A stretch of DNA of 64,000 nt, from NCBI GenBank assembly GCA_006384855.1, contig VCJN01001268.1, forward strand, positions 1 through 64,000, in the 5' to 3' direction. Positions 1 through 64,000 of this stretch are shown here, piece by piece. Source of the DNA: Tetraselmis striata. Lineage: Eukaryota > Chlorophyta > Chlorodendrophyceae > Chlorodendrales > Chlorodendraceae. A program made the translations under genes and the position numbers. The notes beneath the pieces are model-generated. The model made no database searches and was not told where the DNA came from. It saw nothing but the letters and a program-made list of their open reading frames with translations. Within the stretch, counting starts at the first letter, position 1. Each line of letters starts with the position of its first letter.

Positions 1-924
1 CTTGGCCATCTGCACACCGGCAGAGAGAATGCCGCCCAGGGTACCATGCACGCAAGCCGAGACCCGCTGCAACAGCCCCCGCCGTGTGCGCGACAGGTGA
101 CGGCGGAACTCAGCAGGTTGGCCGGCGGCAAAGTTTCGAAGTGCCTGAACGGATTGACCACGAAGAAAGCAAGAGGTCGGGGCGGAAGGACCGCCAGGGA
201 AGTTGCGCACAGCCAACAGCACCGCGAAGATGTAGACCACAGTCAAAGCGGACTTCCCGAGTCGGCCGCGGTCCTCAACCACAAAAGGGTAGTACCGGTG
301 AACACCCTGCACTGGGGCGGAAGACGCCCGGTCCGCTGCCAACTTAGCATGCTCCGCCTCGGTCGCCGCGATTCCCGGGATGCACCAGCGGGGGTCGTTG
401 CTCCAAGTGGGGGTCGTGGAGGACACGCACGCGAAGTCGATCATGTAATCGCACGCTGCCCCTCCCCACCCCGCCAGCGTCAGGTCCGACGGCCGCGAGC
501 GGTCCGTTGGGCGCAGCCCACTCGTCTCAAGGGTCAAGTCGCCGGCTCCCGAGCGGTCCCGGTCAAGCACCGCCCCCGCATCAATTGCCACAGATGCCCA
601 CAGATTCTTCAAAGCGGTATGCATGCGGTGCTTGTAGTTCGCTACGGGGCATATGGGTAGATGATCCACGATGAAATCCGTAGCGCTCCGGTTCGAGCCA
701 TCCGTAGAGCGAAGCCATAAGGGATCAATACCACACGTGGGGCCAGGGCAAGTGACAAGCGCGGAACCTCCGCGCGGGCAAAGAGCTTGGCGATAGCTCA
801 TCATCCCTTGGCGATTTAGCGAGTACCGGGGCCGATAGCTCGCAGTGATCAGCGGCGATACGATCGGATTACGACCGGGTACAACCGGGTACAGCCGAAA
901 ATCCACGATTACGGGCCGTTACGA
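1..924 (-). mobile_element. C-terminal part of an RLE-type non-LTR retrotransposon ORF (runs off the left edge)
   Basis: The minus strand is open without a stop from about 924 down to base 1, so the ORF continues outside the window. Reading 5' to 3' the protein shows a Cys/His cluster (TCPGPTCG, then DHLPICPVANYKHR) followed by RSRPSDLTL, a downstream DYMIDFACV, EAEHAKL and YYPFVVEDRGRLG. A CCHC finger followed by an (R/K)P-D...D motif is the layout of the restriction-like endonuclease at the end of R2/CRE/NeSL-type elements and of related algal reverse-transcriptase proteins. The Cys-to-His linker is longer than usual. No reverse-transcriptase domain lies upstream within the window side, so this is a 5'-truncated copy or a separate ORF. 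The family is inferred from motif order, not from an alignment. Confidence 0.55.
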
Positions 925-1007
925 CTACGTTACGACCCAGACCGTAAGCGTAGTAGTAAAGTGTGCGCCAACGGCGCTCCTTCAGCATGCCGATACCCTT
1001 CTTGAAG

Positions 1008-1230
1008 TTTGTCTTGTACAAGCAACTCCTCAGAAATGGGATTACCCACAGGATAAAGCTTCAAGCCAAGAACGTTGAACAGTTTCTCAACGCTTGTGAT
1101 GCCTGATGTGTCTTGTAGTTTGTCTTGTACAAGCAACTCCTCAGAAATAAGATTACCAACAGGATAAAGCTTCAAGCCAAGAACGTTGTACAGTTTCTCA
1201 ACGCTTGTGATGCCTGATGTGTCCTTGTTG
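1008..1230 (-). repeat. Two tandem copies of a 111-bp in-frame repeat
   Basis: A unit of 111 bp (37 codons) occurs twice; the anchor gtcttgtac lies at 1011 and again at 1122. On the minus strand both units stay in one frame and encode near-identical peptides containing SGITSVEK, NVLGLKLYPVGN and ISEELLVQDKLQ. The length is a multiple of three and the few differences keep the frame open, which suggests past selection as protein. The family was not recognised. Confidence 0.75.
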
Positions 1231-1249
1231 TCAACCGTGCGCTGTTGGA

Positions 1250-2086
1250 CTACGCTTGGGTCTGTCGCATCACGGCACATACGACGTCGCTGTTCCAGCA
1301 AGCGCTCCTATCGTCTCTTTGGCGAATCGCCTCAGCAACATTTAAGCGTGCTTGATCCTGAGCTGCCATGGATGAGTCGTCGAGTCGCGCTTGTGTTTCT
1401 TCCAATCGATGCATGCAATGTTGCGTCGCTGCTGCATCGTGATGTAGTGATTGAGCGCGAGCCTCAACTTGTTGCGCCTCATCAGCATGCACCGAGGATG
1501 CACGCCATGCCTCGAGGAGAACTCGAATATGGACATCGTTTGCTGCTTACTTCGCTTTTGCCTGCATGGAAGCTTGCAGTGCGGTGTCATATCGCTCGGC
1601 GGTCGAGTGGACAGCAACCATGTCAGCACGTTCTGCTACTTCGCCCATGGAGGACAGAGCATTTGTGATCTCCGTCGAAGCCACAAATAACTGGCCCTCC
1701 AAGAGCGCAATGTGATATGCTGATGTCAAACGTGTTTTGCTATTGCCGCTATTCTTGGACTTGTGATTAGACAAAGCTTGCTGCTGATAGTCGTCACAAC
1801 AGAAGCCCACGACTGCCGCCGGGTCCTGGAGGATCCAGTAGCACCAACACGTATATACCGACGAACCCATGGGCTTGAGAGCACTCGTGTAAATGAGTTT
1901 ATTTCCATCACACCATATGTCAGTAAGCAAACATAGCAATAATGCTGAGTTTTCATAGAAAAAAACTGTACTTACCAAAGCCAACATACACATCAAACAT
2001 GCAATGCAAACGCACTGGCCGGAACAGTCATGCATGATGGGTTCTTTCTTCAGAAAAGTGTCAATTGACGGGCTGCCCACATACAT
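1250..2086 (-). pseudogene. Degraded ORF of unknown function, polar/coiled-coil-like
   Basis: One minus-strand frame is open from 2086 to 1250 apart from a single TAA at 1547-1549. It encodes a Cys/aromatic-rich segment (for example CDGNKLIYTS and WILQDPAAVVGFCCDDY) and then an Ala/Gln/Glu-rich helical stretch (SMGEVAERADMVAVHS, then QQVEARAQSLHHDAAATQ). A frame change near 1300 would lead into the 37-residue repeats next to it. The shared composition and strand suggest one gene broken by a stop and a frameshift. Readthrough or an unseen intron cannot be excluded. I do not recognise the family. Confidence 0.35.
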
Positions 2087-2799
2087 GATAGCGAAACGAA
2101 ATACTCCAAAGTTCCCTTCGGCTTGCAGTGTGATCGCGTTCTTATTTCTCTTGCATCCTTTCGCATGGTTCGTCCCACAACACGAGCAGAACCAACATTG
2201 TGTAGCATTTCTACCCGCCCTGACTTAGGCTACGCACTTGGTGGTTTGGCGGACATTGCGAAGCAGCATGCACACACGGTAAGTGCACTATGTGCCTGCG
2301 CGTAGCAGCTCACTGGTTATGGGCTTCACGACCCATATACGTTGCCCCGCGCAGCATTCGGCAGTCGCGCAGCAACGGTACATGCACCTACTTGAATCCG
2401 AGCAACGTGGCTCTATGCCCAAAGAAGGAGATCTCCAGCCTTTAGTCCCAACCAGAAACATCACGGCAACAACACCCATGCCAGCCTCGCGCAAAAGCGG
2501 TAACATCTACCCGCGCACCGCCGCTCTAAACCCATAGTAGCAGCCCCCCGGCTCCGCCAACCCGCAGGGCAGGCATCTGCACCGCAATCCTACAATCAGA
2601 TGTGCGTCGGCCGACACGCAAGTTGGCGACTGCACCGTAGTATGGGTGTGGCGCAGCACCGCTCGCCGGCGGGAGCCGGGTTGGAGTACGCTTTATTTGA
2701 CCAGCCCGCGCCTCAAGCATGCGCCGCGGGCGACCGACGGAACCATCAGGAACCCTCGGAGATGGCGGGAGGTCGCGGAGTACCCCGCTTAATTCGGCC

Positions 2800-4332
2800 A
2801 CGCTGAAGCGCGTGGTGGCATCGGACTGGTCCATTCCTTGCGTCAACGTAGCCATTTCGCAGAGCCATCCCGCGTATTACAACGCGCGCGCACAACGCCG
2901 CCGTATCGACTACACGCGATATCTCGCGACTGTACATTACGGCTTTCTTGAACTTGTAGACGATTGCCGCTTTTACCCCCGGGAGTCCCACACGATAGGA
3001 AAATTAACTCTTAATAAAAAATATATTTGGCATCAAAGATGTAGACGTCCAAAAGGCACATTGTTTAAAACTCAGTTCGGCCAGTTGGATTTGTTGGTGA
3101 TGCGATTTGGCCTGTCTAATCATCTAATGCCCTCTTAGCGTTTCAACGTTGGATGAATAATTATGTCTTACAGCCACACAAAACACATTAATACTTGTTT
3201 ATCTTGACGATGTTCTGATATTCAGCAAAGCACTCGACTAACACTTAATACACATGGATACCACTACGCGTATTCTACTCGCCGATAGCAACACATTCGC
3301 TTAGGATTGCCAAAGTGCTTCTTTGCCAAAAATGAACTGGAGTATTATATATATGGGCCATATATGGTAAGCCAACATCACACACGCCCTTAAAAAAATA
3401 AAATTGATGCGTTTCGCAACTGGGCCCCGCCCCAAAAAGTGCAAGAGTGCAATAGATACAGCAGTTCCTTGGTTTCTGCATTTTTATAGATAATATGCTA
3501 ATACAGATATACTAATATACTTAATATGTCCATGACAAGTATTCCCACATGGCTGCCCCCCTCTGATATATGCCGAAAAACTCAGCAATTTACTGAAAGA
3601 GAGCGAGTAGATGTCGCCTTTAACGCTTTTTGAAAACGCCTTATGCTCGCGGCCTGGGTCTATATGTCGCCTAAAACAAGACCCGACGTTGACTTCGTAG
3701 TCTCCACCGATGCTTCCAAATATGCCTTGGGCGCTGTCTCACTTCATAAAGACTCAGAGGGCCACTTCCGACAATGTGCCGATATTACGCCAGCGGTTTA
3801 CAACCAACCCACGCTCGATATACCCCACCTATGATGATCAAAAAATGTTAGGTATGGTCTGCGCAGTAAACGAATGGCGCTGTTATAATATAGAGGGCAG
3901 CTAAAATCACGATTATTACCGACCATGCCACATGCATTATCCCACTTGCCACACCCGCCGCGCACCGGCAAACCTGCACTGGCAATAATATCATATCGAA
4001 ACTTATTAGCCTCTCGAAATGAGGCTGAAGACTAATCCCATCGCCAAGATTTACGCCACGACTAACCGAACACGACACCCACCTCCTATCTAGACAAGGA
4101 GATAGAAGCAAATATGCGCGATTTCCTCTTGACTACGTGTCACCTGCAAATTAATCCGGAGTTTATTAATAGCATCCACTACGGCTATACAACCGACGCA
4201 AATTCTTGTGGCAGCCGCGTTCCCAATGGCATTACGTTTGATCCCAACGACGAATTGTACATTGGATGGCTGATAAAGTCTGTCTGCCTACGTCGGATAA
4301 ATGCCTCAAACAGTCCTGCGCGGTGTCGATGA
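2800..4332 (+). pseudogene. Ty3/gypsy pol relic (RT, RNase H, possible integrase remains)
   Basis: Fragments in several plus-strand frames follow the order of a Ty3/gypsy pol. Near 3072-3120 the peptide FKTQFGQLDLLVMRFGLSN matches the RT segment that precedes the catalytic motif. At 3194-3225 another frame reads LVYLDDVLIFSK, the YxDD box, before a stop. At 3695-3900 FVVSTDASKYALGAV and YPTYDDQKMLGMVCAV match the Ty3/gypsy RNase H start. A short ORF at 4114-4332 lies where integrase would be, but has no diagnostic motif. Stops and frameshifts separate the blocks. No LTRs were seen. It is an old, AT-richer, non-functional copy. Confidence 0.7.
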
Positions 4333-5225
4333 TGTCCTTACTTTGGAGCGCCCATGGCGACAACAACGGCATCGCGAAGCGGTTGGGAGGCGGGGGCAAG
4401 ACAACGCAGGACTGTCAACATAACCTCCGAGCATGTCGCCGTGACTCGGGCCGAGCTCCGTCACCTTCCTCCATACCTCCACGACGGCTTGAACTGACGC
4501 ACACGTTATCGATGCTAACGCTCACGCACACTGACAGAACGCCACGAATCAGTTTCAAGGGCATGGCGAGGGTGGCTGCTGTGAGAGTGGGTGTTGTAAT
4601 GCCCAATGGCAGCCCGCGACCAAGGTTCTGCGGCGAGTGTGTCGAATGGAGCCTTTAAAACCGACGTGGCGCCGCCGAGGCTAGCGCGCACGCACGCTAA
4701 CATGGGGCCAGACGCGGCCGTACGCGTCGCTACGGCTTCTCCAGTACCGTCTTAAGTACTGTTTTGGATTCAGCATCTTGTTTTGTCGATATCCATCCGG
4801 TTTTACCAGCCGAAAAGACAGCAAAAACAACAAATTATAATCAAGTTATGAGGGCCTTTATTTACAACTACCTGTATTAAATCCTTAATGGTAGTAGTAT
4901 TACCCTGGTACCTCTATATATCACTAAAAGGGACCCGCCGTCACGCTGGGCAGCTCAACCGCACTGCCCGCGCATATCACAGGCCCTTCCTGGGCTGGCT
5001 GACCCCCGTGGCCCGTGCCAGGGGACCTAGGGAAATGGGTCAAGGGGTTCCCGGCCAGGGCTTTAGGGTTGTGTGTTCGCGCGGCGAGCTGCAGGGATAG
5101 GGTGTGGTGCGTGACGGCTGTAATCCTTTCACCAAATAAGGAACCCCAGATAAATACTGACATAGCTAGCGACTACATACAGCGGCATTGCGGCATCGGC
5201 CAAGCCCAGTTTTGCATCCGCCACC
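4333..5225. other. No gene recognised
   Basis: I see only overlapping short ORFs without motifs. Base composition changes from GC-rich to AT-rich near 4750-4920 and back again. Confidence 0.4.
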
Positions 5226-5636
5226 CTAGTCGGCCAGAGCCGCCTCTCCCGTGCCCAAAGTTGCCACCGGCGCCAGTGGGAGCTGCGGCGTAGCGGTGGC
5301 GACGGGCTGTGTGCCTGCGGACGGCGGTGATGGGCGGCTGAGCTCGGCCGCGGTTGTGCTGGCCACGGGCAAGATCGGCGCGGGTAACTCACTCGCTTGA
5401 CCTACTCGCAGTTCCGCCAGGGTCAGGGCGTCCTTTACGACGGTCAGGAGCCTCGCCGCTGCCATGAGGTCAGCCTTGACAGGGTCATTAGGCCACGTAG
5501 AAAGGTCGAGGTGGTCGAAGTTGGCTATCGACAGGTCGGCGGTGTAAAGTCGGCGGCGGTAGGTCGGGCGTGCGAGATCGCGGGAAAAAAAGGCGAAAAC
5601 GGTATCGGCTCTTACCGGGCCGATCGCCTCGGTTCA
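5226..5636 (-). CDS. Possible coding exon of unknown function
   Basis: The minus strand is open from about 5636 to 5226. After a TGA it reads through TVFAFFSRDLARPTYRR and ANFDHLDLSTWPNDPVK, a helical stretch with AAARLLTVVKDALTLAELR, and an Ala/Pro/Thr-rich tail. The first half has the balanced composition of a real protein; the tail resembles a low-complexity linker. No start codon or splice site could be fixed. A gag-like retroelement remnant is possible. The family was not recognised. Confidence 0.3.
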
Positions 5637-5639
5637 TTC

Positions 5640-6431
5640 GCCACAGCGTTCGCACTGCTGACCTACCGGGGTGCTGAACCACCAAGGGTGCGTATGGAGG
5701 GCTGCAGTGGGGCTTCTGGGGCGTCTTGTGCCTGCACTGCGCTCTGTCCTGAGTTCGAGCGGGGCCAGCGTGACACCACATCGACGCGATCCGCAATGAC
5801 CTGGTCAACATAAGCACGGCACACCGGCCCCCAGACTTGTAGTCTGCTAACACTGAGGCTTTGTGGAGCCCTTGCTTACATCATGTGTTGGGCCCTAGTG
5901 CCCTAGGATGCCCCCCCGAAACTCCTCGGGGGGCTCAGGGGCTGCAAGAGCCCCGGGCGTGATGACGGCTGCTTCCCAATTGTTCATATTCTCCTTTTTT
6001 AGGGTTTTACTACCTCTAGGATTAACAAGAGGTACCGTACGGTAGTCGCGACAAGCGATACTTTGCCACCCCCCCCCCCCCCCCCCCCCGGGTGTGCTGA
6101 CCTCTGGGCGCGCGCGCACAAATGTACAATAGGTGGTAAGGATTACGTACCCGTATTTGTTGTCGCGTAGGCCACACGCGATCTCCATATGCTATCGCGT
6201 GATGCAATCACCGCCCCACCTACAGGTACCCTGTCGTGTTCCTTCCACGACGCTACTTACGCCGGCGGCCGTCCCCCACTACTACAACAAAATTCCCTGC
6301 ATTCTCCGGCCGGGTGGCGGCGCCGGGCCCTGGCACTGCGCGAAAAAAGCTGATATATTGTATACCGTCGGCGAGACCGCAAGTCATACCGCGTAGTCGC
6401 GCAAGAACGCACTTTGGTCGCGGCAGCAAGC
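5640..6431. other. Upstream region of the transporter gene, with a poly-C tract
   Basis: No coding exon is convincing. A run of about 21 C lies at 6069-6089. The 340 bases between it and the ATG at 6432 could hold promoter and 5' UTR, but no clear TATA box was found. Confidence 0.4.
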
Positions 6432-8256
6432 ATGGTTAGCCGGGACGAGGAAGACAGCGCGGGAATGCAGGCGCCGCTGCTGGGGGACGCCGCAGCCGAT
6501 GGTGTGGGCGCGGCAGGCGAGGAGGCGCCGCCGGAGGGGCTGGCGGTGGAGGGCAAGGCGACCGGCTTTGGCACCGGCGTCAACATCGCCAACAACATAA
6601 TCGGTGGGAGCCCCCCACTCCACCACCCAATAAAAAAGAGTTCGATTTATTGACGGCCTCGGTCATACTCTTGCTTTGCTGGCTTGGATTATTCATTGAG
6701 CGCCACTCTCTGCGTATGCCTCGGCCCACCAGGCGCTGGCATGCTGTCCCTGCCATACGTGCTCCGCGAGGCATCGTTGGCCTTCGGGCTGGCGATAATC
6801 GTGGCGGTCTGCCTCGCGGCGATGCTGTCCTTCTATATGCTGGCCGGCTGCTGCCAGCTGTCAGGGCACGCGGACTACCGGCGCATCGGCACTGCCGCGT
6901 TCGGGCCCTCCATGGGGCGCGCCATCCAAGCCACGGTGTTGTGCTACACCGTCATGGCATGCGTCTCCTTCCTCGTGCTGGTGCCCCCCCCCCCCCCCCC
7001 CCCCCACCTCGTCATGCGGCGCCGCTTCTTTTTACTGTCATCTGTTCCTGCGCCAATGCTAGCAATTTAGCTAACCCCACTCCCCTTCGGTTTCCTCCCC
7101 GCATCTTTCCCACTGGAAGCTGGGCGATCTGGTGCCAAGCGTGGTGCTCAAGCTTACCGGCGGAGAGGGCCCAATGGCCGCACTCCTGGGTTCGCGCGTG
7201 CCAGCGGTGCCGGTGCTCGGCCTCGCTCTCCTGCTCCCCATGAGCTGCGTGCGCGACCTGCGCCACTTCCAGCACTCCTCCGCCTTCGCGTTGTGCTGCG
7301 ATTTCATCGCCGCGGGCGTCATCGTGGGGCACTTCCTCACCGGCGGCGGCACCGGCGGCGGCCCGCGTGTCGCGGAGAGCGTCAACTGGGCCTCACCCGG
7401 CATGTCGGCGCTCACCACCATGCCAATCGTCGTCGTCGCCGCCAACGCGCACTACAACGCGCCAAGGTGCGCTCATTGCGCCAAGCGAGCGTACCAATGC
7501 ACTATTCTCCCTCATCGTTGAGCTTCCAAAACAATGGCCCCAAGCTTGGTGTGGCCTAGTTAGGGCATGGCTCCCTAAATACAGCAAAGAGGGAGAATTG
7601 CGCGCGTACCCCCCCCCTCTGACGTGATGCTGTGCCACAGGTACTACGCGGAGCTTCGCGACCGCTCCACCGCGCGCCTTGGCGTCATCGTGGGCTCGGC
7701 CTTGTCCCTGTGCGTCGTGGTGTACCTGGCCGTGGCACTTGCGGGATACCTCGAGTACGGCGCCGTCACCCAGGGGGACATGTTCAACACCTACCCCGCC
7801 TCCGACGGCGCCGCCACAGCCGGCCGCGCCGCGCTGTCCGTCCACCTCGCCATGACGTTCCCGCTCATCTTCAACGCGCTGCGCTTGTCGGTGCACACGC
7901 TCTTCTTCCGCGGCAGCGCCTCCGACATGAGCGCACGGCGCGCGGCGACTTACGCGGCCGTTCTTGTCCCGCCGCTTGTGGTGGTGGGCGCCGCGCTGCC
8001 GGAGATTGCCACGGTGTTTGCCTTCAATGGCTCCCTGTTTGGCGCACTCATCGTGTACATCTACCCCGCCGCCATGTACGCCCGGTTGAGCCGGCAGGCA
8101 GGGGTAGCCGGGGCGTTGTGGGGCACTGCCATCCCCGCCGCCGTGGGCGCCTTTGGCGTCTTCCTCATGGTGACGGGCGCCACCGTCACTGCCCTCAAGC
8201 AAGCCGGCCAATTGGAGGCGGCCACGCTGGCAGAGAATGCAATACTCCTTGGCTAA
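6432..8256 (+). CDS. AVT6/SLC38-like amino-acid transporter (AAAP family), four exons
   Basis: Proposed exons are 6432-6603, 6733-6980, 7120-7466 and 7641-8256, giving 460 residues. All introns are GT-AG and phases agree. The exon 1-2 join creates the family signature NIIGAGMLSLPYVLREASL, split within a Gly codon, which fixes that boundary. About eleven hydrophobic segments follow, for example GLAIIVAVCLAAMLSFYML and LGVIVGSALSLCVVVYLAV. The acidic N-terminus (SRDEEDSAG...PLLGD) contains a dileucine-like PLL, which is common in vacuolar members. Family members move neutral or acidic amino acids across vacuolar or plasma membranes with protons or sodium; substrate and membrane here are inferred. 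Intron 2 starts GTG and runs straight into about 20 C. A 412-residue antisense ORF covers the same DNA and is treated as a shadow. Confidence 0.9.
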
Positions 8257-9345
8257 CTGACGAGTAGGCGTGTGCAGCTTTGCATGAATCCGATGCCAAA
8301 CAATGCGTCCAATGTTAGTATGCGCGATTTGTGATTTATTTCCACGACACATGGATCTGCTCGAGATGAGGACATGGGGCCGTGGAGCATCCCAATGTGG
8401 CAACATGAGGGGGTGGCTAAAGTGTTTCATGACCGACAAAGATGCCGTCCATGGTTGTCCAGGGCAAGCAGGCAGCATGGAGGTGCCACGGGGATGCAAC
8501 AACACCGGGGTGGGGGTTGCCCCAACTCGCAATACTCGAATGGGCCGACGCCCAAACGGGTCGGGCGGGCCTTTTGCGGTGAGTGCCGGGTGTGTTGTTG
8601 GCGGTGTTTTAGACGGTGATTCATTCCGCAAGACTGATAGGAGGGCAATGACGGAGTTTCCAAAACAGTGTTGGACATTCTGTCACTGGCCTCCAGTTAG
8701 TATTGCGGAATGCTCCAGCAATTTGCTTGACAACCGTCGCCAACTAAGTCAGGGCTTTCCGTAACTGGATCGCTGCCTAAACGGCCGCTGTAGAGACGCG
8801 GCAAGGGTGTCACTGTTGCCAGTCCTGTCACGGGGGCGAAAACAAAGTGGGCAATATCCCACCCTCACAGAGGGCAGTGTCTACGTGGTATGTATGCATA
8901 GGTTGGTGGCGTGAATAGAGCAATAGACATCCTCAAATGCACTAGTTGGTCGGGTAGCTCGACAGCATGCCGGGCCTACATATTGTACTGTGTTAGTGCA
9001 TGCATGCATTCAGTAATATTACTGCATATGTTGATAAAAGACTCATCATGAATGTTTCAACAACTCGTCACGTTTCAGGTGAGAATCGGATGCCCCGTAA
9101 ATCGTGATGGTTACTGCGGATAAGCAGCGCTCCATCAAGGCGTGGAGTGCCTCCACATGTCGATTGGGCAGCTGCGCCTGCCCGGTTGTAAATACTTGTT
9201 ACACGCCAGGCGCTCTACTACGGTCCGGGCAGCCTGCCAGCCAGCCCGTTGCGTTGCTCATCCTGAGAGGGACAGCCCCCGGCCGTCCCGGGCCACCGTG
9301 CCCGCCTGCGCTTGAAAGTGTCCCCATGCGGCACGAGGCCCCGTC
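8257..9345. other. Space between the convergent transporter and KEA genes, no gene seen
   Basis: The transporter stop (8256) and the KEA stop (9346) face each other. The interval holds both 3' ends and AT-rich stretches near 8980-9060. No ORF has recognisable motifs. Confidence 0.5.
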
Positions 9346-12300
9346 TCATGCCGGCGCCGGCGCGTCCTTGCTGGCGGGAGAATCCTTGGCCGCCTCCCCC
9401 TCGTCCTTGGGGTCCTTGGCGAAGCCATAGCCCATGCTGGAGCCGTGGTCGTCGCACAGCGCCTTCAGCTCGCTGAGGTGCAGCCGGCGGAAGTCCTCCA
9501 GCGAGGCGGCCACCTCCTCCGCCGGCATCTTGAGCTCACGCAGCACGGCCGCCGCCAGCTGCAGGCTGGGCTCCAGGATCTCGGGCACCACCGCAAATGC
9601 GCCGGCCTGTGCCGCAGCGGCAACGCCGTCATCAGAGACGGACGGGCAGAACCCAAAAGAAACACCAATGGATAACACCAATAGCCCACTGAGAAATGAT
9701 CACATTGTGTTCCAAAATATATTACACGCATTTAATAAAAAAGTGTAGGCGCATTTCTTATTCAATTAAAGAACATTTTTTTCTGTTGCAATGTCATCAA
9801 TACTCAAATAGTGGCGCGGTAGTGCCAAAACACACCGCCGTTTTTGTATACCTGCAAAATGATGAAACCAATAATACTAGGTATATTCAAGGTACATCCC
9901 TTGTCCGCTCGGTAGAGCGGTCGTCTCGTGTGCGAGAGGTACCGGGTTCGATTCCTGGCCGTTGTATTTCGGCAATATCGGCCCGGCGTGTCCCGGGTTT
10001 ACTCGGTTGATGCATTAGGGTCGAAGGATAGAAGACGCTAGCGTAACGCGTAACGCAGCGAATACTGCGATATGATTGGCTGCGAAGTTTACGCTCTCAG
10101 CAACATCGATCACCGAATATACCTGAGAGGATAGAAGACGCTCGTGCGACTCCATGTCACGCGTCACGCGGGCCTGGGGTTCCGTGCTACCGCGCCCCGG
10201 TCAACAGCGGCATTGCGAGCCGAATCCACCCCCGATCGGCCACTGCCCACTGCCACCTAACTCACCCCCGCCGCCGCTACCCGTTACCCGCTGATACAGG
10301 GTAGTCACTATGTCCTCTCGTGGCACTGGGGATGGTAGTTCCGCACGCGCTTCGCGGCACCAACGGCGGTCGGCCGAGAAGGGTGCCCGCGCCTCCGGTT
10401 CCCTGGACGCTGATCCTCACCCCTGTCCTCTCAGTTCACCGCCGCCTAGACGCAGCATACGACCCGGCAAAACCGGGGCGCGCGGCGAGGGTACTACGGG
10501 TGGGGTCATACTGCCCGATCATGGCGGCGGTGGCTGTGGATCTTGCGCAATGTGCGACGCAAAGCCGCGCCGCGGGGTCATACAGGCGTTACGCGTAACG
10601 TTTTTTTGGGGACTTTTTTCATTTCGAATTTTGCCCAAAAAAGTATCCGTTACGGTTTGTGACGAGTATTCCGGAATACTCGTCACGCCGGGAAGTGACG
10701 CTCCGGTGACGCCTCGATCGACGTGGCACGTTCTGGTGCGAGTATTTAGCGTTACGCGTTACGCAAGCGTCTTCTATCCTTCGACCCTTAGCCCTTCGGG
10801 GTTCGAATGAGGCAATGGTCTATGGGCTATGCCAGACCTACGACTGCAGTTGGCGCACGAGGTCAAGTGCTGGGGCGGCTTCGGCCGATGTCCCGGGGCG
10901 AACTTTACTTTACTTTTACTAGGTATATTCAGGTATACAATTACGATTATCTATCGTTTATGAACAGTCCCCTGGGCGGGTGCCATTGGCCAGTGTGATG
11001 AGTGATCGATCTGCCGTACCTTCTCCAGGTTGATGCCGTGATCCACGTCGTGCGCGCGCACGTACGTCTTGACGTCCGGGAAGTTCTTGGTGACGGCCCA
11101 GACGGTGCGGTAGTTGGCGCCCGGCGTATCGAGCGCGACGACCACGCAGGCCGCCTTCTCGGCGCGCACGCTGTGCAGCACCGCGGGGGAGCCGGCGTCG
11201 CCGAAAAAGACGGGCATGTCCAGCGCGCGGCCGGCCTGGACGCGGTCGCTGCGCACGTCCAGCGCGACGAACTGGAAGGCGACGTTGGAGATAGGGGGCA
11301 CCGGGGGTGAGTCGGCCGGGAAATCTTTTCTACCATAACACCAATTATTTGGTTTCGGAAATGCACAAATATCACTGATGATGCGAATTGTCGGAAGGTG
11401 GGATGCGTGCGTGTGCGGTCCTCACCGGTATGAGGCGCTCACTGAAGACCTGTGCGATAACCTGCCCCACGCGGCCAAAGCCCGCGATGATAACGTGGCC
11501 GTTGAGGTCGTCCACCTCCGACTCGGCCGGCAGCAGCGCGGTCGTGTCGGCGGAGTTGTCGTTCTTGGAGCCGAGCCACTGGCCGAAGGCCGCGAGGTAA
11601 GGCGTGAGCGCCATGGAGAGCGCGACCACGAGGAAGAGCTGGTTTGAGAGGGCGGCGCTGAGAATACCCGCGCCGACGGCCTCGCCGAACGCGACGAAGG
11701 CAAACTCGCCGCCGGGCGCCAGCATAAAGCCGGTGCGGATGGACGCGATGCGGCTCATGCCAAACATCGGCCCGACGGCCGCCAGCACAGCGGTTTTGCC
11801 GACAATCAGCATGGTAATGCCGGCCTGCGAGGCGACAAGGCAGGGTCGTTCATGGACAGCTGCCGTAGCGGCTGCCCGGGACAAAGTGCGCGAGGGGGGG
11901 GGGGGGGGGAGGGGGGTTACCAGGATTGTCTTCCACTTGGCCACGAACAGCGCGCCGGAGATCTCCATGCCGACGGTCATGAAGAACAGGCCCAGCAGGA
12001 GGCCGCGGTACGGCGCGATGTCGCTCTCCACCTGCAGCGCATACTCGGTCTCCGCCAGCAGCAGGCCCGCCTGCACCGCACCACAACACCAGTCAGAGAG
12101 ACGGAGGAGGGCTCATGCGTTGGCCTTAGCTGCACCATCGAACCGGGGTCGCGGGTCGCATTCAAGTGACGAATTGGAGCTGCTCATTATAAGGTGATAA
12201 TGGATGTTCAATGAGCATAACAACTACGGCCTTTTAAAAGCAGAATAAAGGTGTGTTCTGACATACCGTACATCTTTTGGGCCCCAAATGAGCAGTGCTT

Positions 12301-15300
12301 TCTCACGCGAGAAACAGCAACGACACGTAAAAAAAGCGGGTTGCGGGCCTCAGGTAACATCAAGGACGCGGCGGGGGCGTGAGGTTGAGGCAAGGGAAGG
12401 TGGCGAGAGGGATGGGTCTATCGCGGAGCAGTGCGGGGAGGCGCACCAGGAAGGCGCCCAGCGCCATCGAGAGGCCAGCGACCTGCGTGAGCAGGGAGGT
12501 GCCGATGCACGTGAGCAGCGTGGTGGCGGCGAAGATCTCGGCGTTTTGAAAGTCGGCGATCTTCTTGAAGATGGGGCGCAGCAGCGCGCGGCCGGCGCTG
12601 ATGATGACGGCGATGCAGACGACCGCCTTGATGGCCGCCATGCCGAGCGCCTTGCCGATTTCGCCCAGCCCGACGGCGCTGCCGTCGGGGCTGGGCGCCA
12701 GCAGCGGGATGAGCATGAGCAGCGCCACGACCGCGAGGTCCTGCAGCAGCAGCACCGAAAAGGTGGCGCGCCCGTGGCGCGACCCGCTCTCGCCGCGGTC
12801 CTGCAGCACCTGGAGCGCCACGGCGGTGGAGGACAGCGCCATCGCGCCGCCCACGATGACACCCGCGGGGCCCGACAGCCCCAGCAGCATGCATGCGCCG
12901 CAGATGGCCGCGGTCGTCACCAGGAACTGGCTCAGCCCCAGGCCAAACACGTACTTGCGCATGCTGTTCAGCCGGTCCAAGCTCAGCTCTAGGCCGATGT
13001 TGAACAGCAGAAACACTACACCAAACTCGGCCTGCGCCACGAGGAGAAAAGTGAGGCCGGCCGAGGGGGGGGGGGGGGGGGGGTTCAGTGCGCGGAGGGT
13101 ATGACTCAGTAGCCGTGCTTCTAATCTTTTTGATTGATCAGAACGGAAGCAAATTCCTTCAGCTTGTGGGTTCGCCCATCAAGCATGAATACTATGTGAC
13201 TGCTAAAGGTGTTTCAAGCAACCCCAACGCTCCACATCACCATAGCATCCCATTCACACCAATGGCAACAGGGCAAGCAAAAAGCGGATCAGGCAAAGGT
13301 ATCATGCAGGAGGTTGTGAGGAAGGTGGCTGGGAGGTTGAAGGGGGGGGGGGGGGGGGGGGGGTCGCACCAGATGCTGCACTGCGTTCACCTCCTGCACG
13401 ATGCCGAGCGCATGCGGGCCAATGACGGCGCCGCCCGCGAGGAAGCCCAGCACGGGGCTGCCGCCGGGGAGCTTGCAGATGAGCGGCACAAAGATGACGC
13501 TGGTGGTGAGCAGCACCAGCATGTCGATGACGCCGCGCGGGATGTGCGCGCCCTCCGGCGCCATGTTGATCACCATGTTGTGCAGCATGTCGGGCAGGCC
13601 CGACAAGAACGAGGCCGCGACGGACAGCGGCTTCTCCAGCAGCATCTCAAAGTACTTGTGGTTGAGGAGGCCCACGACCGCCGCCAGACCAACCACGCTG
13701 TTGGGAAGCAGGATTCAAAGGGGGAAGCCCCCAGGGGGGGGGGGGTTAAGTGGGGAGGTCCCCGCATCCTTAGCAGCCGAACCACGGCCTCCCAGAAATC
13801 TGATACTTATACATCGAGAACTAGTGTTCCCGTTAGGGGTCGTGCAGGGTATGTCTTTGTGTGTGTGGGGGGGGGGGGGGGGGGGGTGTGTGTGGACACC
13901 AGGGTGCGGAGGCACCCGCGCTTGGAACATGGGTTCCTTGGGCTTCATAGCTTTCGTAATATATTTGCGATGATGTCGTAACAAGACAGTAATTTGCAGG
14001 CATGGCGTAGCCATCACTGCATACATATGCGTGAGTATAAATGTGCGTCCAGCTAGATACGCACGTATACTCATCCTATACCGCACACCATTAAGAAATA
14101 CCACCTCATAGGAGTGCGATCATGAAGATGCCAAAGAACATAAGAACGCGCCTCGATTTAAAACCCGGAGAGGCACCGCATGAGACGACAAAATGGTTCA
14201 TTGTGTTCGAGACCTGCAAACTCAACTGAACGGAATGGCACTCTTATCGCTGTCCAGCTGGCCCAGTGGCAGCCCCTTCCGTGCACACAGAGAGAAAAGA
14301 GGAGGGGTGGGGGGTTGGGGGGGGGCGGAGGGGGGAGCGGGGAGGGCCCACCCGCCGATGAAGAGGAAGCGGTGGCTGTGCAGCCAGTCCTGGAACTGGC
14401 CGATCGCCTTCTCCGGCTCCCCTGAGCCCGGCCCGGACGAGAAGAGCGACGACGCGAGGTACTTGGACGACTTGCCGGTCGCCTTCACCAGCGGCGCCTC
14501 CTCCGGCTGCTTGTCCACGCTCTCGTCTCCCTGAATGGCCGCCACCATGGCGGCAGCCGCCTCAGCACCCACCGCGCCACGCAGCACAACCCCAAAACCC
14601 TACAACATCACTTACGCCTCCCGCCCTGACTTAGGGCCACATGTGTTGATCAAAATCCATGGTGTCATGCGTGATATGACAGCACAACCCCATCCCCATG
14701 TCATTACTGCCCATTTCAACCTCTGACCCACCACATGATAACCTATTGCATGCTAGGGTTTCAGGTCACCAGCCCCGGTTTTTCCTGGCTCGCATTTCCA
14801 GGCCCGTACTGGTCAGAGTGTTACCAATACTCAATGAAGGGGTGCCGGATTGCTATTATGTACACAAAGGCACTCGACCTGGAACCCTTACCCTTTGGGA
14901 GCGTTTGGCCGCATTCAAACACGACGGGTTACTTGAGCACAGGGGTACCAAGGCGCTCCCCACCTCGCAGATGGTCTTGTTGACGAGCTCCTCCATGCGC
15001 GCCACGTCGTCCAGGATCTCCTCGCCGCGCAGCTCCTCCACCGAGCGCATGCTCAGGCTGACCCCCGCGCCCGCGGCGTCGTCGCCCTCCGCGCCCTCCG
15101 CGGCCCCCTTCTTCTTGCCGTCGGCCTTGGCCGCCTTCTCCACCTTGGCGCGCAGGTCCTTCACCAGCCCCTGCAGCTCCTTCTCGATCGCCTCCTCCTG
15201 GCACCGCGTCTCCACCTCCGCCGCAAAGCCGCCAGCGCTGGCCTCCATGGCCACGCTCGCCAGCGTCTCCGCGTTGGCCAGGTTCTGCTCCAGCGCCACT

Positions 15301-17510
15301 ACCCGGTTCTGCATCTCGTCCACCTGCGCCAGCCGGGAAACAGGGGCATCGGCAGCAGCCAAGCGGGCAAGCTCAGACAAAGGCTGGGTGGGATACCGCT
15401 GAAAGGACAGCCGGCCGACCTCGAACCCCTCAAAACCCCTCCAAGACCCCGGGGAAAAACCAGCCGCCATCTACAGGTGCCGGCAGGGCGATGAGAGCAC
15501 TGCGGACAAGCGCTTGCCCTGCCTGCCAAAGACCAAGAAGTATTGTAATAAAATGTGGCCGACACATCGCGCGCATGCAAGCCTGATTAGGGAGTTATAT
15601 TGCAGAATCTTTCAGGTGTGTCGGCACGCGTAATCACACGCTGGCGCACAAAAGACGAGCCCTGCCAGTCCACGGCTCAGACTATCAGCGCAAACTGCCA
15701 GTCGCACCCAACGCCAAAAGCCCGAGCACCGGCGCAGCGCCCCCTGTGTCCGCCATGACGCTCCACAATGTGCAACCCTACTCCCCCCCCCCCCCCCCCC
15801 CTCCCTCCCCCTCTCCCTGGCCGCAATTGTCAAGGATTGGCGACTAGGGTGCAGGTTTCGTCAGCACCTCCCATGGGCCGCCGCACTCTGTGCGATTTCT
15901 AAACATCACATGGGGAAAAGGGGGGGGAAGGGGGGGGGGGGGAGGACGCCACTGTGGAGCCGAAGTAGAAGGTGGGCCATGTGGCATGCGCTGACGAGCA
16001 GGAACGACAAACGCCGGCCCCACCAGGAGCTATACAGCGGGACCCTTCCCCCCACACCCCCCCCCCTTCCCCCGCTCCCACCCTGCCACTGTCGTGATGA
16101 TGCCGCACACTAGCCTGATGATCGCTGGTGGCGTCAACACCCTATGAGATTCAGTGTGCTTATACGTGTCGGAACCTGTCCAAATGCTCGTGGGTTGTTC
16201 CCGGCTGCATATAACAATCGAGCCCCTAGTCTCCGCCGACCTGGAGGCTAGGGCAGCTGTCAGAGGCGTGCCATCAGCCAGGCCAGGAAGAGGGAGGGAG
16301 GCATCCAGGGCGCAGAGTGGCCTTGCCTGCTCCTGAACACTTTCCAGCTCACGTAGGATGGACAGCTGCTCGTTCTGCTTGAGCGCCAGCTTGGAGTCCA
16401 GCTCAATGATGCAATCCCGGCACTCCCGCACAGCGGCGGCCGCCCCGTCCGTGGCGCCCTCCTCCCCGGCATCCACCTTGGCGCGCGCCGCGCCCTCCTC
16501 CGCGAGGCGCGCCTTTAGTGTCTCATTTGCCGCGGTCAGCTCCACCTGCAGCGCCGCCACAGCCTGCGCGGCGGCCTCGCGGCGCTGGATCGCCTCCTCT
16601 GCCGCCTGCACCATCTCCTCCAGCTTGGCTGACTCGTCTGTGAACACCACCTTGGCGTCCACAGCGATGGAGCCGAGCTCCTCGGCCTGCGAGCCGCCGC
16701 GCTCGCCACCAGTCAGTAACAGCGGCACCAGGGCGCGTGCCGCAGTCGCTAAAATTCATGGCGGGAATGTGCCTATCAAATAGGAAAACGCGGTTCCAAA
16801 CTCCAGGTTCAACAGGGCAACATCAAAAGGATAAACGTGGGAAATAAGAAGCGCGAGCGCGCGCGCGGGGGGGGGGGGGGGGGGGGGGGGCACCGTCTCC
16901 TCCAGCCTCGTGCGCTCCTCGATCGCCAGCGCCTCCCGCTCACGAACCTGCGAGAGCTCCTCCAGCAGATCGTTTATGCGTGACTTCTCCTCCGCGTAGA
17001 CCTGCACGGAAGGGGCGCGGGCTGTCAACCCCACAAAGAGCAGGGGACCCTCCCGGATGTTCCGGAAACCCAGCCTCGGCGGATGCGAGAGATCGGCCGC
17101 GCTGCCCACGGGAGATTTTGACCAGAGCGTTGCGACCCGCCGTCGGATAAATACAATGTGGCACACCACTGGCCAGCGTAAGTTTGTGGCCTTGAGACGG
17201 CGAGCACCTCGTCCAAGGACTCTACGATGGCGTCCGCCGCCTTCCGTAGCTCCACACCCTGCGGCGCGCCGTTGCTGGCGGCGACATCGCCACCGGCCGC
17301 CTCGCCCGCCCGCACCAGCCCGGGGCGCGGCCACGTAACACGACCCCGCGGGTTCAGTAGCAGCGGACCTTGCCGCCTGGTTGCCCACAGCAGGCAGTCG
17401 GGGTTCCGTAGGTGGCCCGCGCCGTCGACGGGTGAGCGATGGCTGCGGGGAGAGAGCCGCCGGGGGGCTAGCGCGCCGCGCGCGCCGCTAAGCGCGGCCA
17501 TCCGCACCAT
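9346..17510 (-). CDS. KEA1/2-type plastid K+/H+ antiporter, complete, 11 exons
   Basis: Exons on the minus strand are 17199-17510, 16894-17001, 16327-16686, 14964-15323, 14352-14560, 13370-13697, 12447-13031, 11921-12070, 11426-11824, 11020-11271 and 9346-9606, totalling 1107 residues, close to plant KEA1/KEA2. Residues 1-70 are basic and Ala/Ser-rich, like a transit peptide. About 75-380 is coiled coil (EEKSRINDLLEELSQVRERE; AEEAIQRREAAAQAV). About 440-870 is the CPA2 exchanger domain with VVFLLFNIGLELS, ALSSTAVALQVLQDRGE and the QD motif LLLQDLAVVALL. About 905-1050 is the RCK/TrkA-N domain with GFGRVGQV. The C-terminus carries AVVPEILEPSLQLAAAVL. Plant relatives exchange K+ for H+ in the inner envelope; location here is inferred. 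The third exon appears to use a GC-AG donor (CAG|GCAAGG). The first exon and exact start are least certain. Confidence 0.9.
9876..10935 (+). mobile_element. tRNA-derived SINE with 18-bp target duplications, in the last KEA intron
   Basis: The copies actaggtatattcaaggta (9876-9894) and actaggtatattcaggta (10918-10935) flank the unit as target-site duplications. The 5' head resembles a tRNA, with an A-box-like stretch at 9902-9920 (ctcggtagagcgg) and a B box gggttcgattcc at 9944-9955. The 3' tail contains ggggcggcttcggccgatg and ends in repeated tttac. Without the nested insertion at 10018-10787 the body is about 250 bp. The same tail is seen at 25641. Orientation is opposite to the KEA gene. 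Confidence 0.75.
10018..10787. mobile_element. Harbinger-like MITE (39-bp TIRs, TTA target duplication) nested in the SINE
   Basis: The termini 10018-10056 and 10749-10787 are inverted repeats of 39 bp with one mismatch, starting gggtcgaaggatagaag. A TTA lies directly outside each end (10015-10017 and 10788-10790). Three-base TTA/TAA duplications are characteristic of PIF/Harbinger transposons. The 770-bp unit has no transposase and is non-autonomous. Superfamily assignment rests only on the duplication and TIRs. Confidence 0.75.
15324..16326 (-). other. Large KEA intron with C and G homopolymer tracts in both directions
   Basis: This intron, between the two coiled-coil exons, carries a plus-strand C run at about 15783-15802, G runs at about 15918-15941 and further C runs near 16059-16075. 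It is the clearest exception to the sense-strand poly-C pattern in the window. No coding exon was found in it. Confidence 0.5.
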
Positions 17511-18072
17511 TGCGGGTTCTGCGCGGTGCAGCCGAGGCGTGCGAGAGGCTACTGCTACGTCACTATTGGCACGGGTTTAACTGTGTGTAGCCTTTGCACA
17601 CGACAGTTTCACGCTGTGCTCGAGGTGGTAGCGGTCTCGAAGAGGGATGTGCAGGTGAGATGTGTGTGACCCGCAGGTGCTGTGGCATCACAGCCCAGCC
17701 TGCCGAAGTAGCGACCCGAGTCCAGTAGTAGCGCCAGCAGCATCGCGGAAACCCGCGCGGCGTCGTGGCAGCCGTTTCCGGCTCACAGTCCATTATGCGT
17801 GCAGGCGGATATCCCGCCGAATGCCCCACGAGTAGTAATCCATAGTAATCCGCGGTTATAAATAATGGTAATAATAATATATTCTTGTAAGGATTAAGGA
17901 TTTTATAATACAGGTACAATAGTGTGAATTGCAGACGAAAGAGACAGCACTAGTAAAAACAGCAATGAGTCCACCGCTTTTTAAAATAAAAGCACCTACT
18001 ACCGCGGTACGGGTACCGGTACTAGCTACAGCTGGAAGTGTGTCTACATGTACTACATATTTACAACGACAT
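17511..18072. other. KEA 5' flank up to the copia insertion, no gene seen
   Basis: The stretch becomes AT-rich toward 17860-18070 and ends in gacat, the left target duplication of the copia element. It presumably contains the KEA promoter; no specific site was identified. Confidence 0.4.
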
Positions 18073-18553
18073 TGTCGGAGGGGATTGTCGAAGCGATGGC
18101 TGAGTGGCACTGTCACTGATGGGGGGAGAGTCGGCGAGAGTCGGCGTGCACGCGTCGAATCACGTCGAGTGCCAGCAAGCAAGGTGCGAGCTGGAAAGGC
18201 AAAGGGCTGCTATGAGCCGTGGGCGATGGACGATAGGTAGTCGCTGTCGCCGTGGTGATGGCTGAGTGGCACTGTCACGAGAGAGAAAGGGTGAGTCGGA
18301 ATATTTCTGGAAAAGCAGTTGACTGAATTACAAGGAGCCGAGGCTGGCAATTTTTACCAGCCGACTAGGTGTCACTTAGAACGGACACCTCTCCGTCTAA
18401 GAAGGCCAACTGGCAAAGATGCCTAGGTGCCATGCTTTGGTGCCGTACTGCTGCCATAAGGTCCAAATTAGGCACAGGTACGGCAGCCAGAAAATGCGGA
18501 TTTCACAGAGAGAAAAAGCGGATTCAGGGTACCGGGGTACCCTGGGTCCAACA
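18073..18553 (-). repeat. 3' LTR of the copia element
   Basis: It is 481 bp and matches 24913-25393 base for base by eye, with TG...CA ends. The outer flank is gacat. Confidence 0.95.
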
Positions 18554-18570
18554 CCCCTCCTCATCCTGTG
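18554..18570 (-). other. Polypurine tract next to the 3' LTR
   Basis: On the sense strand the bases just before the 3' LTR read cacaggatgaggagggg. A purine run touching the LTR is the expected start site for plus-strand cDNA. It overlaps the end of the polyprotein ORF. Confidence 0.7.
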
Positions 18571-21500
18571 GAATCCCGCGGGCGCAAGACTGATGGCGGC
18601 AGAGGCGCAACACGGGGCTCCTCGGATGACCCCATCAGGAAAGCGCGGAAACGAAGAAAGGTAGTCAGCGGCAGCGCTTTAGTGAAGAAATCGGCGAGTT
18701 GGTCTGCGGTAGGCGTGTAGTGCATGTCGATGACGCCGTCTTGGCAGAGTTGGGCTGCATACTGAAACTTGAGGTCAATGTGGCGTTGCGCGCTTGTAAT
18801 CATACCATGTTTCACCTGAACGATGCATGCTTGATTGTCCTCGCATACCCGCACTGGGTCAGTGGTGGGGTGGTGGAGCTGGCGCAGAAGAACGCGAATA
18901 AATGCCAGACATTTGCATGCCATGCAGAGCGCCACGAACTCCGCCTCGGCAGTAGACAGGGCCACACTCTTCTGAACTTGCGCGCGGTAGGCGACTGGGG
19001 TGCCATGCACCAGGGCAAGATAGCCGGTAGTGGAGCGGCGTTTGGGCACGAAGGTTGCCCAGTCAGCGTCCACAAAAAAGAGGAAGTCAGGTGCCTCGTT
19101 GTCCAGTTGCTTCCGGAAAATGAGGCCATGGTTGGGGGTGCCCTTGAGGTAGCGCAGCACTGATACGGCGATCTGCCAGTGACGCTCGGTGGGGGACGCC
19201 ATGTAGGCGCACAGGCGGCCGACCACGAACGCAATGTCCGGGCGTGATGCCACAGCCAGCCAGATAAGGCTACCAACAAGATTGGGATAGGGAAAGAGTT
19301 TGGTGTCGAGGGGCGTGCCTGTAGGGTCATGAAAATCGGTATCCGGTGTGCAGGGTAGGCGGCGAGGCGCGCACGCCGCCATGTTGAAGGTAGTCAAGAT
19401 GTCGTTGATGTACTTCTCCTGATGGAGGTGGAGCACGCCTCCCGGCTTGCGATCAATGGCCATGCCAAGAAGCCAGGTGCATAGGCCGTCAGTAGTTGCA
19501 TCAAACGTAGAGAAGAGAGAAGTCTGAAAACGCTCCCGGATGTCGGACGACGGGGAGGCAGCCAGCATGATGTCATCGACGTAGACGCATAGGATGGCCA
19601 GCAGCGATTTATCGACTGCGAGCAGCGTCCATACGCCTGGATCGCACTCGGAGCTGACGAAGCCGAAGTCACGGAGAAAAGAAGAAAAGCGCAGAAACCA
19701 CGCCTTGGGTGCCTGCGGCAGGCCATAGAGTGCCTTAACGAGTTTCCAAGCCTGATCCTTGCGGCCGTAGCCGGGGGGGGGGTAGACGTAGACATCTTCA
19801 TCGAGGTTAGCGTTGAGGAAAGCACAGGTGACGTCGAACTGGTACGGCTCCCAGTCAAGTTGAACTGCGAGAGCAATAGTGGTGCGCAAGGCGATGAAGC
19901 TGACGACTGGGGCATAGGTCTTAGTGTCATCATAGTTCTCGCCGGCAGTAAGTTGATCGCCGCGGACAACCACTCTGGCCTTGCGCTTGATGAGGTTGCC
20001 ATCCTTGTCTTGTTTCTCCGCAAAGGCCCACGCCGTCTGTATGATGATTGCTGATGGGTTGTCGCGGCGAAGGTCAGGAATGCTGATCCAAACAAAGGTC
20101 TCCATCTTGGTGATAGAGGCGATCTCTCGGTCCATGGACTGTTTCCAGTCATCGGGGTGATTGCTGGAGATGGCCTCCTTGTAGTTGCGCGGCGCCTTGG
20201 ACACGCGGACAGTGGGTGCTGGCAGGGCGAGGGCGGCCATCTGCGCCGGGTAGGGGCGCACAACCTCCGCGATGGCGGATGCTACCAGCTTGGGGTGGTA
20301 GTCGCTAAGGTCGACATAAGGAGAAGATATGTGCGCTGATCCACTGGAGTGAGGAGTTGGCAGTGCTGTGGCGTCCCCCTCCTGATGACGCGGAAGATAC
20401 GTCCCTTCTGGCTGCGGAGGTGGGGGCCCCTCCTGCGCGGAGGCAAGCGCCGCTGACGGCGGCATGGGTGGCAGCATGGGAGGTGGCGCGTGGGGCCCCT
20501 CCTGCTGGTCCAAGGGTTGCGGCTCATCCATCAGGTGGTCATCGTCGGGGAGCTGGAAGACTGGCATAGAGAGTGCCGGTGTGCTGGAGAAGGGTCGTGT
20601 CACCTCATCAAAGATGACATCGCGTGTAACCGTTTCGCGCCTGGTAGCCGGGTTGTATATGCGGTAGCCGGCGGAGTCCTCATGGTGGCCAACGTAGATG
20701 CCCGGCCAGGATTTAGGTGTCATTTTTCCCTTGGCTGCCCGCATAGTCACAGGTATGTTGACCCAGGCCACACAGCCGAAAACATGCAGGTTGGCGAGGT
20801 CGGGCTTGCGACCGGTCATCAGCGTGTAAGGTATGGCATTGACGGACGAGCTCCACTGGCGGTTGCAGAGATAGACGGCGTGAAGATACGCCCAGTCCCA
20901 GAAGGTGCGGTCGAGGCCGGCGTGGAGAAGCATGGCTTGGGCACACTCACCGATAGTGCGGAAAGAGCGCTCCGCCAGGCCTGCCTGATGATGAGAGTGG
21001 GATGCGGTAAACTCCAGCGCGATGTTGAGGTCTGCACATGCTTGACGAAACGGAGAGCCGGTATAAACCGCGCTGCGATCGGCACGTATGCGTTGAACGG
21101 TGTGACCCATGCCGAGAACCGCCGCATGAAGTTGATGGACGGCGCGGACGGCCTCGTCCTTGGTGCGCATGGTGATTGCTACCTTTACTCCAGTGTAGGA
21201 ATCCACCGCGCCGAAAACATGCTGCGCGCCAGTGACCGACGGACAAGGTCCCTTCCAGTCGTCGATGACCACGAGCATGTATGGTGCCTCCGCGCGTGGG
21301 GAGGGCTGACGGTTGACTGACTGCTGGTGGGATTTGGCCTGAATGCACGCCGGGCATATGGCCTCCGGGGCAGATCCGAGTTTCGGGATGCCGATGGCAT
21401 GTTGTTGGGTGAGCTCCATGTGGCGCGCGCAGCGATGACCAAGTCGAAGATGCCACAGGGAGTAGGAGGCCGTTGGAGATGGCAGTGCCATGACCCCATG

Positions 21501-24500
21501 AGACGGATCCCGGATGGGAAGGAGCTTGATGCCGTACAGGCCTGTGGTGCCGGGGTAGGGCTGAAGGTGGATGACTGCGCCATCTGGGGTGATCATGCTG
21601 TTGAGGAGGCGGCTGAAGTAGAAAGAGTAGCCCTGCTTGCTGAGTTGATGGGTGCTGAGGAGGCGGCTGATGTTGGTGAGACCGACACTGGAGGTGATGT
21701 CAGGAGTATGGTAACAGTCTCGTGCCACAATGGTATGTGGCCTGCCTGTGATGTCTAGTGTTGGCGCCAGCGTGGTGCCGATGCCGACTGCCGGTTGCCC
21801 GAAACCGCCCACCAGAAATTGCTCTGCCGCAGGAATGTCCATGTAGTAGATGTAGTCGGTGCGGTGGGCATTGACGTGAGAGGATGCTCCCGAGTCGATG
21901 AGTACCCATGCTTCGCCATCGCTGGTGATGAGGGTGCCGTATGACGTGTGGCAGACAGTGATGACGGCTGGGGAAGGGGCGGCGCCCGAGACAGCCTTGA
22001 TGTAGTTGCGCATGACGTTGAGATCGATGACCCCGCCGAGAAGTTTGCGCAGTGTCGCCTCAGAAAGGTGAGATGTGGGCAGATCATCCAAGGTGAAGCC
22101 CATGGCGCGAGCGCGTAGAGCTGCAGGGGGCTCGCACCATCTGCCGTTGTCTGCCCAGGACCAGGGGCCATCATGTTCGTAGACCATGCCAGCGCCCGGC
22201 TGACCGTTGGTTTGCATGCGAAAAGCGTATGAGCCGGGGCGGGCGACGAACTTCGGAAAGTAGTCAGTTGTCACCACAGGAGTAAAGTGGGGGAATTCGG
22301 ATATACAGAGGTCCCACGCGCAGGGGCCGGGGTCGGTGAGCTCGATGGCGTTGATGTTGTTGATGTAGTCCTGAACGTCGGTTTGCGAAGCGATATTGGT
22401 CCACAGGAGGGTGTCGCGGTGAGCCGCCGAGCCGCAGGCGGTCGCACGCATGATGTTGCCGGTGCCAAGTGAGGAGAGTATCTCAGGGAAGTCCAGCGCG
22501 CCTGGAACATTCTCCACAATGTAGCGCACCGGTGTGGGCTGTGTAGTCAGGTAGAAACGGATGAAACTGATGACGGAAGCAAAGGCCCGAGAGCGATGGT
22601 CCTGCCAGCCAAGGCGTGAGCCAGCGCGCGACCATGGTTGACACGGTGGGCCTGACACGATGAGAGTGACCGGACGCAGGGTCTCCAGCTCCGCGATAGT
22701 GATGTTGTTGACGTCCATGGGGGTCCTGGCATGACAGTCCTGAAATGCTGAAGGGGGCAGACGGTCCGGGTACTTGTCGCTGATGACATGTAGGCGATGC
22801 GTCCACATAGTACGAGCCTCGGGCGACGGGTCGGCGCCGGTGATCTTGTGGATGGTGAAGCCGTATTCTACCAGAGCCTCTACTTCAGATGCTGATGGGC
22901 CATGGCAGGGCGAAAAGAGATGGTCGATGACCAGAGAGGTTGGCAGCGGGAGGATCGGCGCAGCGGTGAGGAGCGGTAGTGTTGGTGGCGGGTCGCCACG
23001 CAGGGCGCCTTGCTCCGCATGAAGAATGTGGGATGCCAACGCCGCCGAGGCGGGAAATGTGGGTGAAGTGAGGCATAGGGGTTGGGCTGGGGTGGGGACG
23101 GGGTGGGGACGTTGCCAATTGATGTCGAATAGGTGGATGGGGGGGTCGAGGGAGTAGGGATGGGAGTAAACGTTCCAGCGGGGGGGGGTGTTGGGGGCAT
23201 CGAAGATCGGGAAGGCGTCGGGGTGAGGGCGGGAGCGGTGAACATGCCATGAGTGTGAGAACGGGGACTCGAAGTCGGCATAAGAGTCGGAGTAGGGGAC
23301 GTGCCAGGGGTCATGTAAGTCATCCTCCGCGCTGTCCTCGCCCTCCCCCTCCTGTGCTCCGGTGTCTGCCCCTCCTGGGGCGGTAGTGTTGCAGGTGAGC
23401 ATGATAGGCAGGCTGCTGTGGTGTTGTGCTGATGGGGACACTCCCACGAACGGGTAGGCCTCCTGGTGTCCCGTCGGCCGCTGGGTGAAGGTGTCGCTGG
23501 CATGCTGATGACCCGGGTGCTGATGTCCAGCCGGGGAGACGAAGCCGACCGGCTGCTGATGACGCTGCATGCCGTCGTTGCTGCCCTGGTTTGTCCAACG
23601 CTGCTGCCGCTGGGGCCTGCCCTGATTGTTGCGGTTGTCGTTGTAGAAAGGCTGGCCTGGCGGCGCCTGATGGCGGTAGGTGTCGCGCGGGTGGTGGCCA
23701 TAGTTGGTGTTGACGCGACGCTCCGCAGGCGCGCGCTGATGGCGGTCATAGCGAGGGTTGGTCATGGTGCTGGTCGGCGTGGTGTCATCCAGGATACGCA
23801 AGCCATTGGCATGGCGCCTGGCCACACACTGCTGCTGGGTATGGCCCGGACGGTCACACCGTCTGCAGACAACGCTGGGCCCGGTGGTGTGCTGCGGGTC
23901 CCTGGGGCTGTAGGAATTTATGAGGTTTGGCGGGCACGCGCGGACGCGCTGCTGACGCTGACGCTTGCGCGCCTCCATGTTCTGTCCGGCGCTGATGATG
24001 GTCGCCAGCTTCTCGTTGACAGTGGCCGCCGAGGTGGTGGTGTCGACGATATGATCGTAGTCTGGGTGAAGGCCTGGGATGAGGTAGTTGGCAGCCACGT
24101 ACTCGAAGGTCCACTGGCCATGTGCCTTGTTCAGCAGATTCCAGAGGTTCTGGTAGCGACGAACATACACCTGAACCGGCTCATTCGGGAGCTGGCCCGC
24201 TGTGATCTCTTCCTCCAAGCGCTTACGCTCCTCCATGGCTGAGCCCTGGAGCTCAGTAAGGAGAGCCTTCCATGCGGTGTATCCACACTTCCTGGAATCC
24301 ATGCTGATGCTGTTGACGATGGCCAGTGCCATGGGATAATGGGCTGTTGCGTGGCGTAGGGCGGCCAGAAGGATCATTTGCTCCTGACGGGTGCCTTTGC
24401 CCTTGGTGGTGTCCAAGTAGCCAGCGCTGCCGAGAGCGATCTTGATGGCTTGAGCGTTGTCTCGTGTAGAGATGGCGTTGTCCCAGATGGGGACGTTCTT

Positions 24501-24719
24501 GAGGTCGAGTGTCGGCTTCACCGCAGCTGGCTTGATATGCTGGACGACCTCGGAGTCATCGTCTGACGCCCCGTCCATGCTGAAGGCGTCGTCAGAACTG
24601 GTATCATCACGGAAGTCAGGAGGTGGTGGGGCGTGGCCAGGGTCGGTCTTGATCGCACTCTGCCGAGCCAGATTGGCCAGGGGGGTGTTCATCATGCCGG
24701 TGTTGATGCTGGTAGACAT
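18561..24719 (-). CDS. Copia polyprotein: gag - C5 DNA methyltransferase - protease - integrase - RT - RNase H
   Basis: From the ATG at 24719 the protein has 2052 residues; the frame is open upstream to 25022 inside the LTR, but the downstream ATG is preferred. Domains in order: gag with a CX2CX4HX4C knuckle (about 285-298); a cytosine-C5 methyltransferase (about 590-905); aspartic protease with LIDSGASSH (Asp 942); an HHCC integrase zinc domain (about 1087-1130) and core ending HQAGLAERSFRT (Glu 1250); RT with LCVYVDDIML (1711-1720); RNase H with VDADWATF and STAEAEF, about 1875-2010. All catalytic motifs are present and no frameshift separates gag from pol, so protein ratios must be set by processing or another mechanism. 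The methyltransferase is the unusual part; a standard copia polyprotein is 1300-1500 residues. Confidence 0.95.
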   Translation of the reverse strand: MSTSINTGMMNTPLANLARQSAIKTDPGHAPPPPDFRDDTSSDDAFSMDGASDDDSEVVQHIKPAAVKPTLDLKNVPIWDNAISTRDNAQAIKIALGSAGYLDTTKGKGTRQEQMILLAALRHATAHYPMALAIVNSISMDSRKCGYTAWKALLTELQGSAMEERKRLEEEITAGQLPNEPVQVYVRRYQNLWNLLNKAHGQWTFEYVAANYLIPGLHPDYDHIVDTTTSAATVNEKLATIISAGQNMEARKRQRQQRVRACPPNLINSYSPRDPQHTTGPSVVCRRCDRPGHTQQQCVARRHANGLRILDDTTPTSTMTNPRYDRHQRAPAERRVNTNYGHHPRDTYRHQAPPGQPFYNDNRNNQGRPQRQQRWTNQGSNDGMQRHQQPVGFVSPAGHQHPGHQHASDTFTQRPTGHQEAYPFVGVSPSAQHHSSLPIMLTCNTTAPGGADTGAQEGEGEDSAEDDLHDPWHVPYSDSYADFESPFSHSWHVHRSRPHPDAFPIFDAPNTPPRWNVYSHPYSLDPPIHLFDINWQRPHPVPTPAQPLCLTSPTFPASAALASHILHAEQGALRGDPPPTLPLLTAAPILPLPTSLVIDHLFSPCHGPSASEVEALVEYGFTIHKITGADPSPEARTMWTHRLHVISDKYPDRLPPSAFQDCHARTPMDVNNITIAELETLRPVTLIVSGPPCQPWSRAGSRLGWQDHRSRAFASVISFIRFYLTTQPTPVRYIVENVPGALDFPEILSSLGTGNIMRATACGSAAHRDTLLWTNIASQTDVQDYINNINAIELTDPGPCAWDLCISEFPHFTPVVTTDYFPKFVARPGSYAFRMQTNGQPGAGMVYEHDGPWSWADNGRWCEPPAALRARAMGFTLDDLPTSHLSEATLRKLLGGVIDLNVMRNYIKAVSGAAPSPAVITVCHTSYGTLITSDGEAWVLIDSGASSHVNAHRTDYIYYMDIPAAEQFLVGGFGQPAVGIGTTLAPTLDITGRPHTIVARDCYHTPDITSSVGLTNISRLLSTHQLSKQGYSFYFSRLLNSMITPDGAVIHLQPYPGTTGLYGIKLLPIRDPSHGVMALPSPTASYSLWHLRLGHRCARHMELTQQHAIGIPKLGSAPEAICPACIQAKSHQQSVNRQPSPRAEAPYMLVVIDDWKGPCPSVTGAQHVFGAVDSYTGVKVAITMRTKDEAVRAVHQLHAAVLGMGHTVQRIRADRSAVYTGSPFRQACADLNIALEFTASHSHHQAGLAERSFRTIGECAQAMLLHAGLDRTFWDWAYLHAVYLCNRQWSSSVNAIPYTLMTGRKPDLANLHVFGCVAWVNIPVTMRAAKGKMTPKSWPGIYVGHHEDSAGYRIYNPATRRETVTRDVIFDEVTRPFSSTPALSMPVFQLPDDDHLMDEPQPLDQQEGPHAPPPMLPPMPPSAALASAQEGPPPPQPEGTYLPRHQEGDATALPTPHSSGSAHISSPYVDLSDYHPKLVASAIAEVVRPYPAQMAALALPAPTVRVSKAPRNYKEAISSNHPDDWKQSMDREIASITKMETFVWISIPDLRRDNPSAIIIQTAWAFAEKQDKDGNLIKRKARVVVRGDQLTAGENYDDTKTYAPVVSFIALRTTIALAVQLDWEPYQFDVTCAFLNANLDEDVYVYPPPGYGRKDQAWKLVKALYGLPQAPKAWFLRFSSFLRDFGFVSSECDPGVWTLLAVDKSLLAILCVYVDDIMLAASPSSDIRERFQTSLFSTFDATTDGLCTWLLGMAIDRKPGGVLHLHQEKYINDILTTFNMAACAPRRLPCTPDTDFHDPTGTPLDTKLFPYPNLVGSLIWLAVASRPDIAFVVGRLCAYMASPTERHWQIAVSVLRYLKGTPNHGLIFRKQLDNEAPDFLFFVDADWATFVPKRRSTTGYLALVHGTPVAYRAQVQKSVALSTAEAEFVALCMACKCLAFIRVLLRQLHHPTTDPVRVCEDNQACIVQVKHGMITSAQRHIDLKFQYAAQLCQDGVIDMHYTPTADQLADFFTKALPLTTFLRFRAFLMGSSEEPRVAPLPPSVLRPRDSTG
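21990..22960 (-). other. C5-cytosine DNA methyltransferase domain inside the copia polyprotein
   Basis: The domain lies between gag and protease, about residues 590-905 from the ATG at 24719. Motif order is that of C5-MTases: a motif I-like LVIDHLFSPCHG, motif II-like ITGADPSPEARTMW, motif IV VSGPPCQPWS with the catalytic Cys at 693 (22641-22643), motif VI IVENVPG (736-738), motif VIII-like SAAHRDTLLWTN, motif IX-like RARAMGFTLDDLP and motif X-like LLGGVIDLNVM. The SAAHR and motif X segments recall DNMT3-type enzymes, while PPCQPWS resembles bacterial and DNMT1/5-type enzymes; the subfamily is open. Motif I lacks the usual FxGxGG glycines, so cofactor binding needs testing. It is in frame and uninterrupted, so it would be made as part of the polyprotein. 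Confidence 0.88.
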
Positions 24720-24912
24720 TGCGAAGGGATGGCACACTTGTGCTTGAGGATGTATAACTGTAGGGGTGGGCGGGTGGGAAGAAAAAAAACTCGTCGCACG
24801 GCGCCGTCGACCGTCGAAAGTTGTCGAGGGTCGAGATACACGCAGGTTGAAGCCTCTGGCAGGCGTCGAGCACGGGGCAAGACGTCGAACCAAAGGAGAG
24901 GGCCCAAAAACC

Positions 24913-25393
24913 TGTCGGAGGGGATTGTCGAAGCGATGGCTGAGTGGCACTGTCACTGATGGGGGGAGAGTCGGCGAGAGTCGGCGTGCACGCGTCGAAT
25001 CACGTCGAGTGCCAGCAAGCAAGGTGCGAGCTGGAAAGGCAAAGGGCTGCTATGAGCCGTGGGCGATGGACGATAGGTAGTCGCTGTCGCCGTGGTGATG
25101 GCTGAGTGGCACTGTCACGAGAGAGAAAGGGTGAGTCGGAATATTTCTGGAAAAGCAGTTGACTGAATTACAAGGAGCCGAGGCTGGCAATTTTTACCAG
25201 CCGACTAGGTGTCACTTAGAACGGACACCTCTCCGTCTAAGAAGGCCAACTGGCAAAGATGCCTAGGTGCCATGCTTTGGTGCCGTACTGCTGCCATAAG
25301 GTCCAAATTAGGCACAGGTACGGCAGCCAGAAAATGCGGATTTCACAGAGAGAAAAAGCGGATTCAGGGTACCGGGGTACCCTGGGTCCAACA
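24913..25393 (-). repeat. 5' LTR of the copia element
   Basis: It is 481 bp with TG...CA ends and gacat directly outside. The sense strand just inside this LTR begins ggtttttgggcc and lacks the usual TGG of a primer-binding site complementary to a tRNA CCA end, so the primer is unknown. The long reading frame stays open into this LTR up to 25022. Confidence 0.95.
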
Positions 25394-25640
25394 GACATCA
25401 TCATATATTCATATTTACAACGTCATCAGCATATTTACAACTACAGCGCGCGCAGGAGGAGACATCAAGAATATTGTTTCAACACGAAAGCAGTTTCTAC
25501 CTTTTTTTTGCCCAGGAAATGAGAGCACCAGCGGACGATACACAGACGCAGGTATTGACGGTGCCAGTACCTTACACGGTACCTTAGACGATATCCGTTT
25601 CGTTCCGTAGCGACTGAATATTCAGGAATATTATTATCCG

Positions 25641-25695
25641 CTGGGGCGGCTTCGGCCGATGTCCGAGGGCGAACTTCACTTTTTACTTTACTATT
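25641..25695 (+). repeat. SINE 3'-tail fragment
   Basis: The stretch ctggggcggcttcggccg and its downstream gggcgaactt plus tttac-rich tail match the 3' part of the SINE at about 10870-10917. The tRNA-like head was not found upstream. Confidence 0.6.
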
Positions 25696-25913
25696 ATGAT
25701 CGAAATAACGACTAGTTTATGGCGTTTCCTCCCTTGCTTGACCTAACCCTCTTTCAGCTACAAGTGCTGCTCAGTGGTACGGGAACGAGGCACCTGTCGT
25801 TGCGCCCTTTTTGGGTGCAGCATGAGTAGACATAAAAGCAGCCATAACAGCTGAGCCTGCCATCTTCCAGTTTTCGCTGCGTTACACGCAGCGATTTTAA
25901 ACCGTCTCGTAAC

Positions 25914-26901
25914 ATGTTGCGAGCAAGGTCACCCCAGGTTATTGTTCAAGACCACACCCGGCTCACCACCCGTGTGATATTCTCATCCGTACGTCCGTGC
26001 GTTACCATGCCAGATGGAGAAGAACCCGTCGTTGAGGCGACGCTCGAGCCGCTGCACGCATACGTGAAGGCCCATTCTACTTTACTGCGCGAGCTTGCTA
26101 TATCGTTGGCCCAATTGACGGCTCGTGAGCGCGTTGTTGATGGAGAAGGGGCACATGCATGGTTCCGGTTCCGGGCAGCGCATCGTCGCGGGACAGCCGA
26201 TAGGCAGCGGGGAGCCGCAGAGCGCCCCGACTTGCTGCTAGAGCTAGCCCAGAGCGGCCGTGTCGGAGCAAAATCCGTGAGTGACGAGGATGACTACGAC
26301 CTCGCGGCGCCAGAGCTACTGCAGCGAGCAGAGTATGGTCACGAGGCTGTTCGACGGGTCATCCGAGTGCATGGACTCTTCCCCTTGAGCACTGACCTAA
26401 CGAACGAGTACCTCATTCAAGCAGGATGACCGGAGTCTGCAGGCCTAGGAGGAGTATCTATGGATTTCGTGTTTCGGCGTCCACGACATGGCCGCACTTT
26501 TCGTGGCTCTCGACGAGCTGATGCCCTACGTCCTTGCTGCAAGTCAGGACTTCACCCCCTACCTCGCGAAAGCTCGGAACCACGCCGAAGCCATCGACAC
26601 GGCGTTTCGCTTTCGTTTGGCCTTCCCACGGGGACTTAATGAGGTCAAGCGTGTGCACGGTGACCAAGGTGTTCTTGACGTGCTGCGAGCCCAGCACTTT
26701 CAGCATGCTTCTGAGCATCTGGGTTCCGCGATCTTTGGGGACCTCATGAGGGACTACGAGCGTCGCGTCTTCGAGGCGACAGTGGCCAGCAGCGCCAAAG
26801 CAACCGCTATTGCTCGGGTAGCGGCAGTAGCTGCAGGGCGCGGGCGTGGACGAGGACGTGGCGGTGGACGCGGGCGTGGCCGCGAAGGTGAGCACGAGTG
26901 A
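25914..26901 (+). pseudogene. gag-like ORF of YR element copy 1, frameshifted
   Basis: It aligns throughout with the intact ORF at 60000-60887. The first part, to about 26428, and the second part, from 26488, are in different frames, so there is a frameshift near 26430. Shared landmarks are the start region DGEEPVVE, the stretch FPLSTDLTNEYL and a C-terminal RGRGRGGGRGRGREGEHE tail typical of RNA-binding gag-like proteins. Confidence 0.75.
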
Positions 26902-27059
26902 CGGTGTGGGGCGCCTCTCGTCGGAGTTGTTGGAGCTTTGCGAGGCCAACTTTCGGTGACCGCCGCAAAGCGCACCCTTGCATCTCAACGGCGGAATCAG
27001 CGCCATGTGTCAGGACGTGACCCCCCCCCCCCCCCCCCCCCCCCCCCACCACCACCACC

Positions 27060-28552
27060 ACCTTATAGACTTCATTGAGACCTTTCTCGGTGCGGCGCTT
27101 CTTACAGCTACAGCCGAGTGCGGCTCAACCATCCGCACACCTGCACATGGCGGCTCAACCAACCGCCTCCCGCACCATTTCATCATTGCGTCCGTCGGTT
27201 GTTACACTTATTGCGTGTGGTTACAACTGGTTTGCAACGACCAAGCTTCGCGCGTGTACGTTACGCGCGTGACAGGCGCTGCGAGCGCGAAGGGCGCGCG
27301 GGGGCGGCCCTCTTACTTGAACCTAGCCCCGCAAAACCGCCAAGCAACTACCGGCCAACCGCCGGGAACCTAACCGCTGCTGCCGAGTACTTTACAAACA
27401 GTTGTCGCCTTCCCTGGAACTGTGTCGGTAAAACGACGCACTTACGTAATTGACGAGCCCGAAGTTGTCGCTCCCTGGGCTGCTTCACTCGATCTCGGCT
27501 GCAGGATGCTTTCGGCTCAGACGAGCTAGGACAGCGGACGCTCGACCTGCTCTCCAGCTCCCTCACCGCTCAGACACTCAAGAGCTACGCCGGCAGACTG
27601 TCTCAGATCGCGGAGTTTTGCCACAAGAACATCAGCCCGCTGGAGGCGACCATTATTTGCTACTTTCGTCCGGTACGTTGCCGGGATTGGTGATGAGCGA
27701 GGGCACATTGTAGCTAAGTCACTGCGACCCTATCTGTTTGCAATCAACACGTAAGGTTCTTCGAGCTGCACAACCTCGACCCAATCGACAGCCTAAACCT
27801 TACTGCAACTAGGCGTGGGCCGATCCTGCGGCAGCGCCGTCAGGAAGCCGCCCCTTTGCGAGTTCCTCTGCCTGTTGATGTAGCTTACCGCCTCGTCGAG
27901 AAAGCCGAGTTGATTGTGTCTGCTCCCACTACAGAGTACCAGCACGACTTCCGAGCCCTCTTGGCCTCGGTTGTCAACTTCATGTTCTTTGCCAGGGGAC
28001 TTACTGGCGGCTTTTGCAGAGTGCGGGATGTGCATTTCGATAATTATAACATTACCCTGCAAGTGTACCGCGAGAAAGGTTGCGCTGGCCGACGGGGACC
28101 CGACGAGCGACCTGCGCATGCTTCTCCTTCCGGTGTCAGAACAACCCCGAGTTGCACGTCTCCTGCAACACTTCATCGACAACGTACAGTTTGTCCCCCT
28201 AGAAACTGTTGCCTTGGCTGAAACAAACTTCTGGGCGGTCACCCCTAACGAGCAGTCAAAACCTTGGACAGCCGCTACAATGTCGGACTGGTTATCTATA
28301 GCCGTCCGTCTTGTCGGTGTTGCCCCTCCCGCCGGCACTTCCTGGACCTCACACAGCCTTCGCAAGGGAGCAGCGTCTGCCGCCAACGTCATTGGAATTC
28401 CATTGTCCCACATTCGCTACCAAGGCGGGTGGGCCACTATTTCCGATGTTGTTCTGGACTACATTGACCCCAACGTTCTTCCTTCACCTAGCGCATGGTT
28501 CTTTTTTGGTCACGTCGCCCCCTTGCGCCACTTCCAAGCAAGTCCAACATGA
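27060..28552 (+). pseudogene. Tyrosine recombinase of YR element copy 1, several frameshifts
   Basis: Plus-strand frames here match the 501-residue recombinase at 58339-59844 piece by piece, for example FMFFARGLTGG and SHSLRKGAASAANVIG, the latter containing HxxR. Frame changes near 27400, 27660-27760 and 28110 break it. A run of about 27 C at 27021-27047, just upstream, is absent from the intact copy. Confidence 0.8.
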
Positions 28553-28976
28553 CTCCGCAGCGGTGCCCTTCCCGGTGCCTCCTTCATGACCTGGCGCTAC
28601 CCCTTCTCCGTCAATCCACCGCTCTCTCCGTTCGCTCATGACTGGCAAGACCAAACTCAACTTTGAAATGATCTAAACTAGTTTATGGCGTTTCCTCCTT
28701 TGACCTAACCCTCTTTCAGCTACAAGTGCTGCTCAGTTGTACGGGAATTAGGCACCTGTCGTTGCGCCCTTTTTGGGTGCAGCACGAGTAGACATAAAAG
28801 CAGCCATAACAGCTGAGCCTGCCATCTTCCAGTTTTCGCTGCGTTTCACGCAGAGCACTTCCTGACTCCGTTTTTTCCTCCACGCTTTTCACTTTACCTG
28901 CTTAACAGTTTCGGCTCTTGACCGTGAAAAACAGCATGCGCGACCTTTTTGGCAAGACCAGACTCAATTTTGAAAT

Positions 28977-31628
28977 CCGCGATATCCGGGCCGGCCCGGG
29001 CCGGCCACTCGGCCTTAGTCAGCGTGGCGGTCACCCGCCCAACGAGCAGTGGACGAGCATCCGGGTTTCGGACTTGCTGCCGGCGGAAATGACTCCTGCA
29101 GTACTGCCGGTATCCATGTATATGCTGGATCCGTTCACCTTCAACACATTTGTCCAGTTCCCGCCAGCACAACGCGCAGGCGCCCATGGACGGCGGGTCA
29201 TGGTGCAGGCAATCCATAGCGACTAGTCCTTACGAGGTCGACACGGATTACGAGTAGTTGCTACGTCGCTACCTAGTCGTGGCGCGTTTGTTGTAGGGCT
29301 CATCATCCATCGGCGCGGGTGCGCCATGGTCGTCCGAAGCGGCGTCGTGCATGCGAGCAGGAGCGAACCCTGTCGCCGGCATCGGTCGTCGAGGAGCTCA
29401 CTGTAGAGAACCGCCCAGCGACAAAACATGCATTGACCGGCGCCGCACGATAGCGCGGTACTCCTTCCTCTCTTGCGGAACTCTTGATCCCCGCCGCCAT
29501 TGTGAGCGGATCACCTACCAGCTAGGCGGCCCGGCTCGCCGTGGCGCTTCTTGCCCTGTGTCGCGGTGAACACCATTTCGGCCGCCGCCGGCTCTCTCGC
29601 TCTCGCACGGCTGATCGCTTGGAGAACGGTCTCGACGAGCCCGGGCACCTGCATGCTGCCGCAGAGGAGGTAATTTTGCGACACGTGGGATACCATAGGG
29701 GTACTTCGGTTGCTTGGAAAATCACCCCCCCCCCCCTTAAAAAACCCACACTCACAATATTCACCGTGTTTTTATATATTTTGTCTTCCATTTTCCCGCC
29801 CCAATGACTTTTCTTAGTTTTATAATTATAATTTGCCCGACCTCTGCCAATGCTAGGAACCAGTAATATATGCAATTCCGGCGCCGTCATGTCGCCCGCG
29901 CAAGAAGAGTGACGCTGCCGAGGAGAAGGAGATACATGCCATGCTGCAGGGCGAATATAAATCCCAACCAACACGTCATGAGGCAGAAGGTTTCAGAGCA
30001 CAAAACGCAGTCTCTAGAAGCTGTGTATAGATCTAGCAACAGCAAAAGTAGGGTACAATCTAGGAAGCCGTGCATTTAATTCTACAACACAAATCATTTG
30101 CACGGCGCTCCCACCGTAAGCCCAATGACGGGGGATGAAAGCGGTGCAAATGGGGCACGCAGCCGTCGAGCGCATATACAATATATTGGACTTGAGGGCG
30201 ACCACAGGCTGCCCCTCAATCACCCGCTTTGAGAGCATGTGCGTGTGTGTGGGTCAAGCGTTCGCATTGCAATCCGATGGCCCATTGCAAGCGCGTGCAT
30301 GCGGAGGCTGGAAGGATTTGGCAGGATCGCGGCCACTCAACGATAGCAGTATCCACTTCCCTTGTGTGCGTACGTGATGCAGGTGCTCCCACTACCGCAC
30401 AACTCCGCCTGAGTTACTACGCCCTGAAGTAGTAAAGTGGTTTTATATATGCAATATCAACGCCTCTTATCACCATCTACACCCGAAAGTTAGCACTCGA
30501 CCGCTCCCACGGCAATCACCCGCGCCCATGATGTTGCCCATGCCGCCAGCAATACCAAACTCCAGCAAAGCAAGCTATTGTCATCAACGGTTACTGCAGG
30601 AGGCAGGTCCATCTTGTATAACCTTAGCATGAATGACACCATAATGTGTCAATACATCTTCCGTAGTAAGTCTGGAGATATACTCATGAATCCCATGTAA
30701 ACCCGCTGAGGGAGCAGCGGGGTGACTGAGGGACCCAAGGCCATAACGAAATGCCAGCGCCAACATGGGCGCAAACACAAGCATAATGCACACATCACAT
30801 GGGGTCCAAACACGCAAGTGACGGTGTGGCCGCGGGGGGGGGGGGGGGGGTACCATAAGCCCCAACATGAGCAGGCGAATGCTGCCGACTGGCATAAGCC
30901 GCAATATGGGCTGCTACAGCGTGCATCATTTGCCACACATATGATGGCCTTGCGGTAATGTGTCACAATATGGTAAGTACGCATGGAGATAGATTCATGA
31001 ATCCTCTATAAACCCGCTAAGTTGCTGGGGCGGTGCTAAGGGGGTGCTGAGGCGCCCGAGGCCACAACGCAGGCAATGCTACAATGCGGTGCTAGTTGTC
31101 TACTGCGCACATGCTGGTCATGCCATATAGGCAGGCAGTGCTTGCTACCGCTTTCGTGCACCTCGCATCCACATGTGTATGATTTAGCATCAAAGTCTAT
31201 ACCCCAACCCTGACAGCGATCATTCTTATCTTGGGTTTTCCTAGCCGGCTCAGCGCGCGAAACGAAGCACTTGCGGCACCACCTGCGCTTGGCGCCACCT
31301 TGCAGACTGTCCGCGGCATCCGTGGGACATGAACGAATTCGTCAACCCCCCCCCCCCCCCCCCCCCCCCCCCGCTCCCGGACCTTGCCGCCGCTGTTCCC
31401 CCGTCTTTCCTCCCTACTACGGTCTCCTTCTGGCAGCAAAACCCCTGTAAAATGCCACAACCATACCACACCACTAGGGCTCCGCATCAAGCCTCAGGAG
31501 ATAAATATCAAGAATTGGTGCATGACGGAAAAAAAAGATCAAGAATTGGTGCATGATCCAGTTGATCCGATCTTTAATCGATTTAATTGGGTTGCTAAAC
31601 ATTGGTGCACCGGTAAATCCACCACATT
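28977..31628. other. No gene recognised; diverged internal repeats and a poly-G tract
   Basis: No ORF carries family motifs. A 29511-29696 minus-strand ORF has fair composition (VPGLVETVLQAISRA) but no start or splice support. Two diverged copies of a roughly 310-bp unit share catgaatcc...aaacccgct near 30684 and 30995. A G run lies at about 30834-30850, and a C run at about 31347-31373. Confidence 0.4.
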
Positions 31629-32955
31629 CCCCTACCTCTTGGGTTGAGCGGAGGAAAAGGAGAGCCACGTCCGAAATCACTTGGAATACGTGAGACTCGA
31701 TACCGGTTGCAATACGGTTTTATCACGGATTTTTAGGCGTCCGTCCGTCCTCCGTCCTCCGTCCTCGTGTGCTGCGTCTTCGTGAATGAACCGTCGTACG
31801 TTATCGTTCGATCTTTGCTCGTTTGATTTCTAGGCACTCCTACCACAGTCCGTAAAAATCCTGCGACTAAGACGAATCTATCGCGAATTATACCGGAAAC
31901 ATACTGCAAAAATCACGAATGTCCTCCGTCCGTCCTGGCACATACGCGCTTCGCGTATGAACCGTCATACGTTCGGTTTTCGGTCGTTTGATTTCACGGT
32001 ACTGGTACGTGTACGGTAAGATTCTGAATGGATGCGCGTGTATTCTAGCCCAGGCACGTCATATATTCGTCTAAAACGCCAAAATAACGCGGTACCGCAG
32101 CGCATTTTTACTGCTGAATCAGCAAGCGAGACTATTCAGCGACCATTCCTTACCTATACGGTAGTCCAAGTATGGTGCTGTAAAAAGGGGTCGCCGCGGT
32201 GCGGGGGCAGTCCGCCGACCCGGGGCCCGGCGTCCGTCGACGGACGGGCGACGGTCGAACGACGGCGTCCGGCGTCCGGTGCCGGTACAGGCGGCGGGCG
32301 TGGCGATTCGCGCCGTGCCCGCCCCGTAGACCTGACGACCGGCCCGACCTGCGCGGCCTCGTGCGGGATGCGGGCCGCCTGTCGGCGGCGTGTACTGTAT
32401 TGCTGATCTTGTAGTGCTGTTTTTTTTTGTTTTTTCGTTGTTAAGTACTTAACTGAGTTTAGTCAGACGACGGACCGAGTTGTGCGGTCGAACGACTACC
32501 ACCTGGAAAATATAGCACAGTAGCCAGTCATCGGCTCTGTCTAGAATCTTCCAGGATGGGACAGTGAGCAGCGGACTCGCGACCGCACCAGCTCCCGACC
32601 TGTTTCCCTGCCTGCCTGCAGCTACTACTTAGCCAACTGTCTAGACCATAGCGCTCATCCCTTTTGCTGGTGCGCTTCACGAATAACACGAATAACACTA
32701 ATACAACTTTTAGCGGTGGGTTGGGTACCGGCCTTTTTTGTAATGCACACCAGTAGTCAGCGGCCCGCTTTTACGCGGCTTGCAGGTTTAATCTGTTTTA
32801 CAAAATAATACGTCTCTTTTGAAAAATAAATTACTGACAAATCTCACGCTAAAAGCATTATTACCCGGAAACAACAGTATTATTACAAGATCAACACTGC
32901 AAGCCGGCTAAAAGCGGCCCGCATCCCGCACCACGCTCAACCCAAGAGGTAGGGG
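31629..32955 (+). repeat. GC-rich TIR repeat family, copy 1
   Basis: The unit starts cccctacctcttgggttgag and ends with the exact inverse (32936-32955), a 20-bp TIR. Inside are a GC-rich core at about 32190-32400 and the hairpin-forming stretch around gcgggccgc and ttttacgcggc. No ORF resembles a transposase. Related copies in opposite orientation lie at 35292-35432 plus 40764-41525 and at 41568-42499. This copy is longer by an extra segment at about 32420-32730. Confidence 0.8.
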
Positions 32956-32992
32956 CACCTCCACAGATCCCCGGCGCGAAGCGCCGCTTAGT

Positions 32993-33105
32993 AAATATCG
33001 GTGCACCAGTAAATTCCGTGTCTAAATATCGGTGCACCAGTAAATTCCGTGTGTAAATATTGGTGCACCAGAAAATTATGCGAAAATATTGGTGCACCAG
33101 AGGTG
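32993..33105. repeat. Satellite-like array of 31-bp units with palindromic GGTGCACC core
   Basis: Four units spaced 31, 31 and about 29 bp share aaatat(c/t)ggtgcaccag followed by taaattccg. The core ggtgcacc is a perfect 8-bp palindrome. Confidence 0.85.
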
Positions 33106-33524
33106 ATATATGCAGTATTAATCGATTTTACTCCGCGAATTTGAAGTTAATCTGGAAGAAAGGAAATTGTGTCAAGTTCATGCGATGAAAATGAGCCTCA
33201 ATTAACATCATCATATTATGATTACTCGTACAAGTACGAGGAGTTTTTATTACATAAGGGCTTTCATCATATTATTATTATTACACTTTGATCCATGCAT
33301 CAAGTGGACAGGACGCACACCACATTACTGCAGCATGTGTGATGCGCTAAGTACTAAGAAGCATGTATGGGACCAAATCCATACAACTTGGGAAAAAGAT
33401 TGCGGCCCCTGCTCTCCCCCTTCGTCCGCGGGAATCATCAATGAGTACAACCCTCTCTAAGCATCGTCACGACCGAAGCCGTCGATGACACATGTCTCCC
33501 ACTGTGGCTGATTCTCGGTTGATT

Positions 33525-33760
33525 CTTGGTGCACCAGTCGTTGATTCAATTACGCAGATAAATATTGGTGCATCGGTAAAATATGCGGTTAAATGTTGGT
33601 GCATCAGTTAATGTCGGCACCGAAGTATCGGTGCACCAGTAAATACCGGTACCTTAATATCGGTGCACCAGTAAATTCCGCGCCTAAATATCGGTGCACC
33701 GAATATTACAGCCCAATAAATATCGGTGCACCAGTAAATTCCGCGCCTAAATATTGATTC
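33525..33760. repeat. Second, more diverged GGTGCACC array
   Basis: About seven units resemble those at 32993-33105, with variants ggtgcatc and ggtgcacc at irregular 27-37 bp spacing. Isolated units also occur at about 31510-31615. Confidence 0.75.
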
Positions 33761-35291
33761 TTGGTGCGATTCACGATCTGTCTGGTGCACCATGATTCGA
33801 TCTTTTATTGATTCTTGATGCGGAGCCTTACACACCACAGCCATACCATACCATGATGACGTATGTGCGACTGCTGCTCTGCCGATGATACCGCATGAGG
33901 AATGCCGTGGCGGGTCATGATGTCTCACCTGCTTGCGCGCCCACACCCCAACCACCATCAAGTCGTGCGCGGTCACGCCGGAGCAACGCCTTCGTTGTGC
34001 GTATGCGCACGGGGGAGTGCCGTGCGGCGACCACGGCGGAAGGCGGACAGCCAATTTGTGGAACGAGAGGGCGCTATCGGGACGGTAGTATGTACCCGCG
34101 GGAGTAACGGGCGCAATAGCACTACTCTTGAGTCCCGAGCGGTTATGATGACCTGCAGGTCTGATGCTTATGATGGAGTGATAGAGTGGTTACATGAGCT
34201 AGCTGCAAAAAGCGATCAAGAAACCACCCGAATAGGCAATAGGAAACATCCACAACAGCAGTTGCGAGGTGGAAGCGAGGATGGAGTGATAGAGCACCGG
34301 TACCCTGTAATCCTTACTGGTACTGGTGGCGGGAATTAGAAAAGGGCACATTGATAGTAATAAAATCCACCTTGTGGTACGGCTAAATGCAGCAATAAAA
34401 GATCACTAACACAGCAAGCCGCGTAAAAAGGGCCCGGTACCAGCAGGGGTCACCGGTACCGGCAGTGATGACTGTTTGACGCAAGCCAACTCGCCCAGTC
34501 GTGGCTGTACCAGCAGGGGCCACCTGGTTACCCCTGGTACTAGTAGGCCTTTTGTAATTCACACCAGTAGCGACGGGTACCAGTGCCGGTACCTGGTACC
34601 TGTAGGCCTGATTCGGGATATATCAAACCGGCAGTATTGCGCGCGATGAATATTCGCTAAAACCTTAACACTCGCTGGTTTATTATTCTAATGAACTCGT
34701 CATTGCTTAGCACTGCCAGGGTCTTGCCAAGCAAAGACGGAATGACCGCCGCCATTGCAGCGCATCAGCATACTGTAGCCGGATACCCAGCTCACCAGCT
34801 GTAGGTTTGAGAACCCTCGGACGATCCGATGGCGGCGTCAGCCGCGGTGCGGTTCTCATGCGATTCGTCGGGGTTCTCTACCGTATCCCTATACCATTAT
34901 GAATTCCCATTATGAATTCGCGGCCGCGGGTGCGGCACGTGATGGTGCTCCTGCGCCTGCGTCGCGTCGCTCGTCGGCATGTGTTGCTAAGACCCGGGTC
35001 ATTGGCTGCAAGCGTCCTCGCCGCAGCTGATAGCCTACCCCTTGGCGGGGCGGGGTTCCTTAAATAAGTTCCTGGCAGCTAAGTGACTTTGTGGTTCCCT
35101 TGGCTCTTTCTTGGTTCTTGGCTCCCTGTCCTCCTGCTCGACCTTGGTTTCGGGCTTATGTCTCTCTTCTGCTGGCAACCTTTCATAGTTGCTGTTAGTT
35201 CTGTTGTAGTGCGCTTCTGTGAAAGCCCTGATGTAATTAACCATTATATTATGAACTAAGCGGCGCTTCGCGCCGGGGATTTGTGGAGGTG
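33761..35291. other. No gene recognised; degenerate repeat fragments
   Basis: The region has many ggtacc/accggtac words and fragments related to the TIR repeat family, such as acacagcaagccgcgtaaaa near 34410 and ttttgtaattcacaccagtag near 34550. No ORF shows motifs. Confidence 0.45.
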
Positions 35292-35432
35292 CCCCTACCT
35301 CTTGGGTTGAGCCTGGTGCGGGATGCGGGCCGCTTTTAGCCGGCTTGTACAGTAGTGTTGATCTTGTAATACTGTTGTTTCCGGGTAATAATGCTTTTTG
35401 CTTTTAGCGTGAGATTTGTCAGTAATTTATTT
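35292..35432 (-). repeat. TIR repeat family, copy 2, left part (split by the Mutator-like element)
   Basis: It begins cccctacctcttgggttgag and follows the inverse of copy 1 until atttattt (35425-35432), where the Mutator-like element starts. The rest of this copy continues at 40764. Confidence 0.8.
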
Positions 35433-35658
35433 GGAATTGTCTATCCCGATCCTGGGGATCTTCATCCCAGGATGTGCATCCCCCCTGTACGGCACGTACG
35501 CGTACGAGTACGCGCGGCTACCGCCGGCGCGTCGTGCCCGCGCCCGGCCGAGTACCATACACAGTACCAGTGACTGAGTTGCGCTTTGACCAATCCCATA
35601 TCCCCCGCCCCCCCCCGCCCCCCCGAAACCACCACCACCACGCTCTTCCTCACTCACC

Positions 35659-38600
35659 ATGGAGGCACTGCCGATGACGCAACCATACGACCCCGGGCAA
35701 CATGAGGAGGATAAATTTTGGGACGACGAGGACGTGGACGGGGTCCCGCCGTTTGAAGACCAGCAGCGCTGCTGTGTCCGGCCCTGCGGGGTGAGGCGTC
35801 TGATCGAGGTGGGCACCTCTCAGCACCGTTGTCGTTCTTGCGGCGGCCACTTCCACGCTATGTGCGCCGCGACTGTCAACGGCAGCGAGGACGTCAATGA
35901 CTGTGGTTGCAACAAGAATCTCGTCATTGACCAGCAAACAAGGGAGGCGGCGCACGACGCACTCGTCGACGGGACGGACCCTCGCACAACGCCGGTCATC
36001 TGTGCACCCGTTGACGACTCGGCTCCCCAGCGTCGAGACGAGTGCCCCCCAAGGACCGATCAATATCCCCAAACTGAAACGAATGACATTGCGAACGAGT
36101 GGTATGGGCCTAGTTGCCCCGATGCGCCAGACCTTTCCCGCGCCACCACGCTCGAAATCTGCAGAGGAGAGTGCCAAGAGTGGGCCAAAGCCTGCGGGTT
36201 CAACCTCGTTCAAAAAAGTGCCGACCTCAAGCAAGGGAAGGCCACCTTCGTGTGCAGGCGGAAAGGGAGGAAGGCATCCGGAAAAGCGGGAGACGACTCT
36301 CTCAACCCATCCCAGCGACGCGCTAAGGGCAACCAGTATGCTCTTCCCGGGGAAGATATGTGCCCATTCAGGTGGGAAAGCCCCCCCCCCCCCCCCTCCC
36401 CCTTCCCTCCTCCCCTATTTGTGCGTGTCCAGTCAGGCTTCAAATCATACCAAATGCTTAGCAAATAGTGTTTTTTACAACATGCGACTTATATGTTTGT
36501 GCTGTCCAGATTGAACGTCCGGCGGCAGGTTGATGGCTTGTGGAAGCTGGCTACAACAAACATGAAGCACAACCACCGACCACTTTCAGAGTTGGTCCAG
36601 TCCTACCAAAACCGGGTGGCCAACCTTACCGTAGACATGCAGGAATTCATCACTTCTCTAGCTAACGCAGGAATTGCCCCGGAGGACGTCCTTACATGCT
36701 TCAGGAAAAAGTTTCCCAACGCCCCGCTTATCACTGTGAAAGACGTTGTCAACATAAGAACTCCAACAGGCGGGGGGAGTATGGATGCTAGTCTGCTGCT
36801 GCAGGAGCTCCTGCGTTTGCAGCAAGAGGATGGCAGATGGTTTGTGAGGTAATCGCGCCAACAAATGATCACACAAATACGATGATGCAGTTGGATCGCA
36901 AACTGATCCAACATGCTCATTCATGCAGGTTCAAAGTCGACCCCGTGACGAATCGACTCACCCATCTCTTCTGGATGAGCCCGAGGCAACGAGACATGGC
37001 CTATGACCTTTATCAAGTTATCATCCATGACAACACCTACAAGACCAACCGCTTCAAGCTACCATGCGGGTTGTTCTCAGCTCCTAACCGGTGTGCACCC
37101 TTCCTCCAGCCACGTTTCATGTTGGCGCTGCCCGATGTCATGTGTCACCTTTACCCCCCCCCACTCTCCAACCCCAATGCGCGGTGGTATATGGCGCTAC
37201 CCTTGTGTCGCGCCAGCCCTCCCGCCGCCCACACCCAGCAGCTCTGCCGTCGCCGCTCAGCTCCATCCATCCCCGCTTTTCGCGCTGCGCCGCAATTTGG
37301 CAAGTTACACCCCCTTTTGTGATCTTGTGTGTGTGCAGGCATGGTCAAACAGTGTTGCTTGCTATTGCTCTTTCCTCAAAGGAGGCCACAACAGACTATG
37401 AGTGGCAGCTACAGTGTTACCTTGAAGCAGTTGGAATTCCTCCACAGCTACTCCTAACAGATGCGGATCCAGGAGTCTGTGCGGCCGTGGCATCTATCTT
37501 CCCGCTGGCTTTGCACTTGTGGTGCTTATGGCATCTCCACCAGGTTTTCCACCGGCGCTGTGTCAACACAACGTGGCGAGGGTCTGAACCGCCACTTCAA
37601 GGCACATTTGTCCGGCCAGAGTCCACTCTCCAAGTTGTTTGATCAAGTGCTACTGAAGGAGGCGCGAGAAGAAGCGAAGTTAGTTGTTGCTTCAGCCAAG
37701 GATGAGGTATACCCCGCACATATGCTGTATACCAGAAGTGCTTGATTGACACAATACTCGTGTAGCCTATTTTGTTTTCATTTGATGAACAATGGCGGTG
37801 TGCAGGTGCATGCAACGAGCGCGAGAACATACGCGGCTAGTTGCTACCCAGCAATCACGGAGGAGATGAAGGAGGCACTCACAGGCTACGGGATGGCGAT
37901 GATGCAGAAACAAATGATGGCGGGTGCAAACTACAGGGCTACAGAGGTGCCCCTCACCTTGGTGGATGATCCGTCTACTACTACTACGGCCGACCTCCGG
38001 CCATTTCCGTCCATTGACCCAGACCTCGCTGACCACCCTCGGTTCCAGACCGCAGCAGACCTTCGAGGAGCTGTGCCTGCGCAGCACCATGCTGACCTGA
38101 GATGCTTCAAGGTTGGCATCTTGCACACTGTGACGGACAAGCCCACCAACCCCCACTTCGTTATGCTACACGACAAGCTTCAGGGCCGGGATGCTTACCA
38201 GGCGCACACTTGCACTTGCGGGTCCGGCGTGCGCTGTGGAGTACCTTGCCGGCACTACTGGGCAGTGCTGTGCTGCAGCACAGCGGCCACCTTCCACAGG
38301 GGCTTGGTGAACGACCTCTGGTTCAAGCAAGCACAACCACTCAGTCCCTCGTCGGTACGGCTGCACACCTTCGACAACCCTGCTAGCCCCCAAGTGCATT
38401 TCACCTGCCAGCGTCTACTCTACCCCAGTCCTACCGATTGTCCACAGACGGCCTCCGGCACTGACGAGGAGAGCAACACGCAGCTCGCTAAGGATCTCAC
38501 ACTCAAGCGGCTATGGGGTACCTTGCTAGGCGAGGCTAAGAAGGCAATCGAGCGAGCTATCGACACCAACGCACACGAGGGGTTGTACTCAGCCCTGAAG

Positions 38601-39083
38601 GGCTTCGCGTCTGCACCGACTGAGATGGGCGGCGGTTCGATGCACGCGTCAGGCCACGTGCTGAGTCGCGCTTCCGCTTCTGTTGTGTTGAACCCTGACG
38701 TTGTGCGTGGGAAGGGGCGCCCTCAGGGTGCTAACCGACTCGGTGTCCGTAACCGACCTGCAGCCCAGCGTCAGCCCCTGCAACAAGTCGACCACACCAC
38801 CAGCCGCGAAAGAACCTCCCACAGCACGCCGACCCCGGTTGGTAGCTCCGAGAGAGCGGGCGCACCTGTGTCTGGCGGAATGGCGGCAAGCTCTCGCCCT
38901 GGACTACTGGAAGTCCCGCAGCCGGGGACGCGTCCGCGCGAGGCGGCGGAAAGGGAGCCTGGAGATGGTGGGGCTGGTTTTCAGACTCTCAAGAGAGCCC
39001 GGAAATGTGGCGTATGCCAGGAGATGGGCCACAATGCGCGTACGTGCCCGCAGGGAGCCGCTTCCACAATAATGCGCCAGTAG
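35659..39083 (+). pseudogene. MULE transposase with FAR1-like, SWIM and CCHC zinc domains, internally deleted
   Basis: Exons fit at 35659-36371, 36510-36848, 36929-37090, 37339-37706 and 37806-39083. The first exon has a Cys/His cluster (CRSCGGHFHAMC) and the start of a WRKY/GCM-type finger, completed across the splice as CPFRLNVRRQ...HNH, as in FAR1-related transposases. Exons 3-4 hold the MULE core: IIHDNTYKTN (first Asp), LLLTDADPGV (second Asp) and CLWHLHQ. The last exon has a SWIM finger (CTCGSGVRCGVPCRHYW) and a CCHC knuckle (CGVCQEMGHNARTC). At about 37543 CLWHLHQ is followed in another frame by STQRGEGLN, which holds the catalytic Glu; about 100 residues normally lie between. This looks like a deletion plus frameshift, so the protein is probably inactive. 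Confidence 0.85.
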
Positions 39084-39462
39084 TCGACAACGCCGCCGCG
39101 GCGATGCTGCTGCTGAGCAGCAGCGATGTTGCGACTACGACGAGTAGTGGCTACAGGTTCAGCCTAGTGCCTCGGGGACTTTTGTATGTGAGGATAAATC
39201 CAACATGGTTTTGTTGTATCGTCATTCCAGGACCGGTACGGTAATTAGGGAAATTTCTGTTAAAGGTAGGTACGCGACTGTACCGGTACCGATAAGAGCG
39301 CGCTGCGGGCGGGACCTACAGAGCGCACCCGCCCACCACATCAGCCAGCTCAACTGGCAGGATATAAGCTCATACACCATCCCGCGGCCAGAGGCCCGGG
39401 TCAACTACGGGGAGGGGGGTCTACGGGCGGTAGCCGGGGCGGCGGACTTGGGGTGTGCCGCC

Positions 39463-40171
39463 CTAGCCGGCGCGGGCGTGCTTCAGGCGGCGGATGGCGG
39501 TCTCGTCGCAGTGGAGATGGTGCTCCCAGCAGTCCCGGCTGTGCAACGAGCTGGGCATGCACAAGGTGATGTTGCACTGCACGCAGTAGCACGAGCTCCA
39601 TTGCTCCTCGCCCTCGTCACGGTAGCAACGGCAGCACCTTGACTGCTTGCTGCGTCCGTTCGCGTATCGCCCGTGGTTGCCAGGGGCGTGCTGGCCGTCG
39701 GTGAAGCCAGGTAGCGCTTGGGCGCGATGGCGAGGCGGTGGCCGGCGGGACGGGATGGCGCCAGGTCTCCCTCCAGCCCTGGCTGGCTGCCTTGCGACTC
39801 GGCAGACATGTCAAGGTGGCAGGCAGGGGCTCGGTGGCTGGGATAGAGGCTGGGGAAGAGTTCGCAAGGATGGACGGGATCTCTGTGTGGGTGCGGGTGT
39901 CGGGAACGACATTGCCTGTAACGCGACTGCCACCCAGCGCACTCGCACTCGCATCAGCAGCAGCGGCAGGGCGGGGCGGCACGAAAGGGCCGACGGCAGT
40001 CACTTGACCTCGTGGCGCAGAGGCAGCCGAAGGAGGGGTGCGACCATCAGTAGCTTGCTCGCGGCGGAGTGTCTGGTCGGGCTCTTGGACATCGGCCGGG
40101 GCATGGTCCCAGCGGACCCTCCATTTGCCATCACCGACGGACTCGGTAACGTTGCCGAACGGCTGAGCATG
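39463..40171 (-). pseudogene. piggyBac-like N- and C-terminal fragments inside the MULE
   Basis: On the minus strand an ORF ending at TAG 39463 encodes RSKQSRCCRCYRDEGE, then CYCVQCNITLCMPSS and HSRDCWEHHLHC, matching the Cys-rich zinc domain at the C-terminus of piggyBac transposases. Upstream, in another frame near 40171-39990, FGNVTESVGDGKWRVRWD resembles the N-terminal segment of algal piggyBac-like proteins. The DDD catalytic core between them is missing. No TTAA-bounded terminal repeats were found, so this may be host DNA captured by the MULE or an internally deleted piggyBac. Confidence 0.55.
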
Positions 40172-40763
40172 CTAGCACCGACGCTGGTCGCCACTCAGGG
40201 GTTAAAATGTGGCCTCGGCAGGCTGATACACGAGCGCCTTTGGTGATGGAGGTCCTCATAGCGTCGTGTGGGTGGCTGAACAGGTGGGTGAGCGAGTTTG
40301 AATATTTTTAAAAGTTTGGAAACGGCAAAACGGTGTTGACCACTTTTTGGCGGCCGGTATGCTTTATGTATCCCGGGGGATATTAAGACAGGCCCTTTAG
40401 CCCCCCCGTGGGCCAGTTGAAATGCTCTAACTATGTTTGGCATGATCCCATTTGGGCCTCTCAAGTTAGTGTGATATGTACAACAAATGTTGGATATATC
40501 TGACAAATATCCCCGAGGCACTAGAGGTACCGGGCGGTCGCCCGTGTACTCGTAGGCGCGCACTTTGCTGCAACAGGTACAGGTACTAGCGACTAATGAG
40601 TCAGCAGTTATTGTTACAGTTGTGTTACAGGCGCACTCGCGATTATGCAATTGTCAAAATTTTAGAATGTGCACGGGTACGTGTACGAGCATCATGTAAA
40701 AATGCAAATGTTTCCAAAATAGGCAAGAGGATGAAGATCCCCAGGATCGGGGTAGAATGTTCC

Positions 40764-41525
40764 ATTTATTTTGTAAAACAGATTAAATCTGCAAGCCGCG
40801 TAAAAGCGGGCCGCTGACCACTGGTGTGCATTACAAAAAGGCCGGTACACAACCCACCGCTAAAGGAAAAAAAAAGGCAGCACTGTAAGATCAGCAATAC
40901 AGTACAAGCCGCCTACAGGCGGCCCGCATCCCGCACGAGGCCGCGCAGGTCGGGCCGGTCGTCAGGTCTACGGGGCGGGCACGGCGCGAATCGCCACGCC
41001 CGCCGCCTGTACCGGCACCGGACGCCGGACGCCGCCGTTCGACCGTCGACGGACGCCGGGCCCCGGGTCGGCGGACTGCCCCCGCACCGCGGCGACCCCT
41101 TTTTACAGCATCATGTCAATACAGCACATATCCTCGGACCACCGTGTATATGGTCGCTGTATTAATATAGAGGGCGAGTCTCGCTTGCTGATTCAGCAGT
41201 AAAAACGCGCTGCGGTACCGCGTTATTTTGGCGTTTCAGACGAATACTTGACGTGCCTGGGCTAGAATACACGCGCATCCATTCAGAATCTTGCCGTCTT
41301 CGGAGGTGTGCCTAGAAATCAAACGAGAACAGATCGAACGTATAAGGGTTCATACGCGAAGACGCAGCACTGGAGGACGGAGGACGGACGGAGGACGGAC
41401 GGAGGACGGACGCCTAAAAATCCGTGATAAAACCGTATTGCTACCGGTATCGATTCTCGTGTATTCCAGGCGATTTCGGACGCGGCTCTCCTTTTCCTCC
41501 GCTCAACCCAACCAAGAGGTAGGGG
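40764..41525 (-). repeat. TIR repeat family, copy 2, right part
   Basis: The sequence resumes the inverse of copy 1 directly after the MULE and ends ctcaaccca...agaggtagggg at 41525, with a 4-bp insertion in the terminal repeat. It is tandem to copy 3 with a spacing of about 958 bp. Confidence 0.8.
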
Positions 41526-41567
41526 AAATAACTAAGCGGCGCTTCGCGCCGGGGATTTGTGGAGGTG

Positions 41568-42499
41568 CCCCTACCTCTTGGGTTGAGCGTGGTGCGGCCG
41601 TGCGGGATGCGGGCCGCTTTTAGCCGGCTTGCCGTGTTGATCTTGTAATACTGTTGTTTCCGGGTAATTAATAATGCTTTTAGCGTTAGATTTGTCAGTA
41701 ATTTATTTTTCAAAAGAGACGTATTATTTTGTAAAACAGATTAAATCTGCAAGCCGCGTAAAAGCGGGCCGCTGACCACTGGTGTGCATTACAAAAAGGC
41801 CGGTACCCAACCCACAGCTAAAAGTTGTATTACCCCAAAAAAAAAAAAACAGCACTGCAAGATCAGCAATACAGTACAAGCCGCCTACAGGCGGCCCGCA
41901 TCCCGCACGAGGCCGCGCAGGTCGGGCCGGTCGTCAGGTCTACGGGGCGGGCACGGCGCGAATCGCCACGCCCGCCGCCTGTACCGGCACCGGACGCCGG
42001 ACGCCGCCGTTCGACCGTCGCCCGTCCGTCGACGGACGCCGGGCCCCGGGTCGGCGGACTGCCCCCGCACCGCGGCGACCCCTTTTTACAGAATCATGTT
42101 ACAGCATATCCTCGGACCACCGTGTATATAGTCGCTGTATAAATATAGAGGGCGAGTCTCGCTTGCTGATTCAGCAGTAAAAACGCGCTGCGGTACCGCG
42201 TTATTTTGGCGTTTCAGACGAATACATGACGTGCCTGGGCTAGAATACACGCGCATCCATTCAGAATCTTGCCGTCTTCGGAGGTGTGCCTAGAAATCAA
42301 ACGAGCACAGATCGAACATATAAGGGTTCATACGCGAAGACGCAGCACTGGAGGACGGAGGACGGACGGAGGACGGACGGAGGACGGACGCCTAAAAATC
42401 CGTGATAAAACCGTATTGCTACCGGTATGGATTCTCGCGTATTCCAGGCGATTTCGGACGCGGCTCTCCTTTTCCTCCGCTCAACCCAAGAGGTAGGGG
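41568..42499 (-). repeat. TIR repeat family, copy 3
   Basis: It is bounded by cccctacctcttgggttgag (41568) and its inverse (42480-42499), 932 bp in all, and is closely similar to copy 2. It contains five repeats of the ggacggagga type near 42350-42390 and the same GC-rich core as copy 1. Confidence 0.85.
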
Positions 42500-43307
42500 A
42501 ATTCCCTGAACATCAATAATACCTGGGTAAGTCTATCGTACCGCCCGTACCGGTATTAACTTTAATTACATCAGGGCTTTCACAAAAGCGCACTACAACA
42601 GAACTAACAGCGACTATGAAAGGTTGCCAGCAGAAGAGAGACATAAGCCCGAAGCCAAGGTCGAGCAGGAGGACAGGGAGCCGTACCCGTACCGGTATCG
42701 AGTCAGCTGATGCGCCGGCGCTGTCGCCTACTACGACATCGGGGGCATGTACGAGTACTGTTCAAAGTACTATTAGACTAAAAGTTTTTGTTCCCGGAAA
42801 AGGAAGACCCCCCCCCCCCCCCCCCCCCCCCCTTTTTCCGAGCAAAATCGCCACCAATAAAGACAACGGATGAAATCTTCCAGGCCTTATATATAGGCAT
42901 ATCCAGCGACAAATCCAATATCGAAATGGCCTAAATAAGGTAATATATAAACCCTAGCTAGCCTGGGTAGTACAGGCCAGGGTGGTACAGGCGGTGCCTG
43001 TAGGCGACGCGACGCCGACCCCGACGACGAGACGAGACGACATAATATACTACAGGCATGTGCGTCGTGACGTCATGCCACGTCACGCTTGACGACAGCC
43101 CCCCCCCCCCCCCCCCCCCCGCCAATCAGCCCAACAACTTCGCCAACAACAACTCCCGCCGTCCAAGCCGAAGTCCCCGCACTGCCGTTCCACACCACCC
43201 GTACAAACTGCGAGCCTATCTCGTATATATATTGCGCGAATAATCTGTTCTGCCGTGCGGCGGTTGGCTTCCACACCCTTCTGTCAAACCGCGCGGCGCA
43301 CGAAGCG
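42500..43307. other. FKBP gene upstream region with two poly-C tracts
   Basis: C runs lie at about 42810-42832 and 43099-43120. No coding exon is convincing, although the stretch after the second run could be a 5' UTR exon. Confidence 0.4.
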
Positions 43308-44583
43308 ATGCCTATCGCTGCAGCGGCTGCTGCGATGGGCGGCTCGTTGATGATGCGCGGCCCGTCGCCGCTCTCGCCAGTGGCGCGCCGCACGACAGCC
43401 CAGCGGAGCTCTGCCCCCCGCACCGCGGCGTCCTCCCACCTCCGGGTGCGATACAAAGAGCTCGAATTCACAGCAATACATCACCTGTAGGGTCGCGAGC
43501 TGATCCGCCGCACTGCTTGCTACTGCAGGTCGACTCAGCTGAACAGGTGATTGCAGTTGCGCCAGGCGTCGTGCCGGGTAAGCGCGGGCTTCTGGCCCTA
43601 GCTGCTCTCGCAGCGATCAGCCCAAAGCCTGCAAACGCAGGCCCAGCCTGCGAAGACTTCACGACCGGGGAGGGCGGCATCCAGTTTTGTGACTACACCG
43701 TTGGCAGTGGCAACTCCCCGGTGAAGGGCGCGCTGATCAGGTGCGCTCCCCGGGCCGGCCTGACCAATCGTCGAGTCAGTATCCCATCATGGAATTCGAA
43801 CAATATCTTGAGACCCCTGCCCGCTGTCACTCATTTGGCATTGTATCTTGGGCTGCTCGGCTTCGCGAGAGCTGATCAGCTGTTAGTGCAGTACTTATCG
43901 ACCAACACTGGGCGGTGGTCGCCATCTGTACCACAGGTGCCACTACACTGGCCGCCTCGCCTCAAACAACTCGGTCTTTGACTCCAGCTACAATCGCGGC
44001 CTGCCGCTGCAGTTCAAGGTAGATCCCCTGCTGTCAACATGTCTTGCGTGTAAAACTATGTCACATGTAATGAGCTATATCTGCTGTGATGGGCATGCAC
44101 TTGCCTCGACAGGTTGGAGTCCGTGAAGTTATTGCTGGCTGGGACATGGGCATCCTGGGCGGAGAGGTACAGTCCTAAAGAATACAATGCTCCTTCCTCC
44201 AAGGGCATTCCATGCACCAGCTGGTACCGGTAGTGAATCACACCAGCTCCCGTGTGCGCGCGCTGATTATGCCTTTGGGGTGTGCAGGGCATCCCGCCCA
44301 TGAAGGAGGGTGGCAAGCGTCGTCTCGTCATCCCATCAAGTATCCTCTCCGGCTCTCCCTGCCCCTTCATACCACTTGTTCCGGGCTCCTGCGTGCTGGT
44401 TGTTGCTAACACAGTGAGCACTGCCTACTGGTGGTCCATCCATCTTACCACAGTGCCCGTGTGGTGTGGGCTGCTGTGCCGCCAGACCTTGCTTATGGCG
44501 AGCGCAGCGTGGGCGGCGGCCTCATCCCCGCCAATTCTGACCTCATCTTCGATGTGGAGCTGCTACCACCGCGCCGCCGGTAG
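43308..44583 (+). CDS. FKBP-type peptidyl-prolyl isomerase, thylakoid-lumen (FKBP13-like), six exons
   Basis: Exons 43308-43445, 43529-43740, 43937-44018, 44113-44166, 44288-44339 and 44486-44583 give 211 residues with consistent GT-AG phases. Residues 1-60 are Ser/Arg/Ala-rich like a transit peptide. GKRGLLALAALAAISPKPANA at about 70-90 looks like a second, thylakoid-transfer signal with an ANA cleavage site. The FKBP fold is clear: FDSSYNRGLPLQFK, VIAGWDMGILGGE, GIPPMKEGGKRRLVIP, LAYGERSVGGGLIPANSDL and IFDVELL. Such proteins catalyse prolyl cis-trans isomerisation in the lumen. The N-terminal Cys pair of FKBP13 (ACED...FCD) is present; the C-terminal pair is absent. FKBP16-type paralogues are an alternative. 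Confidence 0.9.
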
Positions 44584-46151
44584 GGTGGCGGGGCGTCATG
44601 GCAGCTCGTGAGTACCTGTAGCGACACAGTGGCCGCCAGAGGCGATGAGTGGCGGTGAATCACATGGTATTCTCCTCGGCGAATGTTGATTGCCGATGTG
44701 TATGTCGGTGAATCCCTGGGTGTGTGAGGCTGTAATGCAAGACCTCTCATTCCAGCAGCACACGTACCGGCAGCGCCAATGTGTTTGTCTGTGAGGCTGT
44801 CATCATGTTTGGCATTATCGCGCCGCCTCTTGCTACCAAAGGGAAGGGCATGCCTCGAATCAATGCTGCATGTAAACGCACTCGAGCATGTGCAACTATG
44901 CCCTCGGTTGAAATAATACCCTGAGCTCCACTAGTTCGCTACTAGTACTTAGGTACTAAATACTCAGCTCAATGAAGCTGAGTGGCTATTCGCCCCTATG
45001 CCCAACAGCCCAACTGTTCTGGACTGTCCTGCAGTAAATACTGGGCATGGGGTGAGTCCCTGTAGTCACTGCTACGGTACCGGCAGACATGTCAAGGATG
45101 AGTAACAGCAACTGGGAAGCTCTGCTTATGCCTAGATTGGCCGTCTAGTACGCTGTGTGTTCATCGGCTGTCAATGCCAAGCATCTGGTTGACATGTAGG
45201 CGCTACTGTCGCATTAAGATAGGGAATGCATGCGGTGATCAGAACACTTAACAATAACACTGAATAATGACCTGTCCTGCCTGCCAGAGGTCAAATGCGG
45301 ACGAAACCGTAGTGGGACAACATGGATTGTTCTGACAGGCTGCGAGCACGCCCGATTCGAGGCCCATAGGAGCATCAGGCCCCGTATTGACTCTCTCGCC
45401 TATCGGTCTCAGCGTGAAGGATTCACACCATTGCTATAGGCCAATAGAAAAGGTCTCAGACTGGCGTTGAAGCATGCACAACAGTATGCATGCGGCACAG
45501 CCATACCTGGACATCATCCCTGACAATAGGAAAGGTATTGCGCATGCTGCTGCGGCGGCTGTGTGCAGTAATATGCAGATGGATGTGTGCACATTTGAAG
45601 TATCGTAGTGGAAAGTGTGGACTCCAGAGATGTGAGGTAGCCACACACCATCCCAGGCCGCGCATTATCGCATTGCTGATGTAGAGCAAGTCTCGTGGCC
45701 TGCATGCCTGGCTGAGGCGAAGCTATTGGGGAATTGGGGCTTGAATAATCCCAACTGTGATGACGACTTTAACGTGCAACATTTCAAGTCACAAGCCCTA
45801 GATCAGGTCACAAACCCTGGATTTAGTTGCCTTAGTTTTCGCAAGCTCGCATCCGGGGCTTGAGACTTGTGTGGAGGGGTGTCTGATGCTGCCTTGTGCC
45901 TCCTGAAGCTATCCAGCATGTGTTGACATGGAAGGCTAAAGGCACATATTTCGGTCGCTCGGATGGCTGGCCGCAAAGGTTGTTAAGACCTGGGTTGGGC
46001 ATGAGTACCAGACACATGCAGCCGGCATAACACAAGTGGATAACAGAAGCACTTGTGTTTATATATGACACAAGTCCGGTCGCTGACCCATCATAAACAG
46101 CGCATAAGCAGCCAAGTGGTATAGGGTCCTCGTTAAAACAGTTTTACACCG
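44584..46151. other. No gene recognised
   Basis: The sequence is less GC-rich, with only short motif-free ORFs on both strands. A short ctactagtacttaggtact stretch occurs near 44940. Confidence 0.5.
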
Positions 46152-46535
46152 GTGAACCACCTCGACAACCCTTGGGGATGCTGGAGCCCCCGCCGCGCGC
46201 CAGTCGCTCTGTGCAGGGTACTGCTACTGCTGGTACCCCTGGGGCCAATCACCGAGGGTGCAAGAACGACGAGCAGCATCAGTCTTTGCCATGCATCTAA
46301 GTGGTGGAAGAAGCATCACCACAACTTTCCGGTGTCGGCGAGCCTCGCAGGCATCGTCCTGGTCCTTGTGGCCTCGCAGATCGAATGCGAGCGCGTGTTC
46401 TCCTTCGCCGGGTTGCTTACGCAGTCCATCTGCAAGCGAGAGGGCATTGAGTGCCTGGCAAAGACTTTGTTTGTGAACAAAAATATGGACTGGGGACTGC
46501 GTCGCCGGGCTGCTGGGCACCTGTTACACCGATGA
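46152..46535 (+). pseudogene. hAT transposase C-terminal (dimerisation) fragment
   Basis: The frame contains KWWKKHHHNFPVSASLA, ASQIECERVFSFAGLL and LFVNKNMDW, the recognisable core of the hAT C-terminal dimerisation domain. The upstream catalytic part and any TIRs are missing, so it is a short relic. Confidence 0.8.
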
Positions 46536-47730
46536 GTGCTACGAGATACATGGCGAGGAGTTCGACCCCCTTACATCAGCAAAGCTGAACATAGCGCAAT
46601 GTCATTCCGCAAGAGGTCATGGGTGGCGAGCGGCAGAATCCATGGCTGCAGTGCGTGAAGCAGAGCGCATAACTGATGCTTGCTTTGAAGGTGTTTTCGA
46701 GTAGATTGTTGCAATGTGATAATTGATAACACACCAATGCGGGGATTAGTACAGGATCCGTCTGACTAGCACAAGCGCGTATTCAATTTGACTGTAATTT
46801 TTATGGTAATCATATGATGCCAACACGGTAGGCAGCGGACAGTAAATGTCTATCCTCTAGGCACAGTTGGTACCATGTCCTATTCTGCGGTTGTTGCAGC
46901 ATAATGTTGTGCCATATACTATGCCCTAAGCACTTATGCTCATGCCATATGTACTTTTGCTGGATATGTATGCTCTTTTCTGGTTATGCCAAATACAACT
47001 AATGCCTTGTGTCATATTTAAGCTATGTCATGAGTAGATCTAGGGAGCTATATGGCCAAGCTGGTTCCAACCAGGGTTGGGCTGCAGTCCACTTTCCAGT
47101 GCTGCAGGCTGCAGTACTGCAGTAGCACTGGAACTGCTGATTACAGGGAAGGGCGGGACAGTGAAGGGCATATACTTGGGGCACTTTAGGTAACTGCACT
47201 GCAGCCCCTTTCCGGGAAGTACTGCAGGCTTCAGTGCCGTAGATAATGAGGGTCGAACTCTGGTTCGAACACGAGACCCGTGTCAGAATGAGACTTAGTC
47301 AGACCTGGAGGCCATTGCAGTATTTCGAACTCTGTGAGTTGTCCTGATAACACTGCAACGACCCCAGCGACAAAGTATAAGTAAAGATCTGGATAAAGCT
47401 GCAGCATACCTGCATGGCGAGGAAGTGAGTACCACGTCCAGGCTTCTGGGTGTGCTCCCACCAGTGAATGCCTCCCTGTTAAGATGATAACTCAGGAACA
47501 AGCAATCTCACAGGAATGTACTTACGTGGGCCTCACACCTGAAAGGTTATGTACAGCAAGATCTCACCCGACGTAGTAGTACAGGTGAGCAATCAGTGAG
47601 AGGTTCGTTGCAAGGATGAACCTCCGGATCGTGCAAAATATTTCCGAGTAGAGGTGGTGTTGAATAACACCAGTTTTGGTTTTGGTTTGGAGGAGCTCCG
47701 TCAGGAAAGATGAAGGAATGGGTGAGCCAT
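46536..47730. other. Histone 3' flank, no further gene recognised
   Basis: Low-complexity stretches rich in tatgcc/tgccata (46905-47030) and ctgcag (47085-47230) were noted. No ORF has motifs. Confidence 0.5.
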
Positions 47731-48659
47731 TTACTTCTTGGCGGGCGTCTTCTTGGCCGCGGGCTTCTTGGCAGGCGCCTTCTTGGTCACGCCAGCCTTG
47801 GCCTTGGGCACCGTCGCCTTCTTGGCTGCGGGTTTCTTTGCGGGGGTCTTCTTGGCGGCGGCCTTGGCGGCAGGCTTGGTGGCGGCCTTCGCAGCAGGCT
47901 TCTTGGTGGGTGCTTTCTTGGCGGCCGTCTTCTTGGCCGCAGGCTTCTTGGCAGCGGGCTTCTTCACAGCGACCTTCTTGACCACCACCTTCTTGGGCTT
48001 GAGGGCCTTCTTCATGGCCTCCTTGGTGGACTCGCTCAGCTTGAAGCTGGCCTTGACCTTGACGAGCTTGCCAGCATCGACCTGGCGCTTGATCTGCACG
48101 GAGAGCATCTTCTTGTAGTTCTCGGGGAGCTTGTACTTCTCGCCCATAGCCTTGCTGATGGCGTACATGGAGGAGCCGCTGCGCTCGCCGAGGGACTTGA
48201 TTGTCTCGGCGATCATGGTGGCGTACTGTAAGGGAAGAAGAGTGGGGGGCGGGGGGGGCGGGGGGGGTGTCAGAGAGTGACAACGATTAAGTTCATACGA
48301 CGACTTAGTGAGCGTTCAAAGGTCGTTGGAAGTGTTCGACGGTTTTGAATTCGGGAAATTTTATCGGAAGTATCGTAGGTGCCGCTGAGTGCATACTGGG
48401 GCATGGATGAGTTGTCTTGTAATGTATGCGCATAACTGTATCTGCATCATGGTAGTGGGTCGGGCCCTATCGATTGGGGTGTTGCAAAATGACTGACTGG
48501 TGGCGTCGTGGGAAGTAAAGCGGAAGTGGTGCTTCTGGGTTTCTGCTGGAGTCCTGCGGAGTACTCCATGGAGCTGCTAGCACTGCTGCCATATCGTGGA
48601 ACGCGGGGACTCACGGGAGGGTGAGCCGGAGCGGCCTTGGGGGCAGCCTTGGGAGCCAT
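47731..48659 (-). CDS. Linker histone H1, two exons
   Basis: Exon 1 is 48615-48659 (MAPKAAPKAAPAHPP) and exon 2 is 47731-48225, giving 179 residues. The join makes HPPYATMIAETIKSLGER, the start of the winged-helix H15 globular domain (about 14-85), which continues SGSSMYAISKAMGEKY and ends KVKASFKLS. The rest is a Lys/Ala/Pro tail of repeated AKKPAAKK-type units. It binds linker DNA between nucleosomes in the nucleus. The intron donor is GTGAGT; interrupted C runs on the sense strand lie near its 3' end (48243-48267). The protein is shorter than many plant H1s but normal for algae. Confidence 0.93.
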
Positions 48660-49941
48660 GATGATTGAAATCGATGAGGTTGCAGGTGAGGCGAGTGGTG
48701 GGTGACGAGTGTGCTTGTTGTCGAAACCTGTCGACGCATCGATGGGTCTTCTACCTCGGGGGAACTTCGCGGGTTGACCACCTTTCCATGGGGCGCGCAG
48801 ATCGTTCATCACCGCGCGCCCCACCCCCCACACCTGCTGGAGAGGGACAACCGGAGGATAAGCATGGAGACAACAACATCATCCGTTATACTTCCGTTGA
48901 TATATCTCCTGCAGTCCAGGAAATGTGCACAATGATCCCGTCAAGAGAGAGTACCGACCGTGAGATCCTGCTAGCTGATCATGTGCCGTCCGATATTGAT
49001 GGTGCCCCGCGAGCGATGATCTCTCGTCAGGCCCCCGCCGGCGCATCGCGCGCCGCGCTGCATCGCCGGCGCGGCGGCAGATAACTCGCCTTTGCTGAGT
49101 ACTTTTACAGCCTATTTCGCTTTGTATACTTCATGGGATCGGGTTCTCATGCCACGATGCGAGGGATATCAAGGATCGGCCATTGTAGTGCTCGCAGTAG
49201 TAGGAATCTGGGGTATAACATCGTCCTTGCCGTCTGTCCGTCGATTGCGTGGCGAGTGACACCATGATCCCAGCGTTATGTGATTACGTCCGTCAGATCC
49301 TTGCCATAACCCCCACGCGCGGGGGACGGGCGGGGGGGGGCGGGGGGGGGGGGCGAGACGGGGGCGACGCCCGGCGAAGACGGCGACGTACTGGTACTGG
49401 TACCGCCGCCGCAGTGCCGCACCGAGTCCTCCTCGTACCTGCTGCTAATAAATGGTCAGCGCGAGTAGATGACGGCGGTAGACGCGGTAGTGGCTCATAC
49501 GCACACAAAAAAACCTGTACCCTGTGGGTATCAGCCCCAGGGCAGGTACCTTGAGCAGCTGGTACCCGTGCGTAACGCCGCCACGCCCGCGAAACGAAAT
49601 AGCTATGCATGCTAGTCCAGGCAGACAGCGCAGGTCCGTACGTACCAGTAGGAGCAGGGACTCACAGTCGCTCGTATTGTCCCTGCGGCAGGCAAGTGCG
49701 GTATCCGAGGCGATCAAAGCCTTTGGCCAAGCATCGCGTACTCTTATGCGTTGCGGATTTGGTCGTCAGGCTGGTCCCTCTCTAGTGGAGCTCCTAGAGC
49801 CACAGCATACTCTACCTATTGATGTGCGCACCTGGGTGGCCCCCGTGTTCCAGTGCAGAAGTAGGACCTGTATTTTATGGCGTAGCCATTGCTGCGTTCC
49901 AAAATATGAATACATGGATACTATACATGTCCTTGCCCGGT

Positions 49942-49977
<36 letters not shown>

Positions 49978-50730
49978 ATACACCAGACATACCGTGGTGG
50001 TGTAGCGGGTTGGAAAACGGGGACATGCCGATTTATTTGCACGATGGTTCAGTTGGTGAAGTTGGTGAAGAATCGTTGGTCTTAACGATTTGGCTCGGGC
50101 AAAACGAGCTATTTGGTGCTTTTGGCACATCCAACTCCATATCATAGATGGGCGCTTTGAACGGCTGACAAGGACAAGTGCGACGTAGGAAGAGCGCATT
50201 GAGATTGGCAGGAGGCGATATTTAGATAGGTGAATCGCATATTGCAGTACGAGTACCGGTAGACCCAGGAAAATCATACTGAGGATCATTGCCCTAGTTT
50301 AGTCTCACTGCCAAGAGAATCAGCACTTGTGCGACCAAACGGCAATGGTTAGGCGCAATGTGATCAAGCGCCACATCTTGGTAGAGCATGGGTAAAATCG
50401 ACTGCCTCACTGGTCAGCAATATCTAATCCCAAGCCTCGGTGAAAATATGAATGTTTCCTCCGAAAGGCAGACTCACGGCACCGGGGGGAGGGGGGGATT
50501 TTGAATGTGTCTATCCAGCAAATCTTGATGGTTTGCCTGTGCTTGCTCCCGTGTGCATCCTGCGCTTACATGCAGCGTGCCAATTGAAATGCTGCCACGC
50601 TCAGCCCTCAGTGTGCACTCATGCAGCAGGCTATCAGGTGACTGGGGAGGGGTGTGTTGCCCCAGCGTAGAAGTGGTAGCGCAGGATACACCAACATCGA
50701 AAGGAATTCTCCTGCACATGACTGCGCTCC
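48660..50730. other. No gene recognised; long poly-G tracts
   Basis: G runs lie at about 49336-49351 and at 49942-49976 (35 G). By the pattern seen in recognised genes these would mark minus-strand introns or UTRs, yet no flanking exon with motifs was found. Confidence 0.4.
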
Positions 50731-51506
50731 CTATTTATGAAAGAAGCTTGTGATGCTCTTCTGATTGGGCTCTGCATTGGATTTTTGTCGTTTGGGCGAT
50801 GGTTTGGCGGCGGCTGGCTTGGCTGGATCGGCTGTGCAATCAGGCGGCGTCCTGTGGGAAAATAGCGTTGGAGCAGTTAGAACTAGATGGTGCGATGTGT
50901 GTTGTAATTACTGCTCTGATGGCCACAGACATGGACAGCGTGGCAGTGAACGAGGTGGAACAAGGCTTGTGGGGGGGGGGGGGGGGGGGGGGGGGGGGTG
51001 GGTTTACCCTTTCGAGCTGGAAGATTGTCTCATATCTGGCGGCACTGCATCGGGTTCCTGGTTTCCTGCACCCTCATCATCAGCAACGCCAGGTTCGCCC
51101 GGTGACTCTTGCAGAGGCCGCTTGCCAAAGAAGGAAGCAATGCTCGTCCTGCGGAGCGCCTGGATCCCCCCGGCCCCCACTCCACCCGGTCAGCCACCAA
51201 ACCACTTGCACTCAGCATGGAATGGCCCTGGAATACGCGCAGGGAATACATAGACAGGACTGGGGGGCGGGTTCGACCTGGGCACAGTTGGGAAATGGTA
51301 CCTTGCTGGCATCGTCCTTCTGGTAGCTAGGCTTACTCATTAATGGCGTCACTGCGTGCCACTTGAGATCGGGTTCTGCCATGCATGCCCACCGACACTG
51401 CCAGGTTAGCATGCTGGATGCTATCACGGCATGTGGTAGCTGCGGAGATGCTGTGGAGGGTGTACTTCTGTGAGCCCCATCACAACAGTGGCGCATACTA
51501 GAACAG

Positions 51507-51542
<36 letters not shown>

Positions 51543-53117
51543 CCCACCACTGTACGGATGACACAGCTTAGACAGAGTAGGAGGCTCCTCGCCCAGCCAC
51601 GCCTCGCGCGCCTCTCGTGTGTTCAGGATGACTGGCATGCGGTCATGCAACCTGGCCAGGCAGGCTGTCTTTCATGACATGCGGACGCAGTGTACCCAAG
51701 CAAGCGGCGCAGCTTCGATACGTGTCAGGGAGTCCCACTTGGTGCATGGCAGCCCGTCATAGAGTAGGGACTGGGCGCATCAATGCAATTTTGCCGGCAG
51801 GCGCGTGCTATCCCCTCGTTGCACACCGATACTGGTTGTAGGTACGATGGCGCGAAGCACCCGGGGCAGGGGCGGCCTACCACTTGATGGGCGCACTGCT
51901 GTCGGTGGTAAGGACTGTGTAGCTGTACATCGGGGGCTCGCCGTTGCCGGGCTCCCAGCAGTCATACAGGCCCGCCAAGAACATGACATTGTCCAGGTGC
52001 AGATAATATGGTTGCTTGATTTTGAGCTCCTGGCACAGCAACGCAACGGCCTATATCAGCAATGCAATCACAACGCAGCCCGATGTGTTCAGCCAAAGTG
52101 ATGCGATCGACTTGCCCCACCTGGTGCCATTCATAGAAGCCCTCTACCATCACAAGGCAGCGCCGCCGCTGAAGCAGGCGCCGGAACACGCCTTTCTCAG
52201 CCACCGTCTCGCTGCGTGCGTTCATCTGCAAGCCAGTATGTACTACATCAGAGCGCGCCTCTGCCACACGGTTACCACCCGAACAGGCGCCCACTCCCGT
52301 CACATTGGGCTTAGCGTACGGCTGCGGACCATTCGATAGAAGTCTGGCTTCTCGCCTGGCTTGGTGTAGCTCGGCACCAACCCCCAACTGCACATTGGAG
52401 GTCCCAAACACATACCAGTACGTGGAGCTCAGTCGACGCGCGCCACCCATTTCATAATGGTCAGCGCTGTTTACAGTGGTGATATAATCCTTACGCAGGA
52501 TAGGGGATTGTTCCACTGCGCGTAGAAGCCTCACCGCATGGTTTGCACATGCGCACATCCGTCGTCTCCTCGTCGCACGACCGGCGTGGCACTTCCTGGA
52601 AATGAGCAGCGGCACGTCCAGAGCTCAGCCGCTATTGACTGCCATCGCAATGCTGTTTTTTGTAATCACGCTTTGGGTTCGCGGTATCGTTTTGTTCTCG
52701 CTTTCTCCCCGCCCGCCCTTTGAAGAGAAAGAACAGTTATCTTAAATATCTATATCGGAATGCAAAACATACGGACAAAATTCCGACTGGTTGCTGTAAA
52801 CCATATATTCATTTACGGGGAAGTGGGGAACCCGCAAACCAGGCACTAACCATATGACACGGTCTACGCAGGCTGTTCGGAACCGTATGAGGACTAAGCA
52901 CAGCCAGCGCGTGCCGCTGCAAGCGATGACTGCAGTGGGTAGGCGTCACGGCGCGCCGTCGCTGTCTGCGGCGGTATCATTATTGACAGCGGTACGCACC
53001 TGGGGACACGTTGTGGGAAGGCGCGTAGGCGTCGCGGTCGCGCCAGGTGCTGCTGGAGACGCCCGCCGCTTCCACCACGCGTTCCGCCCCCATCGACACA
53101 CGCGTTCGGCCGCACAT
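50731..53117 (-). CDS. HMCES/SRAP-domain DNA-protein crosslink protein, nine exons, C-terminal PIP box
   Basis: Exons 53000-53117, 52535-52595, 52330-52387, 52121-52225, 51881-52029, 51548-51651, 51302-51375, 51008-51159 and 50731-50851 sum to 313 residues in phase. The start MCGRTR places the catalytic Cys at position 2. Other active-site residues are present: Asn 81 in NARSE, Glu 111 in GFYEW and His 166 in LHDRMP, at spacing close to bacterial YedK. Further landmarks are YAPSHNVSPG, TPVVRR, RWGLVPSYTKPGEKPDFYRM and LYDCWEP. HMCES proteins form a thiazolidine crosslink to abasic sites in single-stranded DNA at forks. The last residues read QKSITSFF, a consensus PCNA-interacting box; a weaker TSIASFF lies about 60 residues earlier. 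Poly-C follows two of its donors. Confidence 0.93.
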
Positions 53118-53721
53118 GCGGAGGAGTGGGAACAGATGCTGGGGAGCGACAGGGTGGGGGTGCGAGACGGACCCTAGGGTATGCAACAACGTTGTCGCGC
53201 ACTCCGGTCTCCTCTGACTGCGGTGCAGCCAGCCGAGCGACTCGAAATGTGCTGGGTAGTTCTCCTTCTGGCGTGATGCGCCGAGTCCTACCAGTTAGTC
53301 ACTGGTATTACTGGGGGTTGGATCGTTGTCGTCGCGAAGCATCGGTGCGGCGCTGGGGATGACGACGACCGCGGTGATGTAGCGGGGCGGGTGCGGGGCA
53401 TAAGCCCTATGCCCGGAACCTAAGTCAGATATTGATGATGACATCACTGCGCGCCGCGCGCGGATGAGGGGGGCGTAATGGCGGGAAACTGAGTAGCACC
53501 AGGGGTCAGGCGGGAGCACTCGTGTGAATTACAAAAAGGGCAGTTCCCCAGAATTAGAAAATCAACACAGCAAGCCGCCTAAAAGCGGCCCGCATCCCGC
53601 ATAAGGCGGGAATGGATGAGTGATGCGCACACGGTTCAGAGTCCGGGCCACGCGAGCACGTGTGTGTGTAGGTGATCCTCGGACGTGCTGTGCAGCTTCA
53701 GCAACGGGATGGGAGACGAAT
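53118..53721. other. HMCES upstream region; fragment of the TIR repeat family near 53520-53612
   Basis: The stretch acacagcaagccgcctaaaa and gcggcccgcatcccgca matches the hairpin region of the repeat family at 32900 and 41600. It lies 3' of the reverse-transcriptase ORF. No gene was seen. Confidence 0.5.
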
Positions 53722-56700
53722 CTACGCCGTCTGATGAGGCAGCGAGCACGCTCTCGAGGCGGCCACTAAGCTCAGGACCCCGAGGAAATCTCTTGCGAGC
53801 AAGGCCTCCTGGTGAGCCCGGGTGATGCACCGAGTGCCCCGCGATGAGAGGGCACCCTGGTCCGCAGCCAAGCATGCGATACCACGCACTGTGCGGTGCA
53901 CCCCCTTGCTCACCTCACCCACTGTGCCGAAGACCATGCCCGTGTAATCCGACATATCCAGGATGTCTCGAAGAGGACCCTTCTGTCCGGGCTCTGTGTT
54001 GTGCCACGCCGCGTCCCGCGCAGCCAACCCCCGTTGTATGTCGCCCAACAGGGAGCGCTCAAACCGATCCACAGCTGTGGCCCGGGGCACCGAAGTGTAC
54101 TTGACCCCGTACCGCATAGTCTTGAACTCTAGCAGCGTGGACTTCAAGCTCCGGGGATCATAGCTCCCGGTCACGACGTTGAACACCGGAAGGGAGAGCT
54201 CTGCGTCCGGCACTAGGTCCTTGAGTTCATCCCGGGGTACGGTGTTGCCGAGAGGCACTGCCTGCTGGAACAAGTCATCCACCTCCCGCCGTACCGCGAT
54301 ACCTAGGTCGTGAACACAGTGATCGCGGAAGGCATCTGCGATAGCGTCGTGCTGTACACGCCAGTGAGCGTCTCCAGGCGCCGGGAGGTTCATGAGCGCG
54401 TCGCCGTATAGATCAACAAGGACGGGGTTGTGCTCCGTCGAGGGCAGAATAATCTGGCACCCAACCACCGGGGCCAAGCACGGGCTAGGCAGAAAGAAGT
54501 ACCCGGCAGCGACCTCTCGCAGCTCATGCGGAGTCATGGCTGTCCGCGCGGTGGGGATGGCCACTGTCCACATGCCTGACGCCGCGTCGAGCTGGTTGAA
54601 CAAGATCCGTTCCCTACATGTGGCAGGGAGAGCGCACACCTCATTTCGAAGCCGGGAGTTGTTGGCCTGGTCTAGAAATGCCGTCAGCTCCTTTTGCGAG
54701 CCCGACGCAGCCTCCACTTCCCGCTCCATCTGGCGTGCATCTGCGTCACCGAGATGGCCGGCAGTAGCCGCTTGGAGGCGGCCCCACGCCTCGCGCATCT
54801 CCACGGCGTAGCTGTCCGACCCATGAGCATCGTTGAGGAAGTGGTCATACTGGCGGGCGGAAGAATTTGCGTTGAAGCTGCCTCGGCCAAGTACGGACCC
54901 GAGCTGTGGGTCGAAGAAACCAGGGGTGGGGGTGTTGGTGCCGGAGTTCCTAGTCAGGAACCTTGGGAGGATGGCGTTCATGCAGCCGATGAAGGCGGCA
55001 TCACGAACGGTAGCCATGCGGCGGATGCCAGCTCCCTTCAATCGAGTGGGGAGGTGAAGCCTGCTGCGCGCCCTGGCCACTGCATCCTCGCTCAAGGTAG
55101 CCACCTCCGCTGCCATGGGGTCGGGGTCGTGCAAAAGCTCCGCCAAGAAATCGGTGACCACCGGATTGGTGTCGGTGCCGTACGTGGAGGGATCAAAAGA
55201 GACCCCTAGCACCCGTTCGACCGCCGCGAGGATGGTGGCATCCACCGCCTCCGCAAAGGCCTCCACCTCGGACGGAAGACAATTGCGGAGCCAATACCCC
55301 GCCTTGTGTTGCATGCAATGCTTGAGCAGGGCCCATGCGTGGTGATGCAAGGCGTGGGTGTACCGACGGCTGGGCTTGGCAGACAGAAGCTTGCTCAGGC
55401 TAGCGTCCACCTCCTCTCGTAGCTCCTCCGCCTTGCCGCGCATGTACGCCTGCACATACTCTGGCGATCCGAGCGGCACGTTGAGGACCGCGATGCCGTG
55501 ATGGCCATCTAGCTCTGGCCACTCGATGTCGGCCGGAGCCTCACGCCGCGCCGCCTCCATGTCTGCGCTGTACGCCTGCATCTTGTCGAAGCGCACCTCA
55601 AGCCCCACGGACGCCTTGATGGACGTGCGGAAGGCGTGAAGAGCCGGCCAAACGTGCTCCGGAAGGCCCACCAAAATTCCATCGTCGGCGTTGAAGCGCG
55701 CCGCCCCGTCATTGACCTCCAACGTGGTATCACACTGCTGCACCTCGGGGTGAATCGCGACGCAAAAGGAAGTCGTGGCCAAAGGTGCGCCCTGTTGCAC
55801 GCCGTCCTCCGACCGCAGAGGGGCGGACCGGTCGTCCACGACCAGATACGAGTCCGTGGAGAGGGAGGCTAGAAGCGCAGGGATGACAGGGTGTAGTGGA
55901 GAGCAATCGATGTGGCGCTGGATGATGGTGCGGCGCCATGCCTCGTTGTAAGCGTTGCGAAGGTCTGTGTGGACGATGACGGCACGTGGGCCAAGCTTCT
56001 CGGCGATGAGCCGGACGCCGTGGATGAGCACAGAGTCGCCCGCGGGAATGCCAACGCCGAGCTGAGATGGAGCGAGCACCGACACGTATGCCTCCTTCGT
56101 GTTGTCAACCACTGCCCGCTCCGCTGCGCGCCGCTCCGCCTCCCCGACTGCCACAGGCCGCACGTCCGGGGCCCTCCCCTCGCCTAGCTTCTTGACAGGT
56201 GCCACGAGCCTAGCAGAGGCGAAGAGCCGGTTAAACCACCCGGGCAGGCGGCCTTGGAGGTACATGGAGGCAACCTCCGACATGGCGCGGACTGCCGCGG
56301 GCCCGGACGCCGGGGCGTATTCGCCCACCAAGCAGCGGAGATACTCGTTGCGCATGCCTGAGGGCCCCGCCGCCACGTGCTGCTTGAGTTGCTGGTACGG
56401 CACGCGCATGTCCACCGTCAGGGCGGCCTCGTCCACCGGAATGGCATACGCGGCGTCTGGGATTGGGTGGCTACGGGACGGGTGCTTGTCGCGCAGCTGG
56501 GCGAGGATAGCGGGATCGGACAAGTCGCCCATACCCTTAGAAGATAGTCGGCCCGCCGCTCGGGAGAGCTCTCCGTCCTCCACCAACGCCACAACGGTGT
56601 CCGCGGTGCCCACGAGCAGCGCCTCAAAGAGATCGGCGTCCGTCCGACGCTGGCGGGCATGTCCGGCGTAGAACGCGTCAGTGCGCGCGTCGTCCCATGA

Positions 56701-57300
56701 GCGCACGAGTTCGGTCATGCGCCTCTCCGCGAAAGCGCGGAAGCGCCACGCCAAGGCTTGCAGCCGCCGCCGTCCGCCTCGGCTCGGGGCCCTAAGCAAC
56801 AATTGTGGCAACAGGTACTTCCACTTAAGCGCCCTATCCAACACCACGGGGTCATTGGCCTCCATCGCCGCCACCACCCGCTCATTCACGCAGCGTTGTG
56901 CCTCTGCCCACGCTTCTTGAAAGTCAATCGGCACCGCCGTCTCCATGGACATCTCCGCCGGCATGTGCACCATGTCCACGTCGGAGAGGTGGTCCACCGC
57001 GCCCCACCCCACCCCGTCGCCGGCTGGAGATGGGCGAGTAGGGGGGGGCGGATACCGAGCCCGTGAGGCCTCGCTACCGGGGTGGCCGGCCGGTGCACCC
57101 ACCTCTGGCGGCGTTGGGGCAACAACCGGGGGCGCTGCGACGCCCCGGAACGCAGCGACGGACGGCAGTGCGGGCGACGGCAGCACCGACGATTGTCCAG
57201 CTCCACCGGCGCGGCGCGCCCCCCGACGGCGGTGCCGCTCGGCCAACACGGCGCGCGCCTTGGCTAGCCACGCGGCGGCGACCTCGGTGAAAGCCAGCAC
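53722..57300 (-). CDS. Reverse transcriptase with C-terminal endonuclease-like domain (non-LTR type), open frame
   Basis: The ORF is 1192 codons from a GTG-containing frame position; the true start is uncertain because the frame is open upstream to about 57696. RT motifs lie in order at about 320-600: AAGPSGMRNEYLR, VRPVAVGEAERRAAERAV, IVHTDLRNAYNEAWR (motif A), DGVQQGAPLATT (motif B), FNADDGILVG (motif C) and LEVRFDKMQAYS (motif D). The C-terminal third has HWRVQHDAIADAFRDHC, then LLEFKTMRYG and GPLRDILDMSDYTGMVFG, resembling the PD-(D/E)XK-like tails of algal RT proteins. Catalytic Asp residues are intact. It could be an endonuclease-bearing non-LTR element; no poly-A tail or target duplication was found. 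Confidence 0.8.
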   Translation of the reverse strand: MLAFTEVAAAWLAKARAVLAERHRRRGARRAGGAGQSSVLPSPALPSVAAFRGVAAPPVVAPTPPEVGAPAGHPGSEASRARYPPPPTRPSPAGDGVGWGAVDHLSDVDMVHMPAEMSMETAVPIDFQEAWAEAQRCVNERVVAAMEANDPVVLDRALKWKYLLPQLLLRAPSRGGRRRLQALAWRFRAFAERRMTELVRSWDDARTDAFYAGHARQRRTDADLFEALLVGTADTVVALVEDGELSRAAGRLSSKGMGDLSDPAILAQLRDKHPSRSHPIPDAAYAIPVDEAALTVDMRVPYQQLKQHVAAGPSGMRNEYLRCLVGEYAPASGPAAVRAMSEVASMYLQGRLPGWFNRLFASARLVAPVKKLGEGRAPDVRPVAVGEAERRAAERAVVDNTKEAYVSVLAPSQLGVGIPAGDSVLIHGVRLIAEKLGPRAVIVHTDLRNAYNEAWRRTIIQRHIDCSPLHPVIPALLASLSTDSYLVVDDRSAPLRSEDGVQQGAPLATTSFCVAIHPEVQQCDTTLEVNDGAARFNADDGILVGLPEHVWPALHAFRTSIKASVGLEVRFDKMQAYSADMEAARREAPADIEWPELDGHHGIAVLNVPLGSPEYVQAYMRGKAEELREEVDASLSKLLSAKPSRRYTHALHHHAWALLKHCMQHKAGYWLRNCLPSEVEAFAEAVDATILAAVERVLGVSFDPSTYGTDTNPVVTDFLAELLHDPDPMAAEVATLSEDAVARARSRLHLPTRLKGAGIRRMATVRDAAFIGCMNAILPRFLTRNSGTNTPTPGFFDPQLGSVLGRGSFNANSSARQYDHFLNDAHGSDSYAVEMREAWGRLQAATAGHLGDADARQMEREVEAASGSQKELTAFLDQANNSRLRNEVCALPATCRERILFNQLDAASGMWTVAIPTARTAMTPHELREVAAGYFFLPSPCLAPVVGCQIILPSTEHNPVLVDLYGDALMNLPAPGDAHWRVQHDAIADAFRDHCVHDLGIAVRREVDDLFQQAVPLGNTVPRDELKDLVPDAELSLPVFNVVTGSYDPRSLKSTLLEFKTMRYGVKYTSVPRATAVDRFERSLLGDIQRGLAARDAAWHNTEPGQKGPLRDILDMSDYTGMVFGTVGEVSKGVHRTVRGIACLAADQGALSSRGTRCITRAHQEALLARDFLGVLSLVAASRACSLPHQTA

Positions 57301-57434
57301 ATCGGCCGGGTGGTGCCTGACGCGGGCGGGCTGGAGCGACCTGGCTGCGGCGTCAATCCTCGGCGCCCACGCGGCGCCCGCGGCAACGCCAGCGACGGAA
57401 AGCGCGTCGGCGACTGTCCAAGCCGCTGCCGGTG

Positions 57435-57848
57435 CTACGCCCCGCCGCGCCGGCCCGCTGTCGTGTAGCCTGCCGCGCCCGTCGCGGACTCGGGACTCGA
57501 CGACCGGCTCACCGCCTGGGCGTACGTGGGAGCCGGCGGGACGGCAGTCGCGGGCGGGCTCGGCCTTGGCTGGGTGGCGTCGGGTGCACTGGCGGTGGGC
57601 GGTGTTGCCGCGGGCGACGCTCCCGCCGCACGCGATGCGCCGGGGCTGCCTGATATACTGGACGATGTACTGGGGGGCGGCGGCGACCCGGGGTCAACGG
57701 CGCGTTCTGCCGCACCATCGGCGGAAGGCGCAGACATCGCGCGGCGCCCCGCCGGATACAAGCGACCCGCCACAGCCCGGGCATAACGGTGACGTCGCGT
57801 GGGAGGGGGTTGAGGGCAGCTACGCGATCTGGGCGGCGGGTGAGGCAT
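57435..57848 (-). CDS. Pro/Ala/Ser-rich ORF upstream of, and out of frame with, the reverse transcriptase
   Basis: This 137-codon ORF ends at 57435. Its second half (PTYAQAVSRSSSPESATG) looks like the disordered N-terminus of a retroelement protein and could be an ORF1 or the first part of the RT ORF joined by a frameshift near 57440. The competing frame, continuous with the RT, is open over the same bases but Arg-rich and less protein-like. Confidence 0.35.
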   Translation of the reverse strand: MPHPPPRSRSCPQPPPTRRHRYARAVAGRLYPAGRRAMSAPSADGAAERAVDPGSPPPPSTSSSISGSPGASRAAGASPAATPPTASAPDATQPRPSPPATAVPPAPTYAQAVSRSSSPESATGAAGYTTAGRRGGA

Positions 57849-58071
57849 GGCGACACACGGCCCCGCAGCGCCTCCGGGGCCGCTGGGTGGCCGCTGGGTG
57901 GGCGACTGGTACTACATGTGGTCAGGGAGCACTCGTACGAGAATGTTCTGGCGATTTCAAAGTTGAGTCTGGTTTTGCCAAAAAGGTCGCGCAGGCTGCT
58001 TTACACAGTCAAGAGCCGAAATTGGCAGGATGGTTTAGCGAAAGCGTGGAGGGAAAACGGAGTCAGGGGGG

Positions 58072-58258
58072 GCGCTGCGTGGAACGCAGCGAAAACTGGA
58101 AGATGGCAGGCTCAGCTGTTCTGGCTGTTTTTATGTCTACTCGTGCTGCACCCAAAAAGGGCGCAACAACAGATGCCTAGTTCCCGTACCACTGAGCAGC
58201 ACTTGTAGCTAAAAAGCGGTTAGGTCAAGGAGGGAAACCCCATAAACTAGTTTAGATC
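58072..58258 (-). repeat. A2 terminal repeat of YR element copy 2
   Basis: It is a near copy of 60966-61153 and of the two A repeats of copy 1. It includes aactagtttatgg, a gcgccctttttgggtgc palindrome and a gctgcg...cgcagc hairpin. Confidence 0.85.
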
Positions 58259-58338
58259 ATTTCAAAGTTGAGTCTGGTTTTGCCAGTCTTGAGCGAACGG
58301 AGAGAGCGGTGGATTGACGGAGAAGAGGTAGCGCCAAG

Positions 58339-59844
58339 TCATGAAGGAGGCACTGGGAAGGCCACCGCTGCGGAGTCCTGTTGGACTTGGAAGTGGCGGA
58401 GGGGGGCGATGTGTCCAAAGAAGAACCACGCGCCAGGGGAAGGAAGAACGTTAGGGTCGATGTAGTCCAGAACGACGTCAGAGTTAGTGGCCCAACCGCC
58501 TTGGTAGCGAATGTGGGACAATGGCACTCCGATGGCGTTTGCTGCAGAAGCTGCGCCCTTGCGAAGACTGTGTGAAGTCCAGGAAGTGCCAGCAGGGGGG
58601 GCAGCGTTGACTAGACTGATGGTTGCAGACAGCCAGTCTGACATTGTAGCCGCAGTCCAAGGTTTTGACTGCTCGGCCGCAGTGACAGCCCAGAAGTTTG
58701 ATGTAGCCAAGCCAACAGTAACCAGGGGGACAGATTGGACGTTGTCGATGAAGTGGTGCAAGAGACGTGTCACTCGAGGGTGCTCGGACACCGGAAGGAG
58801 AAGTACACGCAGGTCGTCGGGTCCCCGTCGGCCAGCGCGACCCTTCTCGCGGTACACTTGCAGGGTGATGTTGTAGTCGTCGACATGCACGTCTCGCACT
58901 CGACAGGACACGCCAGTAAGGCCCCTGGCAAAGAACATAAAGTTGACAACCGAGGCCAGGAGGGCCCGGAAGTCGTGGTGGTACTCTGGGTAGGGAGCAG
59001 ACACAATCAGCTCGGCCTTTGTGACAAACCGGTAAGCCACATCCGCAGGCAGAGGGACACGCAAAGGGGCAGCGTCCAGTCGGCGTTGACGCAGCATCAG
59101 CCCACGCCTTGCTGAAGTTAGGTGTAGGCTGTCCTTGGCGATTGGGTCGAGGTTGTGCAGCTCGAAGAACGTGTTGATCGCAGACAGGTAAGGTTGCAGT
59201 GACTTAGCGGCGATGTGCCCTCGCTCGCCGATCCAGGCAACGTACCGAACGACAGTCGCAGTAGTCGCCTCCAGCGGGCTGATGTTCTCGGAGTCGTGGC
59301 AGAACTCCGCGAACTGAGACAGCCGGCCGGCATAGCTCTTGAGTGTCTGAGCGCTGAGGGAGCTGGAGAGTAGGTCGAGCGTCCGCTGGCCCAGCTCGTC
59401 TGAGCCGAACGCGTCCTGCAGACGAGCTCGCAATGAAGCAGCCCAGGGAGCGACAGCTTCGGGCTCGTCAATTACGTAAGTGCGTTGTCTTACTGACAGA
59501 GTTCCACCGGTACGACTACTGTTCGCAAAGTACTCGGCAGCAGCAGTTAGGTTCCCGGCGGTTGGCCGGTAGTTGCTGGACGGGTTTGCAGTAGCATCGG
59601 TACGGGTTTGCGGGGCTAGGTTCAGGTAAGAGGGCCGCCCCGCGCGCCCTTCGCGCTCGTAGCGCCTGTCTCGCGCGTAACGTACCCGCGTGAAACTTGG
59701 TCGTTGCGAACCAGTTGTAACACGTAGTGTAACAACCGACGGACGCAGTGGTGGAATGGTACGGGAGGCGGTTAGTTGAGCCGCCATGTGCAGGTGTGCG
59801 GATGGTTGAGCCGCACTCGGCTGTAGCTGTGAGAAGCGCCGCAC
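58339..59844 (-). CDS. Tyrosine recombinase (YR) of element copy 2
   Basis: The ORF has 501 codons. An N-terminal basic stretch is followed by a core-binding domain (about 135-240: LLSSSLSAQTLKSYAGRLSQ, YLSAINTFFELH) and a catalytic domain (about 270-490). The first Arg lies near LTGVSCRVRDV, the HxxR motif is SHSLRKGAAS, GGW replaces the usual GHS after IRYQ, and the nucleophile Tyr is in VLDYIDP. These residues are those used for cut-and-rejoin recombination. The start is uncertain: an acceptor-like cttcctttag just upstream and a GTGAGC donor at the end of the gag-like ORF suggest the two could be spliced together. Confidence 0.88.
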   Translation of the reverse strand: MRRFSQLQPSAAQPSAHLHMAAQLTASRTIPPLRPSVVTLRVTTGSQRPSFTRVRYARDRRYEREGRAGRPSYLNLAPQTRTDATANPSSNYRPTAGNLTAAAEYFANSSRTGGTLSVRQRTYVIDEPEAVAPWAASLRARLQDAFGSDELGQRTLDLLSSSLSAQTLKSYAGRLSQFAEFCHDSENISPLEATTATVVRYVAWIGERGHIAAKSLQPYLSAINTFFELHNLDPIAKDSLHLTSARRGLMLRQRRLDAAPLRVPLPADVAYRFVTKAELIVSAPYPEYHHDFRALLASVVNFMFFARGLTGVSCRVRDVHVDDYNITLQVYREKGRAGRRGPDDLRVLLLPVSEHPRVTRLLHHFIDNVQSVPLVTVGLATSNFWAVTAAEQSKPWTAATMSDWLSATISLVNAAPPAGTSWTSHSLRKGAASAANAIGVPLSHIRYQGGWATNSDVVLDYIDPNVLPSPGAWFFFGHIAPLRHFQVQQDSAAVAFPVPPS

Positions 59845-59999
59845 CGAGGAAGGTCTAAAGGAAGTCTTTAAAGTGGGGGGTCAGGCCCTAACACGGGGCG
59901 CTCATCTCGCCGTTGAGCTGCAAGGGTGCGTCTTGCGGCGGTCACCGAAAGGTGGCCTCGCAAAGCTCCAGCAGCTCCGACGAAAGGCGCCCCACACCG

Positions 60000-60887
60000 T
60001 CACTCGTGCTCACCTTCGCGGCCACGCCCACGTCCACCGCCACGTCCTCGTCCACGCCCGCGACCGGCAGCTGCAGCCACCACTCGAGCAGTAGCGGTTG
60101 CTTTCGCGCTGCTGGCAACGGTCGCCTCGAAGACACGGCGCTCGTAGTCCCGCATGAGGTCCTCAAAGATCGCGGAACCCAGATGCTCCGAAGCAGGCTG
60201 AAAGTGTTGGGCTCGCAGCACATCCAGAACACCTTGGTCACCGTGCACACGCTTGATCTCGTTTAGCCTCCGCAGGAAGGCCAAACGAAACCGAAACGCC
60301 TTGTCGATGGCCTCGGCGTGGTTCCGAGCTCTCGCGAGGTAGGGGGTGAAGTCCTGGTTGGTGGCAGGGACGTAGGGCAGTAGCTCGTCGAGAGCCACGA
60401 AAAGCGCGGCCATGTGGGCCCCGAAACACGACATCCACAAATACTCCTCCTGGGCCGGCAGACGCCGGTCATCCTGCTTGAGGTACTCGTTCGTTAGGTC
60501 GGTGCTCAAGGGAAAGAGTCCAGGCACTCGGCTGACCGGTCGAACGGCCTCATAACCAGATTCTGCTCTCTGCAGTAATTCTGGCACCGCGAGGTAGTCA
60601 TCCTCGGCACTCACGGATTTTGCTCCGACATGGCCGCTCTGGGCTAGCTCTAGCAAGTCGGGGCGCTCTGCAGCTCCCCCGCTGCCTGTCGGCTGTCCCG
60701 CGATGCGCTGCCCGGAGCGAGAGCCATGTGCCCCTTCTCCATCAACAACACGCTCACGAGCCGTCAATTGAGCTACAGCCGTAGCCAATGCACGCACATC
60801 TGCTTGCAACGACTTTAGCGTCGGCTCAGCGACGGGTTCTTCTCCATCTGACATAGTAACGCACGGACGTACGGACGAGAATATCAC
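60000..60887 (-). CDS. gag-like protein of YR element copy 2
   Basis: The ORF has 295 codons. Residues 1-60 are acidic with a short coiled-coil-like part (LKSLQADVRALATAVAQL). A conserved middle (about 130-250) contains FPLSTDLTNEYLKQD, YLWMSCFGAHMAALF and RARNHAEAIDKAFRFR. The tail is Arg/Gly-rich (RGRGRGRGGG), as in RNA-binding proteins. Copy 1 encodes the same protein with a frameshift. It sits where DIRS elements encode gag. No zinc knuckle is present. Function is inferred from position and composition. Confidence 0.7.
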   Translation of the reverse strand: MIFSSVRPCVTMSDGEEPVAEPTLKSLQADVRALATAVAQLTARERVVDGEGAHGSRSGQRIAGQPTGSGGAAERPDLLELAQSGHVGAKSVSAEDDYLAVPELLQRAESGYEAVRPVSRVPGLFPLSTDLTNEYLKQDDRRLPAQEEYLWMSCFGAHMAALFVALDELLPYVPATNQDFTPYLARARNHAEAIDKAFRFRLAFLRRLNEIKRVHGDQGVLDVLRAQHFQPASEHLGSAIFEDLMRDYERRVFEATVASSAKATATARVVAAAAGRGRGRGRGGGRGRGREGEHE

Positions 60888-60965
60888 ACTCGGATGGCGA
60901 GCCGGGTGTGGTCTTGAACAACCTGGGGTGACCTTGCTCGCAACTGGTTACGAGACAGTTTTTAC

Positions 60966-61153
60966 ATCGCTGCGTGGAACGCAGCGAAAACTGGAAGATG
61001 GCAGGCTCACCTGTTCTGGCTGTTTTTATGTCTACTCGTGCTGCACCCAAAAAGGGCGCAACAACAGATGCCTAGTTCCCGTACCACTGAGCAGCACTTG
61101 TAGCTAAAAAGCGGTTAGGTCAAGGAGGGAAACCCCATAAACTAGTTTAGATC
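60966..61153 (-). repeat. A1 terminal repeat of YR element copy 2
   Basis: Outer copy of the A repeat, directly upstream of the gag-like ORF. It presumably contains the promoter; start sites cannot be seen. Confidence 0.85.
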
Positions 61154-62597
61154 ATGACGATGACTACTCGAATCGACGGCGATTATAAGATCGTGCTGGA
61201 ATACGAGTTCCCGTTTTGTTTTTGTTTTTTTTAGTAGCTGCTGGTGCCCTGCTGGCTATGCTTATTATTAAGGATTATGAACAGGTACTTTATGACTTGG
61301 TTGGATCGTATGTTGCCGCCGTATGACCAGTACGGCCAGGGGTTACCCCTGGCACAGCCTCAACTACGCCTTAGTCGCTACATAGCGCGGCGCGCGAAAG
61401 CAGTCGTGAAGTCGTGGCGCCTACTCCAGCAGCATGCGATGTAATCGTACCGGTTATGTACGAGGGTACATAAGAGGAAATTTGAATCGCGATTTCGCGC
61501 GCACATGGAAATCGTAGGTCCCTAATGTACGGATATTTATATGTGATCGTGGCAACCTTCCACTGCGCCATTCAATAGCATCCCTCCACGCTGGCAAGTA
61601 GATCTAATATGAATCCGCCGGTTGATAGTCCAGTCTCGGTGTGCGAATGTGCGATCTGCTGAACAGCCTTTCATGACCGCACAGGCTGTCACATCCCGCT
61701 CTAATTTACCGCGCCGCGCTGTCGCCGCATTCCAAATAACAGTACGTGACTACGGGGTGTCTGGTATCCTTTGGCGCGCATAACGTACGAAGCTCATATC
61801 ACGTGCCATCCCCGCCGTATAGGGGTGCGAATGAGGAGGCGGTATCCCGACCCTACCTGGTACTCAAGGTGGCGGCCGGCAAAGCACGTCGTTGGCGTAG
61901 CGTCCTCCAGCACCAGTGACCAGATCTCTGCCACCAGGCCTCTCTACCCACCGCCACCAAGCCTCGGCTTCTCCCTGCATAGTACAGGTAGCTTCCAAGG
62001 ATGGACAGATTAGCATCTCGATCCGCTTGTCGGCTTCGCGGAAATCACCCCCCAGGCCATATTGCGGCAGCCGGTAGCCGTGAATTGGCACTCCCAATGC
62101 ATACATACGTCGGCACGGCAGCACAAATACCTTCCTACTACCCAGCGCCAGCGCCTGAACGCTGGCCACGCGTTGCATCACGTAGACGGCCGACTTTCCA
62201 GCAGCCGCCTGTTCCATTTTTAGATATTTAGGAGAAACCTGCTGGAGGATAACGTCTCCCCGACTCCCGAATCCGCTCAGCTGTGTGCGTGAGACCTTTG
62301 CGGTTTTTCGCGTCGGTTTGCGTTTTCTACCGTCGCGTCGCCGTAATAAACCCCCCCACCTCCCCCCCCCCCCCCCCCCCCCCTCTCCCCCGCCCCCGTC
62401 CACCATTGCGAGTTGCACGGTTCGAGTCGCATTGCCAGATTCGCCATTTCGGGCGAAAATCGTTGAATTTTGACGTTGGGCGTGTCTTCCTGTGCTAACC
62501 CGGCACACCCCGCTCCAGGCGCCTCGAGAGAGTGGCGACATAGCGACCGCCGACGGGGGCTCTTCCTCAGCATCACTGCGCCATCATCCGTGTCGCC
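61154..62597. other. Carotenoid isomerase upstream region, no gene recognised
   Basis: A minus-strand open frame at 61864-62541 has fair composition in part (VSPKYLKMEQAAAGKSAVYV) but no known motif or fixed start, so it is not called. A C run at about 62361-62382 lies 215 bases before the ATG at 62598. Confidence 0.4.
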
Positions 62598-64000
62598 ATG
62601 GCGGCCACCGCCACCGCCGGGTCTAGCCTCGCGGCGGACCTGAGGTGCGTTTCCCCGCGGTGGCTCCCGCGCGTTGACCCCGCCAATGGACGTTCATGCC
62701 CTCCGAGTGGCTGACGGGGCTGCCCACTCGCTCGCTAGGTCTGCCAGGTTGGCGCGCCGCTCTGGGACCAGCCGCCGGGCGACCAGCCGCGCGTCGCCAC
62801 GGTGCCAGGCCGCGTCCAGCGGCGGCTCGATGGTACACCTCCCTTCTGCCATTATTTCATTGGAGCGGCTTGCCCGAGTGGGCGTGCCCCTGACGAGGAG
62901 GTGGTCGGTCGTGCCTGTCGTTGCAGATGAGGGGGCCCGGCGAGGGTAGCAAGGCGAGCGCGCTGAAGGCGGTGATGACAGATGAGCCTCGGACGACGTT
63001 AGACGAGGCGCAGGAGTTCGGGCTGCCGGAGATGGGTGTCGACCAGGATTTGGAGGGAGAGAATATCGTGTACGACGCGGTCGTGATTGGCAGCGGAATG
63101 GGTGGACTGGCGACGGCGGCGCGCCTGACGGAGGCCGGCGCGAAGGTGATCGTGCTGGAGAAGTACCTTGTCCCTGGCGGCAGTGCGGCCGCGTACGAGC
63201 GCGAGGGCTTCAAGTTTGACGTCGGCAGCAGCATGATGTTTGGCCTGGGGGACAAGGGAGAGACCAACCTGCTGACGCGCGCCCTGGCGTCAGTCGGCAA
63301 GAGCATAGAGAGCGTTCCCGACCCGACACAGATCCACTACCACCTGCCCGCCAGCGACGCGCACCCCGATGGCCTGCAGCCGAAGGTGGGCCGCGCACCC
63401 CTCATTGTTCTGGGCTTTTGATGATTTTGCCTGCTTTGCGGGGTATCGGCTGAGCCTTGCATCACAGTGCTGGGGTGCAACATGTCTCAATGCGTTTATC
63501 TGGGCACTGTGGAATGGCTGTGTGTATATGCGCGTCACAAATCGCCTCGCTGCACATTCACGCATGCCTCGCGACACCGCACCATTTAAATGTGTATGCG
63601 GAGTGGGTTGTTTTCCGCCATCGATTTAACCTATCTGCGCAGTGCTTGTGTTCTGATATGTTTTTTCAGGTGTTGGTCGCACACAACAATAATAGGGGGG
63701 AGTTACACACAACAATAAAAACCAAAGTTAAAGTGCAGCTACACTACATTACCCCCCCCCCCCCCCCCCCCAATTGTCTTTGCACAAATAGGGGAAACTA
63801 TATTCATTTGGAAATGGGGTAAATATAGTTTTATTACAGTACATCAGGTGCACCAGATTGTAGACTCGCTGCTGCAAAGCAGACTTTTTGGGACTCGTGA
63901 ATTCAGTTCAATGGTGTGGTCATGTAGGGAGGTATACGCACCCGCCGTTGGCCCCTTCGCCATTGCGCTGACGCTGCTCTGGCGGCAAACTGCGCAGGTG
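62598..64000 (+). CDS. Carotenoid isomerase (CRTISO-like), 5' part, continues past the right edge
   Basis: Exons 62598-62644, 62739-62832 and 62927-63385 encode the first 200 residues in phase; the next acceptor (gcag) lies at the window end, so exon 4 probably begins at 63998. Residues 1-47 (SARLARRSGTSRRATSR) form a typical chloroplast transit peptide. VYDAVVIGSGMGGLATAARL is the FAD/NAD-binding Rossmann motif. VIVLEKYLVPGGSAAAYERE, FKFDVGSSMMFGLGDKG and SVPDPTQIHYHLP match the start of plant CRTISO, which converts poly-cis lycopene to all-trans lycopene in plastids. Phytoene desaturase relatives are the main alternative. The last intron (63386-63997) contains a C run at about 63753-63771. 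Confidence 0.88.

Follow-up and report, generated by a model that had tools for sequence, protein, structure and literature searches.

A copia retrotransposon of Tetraselmis striata with a predicted DNMT3-type methyltransferase domain between Gag and protease

Architecture of the element and its methyltransferase domain

The window, i.e. the whole 64,000-nucleotide stretch of Tetraselmis striata DNA analyzed here, contains a complete LTR retrotransposon on its minus strand at 18073-25393; all stranded features given below lie on this strand. The 481-bp 5' (24913..25393) and 3' (18073..18553) LTRs have TG...CA ends and pair with each other at 0 mismatches, in keeping with the recent insertion posited in a preliminary description of this DNA, and a perfect 5-bp target site duplication (GACAT as read on the plus strand) flanks the element at 18068..18072 and 25394..25398. 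A survey of 16 elements including the present one recovered such duplications in perfect form in 11 and in imperfect form in one (L024), with none in the other four. Adjoining the 3' LTR is a purine-rich tract read from the sequence (sense AGGATGAGGAGGGG; 18554..18567), and the leader begins with GGTTTTTGGGCCC, to which no tRNA was matched as primer.

A single gag-pol open frame of 2153 aa (P0001; 18561..25022), with its ATG at residue 102 (24719) past the LTR, encodes in order gag, a CCHC knuckle, a methyltransferase (MTase), protease, integrase, reverse transcriptase (RT) and RNase H. The Gag region (23868..24719) is recognized by its position ahead of the zinc knuckle CRRCDRPGHTQQQC (residues 386-399; 23826..23867), which was itself read as a motif in the translation, the Pfam zf-CCHC_5 match having an E-value of only 0.6. 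The MTase domain (residues 690-1012; 21987..22955) is followed by the aspartic protease region with the motif LIDSGASS (21687..21902; a motif reading, with Pfam Pol_BBD at only E=0.17), the GAG-pre-integrase domain (21330..21521; Pfam E=1.3e-7), the integrase core (20994..21287; Pfam rve E=1.2e-6, at 29.2 bits under the curated cut-off of 32.6), the SH3-like domain of copia Pol (20595..20816; E=1.5e-22), the copia-type RT of the RVT_2 family with a YVDD motif (19350..20045; E=7.1e-44), and an RNase H region seen only as motifs in the translation (18564..19322). The standard domain order of copia elements, like the numbering of C5-MTase motifs, is textbook knowledge, and the element conforms to Ty1/copia in its gag-PR-INT-RT-RH order with the integrase ahead of the RT, its RVT_2 RT, its TG...CA LTRs and its 5-bp duplication. 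Thus, the claim of an otherwise ordinary copia polyprotein, with an MTase placed between the gag knuckle and the protease in one uninterrupted frame, holds. A search of P0001 against PDB sequences gave 0 matches.

The preliminary description had also proposed that the domain is a C5-MTase with its catalytic motifs in place. Comparison of P0001 with the Pfam DNA_methylase profile recovered a significant match (E=3.9e-9), which scores 36.8 bits where the cut-off is 22 and begins only at profile position 45. Motif IV is PPCQPWS (residues 792-798; 22629..22649) with the catalytic cysteine at residue 794, motif VI is ENV (residues 837-839; 22506..22514), motif VIII is the DNMT3-like SAAHRDTLLWTN (residues 865-876; 22395..22430), and a motif X-like LLGGVIDLN lies at residues 994-1002 (22017..22043). 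Motif I is divergent in the family of this element (family A; see below), being LFSPCHGPS with no clear FxGxG, and reads LCAGAT, LCSGAT and LCAGIG respectively in families D, G and F. Motif IV is likewise variable, with GPCCEPWS in family B and PDCHPFS in the related protein P0061.

Motif VIII is of the SAAHRxxxxWxN type characteristic of the DNMT3 family (SAAHRDTLLWTN versus SAAHRARYFWGN), and the predicted fold of the domain is nearest to DNMT3; no DNMT2 chain is among the 50 VIA matches listed, an absence that excludes nothing. Profile ranking against solved C5-MTases placed DNMT3 first when seven sequences were used; with families D, G and F added (nine sequences), HaeIII, DNMT2 and HhaI ranked above DNMT3A. 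Since the order shifts with the sequences included, such ranking was rejected as proof by itself, and the case for DNMT3 affinity is made by fold, motif VIII and the tree described below. Judged by these three, the domain is a DNMT3-type C5-MTase of predicted activity.

Copies, families and selection in the genome

The assembly searched comprises 224.1 Mb in 2903 contigs. A first search with the MTase yielded at least 151 matches (150 of 409 candidates scored), and in a second with a 178-residue query 150 of 465 candidates were scored, so that all family counts are lower bounds. Family A occupies at least 39 places (86-100% identity over at least 176 residues of this query) and family B at least 22 (40-45% over at least 177 residues); C-type sequences, typed by identity with five read, occupy at least 44 (58-75% over at least 174 residues). 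The closest database protein, P0002 (jgi/Tetstr1), shares 99% identity across the MTase region, so that the host is Tetraselmis striata or a very close relative (Chlorophyta, Chlorodendrophyceae), in agreement with the chlorophyte host suspected from the sequence; all 46 proteins recovered with a further query (A2) are likewise named Tetstr1.

Seven further 9.9-kb loci of family A (L021-L027), most of them broken and one (L024) lacking a protease match, have gag, MTase and pol domains in identical order. Family B has the same domain order, with LTRs 98-100% alike in five of six measured pairs (88% in L015; L012 gave no LTR pair). Family C consists of shorter, derivative elements (about 4.8 kb); the five loci read encode gag and a truncated MTase, and none gave a match to protease or integrase. 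Families D (MTase read at six loci) and G (one locus) have the MTase followed by a copia protease motif, with a copia RT downstream, in a frame of equal length, that is 63% (C663, family D) or 60% (C2193, family G) identical to the RT of P0010. In family H, a copia family with 2147-aa frames, weak matches to DNMT3A (E=0.17-0.56) precede the RT within one frame, making an MTase probable. Family F is LINE-type, a single 3505-aa frame at C2687 holding both its MTase and its RT; for family K the MTase is known from a partial reading of a single locus, and other K copies have a Ty3-type RT match (30% to P0011) within the same 1771-aa frame. Carriers outside this genome were recovered from ENA: P0010 and P0061 (copia), P0062 (LINE-type) and P0011 (Ty3-like). 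Going by sequence, DNMT3-like MTases are thus encoded in at least four copia families of this genome, probably five, together with one Ty3-like and one LINE family, and the original picture of a single MTase-bearing element has to be given up. The search of the assembly for domain-free copia relatives, suggested at the outset, pointed to family J, with 1561-aa frames that fill many rows of the RT match lists and no MTase match in such a frame, either among the matches listed in three other genome searches or in the DNMT3A search in which all 109 candidates were scored; not every copia element here, therefore, seems to need the enzyme.

That the element is a recent one-off capture or an assembly chimera was suggested by its earlier framing as a single element and by its identical LTRs; it is now very improbable and was rejected, given the many copies (L021-L027 sharing the gag-MTase-pol order), the recurrence of the domain at this position in several diverged families, and the copia carriers outside this genome.

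Comparison of the window copy with 22 other A copies gave MTase dN/dS values of 0.08-0.32 (with in-register stops in 7 of the 22), confirming the supposition that the domain is under purifying selection. Pooled over six diverged full loci, dN/dS is 0.14 for PR-INT, 0.23 for both RT and RNase H, 0.28 for the MTase, 0.29 for Gag, and 0.36 and 0.47 for the linkers. Family B has values of 0.23-0.38 in 7 of 10 comparisons, the other three being close comparisons with 0.60-1.02 on 5-9 nonsynonymous changes each. Ten pairs from family C gave 0.28, 0.60, 0.66, 0.77, 0.91 and five values of 1.04-1.28, and A against C 0.50-0.59; the gag of family C is also relaxed in part (0.46-1.12 in six pairs), so that the relaxation is not special to its MTase.

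The catalytic residues follow the same pattern. Far from being lost elsewhere, the cysteine and the glutamate of ENV are kept in all 28 other A copies read (the motif VIII arginine in 25), all three residues are kept in the 11 B copies read, and PPCQPF and EN in six of six D copies and the one G copy read; in family C the glutamate is replaced by glutamine in five of five and the cysteine by leucine in three of five. As far as these sequences tell, autonomous elements retain the MTase, and a derivative that must rely on other elements loses the catalytic residues; this would be expected if the enzyme can be supplied in trans or is not needed. Family C thereby offers a natural control, being non-autonomous and without the catalytic glutamate.

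These data bear directly on the alternative that the domain is now a non-catalytic, structural part of Gag-Pol. The divergent motif I of family A would suit it, as would the LTRs of C elements, whose MTase is truncated and dead: these LTRs are 98-100% alike in four of five read (90% in L018), so that the elements look recently mobile. However, a structural role is quite unlikely in view of the retention of cysteine and glutamate across the A, B, D and G copies, and of the fact that these very residues are the ones lost in the truncated domain of family C.

Origin and potential function of the methyltransferase

In a tree of MTase domains the copia sequences group together (support 89/95; 86/95 with family K added), with A+B (91/90) and D+G+P0010+P0061 (100/98) as subgroups, and the two LINE-type sequences also form a group (98/99). 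The retrotransposon MTases group with DNMT3 and not with DNMT2 or bacterial enzymes (100/99, 99/100), DNMT3 being represented by a single sequence on a long branch in a set that left out DNMT1/5/6, ChloroDNMT, DRM, KnitGypsy, SymbioDIRS and SymbioLINE. Seven other MTases of the genome above the Pfam cut-off (L053, L056, L058-L061 and L064; multi-exon genes such as C726, C1756, C11 and C2009 were left out) fall outside the retrotransposon/DNMT3 clade. A viral origin was rejected: three (L030-L032) of four matching IMG/VR loci were read and are ordinary phage-type MTases, and the two phage-type MTases placed in the tree also fall outside this clade. In the set with family K, a tree constrained to one clade of all retrotransposon MTases without DNMT3A gave p-AU 0.52; trees that unite the LINE sequences with one or the other half of the copia group were not rejected (0.098 and 0.108).

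Identity between families A and B is 39% for the MTase and 40% for the RT, and an RT tree, from which the D and G RTs were left out, sets the two together (99/98) apart from J, H, P0010 and P0061. The A-B divergence, along with copia elements elsewhere that have the MTase in the same place, suggests that the capture is old within copia. The common gag-protease location of the domain, together with the parallel trees, favors a single old entry into a copia ancestor, with family J being either a loss or an outside lineage, both of which fit an RT tree without an outgroup; alternatively, there may have been two separate entries.

Our preferred reading, taken with moderate confidence, is that of a recent copia insertion whose DNMT3-type MTase, between Gag and protease, is under purifying selection and was passed down from an ancestor shared by several copia families; methylation of the element's own cDNA appears its likeliest role. 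The MTase would be translated as part of the Gag-Pol polyprotein, presumably packaged in the virus-like particle and released by the element's protease, and could then methylate the double-stranded cDNA before or at integration, such that the new copy would reach the nucleus already marked.

Alternatively, the enzyme might act on the host, methylating chromatin near insertions or genome-wide and shaping the epigenome, e.g. by favoring integration or blunting silencing. No ordinary host DNMT3 was detected with human DNMT3A as query (109 of 109 candidates scored; best E=0.0018, the top matches being retroelement family K), in a search in which introns could hide a diverged gene and some weak matches were left unread; hence, the elements, with their many copies and several families, might be the cell's source of DNMT3-type activity. 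Hoguin et al. (PMC9998398) could identify DNMT3 in none of the MMETSP green algae, and record DNMT5a for Tetraselmis astigmata as well as DNMT6 for three Tetraselmis. However, the element and the remainder of the window have CpG observed/expected ratios of 0.89 and 0.97, respectively, with no sign of strong decay, and we regard action on the host as rather unlikely.

Other CpG traces are mixed. CpG transitions exceed those elsewhere in four A LTR pairs (17/239 against 26/736; 2.0x, p=0.028), with ratios of 1.06x in five B pairs (7/182 against 24/664) and 1.1x in four C pairs (5/230 against 16/815). Six A copies against the window copy gave a pooled 1.77x (477/6313 against 774/18165; 1.10-2.05 by copy) and one B pair 1.27x, both comparisons lacking a neutral control and open to a contribution from coding constraint. 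The small excess across LTR pairs (1.06x-2.0x) was not accepted as proof of methylation, for which CpG decay is at most weak and mixed support.

The substrate might instead be RNA, with the enzyme methylating element RNA or the tRNA primer in the manner of DNMT2. Its PPCQPWS/PPCQPF motif resembles the PPCQPF of DNMT2, a DNMT2-type chain (6fdf) came second in the nine-sequence profile search, and de Mendoza et al. raise RNA as a substrate for LINE-borne DNMTs (PMC5890265). Nevertheless, this too is improbable, with a single clade of retrotransposon MTases and DNMT2 being rejected (p-AU 0.031), and with motif VIII and the best fold being DNMT3-like.

DNA methylation is usually a weapon of the host against transposons. 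Here three classes of transposons in one alga carry DNMT3-like enzymes, with selection keeping the catalytic residues in the copia families and no host DNMT3 detected; should de novo methylation occur in these cells, the transposons are a candidate source. We suggest tentatively that DNMT3-type methylation capacity could be held by the retrotransposons and not by the host, with a shared trade in self-marking enzymes across unrelated classes, and that de novo methylation supplied by these parasites may shape the host or be needed by it.

Comparison with known carriers of DNA methyltransferases

The catalytic domains of human DNMT3A and DNMT3B differ in having SPCNDLS in motif IV versus PPCQPWS here, and the present domain, 20% identical to DNMT3A, sits in a retrotransposon polyprotein. 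Retrotransposon carriers of DNMTs were described by de Mendoza et al. in DIRS, LINE and gypsy elements of dinoflagellates and Klebsormidium (PMC5890265). The SymbioDIRS-Dnmt3 and SymbioLINE-Dnmt elements of Symbiodinium are similarly DNMT-bearing and present in many copies, but belong to other retrotransposon classes and another host; family F and P0062 are LINE-type and likened to SymbioLINE by class only. The same paper reports de novo CG methylation in yeast by the SymbioDIRS DNMT3, and none by the Klebsormidium gypsy DNMT3 and the LINE DNMT, a negative result that its authors call inconclusive; it also describes abundant copia elements of Symbiodinium without any DNMT domain (PMC5890265). 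Copia is named as a DNMT3 carrier in a single sentence of PMC12344493 on members embedded in 'LTR Copia and DIRS', which gives no element anatomy and credits the 2018 paper, whose coverage was gypsy, DIRS and LINE; the name Tetraselmis is absent from the main text of PMC12344493. Elsewhere, an antiviral role for domains of this kind was put forward in a 2019 opinion paper (PMC6338049), and an Ectocarpus study places N4mC/6mA-type MTases in algal DNA transposons (PMC12477816). A copia element with a C5-MTase from Tetraselmis or another chlorophyte was not found among the open-license PMC papers listed.

A close likeness is to KnitGypsy-Dnmt3 of Klebsormidium nitens, an intronless LTR element of a green-lineage alga with a DNMT3-related domain in its Pol polyprotein under purifying selection (Ka/Ks under 0.2; PMC5890265). 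KnitGypsy has gypsy domains and DIRS-like repeats and resides in a streptophyte that also has a multi-exon DNMT3 (PMC5890265), whereas the present element, compared by description, is a copia with the MTase between gag and protease, ordinary LTRs and a chlorophyte host without a detected DNMT3. What it shares with the carriers of de Mendoza et al. 2018 is a DNMT in frame within the polyprotein, presence in many copies and purifying selection.

Methyltransferase domains in other retroelements

The Tetraselmis striata assembly abounds in a Ty3-like family (family K; G000:C1950:3635-4009, locus L075, and similar sites), which possesses a 1771-aa frame with a DNMT3-like MTase upstream of the RT. 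Five copia family C loci (L016-L020) are non-autonomous derivatives of about 4.8 kb that retain gag and a dead, shortened MTase, and in three of them (L016, L017 and L019) a single open frame, roughly 1200 aa long, spans both. Among ENA proteins, P0011 (3595 aa) carries an MTase and a PHD finger within a Ty3-like polyprotein, and the LINE-type P0062 (4319 aa) combines RT, RNase H and MTase domains with a match to PCIF1_WW (E 4.6e-20). As PCIF1 is an RNA methyltransferase, this match indicates that the P0062 element may hold two methyltransferase-related regions.

A separate C5-MTase family

The same genome encodes a multi-copy C5-MTase family of 11 loci (L053-L058 and L060-L064; contigs C1993, C776, C1647, C2337, C355, C1455, C2272, C1230 and C493) with open frames of 323-401 aa. 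The six loci read (L053, L056, L058, L060, L061 and L064) display a GPPCVGLS motif and EQS where ENV is expected, and are placed outside the retrotransposon/DNMT3 clade.

Flanks of the copia element and neighboring frames

Both flanks of the copia element (18043-18072 and 25394-25423) contain GTTGTAAATATG, in the sense of the element, which is possibly a repeat at the target. Elsewhere in the window, two long frames are neighbors on the minus strand: one (53722-57300) has a weak RVT_1 match below the cut-off (E 4.9e-4), and the other (58339-59844) contains a tyrosine-recombinase N-terminal domain (E 6e-8). Their domain content is suggestive of a DIRS/Ngaro-like element.
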